From Ruminococcus sp. (GTDB lineage Bacteria > Bacillota > Clostridia > Oscillospirales > Ruminococcaceae): 64,000 bases of DNA. The notes beneath the pieces were generated by a model, which was not told the DNA's origin, ran no database searches, and worked only from the letters and a program-made list of their open reading frames with translations. The position numbers were made by a program, and so were the translations under genes. The stretch spans positions 1-64,000 of the forward strand of contig JAFVFL010000022.1 of the NCBI GenBank assembly GCA_017475555.1, read 5' to 3'. Below, piece by piece: positions 1-64,000 of this stretch. Every line of letters begins with the position of its first letter. The first letter of the stretch is position 1.

Positions 1-1368
1 GAGGACGTCGGAAAAATCAAGTCCGGCAAGTGCCTGACTGTTTATGAAGAAATTTCCGATACCCGCATCGCCCCACATCACCTGTCTGTCCCGGTATTTC
101 AGCGGCTGTGAGTGATCCCATTCAGAATCGAGCTGGAACAGCAGAGTATCATACCTTTCAGCCTCCTCAGTCCCCCTGGGGTCACACTGCACAAAGCCCG
201 GATAGCCAAGCATTCCGTGACGAAGCGATTCCTGCCGGAGACTGTCCCTCTGTATCTCATCAAAAATATCGTAAGCACAATACGACTCAGAGACTATACC
301 AAGCTCCCCTGCTGTATTTTCTATCACATCATCAAACCGAACGTCCTCGTCCGTCATCGGAACACGTTTTTTACTGAAATTAACTGCAAATTCGCCATTT
401 ACCGGAAATTCCTCCGTATCGAGCGAGGTACTTATCCCAAGTGACAGTATATCCTCAGCGGTCACGCTCTCGCTGACATTTTTATGGAAAACTACCCTGT
501 AGCCGTCAGTCTTACCATCAAAGTCCAGGCCATAGGTATTGTCAGCACGCAGAAAAAACTGGAGCATACCGTCTGCCGGGAAAATGTCATTCTCCGGCAG
601 CTCGCAAAGCCTTATCTGTGCAAGCAGTACGAGCTTCCCGCCGTTTTCATCAGCCGGATACGGCAGCGTCATATCCCAGTATGGTATACCGCCTATTTTG
701 CTTTCTGTCAGCTCCGGAGCACGCTCACGATCAAGCTTCATACTTATAGCGTCAGTCATCGTCCGCTCACGTACAGCAATGAAAAGCCTGTCTATATCCT
801 CCTGAGGCGGAAGCTTGTAGACACGACTGAGTACGTAAGTACCTTTGTATGCACCCTTTTTTGATGTTTTTTTGTCCTTGCGAATATACTTTACCGCCGC
901 AGCTGTACATAAGAGCAGAAAGATCAAGGTCGGCAGTACAGTGAGCGACGGAAAATGGAAGTGCTTGCTCAGCAGCTCTGTAAGCGGTATCACGAATATC
1001 CCAGCCAGCAATGCAGCTGAAAGCAGCGTTATATATGACAGAGATGAGAAGTATCTCAGACCGAGCAAAGCACTTCTGTCGTATTTCATGAATATAAACC
1101 TCGGATTCTCATTACCTGACACAGTGCGGATAGTCCCGTCAGCCAATCCGTCGAGGAAAGAAAAGGCTTGTCCGGTTTTGGCGAACAGTATACTGTACAA
1201 TGCTCCGTTTTGCTCTATCCCGGCTCTGATGATATTTCCGGACATTTCTACAGTCGCTGTGTACTCTTTTCCGGTGACTGTGAGGAGCTGCGAGCTGCCG
1301 TCAAGCTTTATCCGCTTTTTGCTGTATTTCCTGCACAAAAGCCGGTAAAGCTCCTTTATTGCGTCCAT
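1..1368 (-). CDS. membrane-anchored DUF1963 (YwqG-like) protein, 3' end cut by window edge
   Basis: The frame is open from an ATG at 1368 to the window edge (456 codons), so the C-terminus is missing. Residues 1-100 are soluble and unrecognised. Two hydrophobic segments follow, at about residues 104-128 (YFSSLSYITLLSAALLAGIF) and 142-160, then a lysine-rich stretch. The rest matches DUF1963/YwqG: KIGGIPYWDMTLPYP, LVLLAQIRLCELP, MLQFFLRADNTYGLDF and, near the cut, VMWGDAGIGNFFIN. DUF1963 proteins have no firm biochemical role and are usually soluble, so the N-terminal membrane anchor is the unusual part. The start lies one base after the stop of the acylphosphatase gene, so both are probably one transcript. 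The family call is from motif recognition; function is unknown. Confidence 0.75.
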   Translation of the reverse strand, partial: MDAIKELYRLLCRKYSKKRIKLDGSSQLLTVTGKEYTATVEMSGNIIRAGIEQNGALYSILFAKTGQAFSFLDGLADGTIRTVSGNENPRFIFMKYDRSALLGLRYFSSLSYITLLSAALLAGIFVIPLTELLSKHFHFPSLTVLPTLIFLLLCTAAAVKYIRKDKKTSKKGAYKGTYVLSRVYKLPPQEDIDRLFIAVRERTMTDAISMKLDRERAPELTESKIGGIPYWDMTLPYPADENGGKLVLLAQIRLCELPENDIFPADGMLQFFLRADNTYGLDFDGKTDGYRVVFHKNVSESVTAEDILSLGISTSLDTEEFPVNGEFAVNFSKKRVPMTDEDVRFDDVIENTAGELGIVSESYCAYDIFDEIQRDSLRQESLRHGMLGYPGFVQCDPRGTEEAERYDTLLFQLDSEWDHSQPLKYRDRQVMWGDAGIGNFFINSQALAGLDFSDVL

Positions 1369-1369
1369 A

Positions 1370-1639
1370 TCATCTCACCTCAAAGCTATAATCACCGTGA
1401 ACCGGTATATACTCCGACTCAATACGTTCAACACTGCCCCATGCGTGATTTTCGAGGGCATTTATTAAATCCTCAACATCACGCTCCGTCCCCTCAGCCT
1501 CCATTTCAACTGAGCCGTCAGGGAGATTTCTCACCCACCCGGAAATACCGAAACGCCGGGCTGCACTGCTCGCCTTCCACCTGAAGCCGACTCCCTGAAC
1601 ATATCCGTAGAAAATAATATGCCTGCGTATTTTTTCCAT
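1370..1639 (-). CDS. acyP: acylphosphatase
   Basis: This 89-residue cytosolic enzyme hydrolyses acyl phosphates such as carbamoyl phosphate and 1,3-bisphosphoglycerate. The family signature is clear: YGYVQGVGFRW carries the phosphate-binding loop and catalytic Arg, and GWVRNLPDGSVEMEAEG carries the catalytic Asn. The length is normal for the family (90-100 residues). I chose the ATG at 1639 because AAAGGAG sits 8 bases upstream; a GTG at 1660 would add seven residues but lies upstream of that ribosome site. A consensus promoter precedes it, and the DUF1963 membrane gene follows after one base. Confidence 0.95.
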   Translation of the reverse strand: MEKIRRHIIFYGYVQGVGFRWKASSAARRFGISGWVRNLPDGSVEMEAEGTERDVEDLINALENHAWGSVERIESEYIPVHGDYSFEVR

Positions 1640-1669
1640 ACCCACGCTCCTTTCTGTCACTATGTACCT

Positions 1670-1698
1670 ATTATATCACAGCTGCGGAAATTGTTCAA
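1670..1698 (-). promoter_or_regulatory. sigma-A promoter of the acyP transcript
   Basis: Read on the minus strand: TTGAAC (1698-1693), a 17-base spacer, TATAAT (1675-1670). It ends about 30 bases before the acyP start codon. Confidence 0.8.
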
Positions 1699-1764
1699 GA
1701 GCATATCTGAAAGCGGTACACGCAGCAGCTCCGGCTGATTTCCGTGAAAAATGAGCGTAACCGC

Positions 1765-1793
1765 TTGACACGGGGAGAAAAATGTGTTATAAT
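1765..1793 (+). promoter_or_regulatory. perfect consensus promoter of an orphan short transcript
   Basis: TTGACA (1765-1770), a 17-base spacer and TATAAT (1788-1793) match the sigma-A consensus exactly. No gene starts just after it. A hairpin with a T-rich tail follows within 20-50 bases, and the separate V-ATPase promoter lies 150 bases downstream. Confidence 0.8.
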
Positions 1794-1811
1794 CAAGTGG
1801 TAATAATGTGC

Positions 1812-1856
1812 AAGGGAGCTGTCTGTAGGGTACGCTCCCTTTATCTTTATTCGGCT
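1812..1856 (+). terminator. hairpin with T-rich tail after the orphan promoter
   Basis: The arms AAGGGAGC (1812-1819) and GCTCCCTT (1834-1841) enclose a 14-base loop. TTATCTTTATT and, further on, a run of six T follow. It could terminate a transcript of roughly 50 nucleotides from the promoter at 1765-1793, or act as an attenuator for read-through into the V-ATPase genes. The T-tract is interrupted, so termination strength is uncertain. Confidence 0.45.
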
Positions 1857-1918
1857 TTTTTGTTTTATCTGTTTTTTCATATCTACCGGCAATAAGAACA
1901 GCATACAAACAACGCCTA

Positions 1919-1947
1919 TTGACAAAACGGGAAGAGTGTGCTATAAT
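1919..1947 (+). promoter_or_regulatory. consensus promoter of the V-ATPase operon
   Basis: TTGACA (1919-1924), a 17-base spacer and TATAAT (1942-1947) match the consensus exactly, 53 bases before the first V-ATPase start codon. Confidence 0.88.
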
Positions 1948-1954
1948 GATTGAA

Positions 1955-1971
1955 AATGACCTTTGGTCATT
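1955..1971 (+). promoter_or_regulatory. inverted repeat at the 5' end of the V-ATPase transcript
   Basis: AATGACC TTT GGTCATT is a perfect 7-bp dyad at the expected transcription start. It could be an operator or a 5' stabilising hairpin; the sequence does not decide. Confidence 0.45.
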
Positions 1972-1999
1972 AATTGCCGGCGAAGGGGGTGAACGATCT

Positions 2000-2311
2000 A
2001 TGGCTTCAGAAACAGTCAAAAGGATACTTGCTGCCGAGGCGGAGGCTGACAGGCTGACCTCAGAGGCAAGAGCCAGAGCAGATGATATCATCAGCAAGGC
2101 TCAGCAGAACGCCGCTATCGCAGTACAGAAAAGACTATTCGATGCTAAGGCTGAGGCTGACAGGATACGTCTTGAAAACGAAAAAAAGCTTGACGGATAC
2201 AAAAAGCAGAAGCAGGAGGAATATGCCATGCAGGCAGCAAAACTGAAGGTCTCCTGCGAAAAGAACATGGATAAGGCTGTTGAGTCCGTTATCAGCGGAT
2301 TTTTCAGCTGA
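2000..2311 (+). CDS. ntpF: V-type ATPase subunit G/H (peripheral stalk)
   Basis: This 103-residue, highly charged protein (Ala, Lys, Glu and Arg rich, for example ILAAEAEADRLTSEARARAD) is predicted to be one long coiled coil. With subunit E it forms the peripheral stalk that holds the catalytic head against the membrane part. The ATG at 2000 is preceded by AGGGGGTG and fits the family length; earlier in-frame codons from 1919 lie inside the promoter. It is the first gene of a nine-gene operon ordered G, I, K, E, C, F, A, B, D, which is the usual Firmicute arrangement. The sequence is low in complexity, so position in the operon carries much of the identification. Confidence 0.88.
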   Translation: MASETVKRILAAEAEADRLTSEARARADDIISKAQQNAAIAVQKRLFDAKAEADRIRLENEKKLDGYKKQKQEEYAMQAAKLKVSCEKNMDKAVESVISGFFS

Positions 2312-2330
2312 AGGAGGTGGTTATTGACAC

Positions 2331-4770
<2,440 letters not shown>

Positions 4771-4782
4771 TGGAGGTGTGAT

Positions 4783-5379
4783 ATGGCAGGAATTGATGAA
4801 ATTCTGGATATCATAGGCTCACAGCAGAAGCAGACAGAGGAGAGTATCATATCAGCCGCACAGAAAAAGGCGGAGCGTATCACTGAGGACGGCAGGGTAA
4901 AGGCAGAGGCTGCGTACAGCGAGTCGCTTGAGCGTTCAAGAGAGCAGCTCGCACGGGATCATGAAAATGCCTGTGCATCCGCTGACGCAGAGATAAAGCG
5001 AAGGCTTCTGGCGTTCAAGGTAGGCTGTGTCGATGATGCAGTTGAAAAAACTCTTGAAAAGCTCGATAAGCTGCCGGATAAGGAGTATTTCGCACTTATC
5101 CTGAGGCTGCTGAAAAACAGGCTCAGAGACGGAAAGGGCGTCCTGTCACTTAGCAAAAGGGATCTTGACAGGCTGCCGGACAGCTTCAGAAAGGAGCTTG
5201 ACAGTATATCCGGGGGGAGCGTTTCGGTATCCGACAAAGCTGCGGACATAAAGAACGGCTTTATCCTGACATACGGGCTGATCTCTGAAAATTGCAGCTT
5301 CCGCGCTATAGCCGAGGCTGAGCGTGAGGGCATACGTGATACGGCTGCAAGGGCGTTATTCGGGCAGGTGAAGTCATGA
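4783..5379 (+). CDS. ntpE: V-type ATPase subunit E (peripheral stalk)
   Basis: This 198-residue stalk subunit pairs with subunit G. The N-terminal 100 residues are a charged coiled coil (IISAAQKKAERITEDGRVKA), and the C-terminal half is the globular domain that grips the head (FILTYGLISENCSFRAIAE). GGAGGTG stands 6 bases before the ATG. It lies between the rotor gene and subunit C, and its stop overlaps the next start in ATGA. Confidence 0.92.
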   Translation: MAGIDEILDIIGSQQKQTEESIISAAQKKAERITEDGRVKAEAAYSESLERSREQLARDHENACASADAEIKRRLLAFKVGCVDDAVEKTLEKLDKLPDKEYFALILRLLKNRLRDGKGVLSLSKRDLDRLPDSFRKELDSISGGSVSVSDKAADIKNGFILTYGLISENCSFRAIAEAEREGIRDTAARALFGQVKS

Positions 5380-6326
5380 GCTTTAAGAAGGAAACAAAGT
5401 ACGCAGATGGTGTTGCAGCGGTAAAGGCAATGGAAAGCACCCTCCTTACAGCAGGAGATATCGAGCAGCTCATATCAGCCTCAACTAAGGCAGAAGCAGA
5501 GTCTCTGCTGAATGCAAAGAGAGGCAGCGGCGAGGCACTTTCGCTGGAGAGCGTGTGGAGCTTTTTGCAGGACTATGCACCGGACTGTGCGGAATTGAAG
5601 CTGCTGCTGTACAAGAATGACTTTCATAACCTGAAGGCAGCGTTAAAGGCTGTGATATCAGGAAAGGAGCCGGAGAGATACTACCTCCGCCCTACTCTTC
5701 TTGAGCTTGATACGCTCAGCGGCATTCTGCTGAAAAAGGACTATCCGGCACTTCCGGAGCATATCCGTGACACGGCTGAAAGAGCATACGAGCTGCTGAC
5801 CCGGACAATGGACGGGCAGCTTGCGGATTCTCTGATAGATTCTGCCGCCGTCAGCACGCTGCTCAATGATGCAGAGCGTACCGGAAACGATTTCATGATA
5901 AAATACGCAGAGCTTACAGAGGCAGCTGCGGATATAAAAACTGCATACCGCTGCTCGGTCATGGGAAAAAATACTGCATTTCTGGAGCTTGCGGTCGCAG
6001 GCGGAAAAGATCTTGAAAAGGATCAGCTCATCAGTGCTGCACTTTCCGGGACGGAGAGCCTGTTTGAATATCTTGACACTACTCCGTATTCCGAGGCTGC
6101 GGCACTTCTGAAAAGATCGCCGGTTGCATTTGAGAAATGGTGTGATGATGCGGTAATGGAGCTTGCGGAGAGTGCAAGACTTCTCTCGTTCGGCTCAGAG
6201 CCGCTTGCGGCGTACTATATCGCTGCGGAAACAGGGCTGAAAAACCTGCGTATACTGACTGTGTGCCGGGAATCCGGTGCGGACAGGGAAACCATAACTG
6301 AAAGAATGAGGAGGCTTTATGTCTGA
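5376..6326 (+). CDS. ntpC: V-type ATPase subunit C/d (rotor-shaft adaptor)
   Basis: This 316-residue soluble, mainly helical protein sits between the proteolipid ring and the central shaft. It fits the family in length and in the segments LKLLLYKNDFHNLKAALKA and DFMIKYAELTEAAADIKTAY, which resemble the repeated three-helix units. The C-terminus (KNLRILTVCRESGADRETI) is characteristic. The start overlaps the subunit E stop by four bases, and the end overlaps the subunit F start by 8 bases. Confidence 0.93.
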   Translation: MSFKKETKYADGVAAVKAMESTLLTAGDIEQLISASTKAEAESLLNAKRGSGEALSLESVWSFLQDYAPDCAELKLLLYKNDFHNLKAALKAVISGKEPERYYLRPTLLELDTLSGILLKKDYPALPEHIRDTAERAYELLTRTMDGQLADSLIDSAAVSTLLNDAERTGNDFMIKYAELTEAAADIKTAYRCSVMGKNTAFLELAVAGGKDLEKDQLISAALSGTESLFEYLDTTPYSEAAALLKRSPVAFEKWCDDAVMELAESARLLSFGSEPLAAYYIAAETGLKNLRILTVCRESGADRETITERMRRLYV

Positions 6327-6639
6327 GCTATACAAGACAGCCGTCATCGGGGATACCGCAAGCGTTTCCGGCTTTGCAGCAGTCGGACTGTCGGTATTCT
6401 GCGAGACTGAGCCTGAAAGGATATCAAAGCTCATATCAAGGCTTGCGGGGAGCGGCTTTGCGGTAATATATATCACTGAGCCTGCCGCAGCACTTGTGAG
6501 CGATACCATAAAGAAATACCGGAGCAGCAAGCTGCCGGCTATCGTGCTCATCCCTGCTATCGAGGGTAATACCGGAGACGGCATGAGGGCGGTACATGAG
6601 GCGGTAGAAAAGGCAGTCGGCTCTGATATACTCAATTAG
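6319..6639 (+). CDS. ntpG: V-type ATPase subunit F (central stalk)
   Basis: This 106-residue protein has a Rossmann-like fold and binds subunit D in the rotating shaft. KTAVIGDTASVSGFAAVGL at the N-terminus and LPAIVLIPAIEGNTG near the C-terminus are typical. GAGGAGG precedes the ATG, which lies inside the end of the subunit C gene. The Enterococcus name for this subunit is NtpG. Confidence 0.93.
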   Translation: MSELYKTAVIGDTASVSGFAAVGLSVFCETEPERISKLISRLAGSGFAVIYITEPAAALVSDTIKKYRSSKLPAIVLIPAIEGNTGDGMRAVHEAVEKAVGSDILN

Positions 6640-6655
6640 GAAAGGAGCGTAAAAC

Positions 6656-8425
6656 TTGAGCAGTAAGGGTACTATAGTAAAGATCTCAGGCCCTCTTGTA
6701 GTTGCTGAGGGAATGAGAGATGCGGATATGTTCGATGTTGTGCGCGTAAGTGAAAAGCGTCTTATCGGCGAGATAATAGAAATGCACGGAGACCGTGCGT
6801 CAATTCAGGTCTATGAGGAGACCTCCGGACTCGGCACCGGCGAAGGAGTTGAGTCCACAGGAGAGCCTATGAGTGCGGAGCTTGGCCCTGGACTTATCGG
6901 CAGCATATATGACGGTATTCAGCGTCCGCTCGACGATATACGCCGTATCTGCGGCAATAACCTTGCAAGAGGCGTTGAGGTGCCGTCGCTGAAGCGTGAC
7001 AAAAAATGGAGCTTTACCCCGACAGTAAAGACAGGTGACAGCATTACCGGCGGTGATATAGTCGGTACAGTCCCGGAGACGGATATAGTTCTCCACAAGA
7101 TAATGGTACCGAACGGCGTTTCGGGAAAGGTCAAGTCCGTAAAGAGCGGAGAGCTTGCAGTCGATGAGGTGTGCTGCGTCATTGAGACTGAAAACGGCGA
7201 CAGAGAGCTTACTCTCATGCAGAAATGGCCGGTGCGCCGTGGCAGACCGTACAGCAGAAAGCTTTCGCCGGATATGCCGCTCGTCACAGGTCAGCGTGTC
7301 GTGGACTGCCTCTTCCCGATAGCAAAGGGCGGAGTTGCGGCGATCCCCGGCCCCTTCGGAAGCGGAAAGACTGTTACTCAGCACCAGCTCGCTAAGTGGG
7401 CTGAGGCTGATATAATCGTTTACATAGGCTGCGGTGAGCGCGGAAATGAGATGACTGACGTTCTTAACGAATTTCCGGAGCTTATCGACCCTAAGACCGG
7501 AAAGTCGCTTATGGAGCGTACTGTACTCATCGCAAACACCTCGGATATGCCTGTTGCAGCCCGTGAGGCTTCGGTATACACAGGCATAACCATAGCTGAG
7601 TATTACCGTGATATGGGCTATTCTGTGGCACTTATGGCGGACTCTACCTCACGCTGGGCAGAGGCTCTCCGTGAGATGTCAGGCAGACTTGAGGAAATGC
7701 CCGGTGATGAGGGCTATCCTGCTTACCTCGGAAGCCGTCTTGCACAGTTCTACGAAAGAGCAGGGCGTGTTGTATCGACGGGTACTGAGGGCCGTGAGGG
7801 AGCACTTTCAGTTATCGGAGCCGTATCTCCTCCGGGCGGTGATATCTCTGAGCCTGTATCACAGGCGACACTGCGTATCGTAAAGGTATTCTGGGGACTT
7901 GATTCAAGCCTTGCTTATCAGAGACACTTCCCGGCTATAAACTGGCTCACGAGCTATTCACTCTACGCCGATTCGCTCGCAGACTGGTACAACAACAACG
8001 TATCGACCGAGTGGATGAAGTGCCGTGCAAGATTTATGGAGATACTTCACGACGAGTCAGAGCTGAACGAGATAGTAAAGCTTGTCGGAATGGACGCTCT
8101 TTCCGCTGGTGACAGGCTTAAAATGGAAACTGCACGCTCGATACGTGAGGACTTCCTCCACCAGCTTGCTTTCCACGAGATAGACACCTACACAAGCCTG
8201 AAAAAGCAGCTTTACATGATGAAGCTGATACTTGGCTTCAATGACGAGGCTGCCGGAGCTATTGAAAAAGGTGCTGAGGTCGATGAGATCGCAGGACTTG
8301 CGGTTCGTGAGAGGATAGGACGATTCAAGTACGTGCTGGAGAAGGATACTGATACGGAATACGACAAGCTCACGACAGAGATTTCAGAGGAGCTTCATGA
8401 GCTTCTCAGCAGGGAGGTAGACTGA
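6656..8425 (+). CDS. ntpA: V-type ATPase catalytic subunit A
   Basis: This 589-residue nucleotide-binding catalytic subunit hydrolyses or makes ATP in the V1 head. The P-loop GPFGSGKT is at residues 232-239. The family-specific non-homologous insert lies at about 110-190, and the [13 protein letters not shown]-type region is present ([14 protein letters not shown]). The Walker B region [16 protein letters not shown] is intact. The start is a TTG at 6656 after GGAAAGGAG; no better ATG fits the conserved N-terminus ([16 protein letters not shown]). The stop shares one base with the subunit B start. Confidence 0.98.
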
Positions 8426-9798
8426 TGCCGAGAGAATACAGAACGATACAGGAGGCGGCAGGCCCTCTGCTGCTGGTCAAGGACGTTGAGAACGTCACAT
8501 ACGGTGAGCTTGCCGAGATAAGGCTGAGAAACGGCGAAAAACGCCGCTGCCGTGTACTTGAGATAGACGGCAGCAATGCACTTGTGCAGCTTTTTGAAAA
8601 TGCAGCCGGTATAAACCTGAAGGACAGTGCGGTGGTCTTTTCCGGACACCAGATGGAGCTTGGAGTTTCTGAGGATATGCTCGGAAGAGTTTTTGACGGA
8701 CTCGGACGTCCGGTCGATGACGGACCTGAGATAATCCCGGAGATGCGGCTCGATGTAAACGGACTGCCGATGAACCCGGTAGCAAGAAAGTATCCGCAGG
8801 AGTTCATACAGACCGGAGTTTCGGCTATCGACGGGCTTAATACCCTCGTAAGAGGACAGAAGCTGCCGATATTCTCGGCAAGCGGACTGCCCCATGCACA
8901 GCTTGCCGCTCAGATAGCCCGTCAGGCTAAGGTGCTCGGCGACAATGAGCAGTTTGCCGTTGTATTCGCTGCAATGGGTATCACCTTCGAGGAGTCGGAG
9001 TATTTCGTCCGCAGCTTCCGTGAGACGGGTGCTCTTGACAGGACTGTGCTGTTCATCAACCTTGCGAACGATTCGGCTATCGAGAGACTTGCAACACCGA
9101 AAATGGCTCTTACAGCTGCTGAGTATCTTGCGTTTGAAAAAGGTATGCACGTACTCGTTATACTCACCGATATCACAAACTACGCAGACGCTCTGCGTGA
9201 GGTATCGGCTGCGAGAAAGGAAGTCCCCGGAAGACGAGGCTATCCCGGATATATGTACACCGACCTCGCCTCGCTCTATGAGCGTGCAGGCAGACAGGAC
9301 GGCAAGGACGGAAGTATCACGATGATACCGATCCTCACTATGCCGGAGGACGACAAGACCCACCCGATCCCCGACCTTACGGGATATATCACGGAGGGAC
9401 AGATAATCCTCTCCCGTGAGCTTTACAGAAAGGGCGTAAATCCGCCTGTTGACGTTCTCCCGTCGCTTTCGAGACTCAAGGATAAGGGTATAGGCAAGGG
9501 CAAGACCCGTGCTGACCATTCCGACACGATGAATCAGCTTTTCTCCGCATACGCAAGAGGAAAGGACGCAAAGGAGCTTATGGTCGTTCTCGGCGAGGCA
9601 GCACTTACCCCGACAGACCTTATCTATGCGAAATTCGCCGATGAATTTGAACGCCGCTATGTATCACAGGGCTTTGAAAATAACCGCAGCATAGAGGAGA
9701 CTCTTTCGATCGGCTGGGAGCTTCTGAGGATACTGCCGAGGAGCGAGCTGCGCCGTATCCGTGAGGAATATCTGGAGCAGTATTACGACAATAAGTGA
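8425..9798 (+). CDS. ntpB: V-type ATPase non-catalytic subunit B
   Basis: This 457-residue subunit alternates with A in the hexameric head. The normal P-loop is replaced, as expected for B subunits: the equivalent region reads [19 protein letters not shown]. Other family matches are [18 protein letters not shown] and [19 protein letters not shown]. The ATG overlaps the last base of the A gene stop (TGATG), indicating coupled translation and equal dosage. Confidence 0.98.
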
Positions 9799-9809
9799 GG
9801 TGAGCTTCA

Positions 9810-10460
9810 TTGGCAAGACTTAACGTAAATCCGACGAGAATGGAGCTGAGCCGGCTCAAAAAGAAGCTCGGTTCCGCCCGCCGTGGACATAAGCTGCTCA
9901 AAGACAAGCGTGATGAGCTTATGCGGCAGTTCATGGAGCTTATCCGGGAGAACCGGCAGCTCAGGGCAGAGGTCGAGGCAGGTATTGCCGAGGCGAACAG
10001 GTATATGGCTGTGGCTGGCTCAGTAATGCAGAGCGAGGTGCTTGAGACCGCACTTATGCTGCCGAAGCAGGAGGTAGAGCTTGAGGTCTCGGAGAAAAAT
10101 GTCATGAGCGTGTATATCCCGGTTTTTGACACAAAATACCGCACGACTGACACATCGGACATATATTCCTACGGCACAGCGTTTACGTCGATAGACCTTG
10201 ACGGTGCGGTGAGTGCACTCAGCGATATTTTCCCGAAGATGATAAGGCTTGCGGAGGTCGAAAAGGCTTGTCAGCTCATGGCTGACGAGATAGAAAAGAC
10301 ACGCCGCCGTGTAAATGCACTTGAGCATATCATGATACCTGACTATGAGGAGACGATAAAGTTCATACAGATGAAGCTTTCTGAAAACGAAAGAAGCACG
10401 ACTATCTCGCTGATGAAGGTAAAGGATATGGTGCTGAAGCAGAGCCATAATTTCCAGTGA
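9810..10460 (+). CDS. ntpD: V-type ATPase subunit D (central shaft)
   Basis: This 216-residue protein forms the long antiparallel coiled-coil axle turning inside the A3B3 head. The N-terminus, LNVNPTRMELSRLKKKLGSA, is the conserved family signature, and the C-terminal helix includes RRRVNALEHIMIPDYEETI. Translation starts at a TTG (9810) behind GAGGTGAG. It is the last gene of the operon and is followed by a strong terminator. Confidence 0.96.
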   Translation: MARLNVNPTRMELSRLKKKLGSARRGHKLLKDKRDELMRQFMELIRENRQLRAEVEAGIAEANRYMAVAGSVMQSEVLETALMLPKQEVELEVSEKNVMSVYIPVFDTKYRTTDTSDIYSYGTAFTSIDLDGAVSALSDIFPKMIRLAEVEKACQLMADEIEKTRRRVNALEHIMIPDYEETIKFIQMKLSENERSTTISLMKVKDMVLKQSHNFQ

Positions 10461-10480
10461 CAGCACTTATCCAAAAAAGT

Positions 10481-10516
10481 AAAAAGCCGGTATTCCTCGG
10501 AATACCGGCTTTTTTT
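10481..10516. terminator. bidirectional terminator between the V-ATPase operon and ychF
   Basis: A perfect 16-bp stem (10481-10496 with 10499-10514) has a 2-base loop. The A-run on one side and T-run on the other serve both convergent transcripts. Confidence 0.93.
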
Positions 10517-10521
10517 CTTTA

Positions 10522-11616
10522 TCACACGTTGAACCTGAACAGAACTATATCTCCGTCCTGCATCACATACTCCTTGCCCTCAAGCCGGACAAGTCCCTTT
10601 TCCTTTGCTGCCGTCATACTGCCGCACTCCATAAGCTCGTCAAAGCCGATGACCTCAGCCCGGATAAAGCCCTTTTCAAAGTCAGTATGTATCTTTCCGG
10701 CAGCCTGCGGAGCCTTCGTGCCACGGGTTATAGTCCACGCACGCACCTCCTGCTTTCCCGCAGTCAGGAACGATATCAGACCAAGCAGAGCATAGCCCTC
10801 CTTTATAATGCGGTTCAGACCAGACACCTCAAGTCCGAGGTCGGCGAGGAACATCTTCTTATCCTCCTCGTCCATTTCAGCTATCTCAGCCTCAGTCTGG
10901 GCACATACCGGAAGTACAGCGGAATGCTCCTCCTCCGCAAGAGCCTTCACCTTCTTGAAATTCTCATTGCTCGCCACGTTGTTTGCAAAATCATCCTCAC
11001 TGAGATTCGCAGCATATATGACCGGCTTTGCAGACAGCAGCGGCGTTGACTTTATCAGCTCACGCTCATCATCAGTAAAATCAAATCCTCTTGCGGACTT
11101 TCCGTTTTCAAGGTGAGCCTTCAGCCTTTCGAGGAAATCTATCTCCGCAAGGTACTTCTTATCGCCCTTTGCAGCCTTTTTCGCCCTGTCGATACGCCTG
11201 TCTACCATTTCGATATCCGAGAAGATAAGCTCTAAATTTATTGTCTCGATATCACGCAGAGGATTTATGCTCCCGTCAACATGGATTATATTATCGTCCT
11301 CGAAGCAGCGTACCACGTGTACAATGGCATCGACCTCACGTATATCGGCAAGGAATTTGTTGCCAAGCCCCTCGCCCTTTGAAGCACCCTTCACAAGTCC
11401 CGCAATATCCACAAATTCCAGCGTTGCCGGTGTGAACTTGTCAGGGTCATACATCTCTGCGAGCCTGTCCAGCCGCTCGTCCGGGACAGATACTATCCCG
11501 ACATTCTTGTCGATAGTGCAGAACGGGTAATTCGCAGATTCAGCCCCCGCATTCGTAAGTGCATTGAACAGAGTGCTTTTTCCGACATTCGGAAGTCCTA
11601 CCATTCCAAGCTTCAT
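10522..11616 (-). CDS. ychF: redox-regulated ATPase/GTPase YchF
   Basis: This 364-residue Obg-family P-loop protein associates with ribosomes; homologues prefer ATP to GTP. GLPNVGKSTLFNAL is the P-loop. NYPFCTIDKNVGIV and FVDIAGLVKGASKGEGLGN are the switch regions, and the C-terminal TGS-like domain contains TRGTKAPQAAGKIHTDFEKGFIRAEV. Length and start are standard, with AAAGGATATG upstream. It begins 16 bases after the stop of the EAL-solenoid gene, so it is probably read from that gene's promoter. Confidence 0.97.
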   Translation of the reverse strand: MKLGMVGLPNVGKSTLFNALTNAGAESANYPFCTIDKNVGIVSVPDERLDRLAEMYDPDKFTPATLEFVDIAGLVKGASKGEGLGNKFLADIREVDAIVHVVRCFEDDNIIHVDGSINPLRDIETINLELIFSDIEMVDRRIDRAKKAAKGDKKYLAEIDFLERLKAHLENGKSARGFDFTDDERELIKSTPLLSAKPVIYAANLSEDDFANNVASNENFKKVKALAEEEHSAVLPVCAQTEAEIAEMDEEDKKMFLADLGLEVSGLNRIIKEGYALLGLISFLTAGKQEVRAWTITRGTKAPQAAGKIHTDFEKGFIRAEVIGFDELMECGSMTAAKEKGLVRLEGKEYVMQDGDIVLFRFNV

Positions 11617-11632
11617 TTTATATCATATCCTT

Positions 11633-14362
11633 TCAGTGTTCTATACGTTTATTGTTCACAAGCGAATTTATAGTCGAGCCCTGTATCGTGACCTCTCCGC
11701 TGCCTGAGCCGATATCCACCGGATTAGCGACAAGCATATTGAGAGATACAGCCGAGTCGATTATCGTTATATTTCCGCTTCCTGTCCGGTCACCTATACC
11801 AGCGGCAAAATCGCCCTCAGAATCTATTATTATCTCAGCGTCACGTATTTTGGTATTGAGGCTGCCGTCAAGCGTACCGATACCGGAGTGATTGGCAGAG
11901 CGCATCTTCATTGAGACTTTTCCGCCGCTGATGAGCACGCTGCCCTCGCCCTCGCTCAGAACGCCGATACCGACAGACTGTGCTCCTGTACACGACATTG
12001 TGATATCAGCCTTTGAGGTGATAGTGGAAATGCCCTTGCAGCTGCCGATACCCGTCACCTTGATACCGGAAACCACCATATCGAGCCGGCAGTCGCTGCC
12101 GATATCTATATTCGCATCACCGTTGAAGCTGCCTATCGCAAGACCGTTGTGGGTGTGCATATATATCTTTACAGTACCTGAGGAGAGGGATATATCCGAG
12201 TCATCGTCGTTGTAGCCGCCGCCGATGCACACTGTCTCCATGCTGTTGCAGATTATTTCGAGCGTACCCTGCATATTCACGGCAATATCGCCGTAGCCGT
12301 GGTCGTAATCATTGCCGATCCCGATACCCTCAGAGGCGTAGCAGTCTATAGTCAGGCTGCCCTTTCCGGTAAGCTCGAACTGCGAGCCCATAGGAACGTA
12401 TATGCCCGAATAGCCTATCTTGTTGCTCTTTACGACATTCAGCACGAGCCTTGCATACTCACCGACAGTGATCGTCGGGCGGCTGTTCCCGCTTGCGATA
12501 TTCACATTTTTGAGCGTCAGCTCACAGCTGTGGTTATCCATAACGGATATATTCATCTTCACCTGCTTATCGGAATCTCCGGTAATTGTCAGCTTGCTCT
12601 GATAGATATGTATATCAGTATACTTTTCAAGTGCAAGTCTCAGCAGGTCAAGCTCCGTATCGTTCCTTGCGGCGTATATCTTCTTTGAGCCGTTCGGACG
12701 GGATTCAAGGTTAGTCCGGATTATCTCGTCCTTGATGTCCTTGGAGATACTGTCAAGGAACAAAGGCTTCGGCTTTGAGGTGTAGTAGCCCTGTATAAGG
12801 TCAACGCCGAGCCTTATCACAGTCTTCATCTCCTGCGAGGTCTCAACGCCCTCCGCAAGCGATTGCAGCTGATTATCCCGGCAGAACTCGATTATCTGCG
12901 TGACGAGCTGCTGCTTTTTGAGGTCATTGTGGATATCGGTTATGAGCGACCGGTCGATCTTTACGTAATCCGGTGCGTAATTGAGCAGATTCGAGCTGTT
13001 GGAATAGCCTGTACCGAAATCGTCGATAGCAAGCTGGGAATGTGAGAAGCCGCACCTCTTGCGTATCTTTTCTATAGCCTCCGGAGTTGCGTCGCTGTCC
13101 TCAACTATCTCAACAACGACCTTTTCAAGCAGCTCACCATATGTAAGATACAGGTCGTTGAAGTCGTCATCGGTCAGCAGACTGTTGGACATTGAATTGA
13201 TAAACAGCTTTTTCTGCGTAAAAACAGACTGATTCTCACTCAGCAGCTTCATTGTGTTGAAGAACGTGAGCTTTTCGATGATATACAGACTGTTCTGATT
13301 CTCAGCAATGGCAAGTATCTGCTTCGGGGTCATTTTTATATCCCCGGTCGTTCGCATAAGTGCCTCATAAGCCACTATCTCGCCGGTCTGGGTCTCAACG
13401 ATAGGCTGAAGGCAGTAGGTCAGAAGATTTTCCTGAACAAGCCTTGAGAACATCTGGGCACTCTTATAGGAATCCTTCTCCCTGAGATAATTCTCCTCGG
13501 AGAACCAGTTTATAACGTGCCTCCGGTCAGTTCTTGCTTCATAGAGAGCAAACTCGGAATAATTCACGAGCATATTGAAATCAGCAGCCTCGTCAGGGTA
13601 TGACGAGCAGCCGATAGAGAGCGACAGACGGCTCTTGTCTGAGATGTCGATTATCTCGCCGAAATCGTCCGTGAGGACGCAGTTCTGCACAGCATCGTCC
13701 ATACTGTTGAGCAGATTGTATATCTGCATTTTGTCGCAGTCACGGAACAGTGCGAATATCTCATAATTCGACTTTGAGCCCATGATAACGTTATCGCCGG
13801 CAAAGCTTTTGAGTGCCTCAGCGACAGAGGTTATGCAGCTGTTTGTGCTGTCCACGGTCAGGAACGAGCCGAGCTTCTCGATACCGTTTATATACAGTGT
13901 CGCAAGGCAGCACGACTGCACCTCCGGCAGCAGCTTCCGGACAGTCTGGGAGAACGAGGGGTATGAGGGCAGACGGGTCACCGGGTCGTAATCGACAAAG
14001 CTCCTGTGATCGGATCTTTCGGTGAACATACGGGTATAGTCCTGCACAAAGCCGAGCCATTCCTCGCTGCTCTCATAGATATTCATTTTGATGTATCTGG
14101 TGGTATTGTTGTTGACGAAGCGGTAGATATGCTTCTGTCCCTCCACAGGGCTTTTCGATATCTTTTCAAGCAGGTTGAAAAACTCAAACTCATTGAGCCG
14201 TGAGCCTGAGCAGGAGAGCATTTTGCAGGCAGCATCGTCGATATAGGCAGCCTTTTCTCTTGCGATATATGTAAATGCTCCGATATTTCCCATAAATTGC
14301 TGGAATATCTGCCAGTCATGGCTCAGCGTCGGAGGGTTGTCGGAAAGGTTGAAGATACTCAT
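11633..14362 (-). CDS. EAL phosphodiesterase with degenerate GGDEF and a C-terminal beta-solenoid-like region
   Basis: This 909-residue protein has no signal peptide or membrane segment, so it should be cytosolic. Residues 1-120 are an unassigned sensor-like region. About 122-290 is a GGDEF fold (DYDPVTRLPSYPSF) with the active motif lost (GSKSNYEIF). About 305-535 is an EAL domain with the key residues kept: E333 (EALMR), N389, E418, D447-D448 (DDFGTG), K468, E504 and Q524. It should therefore cleave c-di-GMP. Residues 560-909 hold repeated 20-25-residue units with recurring GIG turns (GIGIGN, CIGGG, AIGS, GIGS, GIGV, GIGT, GIGD). This resembles parallel beta-helix, carbohydrate-binding-type repeats of secreted proteins. 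The ATG at 14362 follows GGAGGTAATT; an ATG 12 bases earlier overlaps that site. Confidence 0.85.
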   Translation of the reverse strand: MSIFNLSDNPPTLSHDWQIFQQFMGNIGAFTYIAREKAAYIDDAACKMLSCSGSRLNEFEFFNLLEKISKSPVEGQKHIYRFVNNNTTRYIKMNIYESSEEWLGFVQDYTRMFTERSDHRSFVDYDPVTRLPSYPSFSQTVRKLLPEVQSCCLATLYINGIEKLGSFLTVDSTNSCITSVAEALKSFAGDNVIMGSKSNYEIFALFRDCDKMQIYNLLNSMDDAVQNCVLTDDFGEIIDISDKSRLSLSIGCSSYPDEAADFNMLVNYSEFALYEARTDRRHVINWFSEENYLREKDSYKSAQMFSRLVQENLLTYCLQPIVETQTGEIVAYEALMRTTGDIKMTPKQILAIAENQNSLYIIEKLTFFNTMKLLSENQSVFTQKKLFINSMSNSLLTDDDFNDLYLTYGELLEKVVVEIVEDSDATPEAIEKIRKRCGFSHSQLAIDDFGTGYSNSSNLLNYAPDYVKIDRSLITDIHNDLKKQQLVTQIIEFCRDNQLQSLAEGVETSQEMKTVIRLGVDLIQGYYTSKPKPLFLDSISKDIKDEIIRTNLESRPNGSKKIYAARNDTELDLLRLALEKYTDIHIYQSKLTITGDSDKQVKMNISVMDNHSCELTLKNVNIASGNSRPTITVGEYARLVLNVVKSNKIGYSGIYVPMGSQFELTGKGSLTIDCYASEGIGIGNDYDHGYGDIAVNMQGTLEIICNSMETVCIGGGYNDDDSDISLSSGTVKIYMHTHNGLAIGSFNGDANIDIGSDCRLDMVVSGIKVTGIGSCKGISTITSKADITMSCTGAQSVGIGVLSEGEGSVLISGGKVSMKMRSANHSGIGTLDGSLNTKIRDAEIIIDSEGDFAAGIGDRTGSGNITIIDSAVSLNMLVANPVDIGSGSGEVTIQGSTINSLVNNKRIEH

Positions 14363-14475
14363 AATTACCTCCATTTGCGTCGATTCCGGCAGTGATCGTA
14401 CTGAAAATAAGCAAAAAAATATGCCGGAAGTGATCGGTTGGCAGCTGTCAGCATACGCACAGCTTATACATTTTT

Positions 14476-14504
14476 ATTATACACCAACGGCGGGACAAAG
14501 TCAA
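14476..14504 (-). promoter_or_regulatory. promoter of the EAL-solenoid gene and ychF
   Basis: On the minus strand: TTGACT (14504-14499), a 17-base spacer, TATAAT (14481-14476). It leaves a leader of about 105 bases. Confidence 0.85.
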
Positions 14505-14844
14505 TCCGTATAAATAAAAAATAATATTAACATAATTCATCATAATGTCCGCTCCCATGACATTGGGGCGAATATATTAACGGGCAGTGTCTTACCCTGT
14601 GCGGAGATCAAAGCTATCCTGCGTTTATACCGAACCTTATCCCGTCATTTTGTCTGTTTCCATTTTTATGATCGGTATTATTGCTCCCCCAACTAAACCT
14701 TGCCAGCCAATGCTCGGCATAAAGAAAATTTCTCTGCGTCAGGAAAACTTGAAATACGTCAGTATTCCTGCGTTTCCCTTCCTTGATAAATTCCCTTTCT
14801 GCCTTCGCCTTTTTGGCAATGTTTAATTGGTGGAGCAATAGCTA
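14505..14844. other. intergenic stretch between divergent promoters, no supported gene
   Basis: About 340 bases separate the two promoters. The first 60 bases are AT-rich. The rest has a composition unlike its neighbours, with no ribosome-site-supported reading frame. A 74-codon minus-strand frame (14614-14838) encodes basic, unrecognised sequence (AKAEREFIKEGKRRN) and lacks a good start, so it may be a decayed gene fragment. Nothing else was recognised. Confidence 0.5.
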
Positions 14845-14873
14845 TTGACTTAGAGCGAAATTGGTGTTAAAAT
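14845..14873 (+). promoter_or_regulatory. promoter of the surface-protein cluster
   Basis: TTGACT (14845-14850), a 17-base spacer, TAAAAT (14868-14873), 85 bases before the first start codon. Confidence 0.8.
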
Positions 14874-14957
14874 AGTATGGGGGAGTACATATCCCGGAAT
14901 ATTTAGTGAAGAATATATTTTATTTCCGGCGGACTGCCGGAGACAGGAGCTGAGAAT

Positions 14958-16829
14958 ATGAAAAATAAATACTTTATGGCGGCAGCTGCTGCATTATGCA
15001 CCCTTGCGGTATCCGCCGGAGCTGCAATGAGCACATCAGCCGCAGAGGAGCCCGTTCCGCCTGAAACATGGCTGGAGGAGAACGGCTGCCTCTACTACTA
15101 CGGCAGCGACGGTCTGCCGGTCACAGGCGTACAGACCATTGACGGAGAGGACTATCTTTTCTCATCAAAGGGAGTTCTCCGCACCGGCTGGCGTACAGTG
15201 AACGGCGTCCGCAGATACTACGACCCGGAGACAGGCAAGCCGGTGTACGGCTGGCTCGACTACTGCGGCAGGAGGTATTATCTTGCTGATACCGGCAAGC
15301 TGACCGATCAGCCTCTCTACGACGAGGACGTTGAAAAGAGGTATATACTTGACGATTTCGGCAGCATAGTCACAGAGCAGGGCTTCATCGAGTCGGAGGG
15401 AAGGCAGTATTATATAACTGATGACGGCTCGGCTGCGACCGGTGAGGTAAGCATTGAGGGAAGTGAGTATCTCTTCGGCGAGGACAGTGCTCAGCTGACG
15501 GGCTGGCAGACCGACAAGGACGGACACCGCTTCTACTATGATGAGGAAAGCGGAAAAAAGCTCACAGGCTTGCAGGATATAGACGGCTCGCTGTACTATA
15601 TCGACGCTGCGGAGGGTGTACAGACCGGCTTCAGGACTGTGGACGGCACCAACTACCATTTCAGCAGCACCTCCGGAGCAGCTGATATCGGACTGACTGA
15701 GATCGACGGGGCTTCATATTACTTCGATACAGCAGGAGCTATGCAGAGCGGCTGGATAGTATTCGACGAGGGTGTGAGATACTTTGCCATAGGCAACGGC
15801 AAAATGCTCACCGGTAAGCAGTCCATAAACAACAAGCGGTATTTCTTTGACGAGAACGGAATAATGATGACCGGGCGTATAGTCATAAGCGGCGAGAAGT
15901 ATTACTTTGACGAGAACGGCGTACTCCAGACCGGCTTTATAACCTTCGACGACGGGACGTACTATTTCAACGGCAACGGCGTTATGCAGACCGGTATCAT
16001 CACTATCAGCGGCAGCGGCTACTGCTTCGGCACTGACGGAGTTATGCAGACAGGCTGGTTCAACTATGACGGGGCAAGATACTATGCCGACACGGACGGA
16101 AAGATCTCGACCGGCTTCAGGACGATAGGCGGCAGCACATACTATTTCGCATCTGACGGAAAGCTCTGCACAGGCAGGCTCGTGATAAATGACAGCAAGT
16201 ATTATTTCAACGAAAACGGCGTTATGCAGACCGGGTGGGTGACACTCTCCGACGGAAAGTATTATTTCGGTACTGACGGAAAAATGGTCACCGGCTGGCA
16301 GGTGATAAACAATATCCGCTACCATTTTAACACAACGAGCGGAAAGCTTGATACGAACATGATGCTCGACGGCTACAACATCGCCGCTGACGGAAGTGCG
16401 ACTGCCTTTTCAGCTGCACAGAAGACTGCTCAGAGCGTCCTCAGTGCCAACGGCACGAGCGTTTCTGCGATCTATAACTATGTAAGAAGCCACAACAGCT
16501 ACAAGTACATAGAGGCTACCAAGTCCCTCGCAACGATACAGTCCTACGGCTGGCAGTATTTCGCAAACTACGCCTTCAGCAACAGATATGTTGTATGCTA
16601 CTATTTTGCAGCCGTGACCGACTGTCTCTTCAAGCAGGCAGGCTACGAGTCGCAGATAATCTACGGTACAGGAAGAGGCACTACCGACCATTACTGGAAT
16701 CAGGTCAAGATAGACGGCATATGGTACAATGTTGATACCTGCAACGGCTACTACCTCGCATCTGACAGCTACCTCATGAGTCAGAATTATACATGGAAGC
16801 AGTATCTTCCGGGAATAAAATACTATTGA
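14958..16829 (+). CDS. secreted cell-wall/glucan-binding repeat protein with C-terminal transglutaminase-like domain
   Basis: This 623-residue secreted protein has a signal peptide (KYFMAAAAALCTLAVSAGAA, cleaved near residue 30). Residues 35-475 are about twenty 20-residue repeats rich in Tyr, Phe and Gly (YYFDENGVLQTGF pattern), the choline-binding/glucan-binding repeat type that binds wall polymers or glucans. The C-terminal 150 residues resemble a transglutaminase-like fold, with a candidate triad C547 (VVCYYFAA), H578 (DHYWNQV) and D593 (NVDTC). Such domains can be proteases, cross-linkers or binding modules. GGAGCTGAG lies upstream of the ATG. The next gene follows after 19 bases. The repeat family is clear; the enzymatic assignment is inference. 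Confidence 0.88.
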   Translation: MKNKYFMAAAAALCTLAVSAGAAMSTSAAEEPVPPETWLEENGCLYYYGSDGLPVTGVQTIDGEDYLFSSKGVLRTGWRTVNGVRRYYDPETGKPVYGWLDYCGRRYYLADTGKLTDQPLYDEDVEKRYILDDFGSIVTEQGFIESEGRQYYITDDGSAATGEVSIEGSEYLFGEDSAQLTGWQTDKDGHRFYYDEESGKKLTGLQDIDGSLYYIDAAEGVQTGFRTVDGTNYHFSSTSGAADIGLTEIDGASYYFDTAGAMQSGWIVFDEGVRYFAIGNGKMLTGKQSINNKRYFFDENGIMMTGRIVISGEKYYFDENGVLQTGFITFDDGTYYFNGNGVMQTGIITISGSGYCFGTDGVMQTGWFNYDGARYYADTDGKISTGFRTIGGSTYYFASDGKLCTGRLVINDSKYYFNENGVMQTGWVTLSDGKYYFGTDGKMVTGWQVINNIRYHFNTTSGKLDTNMMLDGYNIAADGSATAFSAAQKTAQSVLSANGTSVSAIYNYVRSHNSYKYIEATKSLATIQSYGWQYFANYAFSNRYVVCYYFAAVTDCLFKQAGYESQIIYGTGRGTTDHYWNQVKIDGIWYNVDTCNGYYLASDSYLMSQNYTWKQYLPGIKYY

Positions 16830-16848
16830 TAGATCAGGAGAACAGGAA

Positions 16849-17658
16849 ATGAAAAGAAGTATAGCGATCATTGCAGCAGTATCACTTCTCTGCACGGCAG
16901 CTGTGTCGTGCGGAAAGGACGAGACACCGGACAGCAGCTCAGAGCAGATAGTCCTTGAGCTGCCGGAGACTGAGATCGAAGCAGCTACTGATGCCGGTGA
17001 GACAGCTGAGACTACTACAGAAGAAGCTGAGAAAACCACCGAAAAGGCTGAAAAGACCAAGGCTGCGGAGACAACGGCAGCTGAAACTACCGAAACGACG
17101 ACTACAGCCGCAGCAGAGGAGCCGGCTGCTGAGGAGCCGGAGGATACAGACGGAGAGCAGCCTGAGACACCAGCGGAGGAAACTCCTGAGGAGCCGCAGC
17201 AGTCCGCAGAGCCTGACCCGGAGCCTGTACAGGAGCCTGAGCCTGCCGAGCCGGACAATAATACACAGACCGGAATGGCGTTCAGCTACGACACACTCGG
17301 CAGCAATGCCGGAATGGTCATAGAGGCACTCGGTCAGCCGAAGGATACCCTCACAGCAGCAGGCTGCTTCACGAACGGAGCAGACGAAAAGGACTACATA
17401 TATGATGATATAGAGATAAAATGCTATGTCATCGGCGGAGTTGAATATATCTATAACATCGTTATCAAGGGCGGAGACTATGCAACTCCGGAGGGTATAC
17501 GCCCCGGAAGCAGCAGAAGCGAGGCAGAGGCTGTGTACGGAAGCGGTGAGACCTACGGCGATATGGTCGTATATTTCAACGGTGACAAGGAGCTTGATAT
17601 TACCTACAGCGGCGATACAGCTGTTACAGTAGAGTATTATATGAACCCGAACGCATAA
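16849..17658 (+). CDS. lipoprotein with acidic Thr/Pro-rich stalk, unknown C-terminal domain
   Basis: This 269-residue exported protein starts with a lipoprotein-type signal (SLLCTAAVSCGKD, lipid Cys at residue 21). Residues 25-140 are low complexity (Glu, Thr, Ala, Pro), probably a flexible stalk across the wall. Residues 145-269 form a globular domain (MAFSYDTLGSNAGMVIEALG, then GIRPGSSRSEAEAVYG) containing two halves that each begin with a turn and helix. This vaguely recalls SmpA-type or copper-amine-oxidase-like modules, but I do not recognise the family. It sits between the repeat protein and the O-acyltransferase in one operon. Confidence 0.7.
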   Translation: MKRSIAIIAAVSLLCTAAVSCGKDETPDSSSEQIVLELPETEIEAATDAGETAETTTEEAEKTTEKAEKTKAAETTAAETTETTTTAAAEEPAAEEPEDTDGEQPETPAEETPEEPQQSAEPDPEPVQEPEPAEPDNNTQTGMAFSYDTLGSNAGMVIEALGQPKDTLTAAGCFTNGADEKDYIYDDIEIKCYVIGGVEYIYNIVIKGGDYATPEGIRPGSSRSEAEAVYGSGETYGDMVVYFNGDKELDITYSGDTAVTVEYYMNPNA

Positions 17659-17670
17659 GGAGGAGAAGGC

Positions 17671-19074
17671 TTGGTTTTCAGCAGTCCCGTATTTCTATTC
17701 ATCTTCCTTACCTCGGTATATATCCTTTACAGGATAATTCCCGGAATGACGGCAAAAAATGTGCTTCTGCTCGTTTTCAGCCTTGCGTTCTACGCCTACG
17801 GTGAGCCGAAAGCAGTGCTCCTCATGCTGTTGTCTATCTGCATGAATTATCTCTTCGGGCTTGGCATGAAGCAGGAGAACAGGCACAGACGGCTTCTTCT
17901 CGCAGCGGCAGTTACGGCGAACCTGCTTATGCTCGGCGTGTTCAAGTATGCCGCATTCGGTGCGGAGCTTATAAACACGATACCGTTCATAAACGTCAGA
18001 GTTCCCTCGATAGCCCTGCCTATCGGCATAAGCTTCTACACCTTTCAGGCTATGTCCTACGTTATCGACTCTTACAAGGACCCGGCGTACATCCAGAAAA
18101 ACCTATACAAGCTCGCTCTCTATATCACACTGTTCCCGCAGCTCATTGCAGGGCCTATCGTAAAATACTACGACGTTGCAGAACAGATAGACTCCCGGAC
18201 AGTGACCCCAGAGCAGACAGCCGCAGGTATCAGAAGATTCATTGCCGGTCTTTCAAAAAAGCTCCTGATCGCCAATACAATGGCGGCGGCGGCAGACTAT
18301 GTGTACTCACTGAGCACCGCAGAGCTGTCCGTTCCGCTTGCGTGGCTCGGTGCAGTATCGTATCTCTTCCAGATATACTTCGATTTCAGCGGCTACAGTG
18401 ATATGGCGATAGGGCTTGGGGCTATGTTCGGGTTCAGGTTCAGGGAAAACTTCGAGCACCCGTATATATCGCAGTCCATGCAGGAATTCTGGCGGCGGTG
18501 GCACATCTCCGTATCAACATGGTTCAAGGAATACCTGTATATCCCCCTCGGCGGCAACCGGAGGGGTAAGCTCCGCACCGCCCTCAACAAGCTGATCGTG
18601 TTCTTCTGCACCGGTCTGTGGCATGGTGCGAGCATGAATTTTGTGGTGTGGGGACTTCTCAACGGAGCGTTCATGATGCTCGAATCCTACGGCATACTGA
18701 AGCCGCAGAAATGGCTCAGACCATTCCGGCACATCTATGCGGTTCTCGTCACCGTTATCGCATTCGTGTTCTTCCGTGCAGATGACCTTCCGACAGCCTG
18801 CCGGTTTATCGGGCATATGTTCGTCCCCTCCGGCAGCAGCGTGCAGACGGCAATGTTCCTCAGACAGCTCACGCCGATGTATCTTGTAATGCTTGAAATG
18901 GCGGTACTTTTCTCAATGCCGGTCGTTTCGTGGTGCAAAAAATACTTTTCCGGAAAAAAGGCAGCGGCAGCACTCGACGCCTGCTCCTATGCGGTATCTC
19001 TCGTACTGCTTGCGGTCTGCATTATCACGATGTCCTCCGCTTCATATGACCCGTTCATATATTTCAGGTTTTAG
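17671..19074 (+). CDS. MBOAT-family polysaccharide O-acyltransferase (AlgI-like)
   Basis: This 467-residue polytopic membrane enzyme is predicted to move acetyl groups across the membrane onto a surface polysaccharide. FSSPVFLFIFLTSVYILYRI at the N-terminus, FWRRWHISVSTWFKEYLYIP and TGLWHGASMNFVVWG, with the conserved His, are diagnostic of the AlgI/DltB group. The start is a TTG at 17671 just after AAGGAGGAG, and the N-terminus then aligns with the family. The adjacent gene encodes the DHHW/AlgJ-like partner that normally works with such enzymes. The acceptor glycan is unknown. Confidence 0.93.
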   Translation: MVFSSPVFLFIFLTSVYILYRIIPGMTAKNVLLLVFSLAFYAYGEPKAVLLMLLSICMNYLFGLGMKQENRHRRLLLAAAVTANLLMLGVFKYAAFGAELINTIPFINVRVPSIALPIGISFYTFQAMSYVIDSYKDPAYIQKNLYKLALYITLFPQLIAGPIVKYYDVAEQIDSRTVTPEQTAAGIRRFIAGLSKKLLIANTMAAAADYVYSLSTAELSVPLAWLGAVSYLFQIYFDFSGYSDMAIGLGAMFGFRFRENFEHPYISQSMQEFWRRWHISVSTWFKEYLYIPLGGNRRGKLRTALNKLIVFFCTGLWHGASMNFVVWGLLNGAFMMLESYGILKPQKWLRPFRHIYAVLVTVIAFVFFRADDLPTACRFIGHMFVPSGSSVQTAMFLRQLTPMYLVMLEMAVLFSMPVVSWCKKYFSGKKAAAALDACSYAVSLVLLAVCIITMSSASYDPFIYFRF

Positions 19075-19086
19075 GAGGCGGCAGAA

Positions 19087-20517
19087 ATGAAGAAAAATAC
19101 ACTTTACAGGATATATTCTGCCGTTTTTATCGGTGCCTGTATCGCTCCGGCGGTACTCATGCCGTTTTCCAGCTCTGACGGCTCAATGGAAAAGCGTGAG
19201 CTTGCGAAGGCTCCGTCCCTGCACAGCGAGGACGGCAGTCTCAATGAGCAGTTTTTCTCTCAGTTCGATGACTGGTTTTCGGAGCATTTTGCTTTCCGTC
19301 AGCAGCTCGTTACGGCTGACGGCAGATTAAAGACCGCACTTTTCAATACCTCGCCGGACACAGATGTGATATACGGCACTGACGGCTGGCTGTATTACGG
19401 CGAAACTACGGACGATTTCCTGAATATCAACACTCTCTCGCAGAGAGAGATAAACGGCATCGTGCATGACCTGAGGCTTGTGGACGAATACTGCCGGTCG
19501 CTGGGTGCGGATTTTATTTTCACTGTCGCACCGAACAAAAGCTCGGTATACCCTGAGCATATGCCGTCAAATTACGCTCCGGCAGACGAGCCGGACAATT
19601 ACGCTCTGCTTTCATCACAGCTGAGCGATACAGATTTCTTCTGTGATATGAAGGACGCTCTCATCTCAGCCGGGTCGAACATACCGCTCTATCACAAGAC
19701 CGACACCCACTGGAACGGACTTGGAGCTTATGCCGGACACACCGCACTTATGCGTATGCTGGGGCATGATGTATGTCCGGCTGGTGACTGGTACACAAGG
19801 GACGACAGGCTCGGTGACCTTGCAGCGATGATATACCCTTCAGAACCGGCAAAGGACACTCAGGTCTACAGCAGCTATGAGTACACCTACAGCTATCAGG
19901 GGCGTTTCCGTGCTCTTGACGACATCACGATAAATACCATAAGCCCGTCCGGCAGCGGAGATCTGCTGATGTTCAGGGACTCCTACGGCGAGGCGATACT
20001 GCCGTATATGGCTGAGGTCTTTGAAACGGCAGAGTTTTCAAGAGTTGTGCCGTACCGGATAGAAAATATCGGCTCAGACGGATATGACACGGTGATACTG
20101 GAGATAGTCGAGCGGAATATCCCCCGGCTTGCGGCTTCCTCACCGATAATGCCAGCACCGGAGGTACAGCTCCCGGACGGTAATGCACAGGCATGGCTCG
20201 GAGAGCTTGACGAAAAGGAAAATTCCTCACGCTTCGGCGGACTTACGATAAAAGCCGAAGAAAGCGGCAGCTATATCCGCATTTACGGTGCTCTTCCGGA
20301 GCTTTTCTTCTCCGACAGCAGCCACCGCATACTCATTACAGCCGGAGAGAGCACCTACGAGGCGTTCTGCGGCAGCGAGCTTGCTGACTCCGGAAACGGC
20401 TTTTCGGCATATCTCCCGGCAGATACAGATATTTCGGCATTCACGGTCATCTGCGATAATGCTGAGGGTGCTGATATGAGCGTGTGGGTCACAGAGGATA
20501 TGCTGAGCAATGACTAA
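19087..20517 (+). CDS. DHHW-family (AlgJ/AlgX-like) extracellular acetylation partner
   Basis: This 476-residue protein has an N-terminal membrane anchor (residues 5-25) and a large extracellular SGNH-hydrolase-like domain. YHKTDTHWNGLGAYAGH is the DHHW-type motif (DTHW here) and LLMFRDSYGEAILPYMAE carries the conserved Ser-containing segment. The family completes O-acetylation of exopolysaccharide, in partnership with an MBOAT protein such as the one 12 bases upstream. AGGAGGCGG precedes the ATG. Confidence 0.88.
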   Translation: MKKNTLYRIYSAVFIGACIAPAVLMPFSSSDGSMEKRELAKAPSLHSEDGSLNEQFFSQFDDWFSEHFAFRQQLVTADGRLKTALFNTSPDTDVIYGTDGWLYYGETTDDFLNINTLSQREINGIVHDLRLVDEYCRSLGADFIFTVAPNKSSVYPEHMPSNYAPADEPDNYALLSSQLSDTDFFCDMKDALISAGSNIPLYHKTDTHWNGLGAYAGHTALMRMLGHDVCPAGDWYTRDDRLGDLAAMIYPSEPAKDTQVYSSYEYTYSYQGRFRALDDITINTISPSGSGDLLMFRDSYGEAILPYMAEVFETAEFSRVVPYRIENIGSDGYDTVILEIVERNIPRLAASSPIMPAPEVQLPDGNAQAWLGELDEKENSSRFGGLTIKAEESGSYIRIYGALPELFFSDSSHRILITAGESTYEAFCGSELADSGNGFSAYLPADTDISAFTVICDNAEGADMSVWVTEDMLSND

Positions 20518-20541
20518 CGGAATAATGAAAGGAACGATAGT

Positions 20542-21261
20542 ATGAAAAAGATCGGTATTCTTGCGGCGGCAGCCGTACTTTGTGCAGTGCCTGTTACAGC
20601 AGGTGCAGCAGAGCCGCAGACACCTGTATTTGAATATTTCAACGAAAATGATGTGAACGGCACTGTCTCGCTCACTCTCCCGGAGGATCTGACGGCTGAT
20701 GTATCCATAAGCTTTGACTCACCTGAGGGCACGGGCTTTGAGTATTACTCAGCTGCGGGACTTACCGGCGGCGAGTTTACCTTTGATATAGAGGGCAGAG
20801 ATACGGCTGACGGCGATTTCAGGGATTACACTCTCCGCCTTGATATTACCGGGGGTGAGTATAACACGGCTATGGTGTACACCGACAAGTTCAATATCCC
20901 GGATATCGACAGCAGCGAGGAGCCTGTGACGCTTTCGTATGTCTTTTCCGCAGACGACGCATACACCGGGAATCTCTTTGATACAAAGGAGACTGACGGC
21001 GTTAAAAGCGTAGCTCTGCACATCAACGGACTGCTGAAGGGCGATGTTGACGGTGACAGAATGGTGAGTGCGGCTGATGCGTCGCTGGTATTGCAGGAAT
21101 ACGCAGCACTTTCGACGGGTGATAAGAGCATTCTCACGGAGGATCAGAGCCTCGTCGCAGACGTTACGGGAGACAGCCTCATCGGCTCAGATGATGCTTC
21201 GTGGATACTTTCGTACTACTCAATGGCAGCAACGGGAGCAGTCCCGGTGTGGGGAGCATAA
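20542..21261 (+). CDS. secreted dockerin-containing protein, unknown N-terminal domain
   Basis: This 239-residue protein has a signal peptide (MKKIGILAAAAVLCAVPVTA). Residues 25-165 are a beta-rich domain of unknown family. Residues 168-232 are a type I dockerin with two calcium-binding repeats: DVDGDRMVSAADASLVLQEY and DVTGDSLIGSDDASWILSYY. Dockerins plug proteins into cohesins of a scaffoldin, so the product should join a cellulosome-like or wall-attached complex. It closes the surface operon, 24 bases after the DHHW gene. Confidence 0.85.
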   Translation: MKKIGILAAAAVLCAVPVTAGAAEPQTPVFEYFNENDVNGTVSLTLPEDLTADVSISFDSPEGTGFEYYSAAGLTGGEFTFDIEGRDTADGDFRDYTLRLDITGGEYNTAMVYTDKFNIPDIDSSEEPVTLSYVFSADDAYTGNLFDTKETDGVKSVALHINGLLKGDVDGDRMVSAADASLVLQEYAALSTGDKSILTEDQSLVADVTGDSLIGSDDASWILSYYSMAATGAVPVWGA

Positions 21262-21276
21262 AAGCATGACATAGTA

Positions 21277-21324
21277 ACAGCACAGCAGCCGGCAAAGCTA
21301 TTTGTCGGTTGCTGTTTGTGCTGT
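21277..21324. terminator. long hairpin after the surface cluster, no T-run
   Basis: A stem of 13 bp (21284-21296 with 21301-21313, two G-U pairs) has a 4-base loop. Outside a 4-base bulge a further 7 bp pair (ACAGCAC with GTGCTGT). No U-tract follows, so it may be a processing or stability hairpin rather than a classic terminator. Confidence 0.5.
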
Positions 21325-21335
21325 GCAGAGACAGC

Positions 21336-21375
21336 GTCAGCAGACAAATAAAATAGTGTCAGCAGACAAGTAAAA
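21336..21375 (+). repeat. two 18-bp direct repeats upstream of the WYL genes
   Basis: GTCAGCAGACAAATAAAA (21336-21353) and GTCAGCAGACAAGTAAAA (21358-21375) differ at one base and are 22 bases apart, two helical turns. They lie just before the ribosome site of the first WYL gene, and no consensus promoter is visible nearby. They may be operator sites for the WYL proteins themselves. Confidence 0.6.
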
Positions 21376-21388
21376 AGGAGGAGCATGA

Positions 21389-22669
21389 ATGGCAGGATTT
21401 TCCGAGCTGATAAAAAATTTCAGCAAGACCAGGGACTATCTCCGTGATTTCTTTATCTACGGCTTCAAGGTCAGGGGAGATTTCAGCAGAAAAAGCAGCC
21501 GGACTTATGACGATGAAAAACGCCGGGCAGAGAGCTGGCTCGGTGACAATATCCACTATGACAGCTCCGTCCGTGGAAAGCAGATATCAATTTCCGTTGA
21601 CAGCGGACATATTTCCGAAAATCCGCTGTACAATGCGTACTGGTCAAAGAGCTTCACTGATAACGATATCCGGCTCCATTTTCTGCTCTGCGATATAATG
21701 GCTGACGGGGCTTCGTACAGCCTGGGTACGCTCTGCACTGAGCTTGTTGACAGGTACGGGGCAGTCTTTGACGAGCAGACAGTCCGCAACAAGCTGAAGG
21801 AGTATGCGGAGGAAGGGATAGTCTGTACTGAGCGTATCGGACGAAGCTCATTTTTCAGGCTCACACCGGATACGGCAGAGAGCTTTTTCGAGGAATATAA
21901 GGGGCTTGACGATGCTGTGAGATTTTTCTCGGAGGCACCTGAATTCGGTGTGGTCGGCAGCAGCATACTCCGCTTTGCCGGGCTTGAAAATGATTCCTTC
22001 CTGATAAAGCACAACTACATAGTCCACGCACTTGAGGACTCGATACTTCCCGAAATGATAACCGCCGCCGAACGGAAAAGATATATCGTTATATCCGTCA
22101 ACAGTGCAAAGGGAACAGCTGGTGCAGCTGAGGAAAACAGTCTGCACGTAGTTCCTATGAAGATACTTGTGTCATTGCAGACCGGCAGGCGGTATTTAGC
22201 GGCATATTCCCCGCAGCACCGCCGTTTCAGGTCATACAGGCTCGATTTTATCCGCAGGGCTGAGGAGGCGGGAGAATGTCCGGAATATGATGAGCTTATG
22301 GCTGATTTTGAGAGGTGCTGTAAGAACTGCTTCGGAGTGTCGTTCGGCGACAGAAAGGAAAACGGGAACGTTCAGCCGCTGCGTCTGAGCTTTATCGTTG
22401 ACGAGAAGAACGAGCCGTACATAATCGACCGCCTGAATCGTGAAAAACGGTGCGGGATACTTGAGCGTACCGGCGAGGGGCTGTATACGCTCACGCTCGA
22501 TGTGTTCGACCCGAATGAGGTCATGCACTGGGCAAAGACCTTTATCGGCAGGATAGTTTCTGTTGAGGGCGGCAGTGAGAGTATCCGGAGGCGGTTTGAT
22601 AAGGATATGCACAGAATGTACAAAATGTACTGCGGCGGAAAGGAGAGTGCGGATGAATCTGTTCAGTGA
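21389..22669 (+). CDS. WYL-domain transcriptional regulator A
   Basis: This 426-residue protein has a winged helix-turn-helix-like segment at about residues 85-155 (IRLHFLLCDIMADGASYSL to ERIGRSSFFRL). A WYL domain follows (HVVPMKILVSLQTGRRYLAA to RSYRLDFIRRAEEAG), then a C-terminal WCX-like extension ending in VMHWAKTFIGRIVSVEG. WYL proteins sense ligands, often nucleotides or nucleic acids, and regulate transcription. AAGGAGGAGC precedes the start. The end overlaps the start of a second WYL protein, so the two probably act together. Confidence 0.82.
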   Translation: MAGFSELIKNFSKTRDYLRDFFIYGFKVRGDFSRKSSRTYDDEKRRAESWLGDNIHYDSSVRGKQISISVDSGHISENPLYNAYWSKSFTDNDIRLHFLLCDIMADGASYSLGTLCTELVDRYGAVFDEQTVRNKLKEYAEEGIVCTERIGRSSFFRLTPDTAESFFEEYKGLDDAVRFFSEAPEFGVVGSSILRFAGLENDSFLIKHNYIVHALEDSILPEMITAAERKRYIVISVNSAKGTAGAAEENSLHVVPMKILVSLQTGRRYLAAYSPQHRRFRSYRLDFIRRAEEAGECPEYDELMADFERCCKNCFGVSFGDRKENGNVQPLRLSFIVDEKNEPYIIDRLNREKRCGILERTGEGLYTLTLDVFDPNEVMHWAKTFIGRIVSVEGGSESIRRRFDKDMHRMYKMYCGGKESADESVQ

Positions 22670-23648
22670 GCTTTACGGCACTTATTTCCGGATAACTGCT
22701 GAGATACTGGAGCACAGCAGGATAACGGCAAAGAAGATACAGGATATCGTCATAAGCAAGGGCTTCAGGGACACTGTTCTGTTTCTTCCGCAGAAGCTGA
22801 TACCTAACAGCAGCAGCTCAGACTGGGGACTTCTGAGAAAGACTGCTGCCGGTGTGTTCAGCCCGGTGACGAACAATTCCCCGGTACACCTTATTACCGG
22901 ATTGCAGAAGAGATGGCTCAAATCAAAGCTCTCAGACCCGAAGATGAAGCTGTTTCTTACCGACAAGACTGCGGCAGAGCTTGAAGCAAGACTGCGTGAT
23001 GTGAAGCCGCTGTATTCTCCGGCGTTTTTCCGCTATACCGACCGGTTCAGCGACGGAGACAACTACTCCGATCCGGAGTACCGCCGCAGGTTCAGGGTGA
23101 TACTTGAAGCGGTAAAAAGCCGGGAGGTCGTGGACATAGAGTTCAGGAGCAGCCACGGCAAGCTGATACGGGGCAGATATCTTCCGCTGAAGCTTGAATT
23201 TTCTCCGAAAAACGATAAATTCCGGGTCTATTGCCGGAGTATCCGGAAAGGACGGCTGAGCACGGGAAGTATAGTGAATCTCGGCAGGATAACGAGACTG
23301 AGGACTACAGGCAGCCACTTTGCCGGGGAGCTGCCGATCGAGGGATATTTCAGCCGCCGCAGAGCACCTGAACCGGTAGAGGTGATGGTCTCTGAGGAGC
23401 GGAATGCAGTTGAGCGGTTCCTCATGGAGTTTTCCTCATACGAGAAGAGGACTGAGCTTGACCTTGAAAACGGCGGGTGCAGGGTGAAAATATGGTATGA
23501 CGGAGCGGACGAGACTGAGCTTCTGATAAAGCTTTTGTCGTTCGGGCCTGTTATCGAGATAGCCGGGCCGCCGGATTTCAGACAGAAGGCAGCCGAGCGT
23601 GTGGAAAAGCAGTATCGGCTTCTGAACAAGAATATCTCTGGGCGGTGA
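22653..23648 (+). CDS. WYL-domain protein B, partner of the upstream WYL regulator
   Basis: This 331-residue protein starts at the ATG at 22653, chosen because AAAGGAG lies 7 bases upstream; the frame is open further upstream but without a ribosome site. The N-terminal 140 residues are helical and basic and may bind DNA. The WYL domain follows (VVDIEFRSSHGKLIRGRYLP to VNLGRITRLRTTG), then a WCX-like C-terminus (CRVKIWYDGADETELLIKLL). It overlaps its neighbour by 17 bases. Paired WYL genes of this kind are common in Ruminococcaceae; what they control here is unknown. Confidence 0.8.
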   Translation: MNLFSELYGTYFRITAEILEHSRITAKKIQDIVISKGFRDTVLFLPQKLIPNSSSSDWGLLRKTAAGVFSPVTNNSPVHLITGLQKRWLKSKLSDPKMKLFLTDKTAAELEARLRDVKPLYSPAFFRYTDRFSDGDNYSDPEYRRRFRVILEAVKSREVVDIEFRSSHGKLIRGRYLPLKLEFSPKNDKFRVYCRSIRKGRLSTGSIVNLGRITRLRTTGSHFAGELPIEGYFSRRRAPEPVEVMVSEERNAVERFLMEFSSYEKRTELDLENGGCRVKIWYDGADETELLIKLLSFGPVIEIAGPPDFRQKAAERVEKQYRLLNKNISGR

Positions 23649-23655
23649 GCTTTCC

Positions 23656-23700
23656 GGGCTGATGATACATCAGCCCTTTGCTGCGTTATTTTTTTCACTA
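23656..23700 (+). terminator. terminator after the WYL pair
   Basis: GGGCTGAT and ATCAGCCC (23656-23663 with 23669-23676) form a stem. TTTG follows at once, then a run of T 12 bases on. Confidence 0.65.
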
Positions 23701-23711
23701 TCAATTCATGC

Positions 23712-23740
23712 TTGACAACTGGTAGAAGCAATGGTAAAAT
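23712..23740 (+). promoter_or_regulatory. promoter of the Ca2+-ATPase gene
   Basis: TTGACA (23712-23717), a 17-base spacer, TAAAAT (23735-23740), 43 bases before the ATG. Confidence 0.85.
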
Positions 23741-23783
23741 AGACTTGTTATCAGCTTACTAAATTTTTCCGGAGGAATAAGAA

Positions 23784-26417
23784 ATGAAGCATTATCTCAA
23801 ATCCATTGACTCTGTCCTTTCTGAAGTCAGGAGCACTACCGGCGGACTGACAGAGGACGAGGCACAAAAACGTCTCTCCGAGGTCGGAGCAAATAAACTC
23901 GATGAACCGCCGAAGCCGTCTCTTGCCGCACGCTTTGCTGAGCAGTTCAGGAATCCTATGATACTTGTGCTGATAGCCGCTGCTGCGGTGTCTGCCGTTA
24001 CAGGTATCATATCCGAGGGAAAGCTTGAGGCAGATGTGTTCATAATCCTGTTCGTCGTTATCGCCAACGCTGTGCTGGGTGTCTATCAGGAAAATAAATC
24101 TGAATCTGCTATTGAGGCATTACAGGCAATGAGTGCCGCACAGAGCAAGGTCTACCGCTCAGGAGAGCTTGTCGTGATACACAGCTCTGAGCTTGTGCCG
24201 GGCGATGTTATCACACTTGAAGCCGGAGACAATGTTCCTGCTGACTGCCGCATTCTTGAGGCTGCTGCACTGAAGGCTGAGGAATCTGCACTTACCGGTG
24301 AGAGCGTTGCAACAGATAAGGACAGCGGTGTGCTTTCCGGTGACGAGGTACCGCTCGGAGACAGAAAGAATATGCTCTATATGGGCAGCTCCATAGCCTA
24401 CGGCCGTGCAGAGGCTGTTGTGGTTGCGACCGGAATGAAGACCGAAATGGGTAAGATCGCCGGAGCTATCGCAAATGCTGAGGATGATGAAACTCCTCTC
24501 CAGAAGAGCCTTGCTCAGCTGAGCAAGATACTCTCAGTCGCTGTTCTGCTCATATGTATCTTTATCCTTGCACTCAGCGTTGTACAAATGCTCGTGAAGA
24601 ACGGCACTATCACTCTACCGGATTTCCTCAATTCCTTCATGATAGCTGTATCGCTCGCTGTTGCGGCTATACCGGAGGGACTTGCTGCTGTCGTTACTGT
24701 CGTGCTTTCGATAGGCGTTACGAATATGTCCAAAAGAGGTGCGATAATCCGCCGCCTCACGGCTGTTGAGGCACTTGGCTGTGCTCAGGTGATATGCAGC
24801 GACAAGACCGGTACTCTGACGCAGAACAAGATGACTGTGGTTCAGGAGAATACCTATAACAAGATGATGCTTGCGGAGGCTATGGCACTTTGCAGCGACG
24901 CTGTACTTAATCCGGACGGCACTGTTACCGGTGAGCCTACAGAGGCTGCACTTGTGGAATATGCAAACAGATGCGGACTTAAAAAGTACGATCTTGAAAA
25001 GGACGCACCACGTATCGGTGAGGCTCCGTTCGATTCCATGAGAAAGATGATGTCCACGATACACCGGACTGACAGCGGTATTGTGCAGTATACAAAGGGT
25101 GCCCCGGACGAGGTGCTTCGCAGGTGCAGCTATATCTCTGACGGCGGAAAGATACGCCCGATAACCGATGATGACAGAGCGGAGATACTCCGTCAGAACA
25201 AGGAAATGGCTGACCGGGCTCTGCGTGTACTCATGGCGGCGTACCGCAGCTATGATTCAAGACCTGACGATACAGCTCCGGCTTCGCTTGAAAAGGAGCT
25301 TACCTACATAGGAATGACCGGTATGATCGACCCGGTACGCCCGGAGGTAAAGGATGCTATCGGTCTGTGCAGGACTGCCGGTATCCGTCCGGTGATGATA
25401 ACCGGCGACCACAGAGATACGGCGGTCGCTATCGCAAAGGAGCTCGGTATTCTTGAGGAGGGACAGAGATCCCTGACAGGTGCGGAGCTGAACGATATCC
25501 CGGACAGTGAATTTGACGATACTGTGCAGAATTACAGCGTTTACGCAAGAGTTCAGCCTGAGCATAAGGTGCGTATCGTAAACGCATGGCGGAAAAAGGG
25601 AATGATAACCGCTATGACAGGCGACGGAGTAAATGACGCACCGTCGATAAAGAGTGCGGATATAGGCGTTGGTATGGGTATCACCGGTACTGATGTCACG
25701 AAAAATGTTGCGGATATGGTGCTGACAGACGACAACTTTGCAACTATCGTGGGAGCTGTCGAGGAGGGCAGACGTATCTACGACAACATCAGAAAGGCGA
25801 TACAGTTCCTGCTGTCGAGCAATCTGAGCGAGGTGCTGTGCATTCTCATCGCAACGCTCGGACTTGGCAAGCTGACCGGCGGCTCATTCAACATATTCAG
25901 CCCGGTACATCTGCTATGGATAAATCTTGTGACCGACTGCTTCCCGGCTGTAGCACTGGGTATGGAAACCGCCGAGGAGGGGATAATGCAGCGTAAGCCG
26001 AGAGAGAGCGGAGCACATATCTTCTCCGACGGACTTGGCATAAATCTTCTCTGGCAGGGCATACTGATCGCTGTACTGACTATCGTATCGTATACGATCG
26101 GTGCTCAGACCTCAGCGGCTGCCGGCACTACAATGGCATTTCTCACGCTTTCAGTCTGCGAAATGCTCCACGCATGGAATATGCGGAGCCTCAGAAGCTC
26201 AGTATTCACCATGAGATCGCATAACAAGATGCTCACATGGTCGATACTCGTTTCGTTCGCACTAATTATCCTCCTGCTCGCAGTGCCTGTGCTGAGAAAC
26301 ATTTTCTCACTTGTGAAGCTTTCGGCTGTGCAGTATATACTCGCTATCGTCATCGGTGCGGTGATAGTGCCTGTTGTGGAGTGCGTCAAGGCAGTCCAGC
26401 GTGCTAAGAATAAGTGA
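23784..26417 (+). CDS. calcium-translocating P-type ATPase (SERCA/PacL type)
   Basis: This 877-residue integral membrane pump exports Ca2+ at the cost of ATP. It has a cation ATPase N-terminal domain (1-65) and the actuator motif TGES (171-174). The phosphorylated Asp is D340 in CSDKTGTLTQNK, and GDGVNDAPSIK marks the hinge. Ca2+-site features are PEGL (297-300) in helix 4 and NLVTD in helix 6 (WINLVTDCFPAVALGME). The length fits the P2A group. GGAGGA precedes the ATG. It has its own promoter and terminator, so it is a single-gene unit. P2A pumps of this kind can also carry Mn2+, but Ca2+ is the best call. Confidence 0.93.
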   Translation: MKHYLKSIDSVLSEVRSTTGGLTEDEAQKRLSEVGANKLDEPPKPSLAARFAEQFRNPMILVLIAAAAVSAVTGIISEGKLEADVFIILFVVIANAVLGVYQENKSESAIEALQAMSAAQSKVYRSGELVVIHSSELVPGDVITLEAGDNVPADCRILEAAALKAEESALTGESVATDKDSGVLSGDEVPLGDRKNMLYMGSSIAYGRAEAVVVATGMKTEMGKIAGAIANAEDDETPLQKSLAQLSKILSVAVLLICIFILALSVVQMLVKNGTITLPDFLNSFMIAVSLAVAAIPEGLAAVVTVVLSIGVTNMSKRGAIIRRLTAVEALGCAQVICSDKTGTLTQNKMTVVQENTYNKMMLAEAMALCSDAVLNPDGTVTGEPTEAALVEYANRCGLKKYDLEKDAPRIGEAPFDSMRKMMSTIHRTDSGIVQYTKGAPDEVLRRCSYISDGGKIRPITDDDRAEILRQNKEMADRALRVLMAAYRSYDSRPDDTAPASLEKELTYIGMTGMIDPVRPEVKDAIGLCRTAGIRPVMITGDHRDTAVAIAKELGILEEGQRSLTGAELNDIPDSEFDDTVQNYSVYARVQPEHKVRIVNAWRKKGMITAMTGDGVNDAPSIKSADIGVGMGITGTDVTKNVADMVLTDDNFATIVGAVEEGRRIYDNIRKAIQFLLSSNLSEVLCILIATLGLGKLTGGSFNIFSPVHLLWINLVTDCFPAVALGMETAEEGIMQRKPRESGAHIFSDGLGINLLWQGILIAVLTIVSYTIGAQTSAAAGTTMAFLTLSVCEMLHAWNMRSLRSSVFTMRSHNKMLTWSILVSFALIILLLAVPVLRNIFSLVKLSAVQYILAIVIGAVIVPVVECVKAVQRAKNK

Positions 26418-26422
26418 TCTGT

Positions 26423-26456
26423 GCTCCAGACCGCAGCTGTGGTCTGGAGCTTTTTT
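26423..26456 (+). terminator. terminator of the Ca2+-ATPase gene
   Basis: GCTCCAGACC (26423-26432) pairs perfectly with GGTCTGGAGC (26441-26450), with an 8-base loop and then six T. Confidence 0.95.
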
Positions 26457-26519
26457 ATGAAGCACCGTATCAGTAAATAATACAATCGCTCAGGCTGAAT
26501 ATATTTTTTTAAAAATCAC

Positions 26520-26548
26520 TTGAAATAACCGGAATAATATGGTAGAAT
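26520..26548 (+). promoter_or_regulatory. promoter of the cohesin-like/dockerin gene
   Basis: TTGAAA (26520-26525), a 17-base spacer, TAGAAT (26543-26548), 65 bases before the start codon. Confidence 0.75.
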
Positions 26549-26612
26549 ATAATGGAGAAATTGTGCTGATACAGCTGCTTCTGTGCTGTATGCAGCCAGA
26601 CGGAGGTTTAAA

Positions 26613-27512
26613 ATGAAAAAGCTGCTGACGATTATTAGCGCCGCACTATTGTCTGTACTCACCGCTGCAATGCCCTGTGCTGTGCTCTCGGCTTCCGCCG
26701 GTGCTGACGGAGGCTTTACCGCTGAGGAGATCGAGGCTTCGGAAATAAAGCCGCTGCTCTCCCTGCCAAAGATCGAGCTTTCCGAGGAGGAGCTTGCGGC
26801 AAGCCATAATGTTCTCGTCACTCTGACTGTCAGCGATGCCAACAGAAAATATGCCTCATCTGAGATATGGACTGTTTTCGACAGCCGTCTCAGCCTCCCT
26901 GAAAACCCCGACGGCTCACCTGCTGTCTCTGCCGGTGATGCTGTGAGGCTGCTCAGTACAAGATTCCGGAAACCGTCATACTACGACTCTGAACAGAAAA
27001 AGCTGATCGAACAGAACGGAGTCCGTGTAATTACTGCCGGCTCGGCGAATTATGGACTTGACGGCTATATATACACCATAAGCGTCACTCTCCCGGACAA
27101 CGCAAAGCCCGGAGATGTGTACCCGCTGAGATTCTTCTATGCCGACAGTGAGACTACTCATAACAAATTTACCAACAGTATGTTCACCAACAAGGCGAAC
27201 GATGACACCGGGAAGCTTATGCAGGCATGGACGTTCACAAACGGTCTGAGCGACGGATATATCCGCATTCTCGGTGAAAGCCCGGAGCCTGACTACGGCG
27301 ACGCTAATCTTGACGGAAAGGTGAATCTCGCCGATGCGGTCGCTGTACTCCAGTTTCTCACAAACAGCGGAAAATTCCCGCTCTCCGAGGAGGGCTACAA
27401 CAACGCTGATGTGTGTCAGAGAGGAGACGGACTGACGGCAAGCGATGCCATATCTATCCAGAGATATGACGCTAAGGAGATACCTGCTCTCCCTGAGAGC
27501 TGGTCACAGTGA
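26613..27512 (+). CDS. secreted protein with cohesin-like domain and dockerin
   Basis: This 299-residue protein starts at the ATG at 26613 behind GGAGG; its signal peptide is KKLLTIISAALLSVLTAAMP. Residues 60-230 are beta-rich. The order of elements recalls a cohesin: VLVTLTVSDANRKYASSEIW, TLPDNAKPGDVYPLRF (close to the cohesin IPADAKPGDY segment) and a closing SDGYIRI strand. Residues 238-295 form a dockerin (DANLDGKVNLADAVAVLQFL plus a weaker second repeat, GDGLTASDAISIQRY). A cohesin plus a dockerin would make a small adaptor scaffoldin, as ScaC does in R. flavefaciens. The dockerin is clear; the cohesin call is an inference that needs a profile search. Confidence 0.72.
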   Translation: MKKLLTIISAALLSVLTAAMPCAVLSASAGADGGFTAEEIEASEIKPLLSLPKIELSEEELAASHNVLVTLTVSDANRKYASSEIWTVFDSRLSLPENPDGSPAVSAGDAVRLLSTRFRKPSYYDSEQKKLIEQNGVRVITAGSANYGLDGYIYTISVTLPDNAKPGDVYPLRFFYADSETTHNKFTNSMFTNKANDDTGKLMQAWTFTNGLSDGYIRILGESPEPDYGDANLDGKVNLADAVAVLQFLTNSGKFPLSEEGYNNADVCQRGDGLTASDAISIQRYDAKEIPALPESWSQ

Positions 27513-27520
27513 TAATAGAA

Positions 27521-27548
27521 AAGGGAGACAGTACCCGCTGTCTCCTTT
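27521..27548 (+). terminator. hairpin terminator after the dockerin gene
   Basis: GGAGACAG (27524-27531) pairs with CTGTCTCC (27538-27545), extended by A-T pairs on both sides. The T-run is short (TTT), so read-through to the next gene is possible. Confidence 0.65.
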
Positions 27549-27590
27549 GATACGTATTTGACTTTACCCCTGATGAGGAACACAGACGAT

Positions 27591-29675
27591 ATGCCAGACA
27601 ATATTAAAACCAACAGCAATACATCAGCTGAAAATACAGCAGAAGAACCGGAAAACTCACCCGGCGGACAGCTTATAGGGCTGTCCGGGAAACCGCTTTC
27701 CGCTCCGGACGATGAACCGCTTGCTGCAATGACCGACAGCAGCGGTACGCATGACAGCCTCCGTGACAGGACTGCCGGTCTCAGGCACCTCCTTGCCCGG
27801 CTCGGATTCCCGGAAATGGCTTTTGTACGGCTTATTGCCGCCTTCTTCTCCGCTTCATGGTTCGAGCTGTACCGGATAAGATCAAATCTGTTCATTGACG
27901 CAGTGAGAACGTGGAAGGATTTCGTTCCGCAGACAAATGCTGCTGCGGCTGCGGTCATCATGCTATGTATTTACATCATGCTGACGATCCTGCATAATCT
28001 GCTGCCGGAAAGGCTCAGGATAGCAGATCAGCTGTTTGCTGCCGGCAGCGTTCTCGCATTTGCTGTCACGGCGGTATGGTATTCCGGGGATTTCTACCTG
28101 ATAATGAGCATTTCGCTCGTTTCGCTCGTGCTGATCGGATATTCCGTCACCAAGGGCAGGCTCCTGAGGCTTTTTGACAGGCTGCCCCGGCTGCTGTGCT
28201 TTGCTGCGGTGATCCTCTGTGCTGCCGTGGTATGCTGGTTCGTCTCATATACCACGATAATGCGTCACCGGTGCTTCGGCTCTACAGCATTTGATTTCGG
28301 GATATTCGTGCAGATGTTCCACTCTCTTGCGAATGACCTGACTGCGGTAACGACCTGCGAAAGAGACAGGCTGATATCGCACTTTCACGTTCATGCTTCA
28401 TATATATTCTACCTGCTCGTCCCGGTGTTCAGGCTTTTCCCCTGCGAGGATACCCTGCTAATCGCACAGGCTGTACTGTCTATGGGCGGTATCATACCGA
28501 TGTACCTCATGTCACGCAGGCACGGTCTGAGTGGTATCTCCCTCATTTTCATGTGCCTTGCGTACACCTTTTGCAGCGGTATAATCGGCCCCTGCTATTA
28601 CGACTTTCACGAAAACGCATTTCTGCCTACATTGCTGATGTGGCTGCTGTGGGCAGCGGACGGGCGGAATTATCCGGTTTTCTGGGTGATGTCCGCACTT
28701 ACCTGCATTGTCAAGGAGGACGCTCCGCTGTATGTTGTGTGTATCGGGCTGTTCATGTTTTTCAGCAGCCGTGGACACAGAGGACGTATAAACGGAGTTA
28801 TTGCGGCTGCAATATCGCTAATATATATGCTTCTCATAACAGACTGGCTCACAAAGCACGGCGACGGGCAGATGATGACCTCCTCTCGCTTCGGACTTCT
28901 TATGATAGACAAGCAGGGCGGACTTGCGGAGGTCGTAAAAAATGCCTTACTCGACCCGACCTATTTCTTCAGCACGTTCATACACGATGACACACTGAAA
29001 ATGTTCCTTGAGGTAATGCTGCCGCTGCTGTTCGTACCGTTTATGACAAGGAATATACACAGATATCTGCTCATGCTTCCGTTCATCATAATGAATATGG
29101 TAGTCGGGTCATGGTACGGCTACGCTGCAAATATCGGCTATCAGTATATTCACGGCCCGATATGCCTGCTTCTTTATATGTGCGTGATAAACCTTGATGA
29201 TCTGGAGGCGTCGAAAAAGCCTGTAGTACCGGTGCTTATGGGCAGTGCGGCTGTAATTATGTCAGTCGGGCTGTTTTCAAAGAGTGCAGCACGTATCTCT
29301 GCATACAACACCGGAAGAGAGTACTACGACCAGCTTGAAAAAATGCTCGACGACATTCCTCAGGGGCACTCCGTATGTGCCGGTTCGTTCCTGCTGCCGC
29401 ATATCGCCGACCGGGATGACCTTTACCTGCTCGACCGGAACGATTTCAAGATACACCGGGACGACGGCGGAGAGATAATCTACGACTCAATGCCTGAGCC
29501 GGAGAAATATGACTACTACGCAGTACAGGTGAAGACCCCCATAGGTGATGCTGCTGCGGAGATGCTCGAAGAAAGCGGATTTACGGTATACGACCAGATC
29601 GAGGACTGGGTAGTGATATACCAGAACCCGGATATCGGAAACAACGGAAAGGAGATAACCAATGACGGAGAATAA
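27591..29675 (+). CDS. DUF2079 polytopic membrane protein
   Basis: The ATG at 27591 gives 694 residues; GAGGA lies 11 bases before it, and an in-frame ATG at 27573 is possible. An acidic disordered N-terminus (about 70 residues) precedes roughly 12 membrane helices and a C-terminal soluble part. DUF2079 hallmarks are STAFDFGIFVQMFHSLAND, SHFHVHASYIFYLLVPVFRL and CYYDFHENAFLPTLLMWLLW. The fold belongs to the GT-C type of lipid-linked glycosyltransferase, and the acidic DFG and HFH segments fit that. The substrate is unknown. It overlaps the next gene, another large membrane protein, by 14 bases. Confidence 0.86.
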   Translation: MPDNIKTNSNTSAENTAEEPENSPGGQLIGLSGKPLSAPDDEPLAAMTDSSGTHDSLRDRTAGLRHLLARLGFPEMAFVRLIAAFFSASWFELYRIRSNLFIDAVRTWKDFVPQTNAAAAAVIMLCIYIMLTILHNLLPERLRIADQLFAAGSVLAFAVTAVWYSGDFYLIMSISLVSLVLIGYSVTKGRLLRLFDRLPRLLCFAAVILCAAVVCWFVSYTTIMRHRCFGSTAFDFGIFVQMFHSLANDLTAVTTCERDRLISHFHVHASYIFYLLVPVFRLFPCEDTLLIAQAVLSMGGIIPMYLMSRRHGLSGISLIFMCLAYTFCSGIIGPCYYDFHENAFLPTLLMWLLWAADGRNYPVFWVMSALTCIVKEDAPLYVVCIGLFMFFSSRGHRGRINGVIAAAISLIYMLLITDWLTKHGDGQMMTSSRFGLLMIDKQGGLAEVVKNALLDPTYFFSTFIHDDTLKMFLEVMLPLLFVPFMTRNIHRYLLMLPFIIMNMVVGSWYGYAANIGYQYIHGPICLLLYMCVINLDDLEASKKPVVPVLMGSAAVIMSVGLFSKSAARISAYNTGREYYDQLEKMLDDIPQGHSVCAGSFLLPHIADRDDLYLLDRNDFKIHRDDGGEIIYDSMPEPEKYDYYAVQVKTPIGDAAAEMLEESGFTVYDQIEDWVVIYQNPDIGNNGKEITNDGE

Positions 29676-31608
29676 AGAAGCTATTGAAGCCAGTGAGGTA
29701 AATGACCTGCCGGATACTGCACAGACTGCTGACGCACCTGAGGATATGCCTGAGCCGGAAAACGAGGTCACACCGGAGACAGCTGACCCGGAGGATATAC
29801 CGGAGGCAGCACCTGAACCGGCTGCTGACACTGCGATAATGACCGCAATAGTTAAGGAAAACCCGTTCACAGCTTTCGTGCGTGTCGTTATCGCACTGCT
29901 GCTGCTGATATTCATGGGTATCCTCACAATGACGAGCTTTTTGCAGACTACCGGAATGGAAATAGTCTGGGACGGCGGATACGATACCGTCGTGAACCGG
30001 CTGCGTGTGGATATTGAGGCTGTCATATACTACAGCGACAATATCCCGGCGAACTTTCTGTGGCTTGCCGTCACAGTACTCCTGTGCTGTCTGGCAGTCC
30101 GGCTGCTGAAAAAGCTGTCTCTGAAAACGGAGCTTCTGCTGATAACTGTCTGGACGCTTGTGCTCGGCTTTGTCTGGGTACACTCCTCCCAGTCCATGCC
30201 GACCTACGACTCCGCAATGGTCACAAATGCAGCCGCATCAGCTGCTCAGAACGATTTCAGCTTCATCGCTGAGGGAGAGCGTTACTTCCGGAATTACTCG
30301 TTCCAGCTCGGATATGTATTCTTCAACGAGATGATCGTCCGGATAACAGAGTTCTTCTCAGAGCCGGAGACTATGCTGTACATCGAGTATATGAACATAG
30401 TTTTCCTTGCACTGACCTATATTGCCGTAATACTCATCATAGACAGGATCTTCTCCGACAAGAGGATACGCCACATAAGCGTGCTGCTGCTTGCACTGAG
30501 CATTGCACCTATAATGTTCTCAACATTCATCTACGGTATAATCCCCGGTACCTGCTTTGCAGTGTGGGCGGTGTACCTTGAAATCAGATTCCTTGCCGCT
30601 GAAAAGCTGACAGCTCAGGTGAAATACGGTCTGCTTTCGGCAATATGTCTTGCTGTCGCCGTCATGATAAAATCGAACAACCTGATAGTGCTCGTTGCTG
30701 TTTGTGCTATCGCCTTTACCGCTATGTTCAGCAGGAAACGCTTTATACGCAATGCCGTGTATATTGCGGTATGTGCTGCCCTTGCAGTCTCTATAAATCC
30801 GGCTGTCAAGGGTATGTACGAGAGCCGCTCAGGTGAGGAGCTCGGCGACGCTATACCGTTCATATGCTGGTTCGACCTCGGCTTCAACGAGGGAATAAGT
30901 GCTCCTGGCTGGTACAATTTCGCCGGGATATGGAACTTTGAAGGCTCTGACTACAAGGCAGACCTTGCCACAGAAAATGCTGTGGCACACCTTAAAGACA
31001 GGATCGGGATATTCAACGATGACCCGCAGTACAGAAACGATTTCTTCTACAGAAAGTTCGTTTCACAGTGGAACGAGACATCATATCAGAGTATCTGGAC
31101 GAACAAGGTGAGAGATCAGTACAAGGAAAAGACTGCTCTTGCAAAGTGGGTGTGCAACGACGGAAGGATAGGCACTCTGAAATATATGGATATCCTTGCA
31201 CAGTTCATATTCCTCATGACGCTTTTCGGCTGCATACGTCTGCTGAGGGACAAGAACCTCCTCGGTGCAGTCCTGCCGCTGATAATACTCGGAGGTATGC
31301 TGTATCACCTGCTTGCGGAGGCTAAAAGTCAGTACGCACTCCCCTACTATATCCTCATGACGGCATTCGCTCCATATGGCTTCATGCCCGTATATGAGAG
31401 GGTATCCGCAAGGGCTGCTGCTTTCCTCTCCGGGATAAGCAGAGAAGCTGATGAGGATATCGCTGAAAGCACAGATGAGGCTGCTCAGTCTGACGAGGTG
31501 CCTGCGGAGGATACAGCAGATGAGAATGATACAGCTGAAAATGAACAGGTGATCCTGCCTGATGAGAATGAAAATACTGCTGATACAGAGAACGAAAATG
31601 CTGAATGA
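29662..31608 (+). CDS. glycosyltransferase-like (GT39/PMT-type) membrane protein
   Basis: This 648-residue protein has acidic, disordered ends (residues 1-60 and 590-648) and about 11 membrane helices between them. The first extracellular loop carries MPTYDSAMVTNAAASAAQND and GERYFRNYSFQLGYVFFNEM, which resemble the first acidic loop of ArnT/PMT-type sugar transferases using polyprenyl-phosphate sugars. AAAGGAG precedes the ATG, which lies inside the end of the DUF2079 gene. The shared architecture and coupling suggest the pair acts on one surface glycan or glycoprotein. Exact activity is not determinable here. Confidence 0.7.
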   Translation: MTENKEAIEASEVNDLPDTAQTADAPEDMPEPENEVTPETADPEDIPEAAPEPAADTAIMTAIVKENPFTAFVRVVIALLLLIFMGILTMTSFLQTTGMEIVWDGGYDTVVNRLRVDIEAVIYYSDNIPANFLWLAVTVLLCCLAVRLLKKLSLKTELLLITVWTLVLGFVWVHSSQSMPTYDSAMVTNAAASAAQNDFSFIAEGERYFRNYSFQLGYVFFNEMIVRITEFFSEPETMLYIEYMNIVFLALTYIAVILIIDRIFSDKRIRHISVLLLALSIAPIMFSTFIYGIIPGTCFAVWAVYLEIRFLAAEKLTAQVKYGLLSAICLAVAVMIKSNNLIVLVAVCAIAFTAMFSRKRFIRNAVYIAVCAALAVSINPAVKGMYESRSGEELGDAIPFICWFDLGFNEGISAPGWYNFAGIWNFEGSDYKADLATENAVAHLKDRIGIFNDDPQYRNDFFYRKFVSQWNETSYQSIWTNKVRDQYKEKTALAKWVCNDGRIGTLKYMDILAQFIFLMTLFGCIRLLRDKNLLGAVLPLIILGGMLYHLLAEAKSQYALPYYILMTAFAPYGFMPVYERVSARAAAFLSGISREADEDIAESTDEAAQSDEVPAEDTADENDTAENEQVILPDENENTADTENENAE

Positions 31609-31659
31609 CATAGGGGTGTTCAACAAGCACCTGACAAAGCTGTGATATACTTTATTTCA

Positions 31660-31692
31660 GCCGCTGCACTTTTCAGGTGCGGCGGCTTTTTT
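31660..31692 (+). terminator. terminator after the DUF2079/GT operon
   Basis: GCCGCTGCAC (31660-31669) pairs with GTGCGGCGGC (31677-31686) with one G-U pair, followed by six T. Confidence 0.92.
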
Positions 31693-31732
31693 GCCGGAAA
31701 TAGTTAATTTCCTGAAATATCTCCTTTCCCTA

Positions 31733-31761
31733 TTGACAAACAGCGGTATTTCGGATATAAT
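31733..31761 (+). promoter_or_regulatory. perfect consensus promoter of the symporter gene
   Basis: TTGACA (31733-31738), a 17-base spacer, TATAAT (31756-31761). The leader is about 85 bases and ends in a small hairpin, AGGAGC (31817-31822) with GCTCCT (31829-31834), a few bases before the ribosome site. That hairpin may tune translation. Confidence 0.88.
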
Positions 31762-31853
31762 TATTTTATCGCTTTATCAATTTAAAGCTTCACCGGTTTA
31801 TATCAATTTATAACTCAGGAGCGATACAGCTCCTAAGAAAGGCAGTGGTACTT

Positions 31854-33440
31854 ATGGGTTCAAAGGCTGCGACCTTCGTCATGCTGGCGGTATATGTCGC
31901 TATCATGCTCGCTATCGGCTTTTATACCTCAAAACGCACAAAATCTTCAAATGACTTCATGCTCGGCGGAAGAAATGTCGGCTCATGGCTGACCGCCTTC
32001 TCCTACGGCACGACCTACTTCTCAGCCGTCGTTTTCATCGGCTATGCAGGTCAGTTCGGCTGGAGCTACGGAGTTTCCGCAACATGGGTCGGTATCGGCA
32101 ACGCAATTATCGGAAGCCTGATACCATTCTTCCTCATCGGCAGACGTGCAAGACTTATGTCAAATCATATCAATGCACGCACCATGCCGGAGTTCTTCGA
32201 GCAGCGGTTCGGCAGCAGTGCCCTGAAGACCGCCGCAGCTCTTATCGTATTCGTGTTCCTTATCCCCTATACCGCTTCGGTGTACAATGGTCTTTCCCGT
32301 CTTTTCGGAATGATATTTGACCTTGGCGAAAGCGGCCCGACGATAATCATTATCCTCATGGCTCTGCTCTCGGCTATATATGTTACCCTCGGCGGATATA
32401 AGGCTACTGCCCTCAATGATTTCTTCCAGGGCATAATAATGCTCATCGGAATAGCTACTGTCGTAGGGCTCACGCTCAACAAAAAGGACGGATTTTCCGC
32501 CGCTGTTGACTCTCTCAAGGCACTGACAGATGACGGAAAGCTCGGAAGTCTCTTCGGCCCTGACCCGATAAACCTCCTCGGCGTTGTTATACTTACCTCT
32601 CTCGGTACATGGGGACTGCCGCAGATGGTGCAGAAGTTCTATGCGATCAAGGACGAGCAGGCTATAAAGAAGGGTGCGATAATCTCGACATTCTTTGCTG
32701 TTGTCGTTGCCGGCGGTTCATACTTCATGGGCGGATTCGTAAGACTTTACTGCACTCTTGACCCGAACGAGACAGGCAAGGCGTTCATCGAGACTGTCGG
32801 CGGCAAGCCGGTGTTTGATACAATGGTGCCCGCACTTCTGCATGAGGCACTTCCCGATCTGCTTATCGGACTGGTTGTAGTTCTCGTGCTTTCGGCTTCA
32901 CTTTCAACTCTTTCGTCACTCGTTCTGACCTCAAGCACTACCCTCACCAATGACCTTATCAAGCCAAGGATAAAGGATTTCAACGACAAGAAGCAGATGA
33001 CGATAATGCGTGTATTTATCGCAGTATTCCTGCTTATCTCAGTTATCATCGCCTGCAACAAGAATGCCTCTATCTCAACTCTCATGTCCTACTCATGGGG
33101 TGCTCTGTCGGGTGCATTCTTAGGGCCATTCCTCTATGGTCTTTTCCTGAAAAAGGCTACCCCGGCAGCGTGCTGGACGAGCTTCTGCACAGGTGTCGGC
33201 ATAACCCTGATACATATGTTCCTTTTCAGCATGAATATCGAAGCATTCAGCGGTATCAGACAGGCTGTTATCGACCTCGGCTGCCCGCTCAACCTGCTCT
33301 CTCCGATCAATGCAGGTGCTTTCAGTATGCTGCTCTCACTTATACTCGTTCCTATCGTCAGCAGCTTCACAAAGGCTCCTGATACAAAGATCGTTGAGGA
33401 CGCATTCAGCAGCCTTGATACTGCTGCACAGGCTAAGTAA
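31854..33440 (+). CDS. sodium:solute symporter (SSS family)
   Basis: The ATG at 31854 gives 528 residues, with AAAGG 11 bases upstream; a GTG three codons earlier is less likely. About 13 membrane helices. Family signatures are SSNDFMLGGRNVGSWLTAFS, YFSAVVFIGYAGQFGWSYG and LGGYKATALNDFFQGIIM. SSS proteins import sugars, amino acids, vitamins or organic acids with Na+; the substrate cannot be named. Use of a Na+ gradient fits the Na+-type V-ATPase at the start of the window. The stop overlaps the start of a small orphan gene. Confidence 0.9.
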   Translation: MGSKAATFVMLAVYVAIMLAIGFYTSKRTKSSNDFMLGGRNVGSWLTAFSYGTTYFSAVVFIGYAGQFGWSYGVSATWVGIGNAIIGSLIPFFLIGRRARLMSNHINARTMPEFFEQRFGSSALKTAAALIVFVFLIPYTASVYNGLSRLFGMIFDLGESGPTIIIILMALLSAIYVTLGGYKATALNDFFQGIIMLIGIATVVGLTLNKKDGFSAAVDSLKALTDDGKLGSLFGPDPINLLGVVILTSLGTWGLPQMVQKFYAIKDEQAIKKGAIISTFFAVVVAGGSYFMGGFVRLYCTLDPNETGKAFIETVGGKPVFDTMVPALLHEALPDLLIGLVVVLVLSASLSTLSSLVLTSSTTLTNDLIKPRIKDFNDKKQMTIMRVFIAVFLLISVIIACNKNASISTLMSYSWGALSGAFLGPFLYGLFLKKATPAACWTSFCTGVGITLIHMFLFSMNIEAFSGIRQAVIDLGCPLNLLSPINAGAFSMLLSLILVPIVSSFTKAPDTKIVEDAFSSLDTAAQAK

Positions 33441-33982
33441 TGCTCACGCCGTTTGATTCGACTTACGCTCAGAAGTGTGTCAATGATATGCTTGATACAT
33501 CAAGGCTGAAAACAGATACAGCTGAATATCTGAACGATATCATATTCAAGTCAGCATTGCCGTGGGAGGACGACGACCTTCCGGACGGCGGGAGTGCAGA
33601 GCCGCTTGAGCTTGAGATATGCTATGAGGTCTGGACTGGTGCGTGTATGCTCGATATTATTCTCAACAGCACGGACTACAGCAGGGACTGTACCGGCTAT
33701 GCGGAAAGCGTCTCACAGGCGGCAGAGCTGCTGAAGGAGTCGCTTTACCGGACAAAGCGTAGGCTTTTCAAGAGCGTTCCGGTGCATGATGTACGTGAGA
33801 TCATACAAAATGCGATAGATTCGCTTGACTATCTGCTCATGGCGGACGCTGAGGACAGCAATGGTGATATACAGACCTCGGAGCTTGGCGAGGAAATGAA
33901 AAGAGCCGGAAAATCCGAGGAGTTTGAACGCTCGGTGATCGAGCTGCAAAACAGGCTCGGTGAGCATATCGAATATGAATAA
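33440..33982 (+). CDS. uncharacterised 180-residue protein coupled to the symporter
   Basis: The ATG at 33440 shares a base with the symporter stop (TAATG), so translation is probably coupled and the gene is real. The product is acidic, mostly helical, soluble and without a signal peptide. No known domain was recognised. Segments EVWTGACMLDIILNSTDYSR and AVESVSQAAELLKESL-like helices (actual: YAESVSQAAELLKESLYRTK) suggest a helical bundle. It may assist or regulate the transporter, but only the linkage supports that. Confidence 0.7.
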   Translation: MLTPFDSTYAQKCVNDMLDTSRLKTDTAEYLNDIIFKSALPWEDDDLPDGGSAEPLELEICYEVWTGACMLDIILNSTDYSRDCTGYAESVSQAAELLKESLYRTKRRLFKSVPVHDVREIIQNAIDSLDYLLMADAEDSNGDIQTSELGEEMKRAGKSEEFERSVIELQNRLGEHIEYE

Positions 33983-33988
33983 TAATAA

Positions 33989-34023
33989 ACATGACACTCT
34001 GCACAGCAGGGTGTCATGTTTTT
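33989..34023 (+). terminator. terminator of the symporter operon
   Basis: A 14-bp stem (33989-34002 with 34006-34019, one G-U pair) has a 3-base loop and is followed by T-rich sequence. Confidence 0.93.
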
Positions 34024-34025
34024 AT

Positions 34026-34067
34026 AGCCTGTTTAGTATCTGAGAATGGTCAGATACTAAACAGGCT
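34026..34067. repeat. perfect 18-bp inverted repeat
   Basis: AGCCTGTTTAGTATCTGA (34026-34043) and its exact reverse complement (34050-34067) flank a 6-base spacer. No T-run follows on either strand and no gene reads through it. It lies between convergent transcripts. Confidence 0.85.
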
Positions 34068-34084
34068 CTTATACTGATTAAGGC

Positions 34085-34215
34085 AGAAAAACAAATGAGC
34101 CTCCGGTCAAGGAAGCTCATCTGCCATGATATAGGGATTATTGGGGATTAATAATATAATGCTGGGGTAAACATTATATTACCATGAAAATCAGCTCAGG
34201 GTATCCCCCTCAGCT
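34085..34215 (-). ncRNA. candidate small RNA of about 130 nucleotides
   Basis: On the minus strand an extended -10 (TGA TACAAT, 34230-34222) precedes a region with no reading frame but three successive hairpins. The first is CAGCT/AGCTG with an inner AGGG/CCCT near 34190-34214. The second is a perfect 10-bp stem, 34152-34161 with 34172-34181. The last, 34095-34100 with 34115-34120 (ATGAGC/GCTCAT plus inner pairs), is followed by TTGTTTTT and looks like an intrinsic terminator. There is no good -35. It is not a known family that I recognise. Confidence 0.5.
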
Positions 34216-34291
34216 GTTTCTATTGTATCACAGCTTTGTGAAAGATATGTGAAATTCCCGCTCGTCATATTAACAGAATGTCACCTTGAAT

Positions 34292-35755
34292 TTATCCGTC
34301 CTTTTGTATATTATCACTATTGAGAGTGTTGCCTATCCTGAACCAGAATACCGAACCCTTACCAATAATGCTCCGTACTCCGTAATCATAGCCGTGCAGC
34401 TTCAAAACCGCCTTCACTATCGACAGCCCCAGACCAGTCCCCACCACCTCACGCTTGTGGTTCTCAGAGCGATAATACTTGTCGAAAATAAGCTTTATCT
34501 TGTCCTCCTCAATGCCGTTTCCGGTGTCCTCGACCTCTATCAGCACGCCCTCCGGCTGGTTTATCTGCCGGACGTAGACCTGTTTGTCAGCACCGGTGTA
34601 GTTTATCGCATTGTTTATCAGATTGTATATCACCTGCTCTATCTTCACGACATCGCAGTACACAAGCCGCTCCTCGTCCGGCTTGAAATGTATGCTGTAG
34701 CCCATCTGCTCAGATATCCCCTTGAACCTGCCGATTATCGCCTCAAGCTTTGCACGTATCTCAAATTCTGACGGATTCAGCTTCTGCTTGCCGCTTTCAA
34801 GCTTCGACAGATCAAGTATATCGTTCACCATTGCCGAAAGTCTGTCAGTCTCGTTGATGATTATACTCAGGTGTTCGTTGCGCTTCACCGGATTATCGCC
34901 GGAAAGATCACGTATCATCTCCGCATATGCCTTGAGCATGGTCAGCGGAGTTCTCAGGTCGTGCGAAACATTAGCGATAAGATCACGCTGCATGGTATCG
35001 ACTCTTGAAAGCTCCTTTTCGGCATAGGTAAGCGTATCCGCAAGCTTTTTTGCTTCAAGGTAGCCCCTGCCGTCGAAGTACGTATTGAAGTCTCCCTTTG
35101 CAAGCCGCTCAGCAGACTGCGTTATCCGGTCTATCGGACGGGAGATACGCCTTGCTACAAAAAGCGATATGATGAATGAAATTATTATAAGCAGCACCGA
35201 TATGAGCATAAGCTCACGCTTTATGATAGATACCGTTGCACCGACCGGTTCGAGTGCGGAATTTATCAGCAGATACCGGGTAACGTGCTCATCTCCGCCC
35301 ATCATACAGCCATAAAGCAGCATATAATTCCCGGAGCGCGGATTCTTCACCTTTTGAAGAAAACGCTTATCCTCGCTGTCCTTTATTTTCTGCTGATAGA
35401 CATAAACTCCGTTCTCCCTGCCGTGTACAAGGCACTCGCCGAGTACGTGCTTTGAGTAGTATGTCCGCCCGTACAGGTCAAGCACCTCAACGCACAGATC
35501 ATTCTTCACTGCAAGCTCGTTTATCGTTTCATTAAAGCCCGCAGTATCCTCGGTGGTGTATGAGCTGACTATCGTCTCAGCCGCATCAGCAACTCCTCTT
35601 ATCTTCATGTGCTCATAGAATTTTTCCAGAAACAGTATCTGAAACAGCCACAGCAGTACGAAAACAACTATGATAAATGCCATAAAATAGAGCCATATGC
35701 TGAATTTCAGCGGTATCCTGCCGAGGGTACTGCGTATCCGTTTAATTAGCTTCAA
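34292..35755 (-). CDS. sensor histidine kinase
   Basis: This 487-residue membrane sensor has helix 1 at about residues 20-42, an extracellular sensor region (45-175), helix 2 (178-200) and a HAMP domain (200-255). The phospho-acceptor is H265 in ANVSHDLRTPL. The ATPase domain has the N-box (INNAINYTG), G1 (EDTGNGIEED) and G2 (GTGLGLSIVKAV). The sensor region is unlike any family I can name. The start is a TTG at 35755 inside the end of the response regulator gene (14-base overlap), giving coupled translation. Confidence 0.95.
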   Translation of the reverse strand: MKLIKRIRSTLGRIPLKFSIWLYFMAFIIVVFVLLWLFQILFLEKFYEHMKIRGVADAAETIVSSYTTEDTAGFNETINELAVKNDLCVEVLDLYGRTYYSKHVLGECLVHGRENGVYVYQQKIKDSEDKRFLQKVKNPRSGNYMLLYGCMMGGDEHVTRYLLINSALEPVGATVSIIKRELMLISVLLIIISFIISLFVARRISRPIDRITQSAERLAKGDFNTYFDGRGYLEAKKLADTLTYAEKELSRVDTMQRDLIANVSHDLRTPLTMLKAYAEMIRDLSGDNPVKRNEHLSIIINETDRLSAMVNDILDLSKLESGKQKLNPSEFEIRAKLEAIIGRFKGISEQMGYSIHFKPDEERLVYCDVVKIEQVIYNLINNAINYTGADKQVYVRQINQPEGVLIEVEDTGNGIEEDKIKLIFDKYYRSENHKREVVGTGLGLSIVKAVLKLHGYDYGVRSIIGKGSVFWFRIGNTLNSDNIQKDG

Positions 35756-36419
35756 ACTTGTATCCCATTCCTCTCAGCGTCACGATGAACTTCCTGTACT
35801 CTCCGAGACTGTTGCGGAGCATTTTGATATGGGTATCCACAGTCCTGTCATCGCCGAAGAAATCATAGCCCCACACCTCTTCAAGCAGCTTGTCCCTTGT
35901 AAGCGCTATGTTCTTGTTGCGGACAAGGTAAAACAGCAGGTCATACTCCTTCGGGGTCATCGAAGCCTTCTCCCCGTTTACATACACCTCACGTCCGGAA
36001 ATATCGACCTCCAGCCCCTCAAATACATATCTGTCCGGCTGAGATGTCTCCGCCGAACGGCTGTTGCGCTTCAGCACTGCCTTGACCCTCGCCATAAGCT
36101 CCTTCGGCGAAAACGGCTTTACAACATAATCGTCAACACCTATCTCAAAGCCAAAGAGCTTGTCGTACTCCTCGCCTCTTGCAGACAGCATGATAACGGG
36201 GATATTCTTCGTCTTGTGTATCTCCTTGCAGGCGGAATAGCCGTCGAGCCGGGGCATCATGACGTCCATGATTATGAGGTCGTAGTCGTTGTCGTGACAG
36301 AGGTTCACTGCCTCCATGCCATTCTCAGCCTCAGTCACATCATATCCCTCGAACTCAGCGTACTCCCTGACTACCCTGCGGATATTGATCTCGTCATCTA
36401 CAATAAGTATATGTGCCAT
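35742..36419 (-). CDS. OmpR/PhoB-family response regulator
   Basis: This 225-residue regulator has a receiver domain with phospho-acceptor D52 (LIIMDVMMPRLDG), the acidic pair DDE at 8-10 and the conserved Lys in DDYVVKPF. The C-terminal winged-helix DNA-binding domain includes PKEYDLLFYLVRNKN and DDRTVDTHIKMLRNSLGE. GGAGGTTTAATAT precedes the ATG. It is cotranscribed with, and certainly the partner of, the downstream kinase. Targets are unknown. Confidence 0.97.
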   Translation of the reverse strand: MAHILIVDDEINIRRVVREYAEFEGYDVTEAENGMEAVNLCHDNDYDLIIMDVMMPRLDGYSACKEIHKTKNIPVIMLSARGEEYDKLFGFEIGVDDYVVKPFSPKELMARVKAVLKRNSRSAETSQPDRYVFEGLEVDISGREVYVNGEKASMTPKEYDLLFYLVRNKNIALTRDKLLEEVWGYDFFGDDRTVDTHIKMLRNSLGEYRKFIVTLRGMGYKFEAN

Positions 36420-36502
36420 ATATTAAACCTCCAGTATATTTTGCTTCTGCATCAGTGCTGCTGTCTATACACAGAGTACGATATTTTTTCCTCTGCACAC
36501 TT

Positions 36503-36531
36503 ATTATATCATTTTAGCATAAATAAGTGAA
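36503..36531 (-). promoter_or_regulatory. promoter of the two-component system
   Basis: On the minus strand: TTCACT (36531-36526), a 17-base spacer, TATAAT (36508-36503). The weak -35 suggests activator dependence, possibly on the regulator itself. Confidence 0.6.
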
Positions 36532-36601
36532 CAGAATATTAAGAAATCTTGTATTTTTCTCGCAATTTTATAAAAATTACAGCAAATCAATAAAATAACA
36601 A

Positions 36602-36630
36602 TTGACATTTTCGGCTATTATTGCTATAAT
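36602..36630 (+). promoter_or_regulatory. perfect consensus promoter of the GGDEF-EAL gene
   Basis: TTGACA (36602-36607), a 17-base spacer, TATAAT (36625-36630), 37 bases before the start codon. Confidence 0.88.
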
Positions 36631-36667
36631 TAAAGTTGACAGAAATTATTTGTGAGGGGGTGCCAAC

Positions 36668-38929
36668 TTGAAGCGTTCAACAGCAGCTGCTGCCGTGCTC
36701 GTCATTGCAGCGTCAGCTCTTATCGTACTTGCATATGGATTCTTCCGGCCTGAGATCGCAGTCGTCACTCTCATCATCTACGTCAGCACTGTTATCGGTC
36801 TCGGTCTGATCGCTCTTGTCATAAGCAAGCTGTATCTCGTGAACCGCTCCTCAGTCGGTGCCGATGACTTCATATCCATAGGCGAGGAGCTGAACACCGA
36901 GATCGTCGTCTGGTCAGATGATTTTTCCTATATCTATATGAACCGTCAGCTCAGGAAGCTGCTCGGTATCGCTGACGCTGATAAAAATGACCATCTCAAG
37001 CTGAAAAACGCTCTCGTCAAGGCATTCGGCGGCGAGGGACTCGATACGTCGGTCTTTGATGAGATAACTGCCGGCGGTACGCATGAAACAAGCTTTCAGA
37101 ATGCCGACGGAAGACAGATAAGCATCGCATGGAGCACCTCGATCGTAAAAAAACGCCGTAAAAGCTCGGTATACCTCAGCAACGGCTTCAACCTTACAGA
37201 CCTGAAGAAAATGAAGACAAGTCTCGCAAGTGCGAACGACTTCTTCAACTCGGCAATGAATCTTGCTGAGATCGGGTTCATAATGAGCACCGACAAGAAA
37301 AAATATGCCGCCTCCCCGGAGGCTGTAAGAATGCTCGGTCTGAGCACGGGAAATGTTGATCTGAAGGCATTCCGCTCGCTCATAGACCCAAGCAGCCGCA
37401 TTCAGTTCGATGTTGCGATCAATTCGCCGCCGGACAGTGCCGGTGATGTACGCAGTGTCGAGTTGCAGATACGCTCTGCTGACGGTATGTACCACTGGTA
37501 CTCATTCCGCTATAAGTCGATCAGGGCGACAAAGAATACTCCCCCGCTTTTCGGCGGTGCTCTCATGGATATCACTCAGGAGCACGAGAAGGATCTGCTG
37601 ATAGAGCGGCTTGCGTATATCGACGAGGTAACTGAGATCGCCAACCGCAATAAGCTCATGGACGTGGGACGTGAGACTTATGAGACCTGTCATCTGCTCA
37701 GCTGCTCGTACTGGATAATCGTACTCGATATAGACCGGTTCCACATAATCAACGATACCTGCGGCTATAATAACGGCAACAGCATTCTCCGGGATTTCGC
37801 ACATATTCTCTATAAATTCGTGACTCCCGGCGGACTTGCTGCACGTATAAGCGGCGACAATTTCGCACTTCTGCTCAGGGATCTCGGCGACGATGATCTC
37901 CCGGCAAGGACGGCTCGCTCGATACAGGAGGAGTTCGCAAAGCTTGCGGTAAATGACTTCTCGGTCATAAATCTCAGCTGCTCGGCTGGATATTCAAAAA
38001 TGCCGGAGGACGGCGATTCGTTCCTTGAGGTCATGGAGCACGCTGAGTTCGCCCTTAAATCCGCAAGCAGCACAGTCGGCAGCATTTCGGGGTATGTACC
38101 ACGTATGCACGACTCGATAATCGGTACTGCCGAGCTGGAAAAATCCCTTGCACTCGCTATCGACAACAATGAGCTCCAGCTCTTCTACCAGCCCAAGATC
38201 AATCTTTCTACAGGACGTATCATGGGCGTTGAGGCTCTTATCCGCTGGATAAAGCCCGACGGCACTATCATTACGCCGGACGAATTTGTTCCGGTCGCAG
38301 AGAGCTCACACCTCATCGGGCGGATAAGTGAATTTGTTCTCAGCGAGGGCTGCCGTCAGAACAAGCTGTGGCAGACTATGGGCTTCCCTGAGATAGTCAT
38401 GTCTATCAATTTCACATCGTCCGACTTCTATCAGGCTGACCTGAGAGACAAGGTCTTTGAGGCACTTGCCAAGTCAAAGCTGTCCCCGGAATGGCTTGAG
38501 GTCGAGCTGACTGAAACGCTCGCACTGAGCGATATCGACTTCGCCGTATCGCAGATGAACAAGCTCAGAGAGCTCGGCGTAAAGCTCGCAATGGACGATT
38601 TCGGCACCGGCTATTCCTCACTGAGCTATTTGCAGATACTGCCGATAACACTGCTGAAGCTCGACCGCTCGTTCATTACGGATATACAGCATGACAATAT
38701 TGCATATGAGATCGTTGCCGCTGTCATAAGGATCGCAAAATCAAAAAAGATAGAGACTATTGCTGAGGGTATCGAAAATCCCGGACAGGAGAAGATACTG
38801 CGTGACGCAGGCTGTGATTTCGGTCAGGGCTATCTCTACGGCAAGCCTATGCCGCCGGACAAGCTTGAGGAATTCTTCGTGAAGAATGCCGAGAAAACAG
38901 CTGGCAAAAGGAGTGACGGGAGAAAATGA
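36668..38929 (+). CDS. membrane GGDEF-EAL protein, probable c-di-GMP phosphodiesterase
   Basis: This 753-residue protein starts at a TTG after GAGGGGG. Two membrane helices (about 7-25 and 30-55) precede two PAS-like regions (65-180 and 190-305). The GGDEF domain (about 310-475) has a degenerate active site (SGDNF, 395-399), so cyclase activity is doubtful. The EAL domain (495-735) keeps the catalytic set: E522 (EALIRW), the Asn in MSINFTSS, ELTE, D643-D644 (DDFGTGYSS), the Lys in LKLDRSF, EGIEN and GQGYLYGKP. It should therefore degrade c-di-GMP in response to a membrane or PAS-sensed signal. The stop overlaps the LURP-one gene by four bases. Confidence 0.92.
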   Translation: MKRSTAAAAVLVIAASALIVLAYGFFRPEIAVVTLIIYVSTVIGLGLIALVISKLYLVNRSSVGADDFISIGEELNTEIVVWSDDFSYIYMNRQLRKLLGIADADKNDHLKLKNALVKAFGGEGLDTSVFDEITAGGTHETSFQNADGRQISIAWSTSIVKKRRKSSVYLSNGFNLTDLKKMKTSLASANDFFNSAMNLAEIGFIMSTDKKKYAASPEAVRMLGLSTGNVDLKAFRSLIDPSSRIQFDVAINSPPDSAGDVRSVELQIRSADGMYHWYSFRYKSIRATKNTPPLFGGALMDITQEHEKDLLIERLAYIDEVTEIANRNKLMDVGRETYETCHLLSCSYWIIVLDIDRFHIINDTCGYNNGNSILRDFAHILYKFVTPGGLAARISGDNFALLLRDLGDDDLPARTARSIQEEFAKLAVNDFSVINLSCSAGYSKMPEDGDSFLEVMEHAEFALKSASSTVGSISGYVPRMHDSIIGTAELEKSLALAIDNNELQLFYQPKINLSTGRIMGVEALIRWIKPDGTIITPDEFVPVAESSHLIGRISEFVLSEGCRQNKLWQTMGFPEIVMSINFTSSDFYQADLRDKVFEALAKSKLSPEWLEVELTETLALSDIDFAVSQMNKLRELGVKLAMDDFGTGYSSLSYLQILPITLLKLDRSFITDIQHDNIAYEIVAAVIRIAKSKKIETIAEGIENPGQEKILRDAGCDFGQGYLYGKPMPPDKLEEFFVKNAEKTAGKRSDGRK

Positions 38930-39438
38930 AGCTATTCATAAGACAGAAGGTGTTCTCGTGGCGGAGCAGATTCAGCGTCAGGGACGAAAGCGGCAATGAT
39001 GTCTACTCCGCATGGGGCGAGATAATGACGATAGGCAGAAAGCTGCACGTTGAGGACAGCTTCGGCGAGGAAAAGCTGCTGATACACCAGAAGGTGCTGA
39101 CTATCCTGCCAAGATACAGGATATACTGCGGCGGCAGGTTTGCAGCTGAGATACAGCGAAAGCTGAGTCTTTTCCGGGCAAAATACGATATATCCGGGCC
39201 GCAGTGTCCCGGCTGGTCTGTGACCGGCTCTGTGACAAATCACAATTATTCGATCATGAGTGACAGCGGTACAGTCGCAACTGTAAGCAAGGCGTGGCTG
39301 AGCTGGGGAGACAGCTATGAGATAGATTACACCGACCCGGACGATGAGCTGCTCGTGCTTGCGGCTGTGCTTGCTATAGACTGCATGAACGCTGATGCAG
39401 ACGATGCCGCAATGACGACAGTTACGTATAATGCCTGA
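38926..39438 (+). CDS. LURP-one-related (YxjI-like) protein
   Basis: This 170-residue protein is of the tubby-like LURP-one/DUF567 group. KLFIRQKVFSWRSRFSVRDE, LLIHQKVLTILPRYRIYCGG and the late DDELLVLAAVLAIDCMNAD match the beta-barrel with central helix typical of the family. Its function is unknown; relatives include phospholipid scramblases and plant defence proteins. It starts within the stop of the c-di-GMP phosphodiesterase gene (ATGA), so the two are translated together, which may link it to c-di-GMP control. Confidence 0.82.
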   Translation: MKLFIRQKVFSWRSRFSVRDESGNDVYSAWGEIMTIGRKLHVEDSFGEEKLLIHQKVLTILPRYRIYCGGRFAAEIQRKLSLFRAKYDISGPQCPGWSVTGSVTNHNYSIMSDSGTVATVSKAWLSWGDSYEIDYTDPDDELLVLAAVLAIDCMNADADDAAMTTVTYNA

Positions 39439-39450
39439 TATGGAGCTGCC

Positions 39451-39924
39451 ATGAACTACACGATAAGAAAAATGACAGAGAGCGAGTACGGGATATTAGA
39501 GGATTTTCTTTATGAAGCCATTTTTATCCCGAAGGGTGTACCTGCACCGCCGAGAAATATAATCTGTCAGCCCGAATTGCAGGTGTATGTAGCCGGATTC
39601 GGAAAAAAGCCCGGAGATACGGCGTTTGCAGCTCTGGTCAGCGGAAGGGTAGTTGGTGCTGTGTGGGTGCGAATCATGAATGATTACGGGCATATTGATG
39701 ATGAAACGCCCTCCTTCGCTATCTCGCTGTACAGGGAGTACAGGAATAACGGTATCGGCACAGCTCTTATGAAAACAATGCTTTCTGAACTGAAAAACGC
39801 AGGATATAAGCAGGCGTCCTTAGCGGTACAGAAGGAAAACTACGCTGTGAAGATGTACAGAAGCGTCGGATTTGCGGCTGTTGATGAAAACGACGAGGAG
39901 TACATCATGCTGTGTAAGCTCTGA
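39451..39924 (+). CDS. GNAT-family N-acetyltransferase
   Basis: This 157-residue acetyl-CoA-dependent transferase has the core motif A, LYREYRNNGIGTALMKTML (acetyl-CoA loop RNNGIG). The family's closing region is SLAVQKENYAVKMYRSVGF. The substrate is unknown. GGAGCTGCC precedes the ATG, and it follows the LURP-one gene by 12 bases. Confidence 0.93.
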   Translation: MNYTIRKMTESEYGILEDFLYEAIFIPKGVPAPPRNIICQPELQVYVAGFGKKPGDTAFAALVSGRVVGAVWVRIMNDYGHIDDETPSFAISLYREYRNNGIGTALMKTMLSELKNAGYKQASLAVQKENYAVKMYRSVGFAAVDENDEEYIMLCKL

Positions 39925-40021
39925 GCTGTCGGCGGAATATCGCAATACTGCATAAAACCGGCACCGCACGGCGGTTTCCGGACAATCTGATAAATATCAT
40001 AAAATTAACGGAGGTAAGATC

Positions 40022-41104
40022 ATGAAAAGACGTATCGGAATACTCACCAGCGGAGGAGACTGCCCCGGACTCAATGCTACTATCCGTGGTGTCGCAAAGG
40101 CGTGCTACGAGAGATTCGGCGAGGACAATGTTGAGATAGTCGGCATATCCAACGGCTACTACGGACTCATCAACAATCTGTGCAAGGATATGTCTCCGTC
40201 GGCTTTTTCCGGCATTCTCACTCAGGGAGGTACTATTTTCGGCACAAAGCGTCAGCCGTTCAAGATGATGCAGGTTATCGGCGAGGACAATGTTGACAAG
40301 GTGAAGAATATGAAGGAGACCTACAAGAAGCAGAAGCTCGACTGTCTCCTCACTCTCGGCGGAAATGGTACCCACAAGACCTCGAAGCTGCTCTCTGATG
40401 AGGGACTCAACGTCATAGGTCTGCCCAAGACTATCGACAACGATATTTATGGTACAGATGTAACATTCGGCTTCCATACCGCTGTTGATATAGCCACTGA
40501 TGTTATCGACAGGCTCCACACGACTGCCGCTTCTCACAGCCGTATCCTCGTATGCGAGATAATGGGCAACAAGGCAGGCTGGCTCACCCTCAATGCCGGT
40601 ATTGCAGGCGGTGCGGATATTATCATTATCCCGGAGATACCATACGATATCGACAAGGTGTGCGATGCCGTCATGGCAAGAAGTGCTTCGGGCAAGACAT
40701 TCTCGATACTCGCAGTTGCAGAGGGTGCGTTCGATGTTGCTGAGGCTCAGATGAAGAAGAAGGAGCGTGCAAAGAAGCGTGCTGAGGCTGGGATCACTAC
40801 TGCAACGAGCCGCATAGCTGCCCAGATACAGGCGAATACCGGAATGGAGGCAAGAGTGTGCGTTCCGGGACATATGCTCAGGGGCGGTGCTCCGAGTGCG
40901 TATGACCGTGTGCTCTCCACTCAGTTCGGAGTTCACGCCGCTTACCTCATAGCACAGGAGAAGTACGGCAGGACAGTTGCGAAGATCGGCAATAAGATAA
41001 CCTCGAACAAGCTTGAGGATATTGCCGGAAAGACAAAGTTCGTCAATACCGATAACCACCTCGTTATCGCAGCGAAGGATATAGGCATTTCGTTCGGTGA
41101 CTGA
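40022..41104 (+). CDS. pfkA: 6-phosphofructokinase, K124-type (probably ATP-dependent)
   Basis: This 360-residue glycolytic enzyme phosphorylates fructose 6-phosphate. RRIGILTSGGDCPGLNATIR, GGTIFGTKR, LPKTIDNDIYGTDVTFGFHT and EIMGNKAGWL are family motifs. At the site that decides the donor it has GGNGT (Gly at position 104 in E. coli numbering, typical of ATP use) with PKTIDND (Lys at 124, found in PPi enzymes and in group III ATP enzymes). The Gly-Lys combination points to ATP, but PPi use needs a test. GGAGGTAAG precedes the ATG. Confidence 0.93.
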   Translation: MKRRIGILTSGGDCPGLNATIRGVAKACYERFGEDNVEIVGISNGYYGLINNLCKDMSPSAFSGILTQGGTIFGTKRQPFKMMQVIGEDNVDKVKNMKETYKKQKLDCLLTLGGNGTHKTSKLLSDEGLNVIGLPKTIDNDIYGTDVTFGFHTAVDIATDVIDRLHTTAASHSRILVCEIMGNKAGWLTLNAGIAGGADIIIIPEIPYDIDKVCDAVMARSASGKTFSILAVAEGAFDVAEAQMKKKERAKKRAEAGITTATSRIAAQIQANTGMEARVCVPGHMLRGGAPSAYDRVLSTQFGVHAAYLIAQEKYGRTVAKIGNKITSNKLEDIAGKTKFVNTDNHLVIAAKDIGISFGD

Positions 41105-41119
41105 AGAATATAAAATTAA

Positions 41120-41153
41120 ATCCCGGTATACTGGTGTATACCGGGATCTTTTT
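41120..41153. terminator. bidirectional terminator between pfkA and the minus-strand operon
   Basis: ATCCCGGTATAC (41120-41131) pairs perfectly with GTATACCGGGAT (41136-41147), with a 4-base loop and T-run after. It is A-rich on the other side, so it can serve both converging transcripts. Confidence 0.92.
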
Positions 41154-42384
41154 ACCATACTCTGTAAGTCTCGCTTACGATCTTGTATGACGTTCCGGGA
41201 ACGTACATATCCTGCGGCTTTATCTCCTGACCTTTCTCCTTTGCAGCATCTATAGTCTTTTTCATCTCTCTGAATGCCACACTGTTGAAGACTATATTCT
41301 GCACATCCTCCTGCGGAGGACGCCTCGAAAGAAATTCAAGCAGCACCTGCTGGATATAGAAGTAAGAACGCAGCTGTGTCTTTCTGAACTCTATCTGTGA
41401 ATCGCCGTCGATGAAGAACAGGCTGTCGCCCTCTCTGTAGCCGAGTGTGAGCTTTGCAAGTATCTCCGGGACAAATATGCGTATCTCAGATGCGAGATCC
41501 TTGTCTCCGGCTATATCGATCAGCTTCAGAGACATTGCCTCATAATCGGCAGGATTCCTGATCCCGACCATCATGTCGATAGCAGCCTTTGCAGCTGTCG
41601 TTACAGTCTCCTTGGTGAACGGGCACTTGTCGTCCTCCTTCTGTACGCAGATCACGCACTGCTTCTCGCTGATATACGTTTCTCCAGCCTCAAGGGTGTC
41701 AACGTACTTCCTCAGCTTATTGGACAGCTCCATGCAGACTGAGCCGTTCACACGAACCTCAGATATCCTCTTGCCATTGAACGCCGCCGCAAACAGTCTT
41801 ACCCAGTAATACTTCTTTGAGCCGAGATATTTGGGTATATCCTCCTTGATATAGCTAAAGAGCGAGGTAACGGGCTTTTCCTGAGAAACATTGACTCTCA
41901 GCACCGACTCAGAAAAGAGGTCAAAATCATAGTGCTGATTAAGGAAATCAACAGAGACCGGCTGGGGGTTCTTCCTCTGTGCCGCCATTTCAAGCGAGTG
42001 CCACACTGTCACATCAAACATCTGAGCACCCATATCTGCTGCCTCTTCCCATGTCTTGCCCTGAACGTCACACGGCTCGATTATCGGCTCGTCAAAGCTG
42101 TCGTTTCTCACGATATAAACTATCTGAGCGAGCACCGTGCCTTCCTTCTCCTGCGGTCTTGTGACGTTGATGTCGATAGTATAGCCGCCTCGTCTTGTGA
42201 TGATACAGTTGTCATAGATCGTACCATTGAGCTTCTTGTTGAGTGCTTCAAGAGCAAGCTCCTTTGCGTGTCCGGTGTCGATCTGCTGCTGATCGCCGTC
42301 AGCAGCCTGTATTCCCTCAGCTGACTCCGTTATCTCTGTATTCTTCTCACTGTCCTGATTCTTCTTCCTGTTCCAGAATGCCAC
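41152..42384 (-). CDS. uncharacterised 410-residue cytosolic protein
   Basis: Starts at GTG (42384) behind AAGGAGAC. An acidic, low-complexity N-terminus (about residues 8-45) is followed by a globular region of mixed alpha/beta. There is no signal peptide, membrane helix or recognised domain. Segments such as IITRRGGYTIDINVTRPQEK and VRLFAAAFNGKRISEVRVNG appear well-ordered. It is the last gene of the long minus-strand run, 41 bases after prmA and ended by a terminator. A real gene by codon pattern and ribosome site; the function is unknown. Confidence 0.72.
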   Translation of the reverse strand: MAFWNRKKNQDSEKNTEITESAEGIQAADGDQQQIDTGHAKELALEALNKKLNGTIYDNCIITRRGGYTIDINVTRPQEKEGTVLAQIVYIVRNDSFDEPIIEPCDVQGKTWEEAADMGAQMFDVTVWHSLEMAAQRKNPQPVSVDFLNQHYDFDLFSESVLRVNVSQEKPVTSLFSYIKEDIPKYLGSKKYYWVRLFAAAFNGKRISEVRVNGSVCMELSNKLRKYVDTLEAGETYISEKQCVICVQKEDDKCPFTKETVTTAAKAAIDMMVGIRNPADYEAMSLKLIDIAGDKDLASEIRIFVPEILAKLTLGYREGDSLFFIDGDSQIEFRKTQLRSYFYIQQVLLEFLSRRPPQEDVQNIVFNSVAFREMKKTIDAAKEKGQEIKPQDMYVPGTSYKIVSETYRVW

Positions 42385-42425
42385 TTGTATCAGTCTCCTT
42401 GTTAAAATATTTGTATTGCAGCCGC

Positions 42426-43391
42426 TTACGCTTTAAAAGCTGCCGCAGCCCAGCCGTCCTTGATGTTTACGCTGCCTCGTGTGAAGCCCTCTGACTCAAT
42501 AGCCGTCAGTACCTCCTCCATACGCTCCTCGATTATTCCCGAAACTATGAGTGTTCCGCCCTTTCTGAGATAACGTGTGAAGTAGCCTCTCATAGCTATC
42601 AGCACATCTGCAACGATGTTCGCAGTTATGATATCATAGCTGCCGTCAAGCTGTGCCGCTAAGTCCTCATCGCTGAGGATATTGCCGTAGTATGTTTTGT
42701 AGTTCTCCGGAGAGATACCATTCTTTGCAGCATGTTCTGCCGCAGTTTCCGCAGCGTTCTGGTCGATATCGACTGCCGCTGCCTCTGAAGCCCCTAAGAG
42801 CATAGCACCTATCGAGAGTATACCGCTGCCGCAGCCGAGGTCAAGCACCCTGTCACCCGGAGCAATGCTCTTCTCAAGCAGCTCCAGACACAAGCGTGTC
42901 GTGTGGTGCTGACCGGTACCGAAGCTCGAAGCCGGGTCTATCTCAAGGACTGCCCTTTCTCCGGGATCGTCAAGCTCCTCCCATGAGGGCTTGATAATAA
43001 GTCTGTCACCGACCTTTATCGGCTTGAAATACTGCTTCCAGTTGTTAGCCCAGTCCTCCTCACGGATACTTGAAAGCTCCGCCTCAAGTCTGCCGTAGCA
43101 GCCCTCCGGGTCCGAAGCCTTCAGCTCCGCAAGCATGGAGCGGACAGAAGTAAGCATATCCGCTCCCTGGCTGTTGTCCGGAAGATAGATAGTCATGCAG
43201 GTCTCGCATGAGGAAAGCCCAAGAAGATCCTCGTCAATATAGTCCCATTGACCGTTCTTGTTTTCCAGAAATTCGCTGAAATCCTCTGCGTCCTGTATTA
43301 CGAAGCCCTTAACGCCTATGTCAAGCAGCTTTGCGGTAAGCAGCTCTATCGCAGCAGTCGCAGTATAGATATTCACCTCTATCCATTCCAT
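42426..43391 (-). CDS. prmA: ribosomal protein L11 methyltransferase
   Basis: This 321-residue SAM-dependent enzyme trimethylates ribosomal protein L11. The SAM-binding motifs are VLDLGCGSGILSIGAMLLGA and AAVDIDQNAAETAAEHA, preceded by the PrmA-specific DPASSFGTGQHHTTRLCLE. The N-terminal substrate domain is at residues 1-130. I chose the ATG at 43391 because GGAGGAC lies 7 bases upstream; upstream in-frame codons add eight residues without support. It starts 14 bases after the stop of the dockerin/C39 gene. Confidence 0.95.
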   Translation of the reverse strand: MEWIEVNIYTATAAIELLTAKLLDIGVKGFVIQDAEDFSEFLENKNGQWDYIDEDLLGLSSCETCMTIYLPDNSQGADMLTSVRSMLAELKASDPEGCYGRLEAELSSIREEDWANNWKQYFKPIKVGDRLIIKPSWEELDDPGERAVLEIDPASSFGTGQHHTTRLCLELLEKSIAPGDRVLDLGCGSGILSIGAMLLGASEAAAVDIDQNAAETAAEHAAKNGISPENYKTYYGNILSDEDLAAQLDGSYDIITANIVADVLIAMRGYFTRYLRKGGTLIVSGIIEERMEEVLTAIESEGFTRGSVNIKDGWAAAAFKA

Positions 43392-43405
43392 AGCAGTCCT
43401 CCGTG

Positions 43406-45001
43406 TTACCTGCAAATTATTGTAAGCAAGAGCAGCACGTCCATTGTATCTACTGAGCCGTCTCCGTTTACGTCAGCTGCTGCAAGCTCTGCCGCAGTGA
43501 GCGACGAGATACCATCGGGGAGCAGCTCTGATTCCCTGAGATAGTCGTTGAGTATCGACAGGTCATAGCCGTTCACTCTGCCGTCGTTGTTAATGTCACC
43601 TGCAACGTGTGCAGTATCGTCCTCGGTGTCTGAGAGCTGGGATACCTCCACCCAGCCTGTGAAGTCAGAGGAAATAACAAGACCGAAGTCGCCGTATATC
43701 GGGCCGACCATTATAACATAGCCGCTCTCTACCTCAGCTATGGTGTCGCTGTCGGTATCAGGCTCAGCATAAATGCTGACAGTTGACGAGCTGCTGTTGT
43801 AAAGCTCGCTGACAGTACCGGCTGTATCGGTAGTTTCCTCTGTAGTTGTCGAAGTCTCCGCAGTTGTGGGAGCAGCAGTTGCAGTAGTGGTAGTAGTTGT
43901 TGTGGTAGTTGTAGTTGTAGTTGTAGTCGTTGTCGTAGTGCTTGTTGTACTTGTGGTAGTCGGCTCCTCAGTAGTTGTAGTAGTCTCCGGCTCTGTTGTC
44001 GTAGTCGTTGTAGTTGTCGTTGTTGTTGTAGTCGTGGTCGTTGTTGTCGTTGCAGCTGTTGTATGTACCTCTACGCTGAACGATGTCTCGGTCTGTGCGT
44101 AGTCTGTCCATGCCCTGAGATATATCTTCGCATAGCCGCTCTCAGTCTCATAAAACTGTGACGGGTCAACTGTGAAGCTTGCCGGTGTTCCGCTCATTGA
44201 CTCAGCGTTCAGTACGACCTCTCCACGTACAGGGTCAACGTATGTTACCTGAGCTGAGCCGCCTGTAAGGTCAAGCTCCTCACCGTAAGCATACGACATT
44301 TTTGTCGGCATAGACCTGAGTGTTATCTTTATCGACGGCTCATAGCTAACGCTGCCGCCGGGTGTAAAGCCGCTGACGTCAGGAGCGTTTTTGCTCTTCA
44401 CTATCATATATGATGTGCAGATATTGCCATACGAAGCGAACATATCCGTATCGTCCTTCGCAGGGTCTATCATATATACTGTATCGCCGATAACGCCCTC
44501 TACAAGTACCCAGTGGTGGGTGTTTGCATTTACTATAACGTAGTAGCCCTTCTCCATCCATGCCTTTATCTCAGCAGCCTTATAGCTCTGTGTTGTGCCT
44601 GTGAAGGTCATGTTGTTTATATCGCTGAACTCCGGTATAACGCTGTATATTGACGCCCAGCTTGCGATACCGCCATAGATGTTGAATGCACCTATGCTGT
44701 TCATATTATTTACGAAAACTCCCGGATTGAAGCTGTCGGCATTCCTTACTCCGGAAAGTACCGCAAGCATCGAGAGTGAGGTCGCAAGGCAGCCTACTGT
44801 AGCAACGTTATACTGTCCCATCGGGAGATTAGCCCAGCGGGGATCCATCTGTCTCCACAAGTGATAGTCCTCAGCAGCGGATGCAGTAAGAGTATCCGTG
44901 CCTGTTCCTCTGTTAGCCGCAAAAGTTCCGGTGACAGCTGTAATAAACATGATCACCGCAGCAGCGACTGTCAATAATTTCTTTCCTGCTAAATGCTTCA
45001 T
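43406..45001 (-). CDS. secreted C39-like cysteine peptidase with Ig-like, SH3-like and dockerin modules
   Basis: This 531-residue exported protein has modules in this order. Signal peptide (1-29). C39_2-type papain-like peptidase (45-205) with C71 (TVGCLATSLSML), H162/H163 (NTHHWVLVEG) and D179 (MIDPAKD). Bacterial Ig-like domain (about 215-312; YGEELDLTGGSAQVTY). Poly-threonine linker (about 314-395). SH3-like domain (400-455; STVSIYAEPDTDSDTIAEVE). Dockerin (467-531) with DINNDGRVNGYDLSILNDYL and DVNGDGSVDTMDVLLLLT. The product should be a cellulosome- or wall-docked peptidase or amidase. GGAGG precedes the ATG, 20 bases after the TgpA-like gene. Confidence 0.88.
   Translation of the reverse strand: MKHLAGKKLLTVAAAVIMFITAVTGTFAANRGTGTDTLTASAAEDYHLWRQMDPRWANLPMGQYNVATVGCLATSLSMLAVLSGVRNADSFNPGVFVNNMNSIGAFNIYGGIASWASIYSVIPEFSDINNMTFTGTTQSYKAAEIKAWMEKGYYVIVNANTHHWVLVEGVIGDTVYMIDPAKDDTDMFASYGNICTSYMIVKSKNAPDVSGFTPGGSVSYEPSIKITLRSMPTKMSYAYGEELDLTGGSAQVTYVDPVRGEVVLNAESMSGTPASFTVDPSQFYETESGYAKIYLRAWTDYAQTETSFSVEVHTTAATTTTTTTTTTTTTTTTTTTEPETTTTTEEPTTTSTTSTTTTTTTTTTTTTTTTTTTATAAPTTAETSTTTEETTDTAGTVSELYNSSSSTVSIYAEPDTDSDTIAEVESGYVIMVGPIYGDFGLVISSDFTGWVEVSQLSDTEDDTAHVAGDINNDGRVNGYDLSILNDYLRESELLPDGISSLTAAELAAADVNGDGSVDTMDVLLLLTIICR
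43819..44062 (-). repeat. poly-threonine codon tract (ACN repeats)
   Basis: About 80 codons are almost all Thr with scattered Glu, Pro and Ala, giving a low-complexity ACN repeat. Such linkers are expected to be O-glycosylated and rigid. The opposite strand reads as poly-valine, which is an artefact. Confidence 0.9.
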
Positions 45002-45021
45002 TGGTATCAGCCTCCATCATA

Positions 45022-47424
45022 TTATTCGTGTGTCCTGCTTCTGCGGAGTCTCAGGGCTTCTTTTCTGGCTTTTTTCTTAGCCTCCCTGAGTGCCTCCCAC
45101 GCTTTTGTGTACTCCTCTGTGATCCTCTGACCTTCTGCCTCGCTCAGCTCCTCACCGCCGTACACTGCCCTGTCGAAGAGCACGGCTGCTGCGGAAATAT
45201 CTGCACCCGAAGCGTCAGCCACAAGCTGTACCGCCTCATGAGAGGTAGAGGTGCTGCCGATATCGTAGATACGGCATATTCTCCGCATTGCAGCGGCAGC
45301 CTGCTTTGAGGGTGACCGCCGTCTGCTGCTGATAAGAAACAGTTTATGTGAAAGGACAGGCATTACCGCTATCAGCAGCAAGAGGAGCACAGCTGCTGCG
45401 AGTATGAATAGCCCGATCCTTGACAGGCTGCTTTTGGTACTGCCGGAGGTATTTCTCACGGCATCCGTCATGGTCGGCTCAAATGAGAGCCAGCCGTAGC
45501 CCTTGATATAAAGCTCCGGGAATCCGTGGGCGTCCTGTGCCCTTACGATAAATCCCTCAAAGCCGTTCCTTTGCTGGTACCTCTGGCTCATGTTGTAGCC
45601 CTCACAGTACCTTGCCGGTATGCCTGCCGCACGTGCAAGCAGCGTCATTGCCGTCGCATATTCGTAGCAGACACCGGTCTTTGTCTCAAAAATGAAATCC
45701 TCGGCATTCTCACCGTCCGCCTTGACATATTCAAGGTCGTAGTTGTAGCCGTTTCTGTAGAAATAAAGCTCAAGCACCTCAGCCTTTTCGTACTCCGAGT
45801 CAAGCCCGGCTGTCAGCTCCTGTGCAAGCTGGTAAATACGCTCGTTTCCGCCGTAGTCGAGCAGCTCGCCGGTTATAGCCGGATAGGTGTCGATGTTCGC
45901 CTCGATAGTCTTTCTGCACCTTCTGAGTCTCTGGTAATACTCATCATTTTCCAGACCCTCCGTACTTCCTGCATACCGCCAGTACTCGTCCGTAAGAGCA
46001 TAATACGCATTGTACAGCAGGCTCTCATAGTCATCGGCACCGGCAATAGTCTCCGTCGCAAGGACATTCTCCGGAACGGAGAAATACCCGTCTCTCTGGT
46101 AGCTGAAGCTGAACTCAGTACCCGGACGGAACGTCCCCTTTTCGGCGTAGACCGTACCGGAATCCCCGACTGTGAAAAGCTCCTTATAGGTCGAAGCGTC
46201 CATAGATACCGCCGACTGCGGTACAGGTGCGGCACTTCCGCCCTCCTGAGCACCATAAAACACAGCACTCGCCGTCTCAGGCTTTACGATATCCAGACTG
46301 CCGACCTGCTCAATGAACTCACTGAGCCCGAATTCCTCAGCAAACCCGCTGTCAAGCTCCGCCGCAAGCAGCACAGCCTCAGCCACACCGCCGTTAGTCC
46401 ATATCTCAGCCGGCATATCAACGCTCACGCTGCTGCTTGTGTCGAGTACACCTGCTTCCCACGAATCTGTATCATAGTCGTAGGAGCTGAACGTTGAAAG
46501 CTTCAGTCTCAGCGGCTCAGGGGCTGACGCATAGTAGACCGGAGCCGTATCGTTGTTGTTGCGGAACTGATCGCCGTCAGCCGAATCACGGAATACATTC
46601 AGCATCGCAACGAGCCTGTCGGTGAACGCCTCTGCATTGATGAGCGTTTCGATATAGCTTCTGTCCGCCTCTATCTCCGGCTTCGGGATAACCGCTGCTA
46701 TAATGGCAAAGGTGAGGATATATATTCCTGCCGACCGCCATGTCAGCTTTTTTTCCTTTATCTCGACCTCACTTGCATTCTCCGGCTTGCTGTCACTGAG
46801 CTGCCGGAAGTATACCATAAGCAGGATATACCCCACAGCCATGAGGATAATGAAGCCGGTCGGCATTTTTTCGTACTCCTTGCCGTATACTGCGAAGGGT
46901 ATGACGAATATAAGGAAATTCATGAGTATCCTGTACCGGACTCTCGTGAAGTAGTATATTACCGAGAGCATGAATATGAGAAACAGTATATACAGCCCTA
47001 TCGTGTACCATTTGTTATACTCCAGCGACTCCTGCGGAGTGAGGAACCATACGCCCCATGATATAGGGTAATCCTCATATCCGAGCCGTATGGCGTATGA
47101 CGCCGAACGAAGAAACACAATGGATATTATGATATAGCCGAGTGCTCCCATTATCACGTGCTGACGCATGAAATCGAAGAACCGGAACACCAGCCACCCG
47201 ACAGCATAGGTCAGTACACCATAGATAAAGCACGCATGATAGTCCCGGAAAAATTCAGCTGCCTTGCTCAGATCTGTCTCATCTATCGTCCTGTCCCGGA
47301 AGTGGAACATCAGCGACATCATGACAAGCGAGGTATAAAGCAGCACCGGGTCTGTCAGAGTAGTGACGAGAAAATCCTTCAGACTTCTTCCGCTGCTCTG
47401 CCAGCTTTTTTGTTTTTCAGGCAT
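45022..47424 (-). CDS. TgpA-like membrane transglutaminase-domain protein
   Basis: This 800-residue protein has an N-terminal membrane domain of about six helices (25-250) and an extracytoplasmic region. A transglutaminase-like core follows (about 535-652) with C586 (KTGVCYEYATAM), H633 (QDAHGFPELY) and E649 (LSFEPT; Asp or Glu occurs here in relatives). One more helix (670-692) leads to a cytoplasmic tail resembling DUF4129. This is the DUF3488/TgpA architecture. MoxR and DUF58 genes lie directly upstream, the standard three-gene set of this system, thought to act on envelope proteins or peptidoglycan; its true substrate is unknown. Confidence 0.9.
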   Translation of the reverse strand: MPEKQKSWQSSGRSLKDFLVTTLTDPVLLYTSLVMMSLMFHFRDRTIDETDLSKAAEFFRDYHACFIYGVLTYAVGWLVFRFFDFMRQHVIMGALGYIIISIVFLRSASYAIRLGYEDYPISWGVWFLTPQESLEYNKWYTIGLYILFLIFMLSVIYYFTRVRYRILMNFLIFVIPFAVYGKEYEKMPTGFIILMAVGYILLMVYFRQLSDSKPENASEVEIKEKKLTWRSAGIYILTFAIIAAVIPKPEIEADRSYIETLINAEAFTDRLVAMLNVFRDSADGDQFRNNNDTAPVYYASAPEPLRLKLSTFSSYDYDTDSWEAGVLDTSSSVSVDMPAEIWTNGGVAEAVLLAAELDSGFAEEFGLSEFIEQVGSLDIVKPETASAVFYGAQEGGSAAPVPQSAVSMDASTYKELFTVGDSGTVYAEKGTFRPGTEFSFSYQRDGYFSVPENVLATETIAGADDYESLLYNAYYALTDEYWRYAGSTEGLENDEYYQRLRRCRKTIEANIDTYPAITGELLDYGGNERIYQLAQELTAGLDSEYEKAEVLELYFYRNGYNYDLEYVKADGENAEDFIFETKTGVCYEYATAMTLLARAAGIPARYCEGYNMSQRYQQRNGFEGFIVRAQDAHGFPELYIKGYGWLSFEPTMTDAVRNTSGSTKSSLSRIGLFILAAAVLLLLLIAVMPVLSHKLFLISSRRRSPSKQAAAAMRRICRIYDIGSTSTSHEAVQLVADASGADISAAAVLFDRAVYGGEELSEAEGQRITEEYTKAWEALREAKKKARKEALRLRRSRTHE

Positions 47425-47484
47425 AGCTCACACCCATTATAAATAATATATCAGTTTTCTTGAAATAATCTTTAATCCGGATCA

Positions 47485-48699
47485 TCAGACCTGCTTGAAG
47501 CTGTTGTCCCCGTCAAGGTACCACAGCGGCAGCGAGGTCGAATTCGGACATTCCGGAGCATAGCCGATAAGTGCGGCATTGTCCGTGTCCTCAAGTCTGT
47601 CCGTGATCATGGCAAAATCTCCGGCAAAGCTCGTTGAAGCGATGACACAGGCACACGTATTGTCGGGTATCGCCTCCGGGTCGATACGCCTGCCCTCCCT
47701 GACCTTCGCAGCGAGCACACGGAGAAGAAGCTGCGGCGGAACATCGGGATTGTCGATAGTTTCACTTACAGTCTCGCCGGAGCCGTCTCTGTACACGAAA
47801 CCGAAGGCGATGCCGTTGCGTATCAGAAGCTCCGCAAGCCCGAATACTGAGCAGAGAAGCAGCTCCTCATTTTTAGCGGCGATCTCCGGCTCTGCCCCCT
47901 CCCTGCGGTACAGGTCGAGAACGATCAGCGGCTGTACAGAGGCTGCTGCCTCGTCAAGCCTGACCATAAGCTTATTCTTTTTCGTGGAAAGCTTCCAGTT
48001 CACACGCTTCAGCGGGTCGCCCGGTACGTACTCTCTGTGCTCGTAGCCAGGTGTTGTATTCGCAGAGAACAGTGCCGCTGTATCGTTATCCTCTTCATCG
48101 TCCGAGGTCATTACCACCTCTGCAATGCTCCGGAAGAGCTGCGATGACGACTTTATCTCCGGCACCTCCGGTATAACTCCGACGCTTTTCGGCTCAGGCA
48201 GCTGTCCGGGGAGCCTTAATCTGAGCCGCACAAATCCGAGAAATCCGCATGAATACGCCTCAGGCACCGAGACCTCGCCGTTTCCGCCGATACGTGCATC
48301 AAGGCTGCACGTGAACGTGCTCCTGTCCTTGTCAGCAAGCGATATCCGGTACGTCTTATCCCACGGAGAAAATACCTCCGTAGCGTCCGGGTGCAGCTCA
48401 ACTACTGCAAGCGGAATAAAACCGGTCTTGGAAACTGTTATCGTGACCTCAAGCCTGCTGCCCCTGCGGACATATCCGTCACAGCTCATATCTATCTTTA
48501 TACGCTTTCTTGCGTATACCGCCATTATCAGCGATACGACCGGAGCTGTGAGAATGAACGCAGCGAGTATCACGCCCATTTCACCGTCTATATAAAAAGT
48601 GAAGATATACAGCAGAAACGCCACAGCGACCGCAGCCGCACAGCTCTTTATAGTATGCAGTGTGCCGCTGTTCTCGGTCTTTTTACGCTGTCTGCCCAT
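47485..48699 (-). CDS. DUF58 domain protein
   Basis: This 404-residue protein has two N-terminal membrane helices (about 14-55) followed by the DUF58 region. The signature is GYEHREYVPGDPLKRVNWKL with DEAAASVQPLIVLDLYRRE, part of a vWA-like fold. It starts one base after the moxR stop and precedes the TgpA-like gene by 60 bases. DUF58 proteins are thought to be clients or partners of MoxR chaperone ATPases. Confidence 0.92.
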   Translation of the reverse strand: MGRQRKKTENSGTLHTIKSCAAAVAVAFLLYIFTFYIDGEMGVILAAFILTAPVVSLIMAVYARKRIKIDMSCDGYVRRGSRLEVTITVSKTGFIPLAVVELHPDATEVFSPWDKTYRISLADKDRSTFTCSLDARIGGNGEVSVPEAYSCGFLGFVRLRLRLPGQLPEPKSVGVIPEVPEIKSSSQLFRSIAEVVMTSDDEEDNDTAALFSANTTPGYEHREYVPGDPLKRVNWKLSTKKNKLMVRLDEAAASVQPLIVLDLYRREGAEPEIAAKNEELLLCSVFGLAELLIRNGIAFGFVYRDGSGETVSETIDNPDVPPQLLLRVLAAKVREGRRIDPEAIPDNTCACVIASTSFAGDFAMITDRLEDTDNAALIGYAPECPNSTSLPLWYLDGDNSFKQV

Positions 48700-48700
48700 A

Positions 48701-49639
48701 TCAGGTGCCCATTTCGGGTACGGGACAGCTTTCGAGGATATGCCTTATATAGCCCTCATTCGAGCCATATTCGCTCCGACCCTGCGGCGAAAGAATGATA
48801 CGGTGTGCGAGCACCGAAACAGCCGTGCTCTTTACATCATCCGGTGTAACGTAATCTCTTTCGTAGATGTACGCAAACGCCTTTGCCGCCTTATACAGAG
48901 CTATACTTCCTCTCGGACTTATGCCGAGGGTCGCATTCCTGTCCCCTCTTGTAGAGGTGACGACCGAAACGATGTACTGCTTGACCTGCTCAGTCACTCT
49001 GATATGCCGCACCTCGTCCTGCATTGCACAGATATCGTCAACAGTGACGGCAGCCTCGGTGATGTTCTGTATCGGATTGTGCAGCTCAGTGCGTTCGAGT
49101 ATACTGATCTCCTCACTCTCCGTAGGGTAGCCCATTGAGAGCTTCATGAAAAATCTGTCCATTTGTGCCTCCGGCAGATGGAACGTTCCATATGTCTCCA
49201 CCGGATTCTGCGTAGCCATTACAAGGAACGGCTGCGGCAGCTTATGTGTAGCTCCGTCGAGTGATATCTGTCTTTCCTCCATAGCCTCAAGAAGTGCCGA
49301 CTGCACCTTCGGCGAGGCACGGTTTATCTCGTCCGCAAGGAGGAAATTGCACATAACGGCACCCTCTCTGTAGACAAACTCGCCCGTCCTCTGATCGAGC
49401 ATAGTAAAGCCGGCGATATCGGACGGCATGACATCGGGGGTAAGCTGTATGCGGTTGAAGCTTCCTCCGATAGAACGGGAAAGTGCAGTGATAAGCTGAG
49501 TCTTGCCGACGCCGGGAACGTCCTCCAGGAGCACGTGTCCCTCACAGAGAAGTGCAGTGATAAGGCTGATAATGGTATCGTCCTTTCCGACGATCACCTT
49601 ACCGACTGAATCTCTGAGCAAAGAGATCTTATTATTCAT
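48701..49639 (-). CDS. MoxR-family AAA+ ATPase
   Basis: The ATG at 49639 follows GAGGTTTACTGT and gives 312 residues; in-frame codons upstream cover the promoter. The Walker A motif is DVPGVGKTQLI, and Walker B is LLADEINRASPKVQSALLEAMEE. Sensor region MATQNPVETYGTFHLPEAQMDRF is typical. MoxR ATPases act as chaperones for assembly or activation of envelope complexes, usually with DUF58/vWA proteins, as in the next gene. It is the first gene of the minus-strand run that continues to 41152. Confidence 0.95.
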   Translation of the reverse strand: MNNKISLLRDSVGKVIVGKDDTIISLITALLCEGHVLLEDVPGVGKTQLITALSRSIGGSFNRIQLTPDVMPSDIAGFTMLDQRTGEFVYREGAVMCNFLLADEINRASPKVQSALLEAMEERQISLDGATHKLPQPFLVMATQNPVETYGTFHLPEAQMDRFFMKLSMGYPTESEEISILERTELHNPIQNITEAAVTVDDICAMQDEVRHIRVTEQVKQYIVSVVTSTRGDRNATLGISPRGSIALYKAAKAFAYIYERDYVTPDDVKSTAVSVLAHRIILSPQGRSEYGSNEGYIRHILESCPVPEMGT

Positions 49640-49682
49640 ACAGTAAACCTCATGTAAAAAACTAAATACTTTATACAGGTTA

Positions 49683-49711
49683 ATTATAGCACATTTCACA
49701 AGAAACTGCAA
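49683..49711 (-). promoter_or_regulatory. promoter of the moxR operon
   Basis: On the minus strand: TTGCAG (49711-49706), a 17-base spacer, TATAAT (49688-49683), 43 bases before the ATG. Confidence 0.78.
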
Positions 49712-49728
49712 GAGGAATATAGATAAAT

Positions 49729-49773
49729 AAAAGCCTGTATATTTGTGCACTTTTCACAAATATGCAGGCTTTT
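49729..49773 (-). terminator. terminator after the 49841-50515 gene
   Basis: AAAAGCCTG plus ATATTTGTG pair with CACAAATAT plus CAGGCTTTT around a 7-base loop. One T-G mismatch pair interrupts a 19-bp stem, and T-rich sequence follows on the minus strand. Confidence 0.88.
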
Positions 49774-49840
49774 AATTGTTAAATAAGTCGTTTCCAAATC
49801 GTAATAGTTTTTTACAATTTAGTAACAATATCAGACCTTA

Positions 49841-50515
49841 TCAATAAAGCTCTTCTCTCTTCTTCTTTTTCGATGATACAAGAGAAGCTATAAGACCGAT
49901 AAGACCAATTACGAATACTGCGATCCCGCCGAAGAAGAGTGCATAGTTTGCCACGCCGAGCTTTCCGTCAACAATGCGGTAATTAGCCACCTCAGTCTGC
50001 TTGAAGCCCCACTCGTCATAGCACTCGTCACGATACTTTATGTAATCCGAATCAGTCGGCTGCGGTGCGGTCTTTCCGGCAAAGGATATGCCCTCAGTCG
50101 GATAAGCTGTATAGTCCTCGCCGTCATAGTAATCGTTCCACTTGTCGCCGAGAGCGTCTATCTTCTTTACAAGATCCTCATCAGATGTCGAGAATATGAC
50201 GTAATAGTCGTCAAAATCCTCATCGTCCATGATGTAGGAATCATATGTCTTGTAGTCGATATTGCCCATGAGGTAGTAATATGTAGTAGTCTTTCCTGTC
50301 GGTATGCCATATGTAGTGCGTGTCTCCTCGTAGGTCACAAGAAGCCCAACCGGGTAGTACAGCTCGCCCTCTATCATCTTTGACTCCTCAAAATCGGTTA
50401 TTGAAGCCTCATTGAGGTTGATAGTCTCGCCCTTTAAAAGAAGCATTGCATCGCCGAAGCCCGCAATTCCTGCAACAAGCCCGACGAGCACCAGTATAAG
50501 CATAAATTTTTTCAT
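49841..50515 (-). CDS. uncharacterised membrane protein with large extracellular domain
   Basis: This 224-residue protein has a membrane helix at residues 3-28 (FMLILVLVGLVAGIAGFGDA) and another at about 190-212 (FFGGIAVFVIGLIGLIASLV), followed by a basic tail (SSKKKKREE). The 160 residues between are acidic and tyrosine-rich (YDSYIMDDEDFDDYYVIF) and should face outward. No family was recognised. GGAGGG precedes the ATG. It lies 55 bases beyond tsf, after that gene's terminator, with no clear promoter of its own, so it may depend on read-through. Confidence 0.72.
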   Translation of the reverse strand: MKKFMLILVLVGLVAGIAGFGDAMLLLKGETINLNEASITDFEESKMIEGELYYPVGLLVTYEETRTTYGIPTGKTTTYYYLMGNIDYKTYDSYIMDDEDFDDYYVIFSTSDEDLVKKIDALGDKWNDYYDGEDYTAYPTEGISFAGKTAPQPTDSDYIKYRDECYDEWGFKQTEVANYRIVDGKLGVANYALFFGGIAVFVIGLIGLIASLVSSKKKKREELY

Positions 50516-50529
50516 ATAAACCCTCCGTT

Positions 50530-50562
50530 AAAAACTGCGGCGAAGCACCGGACTCCGCCGCA
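50530..50562 (-). terminator. terminator of the rpsB-tsf operon
   Basis: TGCGGCG pairs with CGCCGCA (50536-50542 with 50556-50562). On the minus strand the stem is followed by G and then a T-run. Confidence 0.8.
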
Positions 50563-50570
50563 TTATGTCA

Positions 50571-51488
50571 TTACTTGATCATCTTAGCGATCTCGTCAGC
50601 AAGGTTATCCTCCTTCTTCTCGATACCCTCGCCTCTCTCGTAGCGTACAACGTCAACAACGCTGATAGTGCCGCCGAGCTTCTTAGCCTCTGCGTCAACA
50701 TAGCCCTTGACAGTGAGCTTGTCGTCCTTTACGAAAGCCTGCTCTAAGAGACAGTTCTCGCTGTAATACTTGCCTACCTTGCCCTCAACTATCTTTACTC
50801 TTACCTGCTCAGGCTTGCTTGCCATCTTCGGATCCTCAGCCATCTGAGCGAGCATGATCTTCTTCTCGTTCTCAATGACCTCAGCCGGTACCTGCTCACG
50901 GTTGAGATACGGAGCGTTAAGAGCAGCAGACTGCATAGCAACGTCCTTGCCGACAGCTGTTACTGCGTCACCTGAAAGGTCTGTGTCAAGCCTTACAAGC
51001 ACGCCAATGCTGCCGCCGTTGTGGATATATGAAGCAAGAGTGCCCTCCATTCTTACGAAACGACGGATAACGATATTCTCTCTTATCTTCATACCGGCAA
51101 GCTCAGTAAGAGCCTCGCCTACAGTGCCGGTGCCGTTTACAAGCTGCTCATTCTTGAGAGCCTCAACATCAGCCGGATTTGTCTTTATGATAGTCGCAGC
51201 AACATTTGCAACGAAGTTTCTTATATCGTCAGTGTTTGCAGCGAAGTCGGTCTCAGTATTTACCTCAAGAAGAACGCCGGTATTTCCCTCAACTACTGCG
51301 GCAACAACGCCCTCAGCAGCTGCTCTGCCGCTCTTCTTAGCCTGTGTAGCAAGTCCCTTTTCTCTGAGGAACTCGATAGCCTTGTCCATATCGCCGTCAT
51401 TTGCCTCAAGAGCCTTCTTGCAGTCCATCATGCCAACGCCGGTAGACTTCATGAGCTCCTTTATCTCTGCAACGGAAACCTTTCCCAT
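50571..51488 (-). CDS. tsf: translation elongation factor Ts
   Basis: This 305-residue factor exchanges GDP for GTP on EF-Tu. VAEIKELMKSTGVGMMDCKKAL is the N-terminal UBA-like domain, and EVNTETDFAANTDDIRNFV contains the conserved TDFV-like region (TDFAAN). HNGGSIGVLVRL lies in the core. The standard pairing with rpsB upstream supports the call. CAGGAGG precedes the ATG. Confidence 0.98.
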   Translation of the reverse strand: MGKVSVAEIKELMKSTGVGMMDCKKALEANDGDMDKAIEFLREKGLATQAKKSGRAAAEGVVAAVVEGNTGVLLEVNTETDFAANTDDIRNFVANVAATIIKTNPADVEALKNEQLVNGTGTVGEALTELAGMKIRENIVIRRFVRMEGTLASYIHNGGSIGVLVRLDTDLSGDAVTAVGKDVAMQSAALNAPYLNREQVPAEVIENEKKIMLAQMAEDPKMASKPEQVRVKIVEGKVGKYYSENCLLEQAFVKDDKLTVKGYVDAEAKKLGGTISVVDVVRYERGEGIEKKEDNLADEIAKMIK

Positions 51489-51519
51489 TGTGAAAACCTC
51501 CTGTAATTTATTATGAGCA

Positions 51520-51552
51520 GGGCTGCTGCCGGAAAAATCAGAACAGCAGCCC
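51520..51552 (-). other. hairpin in the rpsB-tsf spacer
   Basis: GGGCTGCTG (51520-51528) pairs perfectly with CAGCAGCCC (51544-51552). No T-run follows on the minus strand, so it is more likely an RNA-processing or ratio-setting element than a full terminator. Confidence 0.55.
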
Positions 51553-51562
51553 GTGTTTTTAA

Positions 51563-52309
51563 TTATTCAGCGTCAGCAGTCTCTGCCTCAGCACTCTCCT
51601 CTGCTGCCTCAGCAGCCTCAGCGTCGCTGCCCTGTCTGCCCTCGATGATAGCACTTGCAACTGTGCCTGCAATAAGCTTTACAGCTCTGATAGCGTCATC
51701 ATTTCCGGGGATAACGTAGTCTACCTCGTCCGGGTCGCAGTTTGTATCAACGATAGCAACTATCGGGATACCGAGCTTCTTAGCCTCTGCAACAGCTATC
51801 TTCTCCTTGCGGGGGTCAACGATGAACAGTGCAGCCGGGAGCTTCTTCATATTCTTGATACCGCCGAGGAACTTCTCAAGCTTCTCGATCTCAAGATTGA
51901 GCTTGACTACTTCCTTCTTGGGAAGAAGGTCGAATGTACCGTCAGTCTCCATTGTGTGGAGCTGCTCCAGTCTTCTGATACGTGTCTGGATCGTCTTGAA
52001 GTTGGTGAGCATTCCGCCGAGCCATCTTGCGTTTACGTAGTGAGCACCAGCTCTTGTAGCCTCCTCCTTAACAGAGTCGCCAGCCTGCTTCTTTGTGCCG
52101 ACGAAAAGCACCTCGCCGCCCTCAGCAGATATGTCACGTACAAAGCTGTAAGCCTCCTCAAGCTTCTTCACTGTCTTCTGGAGATCTATGATATAGATAC
52201 CATTTCTCTCTGTGAAGATGTAGGGTGCCATTTTCGGGTTCCAGCGTCTTGTCTGGTGTCCGAAGTGAACGCCAGCCTCAAGAAGCTGCTTCATTGAAAC
52301 TACTGCCAT
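51563..52309 (-). CDS. rpsB: 30S ribosomal protein S2
   Basis: This 248-residue protein carries the S2 signatures [20 protein letters not shown] and [20 protein letters not shown]. The C-terminal 25 residues are an Ala/Glu-rich tail. TAAGGAGGAC precedes the ATG. It has its own promoter and a structured leader of about 105 bases, and tsf follows. Confidence 0.98.
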
Positions 52310-52342
52310 TGTGCAGTCCTCCTTAAATATGGTTTAATCCTC

Positions 52343-52405
52343 CGCTGCGCCGTGTGTATGCAGATAACGCCGCTTGCGGCGAACCATTCCGCATTAGCAG
52401 CAGCG
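52343..52405 (-). promoter_or_regulatory. structured leader of rpsB, possible autoregulatory site
   Basis: Within the leader, CGCTGC (52343-52348) can pair with GCAGCG (52400-52405), enclosing a hairpin CGCCGC TT GCGGCG (52368-52381). Ribosomal-protein leaders often bind their own product; whether this one does is untested. Confidence 0.45.
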
Positions 52406-52421
52406 TGCGAATTGCTCTAAT

Positions 52422-52450
52422 ATTATACCATATACAGCAATTTTTTTCAA
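52422..52450 (-). promoter_or_regulatory. promoter of rpsB-tsf
   Basis: On the minus strand: TTGAAA (52450-52445), a 17-base spacer, TATAAT (52427-52422). Confidence 0.85.
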
Positions 52451-52529
52451 GAATTATTTTTTATTTCAAGTAACGAATTTTTCATAATTCTCCCACCGAT
52501 TTTCGTCACTTTTCACAATGCCTCCCACT

Positions 52530-52865
52530 GTATCTCCGCTGCTTCTGCGGAGGCTCATCGCTATCATTGAGGGAAAGCCTTTTGAAAAAGGGTTATCCCT
52601 CAAACTCCTTTCCTAAAACTTTCAGCTAAAATCCCCAGATAGGGCACGCCAATCAATTCTGGTTTGAAGCTGTGCGTGTGCCCTATCTGGGGATTTTAAT
52701 TAAAAGTCTTTGGAAGGGGGTACGGGGGTGACTCCCCGCGGGGCGGGGAGATGTCGAACGTAGTGAGACAGAGGGGACCGCCGCTGTTGGCGGAACCTTT
52801 CTTCAGAAAGGTGTCCCCCGATAATAGCTGTGAATCTCCACAAAAGTATCGGATATACTGTGGGG
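52530..52865. repeat. structured non-coding element made of nested inverted repeats
   Basis: This gene-free stretch downstream of glmS holds a chain of stems. CTCCGC/GCGGAG lies near 52535-52555. A 20-bp perfect inverted repeat follows (52628-52647 with 52678-52697). It is flanked by a second imperfect 19-bp pair (ACTCCTTTCCTAAAACTTT with AAAGTCTTTGGAAGGGGGT). Further on are CTCCCC/GGGGAG, CCGCC/GGCGG, ACCTTTC/GAAAGGT and CTCCACA/TGTGGGGAG. No reading frame is supported. The composition (runs of G and C) differs from the neighbours. It resembles an interspersed palindromic repeat, perhaps a non-autonomous mobile element. Confidence 0.55.
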
Positions 52866-52871
52866 AGGTAT

Positions 52872-54710
52872 TTACTCGACAGTGACGCTCTTGGCGAGGT
52901 TTCGGGGTTTATCGACGTCATAGCCCTTAGCGACTGACACGTAATAGCCGAGTAGCTGGAGCGGTATAACGGACAGGCTTCCTGCGAAGTGCGGGTCGGT
53001 ATGCGGAACATAGACAGTGAAATCCGCAAGATCCTCTATAGCGTAATTACCGTAGGTAGTCAGTCCCATGAGTGAAGCTCCACGGCTCTTGACCTCGACC
53101 ATATTGCTGACGGTCTTCTCATACAGCTCAGGCTGAGTCAGTACGCCGATGACCGGTATACCGTCCTCGATAAGGCTTATCGGGCCATGCTTCAGCTCGC
53201 CTGCCGCATATGCCTCGGAGTGGATATAGCTTATCTCCTTCATTTTAAGGCTGCCCTCAAGCGAGATCGCATAGTCAATTCCCCTGCCGATAAAGAAAGC
53301 GTCCTTTGTGCCGGCAAGCTTTGTCGCATACCACTGTATACGCTCCTTGTCCTCAAGTATCTTCTCTATCTTCTCCGGGATAGTGTCAAGCTCTGCGAGC
53401 ATTTCGTCGTACTTATCCTGCTCAAGCTCTCCCCTTGCAGAAGCAAAGCCGATAGCAAGCAGATATCCCGCAATGAGCTGGGTGCTGTACGCCTTGGTAG
53501 TAGCGACGGATATCTCAGGGCCAGCGAGTGTGTAGAATACATTATCGGCTTCTCTTGCAATTGAAGAGCCAACAACGTTGACTATACCGAGGGTCTTTAT
53601 TCCCTTTGCCTTCGACTCCCTGAGTGCAGCAAGGCTGTCAGCAGTCTCACCGGACTGACTGATGATTATAACAAGGCTGTCCTTGACGAGGCTCATCTTC
53701 CTGTAGCGGAACTCAGAAGCAAGCTCCACACGCACCGGGATAGTAGTAAGATCCTCAATGACATACTGCACAGCCATACCAACATGATACGCTGAGCCGC
53801 AGGCTACAATATATATCTGGCTTATCTTCCGCATTTCCTCGTCAGTAAGACCGATACCGCTGAAATCTATCCTTCCGTCCTTGACAACGGAGTTGATAGT
53901 ATCTCTTACCACCTTAGGCTGCTCATGTATCTCCTTGAGCATAAAGTGCTCATAGCCGCCCTTTTCAGCAGCCTCAGCGTCCCACTTTATCTCAACAAGC
54001 TCCTTCTGTATTTCCTCCCTGTCAATATCATAGAACGTAGCCTTGCCCTTTTCGAGCTTTGCGATCTCACGGTTGCCGATATAGTAGACATTTCTGGTAT
54101 ATTTCAGTATCGCCGGAACATCAGACGCTATGAAAGTCTCTCCGTCGGTAACGCCTATGATCATCGGGCTGTCCTTGCGTGCAGCGTATATCTCGCCGGG
54201 GCAGTCCCTGAACATGACCGCAAGTGCATATGAGCCTCTTATGCGTATCATAGCACGGGCAATTGAATCCACCGGGCCGAGTGCATACTTCTTTGAATAG
54301 TAGTCAATAAGCTTCACAGCCACCTCTGTATCGGTCTGTGACTTGAAGGTATAGCCGCTCTTGGACAGCTTCTCCCTCAGCTCCTGATAATTCTCTATAA
54401 TTCCATTGTGTACCGCAACAACGCTCTCATCGTCACTTGCATGAGGGTGAGCATTGAGTGTAGAGGGCTCGCCGTGTGTAGCCCAGCGGGTATGACCTAT
54501 GCCGCAGTCGCCCTTTACAGCCGCACCATTGTCGGTCATTTTCTGGAGAACCTCCAGCTTTCCCTTAGCCTTTACTATCTCCGGCTCGCCGCTGCCGTCA
54601 CGCACAGCGATACCGGCTGAATCATATCCTCTGTATTCGAGCTTTGAAAGCCCGTCGAGCAGTATCGGTGCCGCCTGTTCAGTTCCGGTAAATCCGACTA
54701 TTCCGCACAT
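52872..54710 (-). CDS. glmS: glutamine-fructose-6-phosphate aminotransferase (isomerizing)
   Basis: This 612-residue enzyme makes glucosamine 6-phosphate for peptidoglycan and amino-sugar synthesis. The N-terminal glutaminase begins with the catalytic Cys2 (MCGIVGFTG). HTRWATHGEPSTLNAHPH is the glutaminase signature, and the two SIS domains contain IVACGSAYHVGMAVQYVIED and ISQSGETADSLAALRE. The C-terminus, NLAKSVTVE, is typical. Its leader is only about 55 bases, too short for the glmS ribozyme seen in many Firmicutes, so another form of control is likely. Confidence 0.98.
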   Translation of the reverse strand: MCGIVGFTGTEQAAPILLDGLSKLEYRGYDSAGIAVRDGSGEPEIVKAKGKLEVLQKMTDNGAAVKGDCGIGHTRWATHGEPSTLNAHPHASDDESVVAVHNGIIENYQELREKLSKSGYTFKSQTDTEVAVKLIDYYSKKYALGPVDSIARAMIRIRGSYALAVMFRDCPGEIYAARKDSPMIIGVTDGETFIASDVPAILKYTRNVYYIGNREIAKLEKGKATFYDIDREEIQKELVEIKWDAEAAEKGGYEHFMLKEIHEQPKVVRDTINSVVKDGRIDFSGIGLTDEEMRKISQIYIVACGSAYHVGMAVQYVIEDLTTIPVRVELASEFRYRKMSLVKDSLVIIISQSGETADSLAALRESKAKGIKTLGIVNVVGSSIAREADNVFYTLAGPEISVATTKAYSTQLIAGYLLAIGFASARGELEQDKYDEMLAELDTIPEKIEKILEDKERIQWYATKLAGTKDAFFIGRGIDYAISLEGSLKMKEISYIHSEAYAAGELKHGPISLIEDGIPVIGVLTQPELYEKTVSNMVEVKSRGASLMGLTTYGNYAIEDLADFTVYVPHTDPHFAGSLSVIPLQLLGYYVSVAKGYDVDKPRNLAKSVTVE

Positions 54711-54771
54711 TTGTTATCCTCCTATCAGTAATAGTTATCTCTTATCATATCGGAGTACGTTACCCCATTTT

Positions 54772-54800
54772 ATTTTACCGCATTTGCGTCTGTTTGTCAA
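54772..54800 (-). promoter_or_regulatory. promoter of glmS
   Basis: On the minus strand: TTGACA (54800-54795), a 17-base spacer, TAAAAT (54777-54772). It lies just after the stop of the zinc-ribbon gene. Confidence 0.87.
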
Positions 54801-54817
54801 GGGTACAGCCATGATCT

Positions 54818-56227
54818 TTATCTCATTCCGCCCGGTCTGTTCATATTGCCCGGTCGGTTCGCACTGATATGCTGCTGAGGTCTGCCAACGACCTGTAAGC
54901 CGCCGCCATTTCCCCCTCCGCCGCCGCTTCCGGGAGGCGGCTGTCTGTTTATCGGTGTTCTGTTGATCTTTTTGGTCAGGAAATTATCATTTCTCTGGGT
55001 CAGATTCATGCTGTCCGGCTTCTGATACACCGCTGCACCATACGCCCTGCGGACGGTTTTCAGCTGTGCCTTCAGCGAGCCGCCGGTCACAGCTGCAACT
55101 ATGCCTGCGACCACGAGGCTCACTATCACACCTGTACTGTCGAGTACGCCTGTAAAAAGGAACACTCCGAGCAGCATTATCGCAAGTGCAATTGCAAAGC
55201 TGCCGCAGAGATAGCCGTAGAATTTACCCATATCCGCCGGTAGATCGCCGACAAATTTTCCGGTCTGACCATTCATCGCAAAGGTGTATTTCTGCTCATT
55301 CCACGTCGTATTCAATATCCACACCGGGTAAAGTGCATACTTTGACCGTGAATTCTGTAGCTTCACCGCACTGTTCTCACATGAAACGCTGTCATATCCT
55401 GTAACAGTACCGGCAAAAGCCTGCTCCGTGCTTTTCTTTATACGTTCATTCGCACGCCCTATGCTCTGCTCTGCGTCCACATCATATCTGTCCGCAAGAT
55501 ATCCCGAAAGGAACGCCGTACTGAACGTCTCCGCCTTGCTGACATCGAACGGCTCAATGGACTCCATAAGCTCGTCCGGCATTTTCTCCGAGCCGTCAAC
55601 AGGTACGTCCTCAAACGAGATATTTCCTGCACGTACCGCCGAATAATAGCTCGTTTCCACATACGAAAAATTATTATCCTGCCAGCTTCTCACCTTTTCG
55701 CCTCGGAAGACCATATGTGCATCAGCGTCCGCACTGAAAAGCCATACCGGGACATAAAGCCCCTTTATCTCGTCTATGTGGTTCTGCTCCCTGAATACCT
55801 TCGGCAGCAGCTTCTTTCCCTCAAGGTGCTTGGAAAGTGCAGTCTTGGCAGCCTCCTTGTCCAGCTTGAAGGGTATCACAAGATCAGGGCGTATATCTCC
55901 CGAAAACTGCCCTGACATAACAACAGGATTCCCGCAGTACGGACAGTGTGTCGCACCGGTCGTCTCGTCAGCGATTATCTCTCCTCCGCACGACTTGCAG
56001 CTGTACACCTTCATGCCGTCCGTCTCTCCGTCCTCCCATTCGCTGCCCGTGGGAGCCTCAAGCTCCATTTCGTCCTCACCGGCTGAATCTATCTCGTCGT
56101 TGTAATTCTGAACGGTCTCAACATCAAATTCCGAATCGCAGTACGGACACTTCATTTTCTGCACCGCACTGTCAAATTCAAGCTTTCCGCTGCAGCACGG
56201 GCATTTGTATTCTCTTACCTCTGCCAT
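54818..56227 (-). CDS. zinc-ribbon membrane protein, YdjG-like
   Basis: This 469-residue protein has two N-terminal zinc ribbons: CPCC..CPYC (residues 9-12 and 28-31) and CKSC..CPYC (about 77-80 and 94-97). A globular middle region follows (IPFKLDKEAAKTALSKHLEG, GLYVPVWLFSADADAHMVF). Two adjacent membrane helices at about 345-390 lead to a cytosolic tail rich in Gly, Pro and Asn. It resembles B. subtilis YdjG, whose operon also encodes the SPFH protein YdjI. The SPFH gene here lies upstream on the same strand, separated by the 8-bp motif array. AAAGGAGGTG precedes the ATG. The pair may sense or protect the membrane; this is inference. Confidence 0.75.
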   Translation of the reverse strand: MAEVREYKCPCCSGKLEFDSAVQKMKCPYCDSEFDVETVQNYNDEIDSAGEDEMELEAPTGSEWEDGETDGMKVYSCKSCGGEIIADETTGATHCPYCGNPVVMSGQFSGDIRPDLVIPFKLDKEAAKTALSKHLEGKKLLPKVFREQNHIDEIKGLYVPVWLFSADADAHMVFRGEKVRSWQDNNFSYVETSYYSAVRAGNISFEDVPVDGSEKMPDELMESIEPFDVSKAETFSTAFLSGYLADRYDVDAEQSIGRANERIKKSTEQAFAGTVTGYDSVSCENSAVKLQNSRSKYALYPVWILNTTWNEQKYTFAMNGQTGKFVGDLPADMGKFYGYLCGSFAIALAIMLLGVFLFTGVLDSTGVIVSLVVAGIVAAVTGGSLKAQLKTVRRAYGAAVYQKPDSMNLTQRNDNFLTKKINRTPINRQPPPGSGGGGGNGGGLQVVGRPQQHISANRPGNMNRPGGMR

Positions 56228-56308
56228 ATATTCACCTCCTTTGAATTACTCCCATTCAAGAAAAATGTTCCTGTGATAAACCAGAATTTGCTGCCGTTTT
56301 ACTGAACA

Positions 56309-56586
56309 GGCGTATGAAATATACGCCCTGACGTACCGTATACGCCGTGGGTATACGCCGTTTTTTCCGAAATACAGGCAAATACACGCCTATACGCCGT
56401 ATTTTGCAGTTGCTATATATTATATATACACCTCACGCTGTCAGCTTTGTCCGTTCAGTGATTATTTTGTATTTTATAAAAGAAGTATAATATAAGGCGT
56501 ATAGGCGTATATAGGGCTATATACAGTCATTTAAGGCGTATACTCACGGCGTATGGGGGCGTATATGGCGTATGTAACGGCGTATA
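56309..56586. repeat. array of 13 copies of the 8-bp motif TATACGCC in inverted orientation
   Basis: GGCGTATG at 56309 faces TATACGCC at 56320. Four more copies in the TAYACGCC orientation are at 56339, 56352, 56383 and 56391. After an AT-rich centre (56401-56495), seven copies in the GGCGTATR orientation are at 56496, 56504, 56535, 56548, 56558, 56567 and 56579. The copies at 56383/56391 and at 56496/56504 are directly adjacent, making a 16-bp inverted repeat with one mismatch across the centre. The 485-base gap between the two genes contains no supported reading frame. The layout is like iterons or a multi-site operator. Confidence 0.9.
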
Positions 56587-56712
56587 TTTATCCGGGGCAA
56601 ATCCCGGTTTGTCTTAACAAAATTTCTGAAAAGGACATAGGCTTCAGAGAGCCCGTACAGAAAGAGGAGCAGACACCTCCGTCCGCCCCTCTCCGCAAAT
56701 CCTGTAATACTA

Positions 56713-58062
56713 TCAGGATACTATATCGTCATCAGTGAACGGGTCGCCGCACTCAGCACAGAACTTAGGAGGATTGAACGGGTCAGCCGGCTCCCAGCCG
56801 CACTTATCACACTTGTAGAGCGGTGCTCCGGCAGGCTTGGGCTTGCCGCACTCTGAGCAGAACTTGCCCTTGTTCACAGCTCCGCAGCTGCACGTCCAGC
56901 CGTCAGCAGACGGTCTGGGCTTTCCGCAGTTCTCACAGAACTTTCCGGTATTCGATGTTCCGCAGCTGCATACCCATGAAGCTGCCGCAGAAGCAGCACC
57001 GGGAGCAGCAGAGGGTGCAGGAGCAGCCGGTGCAGCCGCAGCCGCAGCCGCCTTCTGCTGAGCACTCATATTGAACAGCTCCTGAGCGTTGAATCCGCCA
57101 GCCTGCTGAGCCATGCCCATACCGAAGAAGCCCATTGCAGCTCCGCCCTGATTGCTTGCAGCATTCTGCATAGCCTCAGCCTGAGCAGCCACCATAGTTG
57201 CAGCAGCATTGCCAGCATCTCTGTTCCATGCAGTATCCTCGAACTTCTTTATCCTGTCCTCGTCTTCCTTGGATATGGTGACAGAATTGATCGCAACAGA
57301 AGCTACCTCAAGACCTCTCTTCTGCTTCCAGAGACCGGTCAGAGCCTCGTTCATAGCGTCGGTAAGCTCAATGGTATGACCCGGCAGCTCATCGTATCTT
57401 ATACTGTTGGAAAGCTTTGCAAATGCGGGCTGGAGGTTGTTCAGGAACTCAGACTTGAGCTGCTCATCAAGCTCGCTGCGTGAGTATGAACCGCTGAAAT
57501 TACCGCTGATGTTGAGGTAGAACGCCGACGGGTCGGTTATCTTGTAGGAGTAAATGCCGTTGCAGCGAACGCCTACAGTGAACGCCCTGCCGATATCCTC
57601 ATATGTAACTCTGAACGGCACAGGATTCTGTGTACCGAACTTATTTCCGATTATCTCCTTGGTATTGAAATAGTAGACTCTCTGGTCTCTTGCAACGTCT
57701 CCGCCGTGCTTGATACGATCCCACATCTCCTTGAAGGTATCCTTGACGCCCTGTCCGAAGTTGCCGGAGAAGAAGCTTGACGGCTGACTGCTGTCGTAGG
57801 TATAGCAGCCGGGTGCAGTTGCGATCTCGATAACTACTCCGCTGTCTGTAATTATCGCTGCCTGTCCCTCATGAACAACGATGCCGCTGCCCTCAGTGAT
57901 TACATTCTCGCTGCCCTTGGTGTTTGACGAGTGCTTGCTCGTTTTCTTCACACCCTTGACAACAAGCGTATCCGCCGGGATAGAATCGCAGACGAAATAC
58001 TCAAGCCACGAATCAGCGAGCGTGCTGGAAAATGAAGCAAGAGCTGCATGGATAAGTCCCAT
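56713..58062 (-). CDS. SPFH-domain protein with C-terminal zinc ribbons, YdjI-like
   Basis: This 449-residue protein has an SPFH domain at about residues 20-290 (DSIPADTLVVKGVKK, then QAAIITDSGVVIEIATAPGC and VRCNGIYSYKITDPSAFYLN). A helical stretch rich in Ala and Met (290-350) leads to three zinc-ribbon-like modules: CSCGTSNTGKFCENCGKPRP, CSCGAVNKGKFCSECGKPKP and CDKCGWEPADPFNPPKFCAECG. SPFH proteins assemble into rings or scaffolds at membranes; YdjI of B. subtilis is the nearest named relative. AAAGGAG precedes the ATG. It is upstream of the YdjG-like gene, with the motif array between them. Confidence 0.85.
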   Translation of the reverse strand: MGLIHAALASFSSTLADSWLEYFVCDSIPADTLVVKGVKKTSKHSSNTKGSENVITEGSGIVVHEGQAAIITDSGVVIEIATAPGCYTYDSSQPSSFFSGNFGQGVKDTFKEMWDRIKHGGDVARDQRVYYFNTKEIIGNKFGTQNPVPFRVTYEDIGRAFTVGVRCNGIYSYKITDPSAFYLNISGNFSGSYSRSELDEQLKSEFLNNLQPAFAKLSNSIRYDELPGHTIELTDAMNEALTGLWKQKRGLEVASVAINSVTISKEDEDRIKKFEDTAWNRDAGNAAATMVAAQAEAMQNAASNQGGAAMGFFGMGMAQQAGGFNAQELFNMSAQQKAAAAAAAPAAPAPSAAPGAASAAASWVCSCGTSNTGKFCENCGKPRPSADGWTCSCGAVNKGKFCSECGKPKPAGAPLYKCDKCGWEPADPFNPPKFCAECGDPFTDDDIVS

Positions 58063-58154
58063 AGTAATTACTCCTTTCGGGAAATACTCCCTTTAAAATC
58101 ATATTTCACGGTCAAGCCGCAATATTTTCTGTCAGCATCATACTAACTGACATC

Positions 58155-58183
58155 ATTATAACATATTTACACAGAAATTGCAC
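58155..58183 (-). promoter_or_regulatory. promoter of the SPFH gene
   Basis: On the minus strand: GTGCAA (58183-58178, weak), a 17-base spacer, TATAAT (58160-58155). Confidence 0.6.
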
Positions 58184-58244
58184 TACCAAATCATGCAAAT
58201 TTATATATTTTTATTTTTTTACAAATTATATCCGCTGCACCCTA

Positions 58245-58273
58245 TTGATTTTTCAATGGATAAGTGGTATAAT
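58245..58273 (+). promoter_or_regulatory. promoter of the small NrdD-tail-like gene
   Basis: TTGATT (58245-58250), a 17-base spacer, TATAAT (58268-58273), 30 bases before the start codon. Confidence 0.8.
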
Positions 58274-58303
58274 GATATAAAATAATGACGGAGGTGCATA
58301 AAG

Positions 58304-58591
58304 ATGACCGATACATCTGCAATAAAGATAAATGTCATAGGCGAGGCTCTCTCCGAGGAGGAGATAAGGGCTTACATCGACTATGGTACGAAGAAGTACA
58401 GTGACCGGGTGATCAGGGAGATAACGATAAGGACTGACGGGGATTTTGTTGACCTTAAATTCGATTTCGTATCTGATGATATCCCGTTCGACAGGATACG
58501 CCGCATTACCGGGTATCTTGTGGGAACTCTCGACCGCTTCAACGACGGAAAGAGAGCAGAAGAGCACGACAGGGTAAAGCACAGCGTATGA
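58304..58591 (+). CDS. small protein resembling the C-terminal tail of anaerobic ribonucleotide reductase
   Basis: This 95-residue cytosolic protein has an N-terminal half (IKINVIGEALSEEEIRAYID, then a beta-strand pair) of no known family. The C-terminal half, RIRRITGYLVGTLDRFNDGK with AEEHDRVKH, resembles the extreme C-terminus of NrdD, where an R-x-x-GYL-x-P/G-x-x-x-W/F-N-D-GK pattern is conserved. It lacks cysteines, so the NrdD zinc site and glycyl radical loop are absent, and it cannot be a reductase by itself. GGAGGTG precedes the ATG; own promoter and terminator make it a single-gene unit. Confidence 0.65.
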   Translation: MTDTSAIKINVIGEALSEEEIRAYIDYGTKKYSDRVIREITIRTDGDFVDLKFDFVSDDIPFDRIRRITGYLVGTLDRFNDGKRAEEHDRVKHSV

Positions 58592-58600
58592 TGACCGAAG

Positions 58601-58633
58601 CTCAGCCGGGAGAACCTTCCGGCTGAGTTTTTT
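58601..58633 (+). terminator. terminator of the NrdD-tail-like gene
   Basis: CTCAGCCGG (58601-58609) pairs perfectly with CCGGCTGAG (58619-58627), followed by six T. Confidence 0.95.
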
Positions 58634-58739
58634 GTTACCTTAGTTTAACCGCCGCAGAGCAAATTATTGTTACTAATTCACATATTTGCGTGTCAAAAGA
58701 GGGATGCTGTCATTATATTGACGTTTTTTCTCCAAATGT

Positions 58740-58769
58740 TTGACATCTGTCCAACTTGTATTGTATAAT
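58740..58769 (+). promoter_or_regulatory. promoter of the DUF2325-DUF3793 operon
   Basis: TTGACA (58740-58745), an 18-base spacer, TATAAT (58764-58769). The leader is about 85 bases. Confidence 0.78.
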
Positions 58770-58781
58770 CAAACCATAGCA

Positions 58782-58812
58782 GTTAGGAATTTCTAACATA
58801 ATAGTAGGAATT
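58782..58812 (+). promoter_or_regulatory. candidate operator at the DUF2325 transcription start
   Basis: GTTAGGAATTTCTAAC (58782-58797) is a 16-bp near-perfect palindrome placed 12 bases after the -10. TAGGAATT inside it recurs at 58805-58812, 20 bases on. The TTAG..CTAA ends recall DtxR/IdeR-type metal-regulator sites, but the match is loose. Confidence 0.5.
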
Positions 58813-58861
58813 AAAGCTATAATACATATTGGTACAGAGATTGCAGCGAAAGGAGAAGAAT

Positions 58862-59146
58862 ATGAGCGTTGTGATAGTTGGCGGAAATGACTGCATGATA
58901 AGGCAGTATAAGGAGATATGCAAGCAGTATGAGTGCTCTGCAAAGGTGTTCACTCACATGAAGACTGATATGAGAAAAAAGATCGGAACTCCCGATCTTC
59001 TGGTACTTTTCACCGGTACTATGTCCCACAAGATGGCACGCTGTGCTGTAAGTGAGACAAAGGGACTCTGCACAAGGATAGAGCGTTCACATTCAAGCTC
59101 AGCCTCTGCACTCAAGGCAATCCTTGAAAATCACGTAAGGAGCTGA
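58862..59146 (+). CDS. DUF2325 domain protein
   Basis: This 94-residue protein starts at the ATG at 58862 with AAAGGAGAAG upstream. MSVVIVGGNDCMIRQYKEIC is the family N-terminus, and IGTPDLLVLFTGTMSHKMAR and RIERSHSSSASALKAIL are its other conserved blocks. The fold is Rossmann-like with a conserved SHxM and HSSS pair. Its role is unknown. It is cotranscribed with DUF3793, two bases downstream, a pairing common in anaerobic Firmicutes. Confidence 0.92.
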   Translation: MSVVIVGGNDCMIRQYKEICKQYECSAKVFTHMKTDMRKKIGTPDLLVLFTGTMSHKMARCAVSETKGLCTRIERSHSSSASALKAILENHVRS

Positions 59147-59148
59147 AT

Positions 59149-59706
59149 ATGCAGGAGGATATACTTGTAAGGCACTGCTCACCGACACTTGCCGGTCTGA
59201 AGACCGCAAATATGTTCACCTGCCGCTATGAGTGCGAAAAGGAGCTGAGGTGTGACATATGCCGCTTCAACCGTGCAATGTCCGGCAAGGGGATAATCGC
59301 CCTGCCGCTCCGGTACACTGACGGACGGGCACTTATCTATATATACAGACCCTCAAGCCTGGAGCACGATCTCAGCAGCAGCGAGGCGTGCCGTGTACTT
59401 GAGGACTGCGGCTACTGCTGTGAGGGGTGCCGCAGCAACACCGGAAAGCTTCTCTCACGGCTGATATCCCGGCTCAACAAGGAGGAAGGCTTTCCGCATG
59501 AGATAGGTCTTTTTCTGGGATATCCACCGGAGGACGTTGTGGGGTTCATCGAGAAAAAGGAATGTACCTACAGCGGCCTGTGGAAGGTATACGGCGATGC
59601 AGAAAAGGCGAAGGAAAAGTTCGCAAGGTATCAGAAATGCACAGAGGTCTACTGCGAACGCTGGTCAGAGGGCGTTCCGCTGAGCAGACTGATAGTAAAA
59701 AAATAA
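59149..59706 (+). CDS. DUF3793 family protein
   Basis: This 185-residue protein carries LVRHCSPTLAGLKTANMFTC, PLRYTDGRALIYIYRPSSLE and FPHEIGLFLGYPPEDVVGFI, all diagnostic of DUF3793. It has many cysteines (CRYECEKELRCDICR and CGYCCEGC), which could bind metal or haem. In related genomes the family lies near flavodoxin and iron genes, suggesting a role in iron or redox metabolism; this is context from known families. Shares its transcript with DUF2325. Confidence 0.93.
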   Translation: MQEDILVRHCSPTLAGLKTANMFTCRYECEKELRCDICRFNRAMSGKGIIALPLRYTDGRALIYIYRPSSLEHDLSSSEACRVLEDCGYCCEGCRSNTGKLLSRLISRLNKEEGFPHEIGLFLGYPPEDVVGFIEKKECTYSGLWKVYGDAEKAKEKFARYQKCTEVYCERWSEGVPLSRLIVKK

Positions 59707-59726
59707 TACCGTTCCTTTTCCGATAA

Positions 59727-59763
59727 AAAACGGCTTTGATCTCAGCAAATCAAAGCCGTTTTT
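59727..59763. terminator. bidirectional terminator between convergent operons
   Basis: AAAACGGCTTTGAT (59727-59740) pairs perfectly with ATCAAAGCCGTTTT (59749-59762), with an 8-base loop. The A and T runs serve both directions. Confidence 0.94.
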
Positions 59764-59766
59764 CAT

Positions 59767-59928
59767 TTATTCTCCGTCCTCGTCGTCATTATCCTTTTTC
59801 TTCTTGCCTGCAAGCGTGAGTATTATCGCCGCTGCCGCAGCTGCTGCCGCAACAATAATGAGTACCGTAGCCGGAAAATTATCGCCCGTGAGCGGTGCTG
59901 CCGCTGCCAGCATTATAGCTTCATTCAT
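59767..59928 (-). CDS. 53-residue membrane protein resembling a stand-alone wall-sorting tail
   Basis: The ATG at 59928 has GGAGGGATAGG upstream and the frame ends in TAA at 59767. The sequence reads MNEAIMLAAAAPLTGDN, then a hydrophobic stretch of about 22 residues, then GKKKKDNDDEDGE. The order PxTGDN, membrane helix, lysine cluster copies the C-terminal sorting signal of sortase substrates (LPxTG with Ala in place of Leu). No passenger domain is present. It follows the transglutaminase lipoprotein gene by 20 bases and is followed by a terminator, so it belongs to that operon. Real expression is likely from the ribosome site; function is unknown. Confidence 0.72.
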   Translation of the reverse strand: MNEAIMLAAAAPLTGDNFPATVLIIVAAAAAAAAIILTLAGKKKKDNDDEDGE

Positions 59929-59948
59929 ATCCTATCCCTCCGTTATCG

Positions 59949-61040
59949 TCACCTGTATATCCTGAGATAATACATCCTGTCGTCACGCTGATATCTCACG
60001 CTTCCGTCTATCCCCGGCAGCTCCCATATCCTTCCGTCACCAAGCAGGTCGTCAAGTGCTGCCCTGTAGCTGTCATAATCCGCAAACATCAGCTCTGCAC
60101 TGCCGGATATACCGTCCATATACTCCGATATCCCATCAAGGCTGTACTCCGTGAAGTAGCAGCCGTTCACCTCTGCCCAGCTCCTGTCCATTGTGCTGCA
60201 CTCAGGGGCGTAATTCTGCGATTTATCGAGCCACCTCGTCCTGAGCATATGCTCATCATCGAACATAAAGTAGCCGTGCGATATCTCAGAGCCGGTATCG
60301 TCCCATGTCACATCTATCCATGCCGTAGTTCCGTCCACTACCGCATAATTCCACGCATGGCTCGTACCGTTATAGGCGTATCCGCTGCAAACTCCGCCCT
60401 CTATGCCGAGCAGATTCATGATGTACTGCATCGCATTGGCATATCCCTGACATACCGCATTTCCCTGTACAAGACAGCCGTAAGCCGTCCCCCAGAGCCC
60501 GCTGACAGTTTCGTGCAGGTCGGAATCATCATACACACATTTCTTTGCTATGTAGTCATGTGCATACAGCAGCTTTTCATAATCACTATATCCCTCCGGG
60601 ATACTGTCGATAAGCTCCTGTGCCGCCGAAACAAGCTCCTCGTGCATGGGGATAACGTCCTCCTCCTCCATGCCGTCAAGCAGCCAGAAATCGAGCCGCA
60701 CCTGATCTCCCTTCGGGTGCTCGGTATAGCCCCTCAGCCAGAATACATCCGGGCAGTCCGTGTAAAACTGCTTCACAGCAAGGTCAAGGTCGCTGCCGCT
60801 GACCCTCTCCCCTATCACCGGAGATACCTCACCGCTCTGCATATCCGCCACGAACTGCGGATACCAGCTGCTGTATTTTTCATAATCGAACTGCTGCTCT
60901 ATCGTATACGGCTCAAATCCGGTGTATTCCTCCGGAGGCTCATAATCCCCGACCCCTCTGCTGAGTGACGGAGCCGAGCAGCCGGTGAGAAGTATCGCAG
61001 CCGCAAGTGAAGCTGCCGCTGCCCTGACTATCCTGCCCAT
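59949..61040 (-). CDS. lipoprotein with transglutaminase-like domain
   Basis: This 363-residue protein has a lipoprotein signal (AAAILLTGCSAP, lipid Cys21). A charged region (25-150) precedes a transglutaminase-like core with C197 (AVCQGYANAMQYIMNLLG), H228 (TSHAWNYAVVDG) and D243 (WIDVTWDDTG), a complete Cys-His-Asp triad. The same fold occurs in wall-associated peptidases. The ATG overlaps the LCP stop by one base (TAATG), giving coupled translation. Confidence 0.9.
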   Translation of the reverse strand: MGRIVRAAAASLAAAILLTGCSAPSLSRGVGDYEPPEEYTGFEPYTIEQQFDYEKYSSWYPQFVADMQSGEVSPVIGERVSGSDLDLAVKQFYTDCPDVFWLRGYTEHPKGDQVRLDFWLLDGMEEEDVIPMHEELVSAAQELIDSIPEGYSDYEKLLYAHDYIAKKCVYDDSDLHETVSGLWGTAYGCLVQGNAVCQGYANAMQYIMNLLGIEGGVCSGYAYNGTSHAWNYAVVDGTTAWIDVTWDDTGSEISHGYFMFDDEHMLRTRWLDKSQNYAPECSTMDRSWAEVNGCYFTEYSLDGISEYMDGISGSAELMFADYDSYRAALDDLLGDGRIWELPGIDGSVRYQRDDRMYYLRIYR

Positions 61041-62398
61041 TACTGAACCTCCTTTTTCCTGTCTGAAAAGACCTCACTCTCAAGAAGCCTGTAGTTCGCA
61101 TCGAAATCAACGCTCAGTGCCGAGCCTGCATAATCATCATAATAATCGCTGTAGGTGCCCTCCGCCGGTATCTGTATCTTCTGAGTGTCATATCTCAGGC
61201 ACAGCGGCAGACGGAGCGACAGCAGATAAAGCTCCTGAGTTGTCATATTCGTCACAACGTCCGGAAGTACATTCTTTGCGATCTTTGTTATATATGTTGG
61301 CCGCAGGCTCTTCAGCTTCTTTGAAAGAAGCTCCATTACGAGCCTCTGACGCTCAGTCCTCTCAAAATCGGCATTTCCGACATACCTGATACGTGCATAC
61401 GACAGCACCTGCTTGCCGTTCAGGTGAAGCTTTCCGCCGCCGCTGAGAAGGTTGTCCGTCGTGTTATCGCCCATCAGCTGATTGACCTCAGCCTGCAAAA
61501 TGGTGTTTATCTCCCTCGCCTCTGCCTCGGTAACGTCAATGACAAGTCCTCCTACGGAGTCGATTATCCCGGCAAAGGAAACGAAATTCACGCAAACATA
61601 ATCGTCCACACGCACCCTGAAATTGCTCTCAATGGTGTCCATGAGCAGCTCTGCACCGCCGTATGAATACGACGCATTGAGCTTATCCCAGCCATAGCCG
61701 GGGATATTTACATAGCTGTCACGCATGAACGAGGTGAACGTCATCTCGTCCGTTTTGCTGTTGAGCGAGACGAGCATCATGGTATCGGAGCGGCCTCTCT
61801 CCGTCCCGGAGCGTCCGTCAGTACCGATCAGCAGCACGCTCCTGACATAGCTCTCATCAAGCGAATTTACCGTCCTGAGACGGCTGCCGGTCTGCTGATA
61901 GTCGAGCCGCTTTATTATCACTACTGCGATACAGGAATATATCACAAACAGTACAACGAGTATGCTCAGAAGCCATTTTATGAATCTTTTAAGCGGCCCG
62001 GAGTGTCTTTTCCTTTTTTTCTTCTTTTTCGGAGAGCTGTTAGTCCTTTTCGGTTCATGATATGACGTATCCGTTCTTTTCCTGCCGGCGGGAGCACTTC
62101 TCTGCTGAGAATCTATCCTCTGTCCCTGCTGGTGAGGCTGTTCATAGCTCTGCTGCCCGTACTGCGGCTGTCCGTAGCCCTGCTGTCCGTACTGCGGCTG
62201 CCCGTAGCCCTGCTGTCCGTACTGCGGCTGCCCGTAGCTCTGCTGCCCGTACTGCGGCTGTCCGTAGCCCTGCTGTCCGTACTGCGGCTGTCCGTAGCTC
62301 TGCTGCCCGGTCTGCGGTATGAACTGTGTAGTCTCGTTATCCGTATTATCTGTATTCTTCGTGCCGGTACGCACGAGCTTCTTCTTTCCGTCAGACAT
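61040..62398 (-). CDS. LCP (LytR-CpsA-Psr) family wall-polymer ligase
   Basis: The ATG at 62398 follows GAAGGGGGA and gives 452 residues. The cytosolic N-terminus has six 10-residue [10 protein letters not shown] repeats (about 31-90), then a basic stretch ([11 protein letters not shown]). A membrane helix (about 140-165) leads to the extracellular LCP domain (about 180-400): [58 protein letters not shown] proteins move polyprenyl-linked glycopolymers onto peptidoglycan. The repeat-rich cytosolic tail is unusual and may bind partners. It lies 36 bases after the P-type ATPase-like gene. Confidence 0.94.
62129..62308 (-). repeat. 30-bp tandem repeats inside the LCP gene
   Basis: Six near-identical in-frame units encode (G/S)YGQPQYGQQ. 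They keep the frame, so copy number can vary without breaking the gene. Confidence 0.9.
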
Positions 62399-62434
62399 AT
62401 TTATCCCCCTTCCCGATATCCTTTCCAATATCCG

Positions 62435-64000
62435 TCAATTTCTCTTCAGGCTGACTATCAGATAAGTCAGCACCGTGAAGAACAGGTTGTATATTACAAG
62501 TGCCGCAGCTGAAATATAGGCATATCTCACTGCAAACGCCTTCGAGAGTATCAGCAGCGTGCTCAGACCGATACCGAGAAGTATCGAGACTGTCTGCACT
62601 ATAAGCCCTGAGACCGCCGCAGAATGGACTGATTTTATCCCAAGCAGCAGCTGTGCCATTGAGGTGAATCTGCCTGTGCAGGCAAGCGACGCACTCATTC
62701 TTACTGTACGCCTTGTCTCCGCATCAAAATCATCATGCAGTCTCTTCGGCAGAACTCTCACTCCGTCCTCCGGGATATCCATGAGCGAGGATATCGAAGC
62801 CGGTGTCAGGCACGGGTCAACTGATTTAACGACTATGCTGATATGGTTCCTGCTTAGTCTCCTTGCCCACCTCTTTACATATCTGTCCGGACGGAGCGAA
62901 ACTATATACAGTGCCGCAACGTTTCCGGATATCGAAAGATACAGCGGTATCCTGCCGCTCCCGGCATACTCCGCCTCCTTGCTTTTTGAGGGTATGCCCT
63001 CAATGCTGTGGTTCGTCATATGATCCCGGCTGCCGAGGAGTATACGCTTGTTGTTTATCCAGCCGCAGATGCCGAAGCCGTCCTCGTAGGAATAGTTTTC
63101 GATATCATAAAGCCTTTCAGCGTCCTTTTCCGGGTCAGGCTCAGGGAATATCTGCTGCATTATGCTGCCGGAGCGTTTTGCAAGGCTCGCAGCTGAGATA
63201 AGCACATCATTCAGCTTTGAGTTGGCAAACAGCTTTATATCCTCAAGCCTTACAGTACCAGCCGGGAAAAGCTTGTCCGCAGTTATGAGCATGGAATTAA
63301 CGTCGTAAAGGTCGTCAACGCTCTGATAGCCGAGTATTATGCCCTTGCTGCCGAGTGCCGCAGCTGAAGCACCTTCAAGCGGTATATTCACCACAAACGG
63401 CATTGCAACACACGCCGAGGAGCATATAAGCAGGCTGAACAGCGAGATACAGAACTCAAAAGCTCCGCTTGAGAGCAGCGTACCGGTACGCAGGAACGTA
63501 AGCACGAGCGATATCACCAGCGATACTATCAGAGTTATCGGTGCAGCCTTGCGGCAGTAGGAATCGGTTATGTCCGATGAATAGCTGTACCTCAGAAAAT
63601 CGGTTATGAAGTTTGTCCGCCGCATTGCCGCAAGTATGGGCAGGTCGCCCGAGGCTCCCCTTGTGAGCCGCTCTGCACGCTCCTCGTCCCTTACGTAGAC
63701 TACAGCGTGCCTGTCGTATTCCTTTGAAACGAACCGGAAATTCCTCTGTGCCCTTATGACAATGAGCAGCTTGCCCATTGCATTCGTCAGCAGAGAAAGT
63801 ATACCGACAGGCATATATATCCTTATCAGCTCCTGCTGTGCAAGCTCCGGACGCATATACGCCGGTATCATCGAAAGAATGCAGGTAAGTGCCGCTATAG
63901 CTGTCATCGAATCGCTGTCCGCCTTCATGGTGAACAGGTTCTTCACTCCCTTTGTTATGACCGGGAGCGATATGAGAGCCGAAATTATGCCAAGTCCGAG
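62435..64000 (-). CDS. degenerate P-type (heavy-metal) ATPase homologue, 5' end cut by window edge
   Basis: The frame is open to the window edge (the first visible residues are LGLGIISALISLPV), so the N-terminus is missing; 521 codons are seen. The order follows a P1B ATPase. Paired helices come first, then an actuator-like region. The helix-4 block SACVAMPFVVNIPLEGASA is followed by GSKGIILGYQSVDDLYDV. After it, where DKTGTLT is expected, stands DKLFPAGTV. Next are GICGWINNKRILLGSRDHM (N-domain-like) and a P-domain-like stretch (YLSISGNVAALYIVSLRPD). TGD and GDGxND are absent, and two to three helices end the protein. It should not pump. It heads an operon with LCP, a transglutaminase lipoprotein and a mini sorting tail. 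Confidence 0.72.
   Translation of the reverse strand, partial: LGLGIISALISLPVITKGVKNLFTMKADSDSMTAIAALTCILSMIPAYMRPELAQQELIRIYMPVGILSLLTNAMGKLLIVIRAQRNFRFVSKEYDRHAVVYVRDEERAERLTRGASGDLPILAAMRRTNFITDFLRYSYSSDITDSYCRKAAPITLIVSLVISLVLTFLRTGTLLSSGAFEFCISLFSLLICSSACVAMPFVVNIPLEGASAAALGSKGIILGYQSVDDLYDVNSMLITADKLFPAGTVRLEDIKLFANSKLNDVLISAASLAKRSGSIMQQIFPEPDPEKDAERLYDIENYSYEDGFGICGWINNKRILLGSRDHMTNHSIEGIPSKSKEAEYAGSGRIPLYLSISGNVAALYIVSLRPDRYVKRWARRLSRNHISIVVKSVDPCLTPASISSLMDIPEDGVRVLPKRLHDDFDAETRRTVRMSASLACTGRFTSMAQLLLGIKSVHSAAVSGLIVQTVSILLGIGLSTLLILSKAFAVRYAYISAAALVIYNLFFTVLTYLIVSLKRN

Follow-up and report, generated by a model that had tools for sequence, protein, structure and literature searches.

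The window analysed here is a 64,000-nucleotide stretch of Ruminococcus sp. contig JAFVFL010000022.1. Between an SPFH gene and a YdjG-like gene, it carries a dense array of a single 8-mer at 56309-56586, with thirteen copies, nine of them exact TATACGCC and four with a single mismatch (Table 1). Counted as 7-mers, GGCGTAT/ATACGCC occurs exactly twelve times, together with one TACACGCC. One opposite-strand copy opens the left block (56309) and is followed by five facing right (56320-56398); across an AT-rich centre of 97 bp, seven more face left (56496-56586). The iterons are thus split 5+1 on one side and 7 on the other, and the two arms are spaced as mirror images. The whole window contains 15 exact occurrences of TATACGCC against 1.4 expected (the shuffle maximum was 5, and none of 100 shuffles reached 15), and no other 8-mer in the window clusters equally densely within 300 bp. 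The array is therefore real and far beyond chance. The earlier note on this DNA had described thirteen copies in this inverted arrangement (1+5 left, 7 right), lying between these two genes, clustered beyond chance and flanking an AT-rich centre, all of which is borne out except the length of the centre, which it gave as 95 bases.

Table 1. Features of the iteron array and its surroundings (window coordinates).
Feature	Position	Strand	Remarks
YdjG-like zinc-ribbon membrane protein gene	54818..56227	-	3' of the insertion on the minus strand; conserved neighbour outside the unit
Whole interspersed unit, about 343 bp	56275..56613		Aligned with the C18, C40 and C24 copies; between SPFH and YdjG-like genes; one of four genomic copies
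Left terminal-inverted-repeat-like end, GATAAACCAGAATTTGC	56275..56291	+	Common to the C18 and C40 copies, missing in C24
Palindrome GGCGTAT-GAAA-TATACGCC	56309..56327		Resembles the centre of helicase-linked arrays; same palindrome type in loci L114, L117 and L118
Left arm, iterons at 56320, 56339, 56352, 56383 (TACACGCC), 56391	56320..56398	+	Offsets 0-8-39-52-71 (minus strand, tandem pair outward)
AT-rich centre, 72% AT	56399..56495		Sequence of the C24-copy type, not C18/C40
Right arm, iterons at 56496, 56504, 56535, 56548, 56558, 56567, 56579	56496..56586	-	Offsets 0-8-39-52-62-71
Right terminal-inverted-repeat-like end, reverse complement GACAAACCGGGATTTGC	56597..56613	-	From the alignment of copies
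SPFH gene (Band_7_1, PF13421)	56713..58062	-	5' of the insertion on the minus strand; conserved neighbour outside the unit

The earlier note had proposed searching the whole genome for further clusters. Paired TATACGCC clusters are confined to only four places in the 2.5-Mb genome, each a different intergenic region, and the reversed pattern, searched as a control, gave no clusters. The three copies besides that in the window, on contigs C18, C40 and C24, match the whole window intergenic region at 84%, 85% and 83-91% (the last in two pieces), respectively; one lies upstream of a RarA-like gene, one between convergent 3' ends at ksgA, and one between two tandem genes. The window, C18 and C40 copies have about 343 bp in common, with near-identical boundaries and inverted ends of type GATAAATCRGAATTTGCC that form imperfect terminal inverted repeats of 17 bp. 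The C24 copy has different ends, lacks the terminal repeats, and carries an insert of ~165 bp in its centre. This insert (locus L045, about 1675-1838) starts with GGCTCTGTCCCAACA, has ends that partly match and resembles an ISL3-type MITE. The window copy is itself a mosaic, with arms of the C18/C40 type and a centre identical to that of C24 over about 56 bp.

We also compared the divergence of iterons and spacers between copies, counting the arms only and using a mask built from all copies. When C24 is compared with the other copies, the divergence is 13-14% in iterons and 33-35% in spacers; the three similar copies have diverged from one another equally in both, so present-day selection is not demonstrated. 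A first count had indicated strong iteron conservation, but it took in the recombinant centre and used a one-sided mask; the redone count keeps only the C24 difference. Outside and over the left end of the window copy lies AAGAAAAATGTTCCTGTGATAAACCAGAATTT (56248-56290), which also occurs beside the C18 copy and, with no array, in intergenic DNA of genomes G015 and G022; it may be a short repeat in its own right or mark a preferred site. As single-stranded DNA, 56274-56616 folds far better than shuffles (z -6.2) owing to the inverted arms; such a fold is not required by the origin reading developed below, and could matter if the unit moves in single-stranded form. A search for known RNA families returned only a chance miRNA match far below threshold.

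The tandem pair of the arms, GGCGTRTAGGCGTRTA, is found in 9 of the 125 genomes of the genus, mostly draft assemblies and many of them metagenome bins, and the records that carry it in a named collection are from uncultured Ruminococcus. In relatives, arrays sit directly 3' of a gene for a DUF5906 (D5/P4-type) helicase, with iterons either of the GGCGTATA type (G094:C68, G136 and G070) or of the GGCGTGTA type (G094:C21, G060, G126 and G026:C27). In all of these genomes (G094 having two elements) the order is a CHC2-type primase gene, the DUF5906 gene and then the array. The host elements carry a relaxase (MobA/VirD2-type, PF03432), NikA/MobC, an AAA NTPase and a tyrosine integrase or large serine recombinase, and the same module, with relaxase and recombinases, is present on Ruminococcus albus 7 plasmid pRUMAL02. 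From their gene content, which combines relaxase and NikA/MobC with an integrase or recombinase, these elements look like integrative mobilizable elements. Elements of that kind are expected to pair an integrase or recombinase with a relaxase and to lack a conjugation apparatus of their own; a relaxase and a recombinase were present in the elements examined. Phage satellites (PICI), by comparison, are expected to show phage-dependent induction and to have packaging genes and no relaxase; the elements examined do not fit, as they encode both the PF03432 relaxase and NikA/MobC. A viral origin was considered and rejected: IMG/VR contains no match to the arm pattern, and DUF5906 matches in phage records never reach 60% identity.

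To describe the repeats behind these helicase genes, we took the 220 bp that follow the DUF5906 stop codon, determined how often their most frequent 7-mer occurs and compared this count with 100 shuffles. Among 30 DUF5906-related loci of the genus, the count was unmatched by any shuffle in 18 and matched by at most two in another three; the remaining nine have repeats that fall below significance in this simple 7-mer count. Control stretches taken 500 bp further on, or within the gene, gave counts of at most 3. The iterons differ by helicase lineage and include GGCGTATA, GGCGTGTA, GGCGTGCA, GGTGTCTT, GGTGTATT, TGTGTAA and GGTGTAGG. Their spacing is far more constant. Measured from the tandem pair, both window arms follow the pattern 0-8-39-52-71 (the right arm having an extra iteron at 62). 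So do most arms of the genome's other copies (the C24 right arm ends at 72), the two arms of each of the arrays in G070 and G136, and the G094 and G060/G126 arrays. The pRUMAL02 array, with iteron GGTGTCT, is spaced 0-8-39-51-71, within one base of this pattern, and some orphan arms in G026 and G146 are off by at least one base. The iteron sequence changes between helicase lineages while the spacing stays.

The C-terminus of the helicases changes along with their iterons. We compared pairs with near-identical cores and different iterons, taking the last ~95 residues as the C-terminal part. Differences were concentrated there in all three pairs: 28/94 in the C-terminal part against 9/244 in the core for G126 and R. 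albus (p=1.5e-10), 15/95 against 7/240 for G033 and G103 (p=7e-5), and 27/96 against 19/245 for G070 and G117 (p=4e-6). Of five pairs that share an iteron, four had no C-terminal excess and one a weak excess (p=0.02). This covariation suggests that the C-terminal domain recognises the iteron. The AlphaFold model of the helicase (pLDDT 83) has as its best Foldseek match the SaPI5 primase-helicase (E 6e-16), to which it is also similar by sequence (E 4e-6).

These features recall several known replicons. In SaPI Rep helicases, the C-terminal domain recognises an iteron origin directly downstream of the helicase gene, and that of SCCmec Cch2 binds iterons between cch2 and ccr (PMC7581432). In PICIs the origin follows rep immediately on its 3' side and always comprises two iteron sets around an AT-rich region (PMC6092414). 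The arrays described here share with PICI/SaPI origins the two inverted sets of short iterons, the position of the cognate arrays directly 3' of a D5-like helicase gene, an iteron sequence specific to the helicase, and a helicase fold closest to the SaPI5 primase-helicase. They differ in that the window array has no adjacent helicase gene (and none of its type in the genome), that the cognate elements carry relaxases and resemble mobilizable elements rather than phage satellites, and that the primase is a separate CHC2 protein. The order of helicase gene, iterons and large serine recombinase (G094:C68, G070, G136 and G117) is that of the SCCmec Cch2 replicon, as are the Primase_Cterm (TIGR01613) helicase and the implication of its C-terminal domain in iteron reading; the recombinase scores to CcrB at E 3e-46, yet far below the CcrB cut-off. 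Unlike the Cch2 replicon, with three 5-mers and a CCPol-MP primase, the array here has about thirteen 8-mers in two inverted sets and its cognate elements a CHC2-type primase. The P4-type alpha helicase with its ori/crr likewise combines a P4-family primase C-terminal helicase (TIGR01613) with an iteron origin, but here the primase and helicase genes are separate and P4 genes are absent.

The genome that carries the window, estimated to be 100% complete, contains no DUF5906 match at E<=1e-20. Two weak helicase homologues (23-26% identity) were considered as the cognate helicase and rejected, the one on contig C10 having different repeats behind it (CCGTCACACC) and the one on C16 none. At C10 (locus L150), the genome's own P4-family primase gene (771 codons) is followed 3' by inverted CCGTCACACC repeats, so the rule that iterons lie behind a D5-type gene holds there with another iteron. 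Neither in the window nor elsewhere in its genome does the TATACGCC array stand directly 3' of its own helicase gene, as arrays of the same motif and spacing do in relatives; with no cognate helicase in the genome, it is an orphan origin-like array.

Such orphans are not confined to this genome. They were also found in G035, G146 (15 arrays), G028, G025/G083, G117 (beside a full element) and at many places in G026. G083 and G025 share an array at one position next to speE, in a 2-kb stretch that is 92% identical between the two, indicating that at least one orphan array has been inherited through a species split. The arrays in G146 are strongly clustered, 13 of 15 having a neighbour array within 6 kb (0/20,000 random placements). 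On its contigs C4, C5, C8, C17 and C24 (L110, L204-L207 and L212), pairs or triplets of arrays lie 1.6-5.7 kb apart around 1-3 ordinary genes, and their AT-rich arm ends point toward the enclosed genes. In G026:C3 (L063, 2286-4095), uppP lies between double arms that form a near-perfect inverted repeat (89% over 217 bp). We rejected uppP as transposon cargo, as it is single-copy in nearly every genome, including G026, and close relatives are array-free at the same place. A MITE-like insert of ~220 bp with inverted ends AGGGCAACAGCATTTACTTT lies upstream of this uppP (L063, about 2675-2897) and is missing in relatives. In G026:C61 (L065, about 360-700 and 2240-2660), long AT-rich degenerate repeats (ACGACATA.../ATGTCGT...) lie beside both arms as mutually inverted copies.

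Taken together, the array is very probably a dispersed copy, orphaned from its helicase, of the SaPI/SCC-type iteron origin that DUF5906 mobilizable elements carry. Its identity as an origin is well supported by linkage, spacing and covariation. In relatives the array is linked to the helicase, while here it occurs four times with no helicase, which argues for a displaced origin copy rather than a switch for a neighbouring gene. If the system works as SaPI Rep and SCCmec Cch2 do, the cognate helicase would use its C-terminal domain to bind the short iterons; its hexamers would be loaded onto both inverted iteron sets and would melt the DNA, after which replication would start with the CHC2 primase. 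The orphan copies probably descend from DUF5906 elements, the array having presumably become separated from the replication genes to leave a 343-bp non-coding unit in four intergenic regions. The earlier note had offered an iteron-type origin left by a plasmid or phage; the iteron origin holds up, the same motif and spacing being found 3' of DUF5906 genes, but its source is more probably a mobilizable island with a SaPI/SCC-type replicon. Some observations sit uneasily with the origin reading. The helicase-linked arms converge on a short palindrome with their AT-rich sides outside, whereas the window arms flank an AT-rich centre, and the orders arm-palindrome-arm and arm-AT-arm are equivalent only on a circle. 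The nine helicase loci with no significant repeats behind the gene also count against it, and the four copies, whose boundaries are almost constant, call for an active means of spreading that it does not supply.

The earlier note had also suggested an operator for the YdjG-like gene. A cooperative operator is conceivable from the position of the array upstream of this gene and from the ability of inverted multi-site arrays to act as operators. The SPFH-YdjG-like gene pair, however, is kept in 29 relatives, none of which has an iteron array or other repeats between the genes. Their gap is below 100 bp in 24, somewhat longer or unresolved in four and interrupted by an extra gene in one, compared with 485 bp in the window, so the array is an insertion and not an operator. 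The other three copies lie beside unrelated genes, and promoter-like sites are no more frequent than in shuffles, which makes control of the YdjG-like gene highly improbable, and we reject it. The earlier note had held that its proposals would fail if no relative conserved the array beside this gene; this is indeed the case, but it bears on the operator alone. Mobility or recombination is suggested by the inverted-repeat ends, the repeated boundaries, the mosaic centres and, in some genomes, the clustering of arrays. In a rival reading, the unit is a MITE, and a transposase provided in trans would bind both its terminal inverted repeats and its subterminal TATACGCC arms; its resemblance to helicase-linked arrays would then reflect an origin captured by a transposon. 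Like MITEs, the unit is short, non-coding and dispersed, occurring at four intergenic sites (three of them with nearly the same boundaries), and it has inverted-repeat ends; arrays elsewhere in the genus are intergenic too. MITEs share their inverted repeats with an autonomous transposon, but here the repeats occur in three copies and in no further place in the genome; the left end matches only short stretches elsewhere, so no parent element was found. Neither a transposase for the unit nor a target-site duplication at the copies was identified, there is no close empty site for the window copy, and the C24 copy lacks the terminal repeats. The transposon ends proposed in the earlier note thus find a counterpart in the repeated 343-bp unit and its terminal-inverted-repeat-like ends, but not in a transposase or duplication. 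As the helicase-linked replicon accounts for the motif, the arm spacing and the internal iterons with no transposase, we regard a MITE as possible but rather unlikely.

Perhaps the host instead keeps the arrays as decoys, whose iterons titrate or handcuff the helicase of incoming DUF5906 elements, comparable to iteron incompatibility. Orphan arrays with no helicase in this genome and in G035, G146, G028 and G025 would fit such a role, as would the inheritance of the speE-side array through at least one species split and the lower divergence of iterons than spacers between C24 and the other copies. However, the three similar copies show no such difference, an intact chromosomal origin could hurt the host by firing, and the carriers G026 and G117 also hold active-looking elements, leaving the decoy role quite improbable. 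Another proposal, which we consider unlikely, is that the 343-bp units are minimal selfish replicons, gene-less origins copied, circularised and re-inserted in trans by passing DUF5906 elements. Cutting the arm-palindrome-arm order open within its palindrome gives the arm-AT-arm order of the window, which is what linearisation of a small circle at the origin centre would produce.

The SaPI/SCC-type origin, with iterons directly behind a D5-like helicase gene, appears to be widespread in Ruminococcus mobilizable elements. Since the helicase C-terminal domain and the iteron change together at fixed spacing, origin recognition would be testable by natural domain swaps. Such origins also exist as orphan chromosomal repeats with no helicase, and one may ask whether these are debris, ride along by being replicated in trans, or serve as decoys against elements that enter the cell. 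If these units are indeed minimal replicons, a replication signal alone would spread as a mobile repeat.
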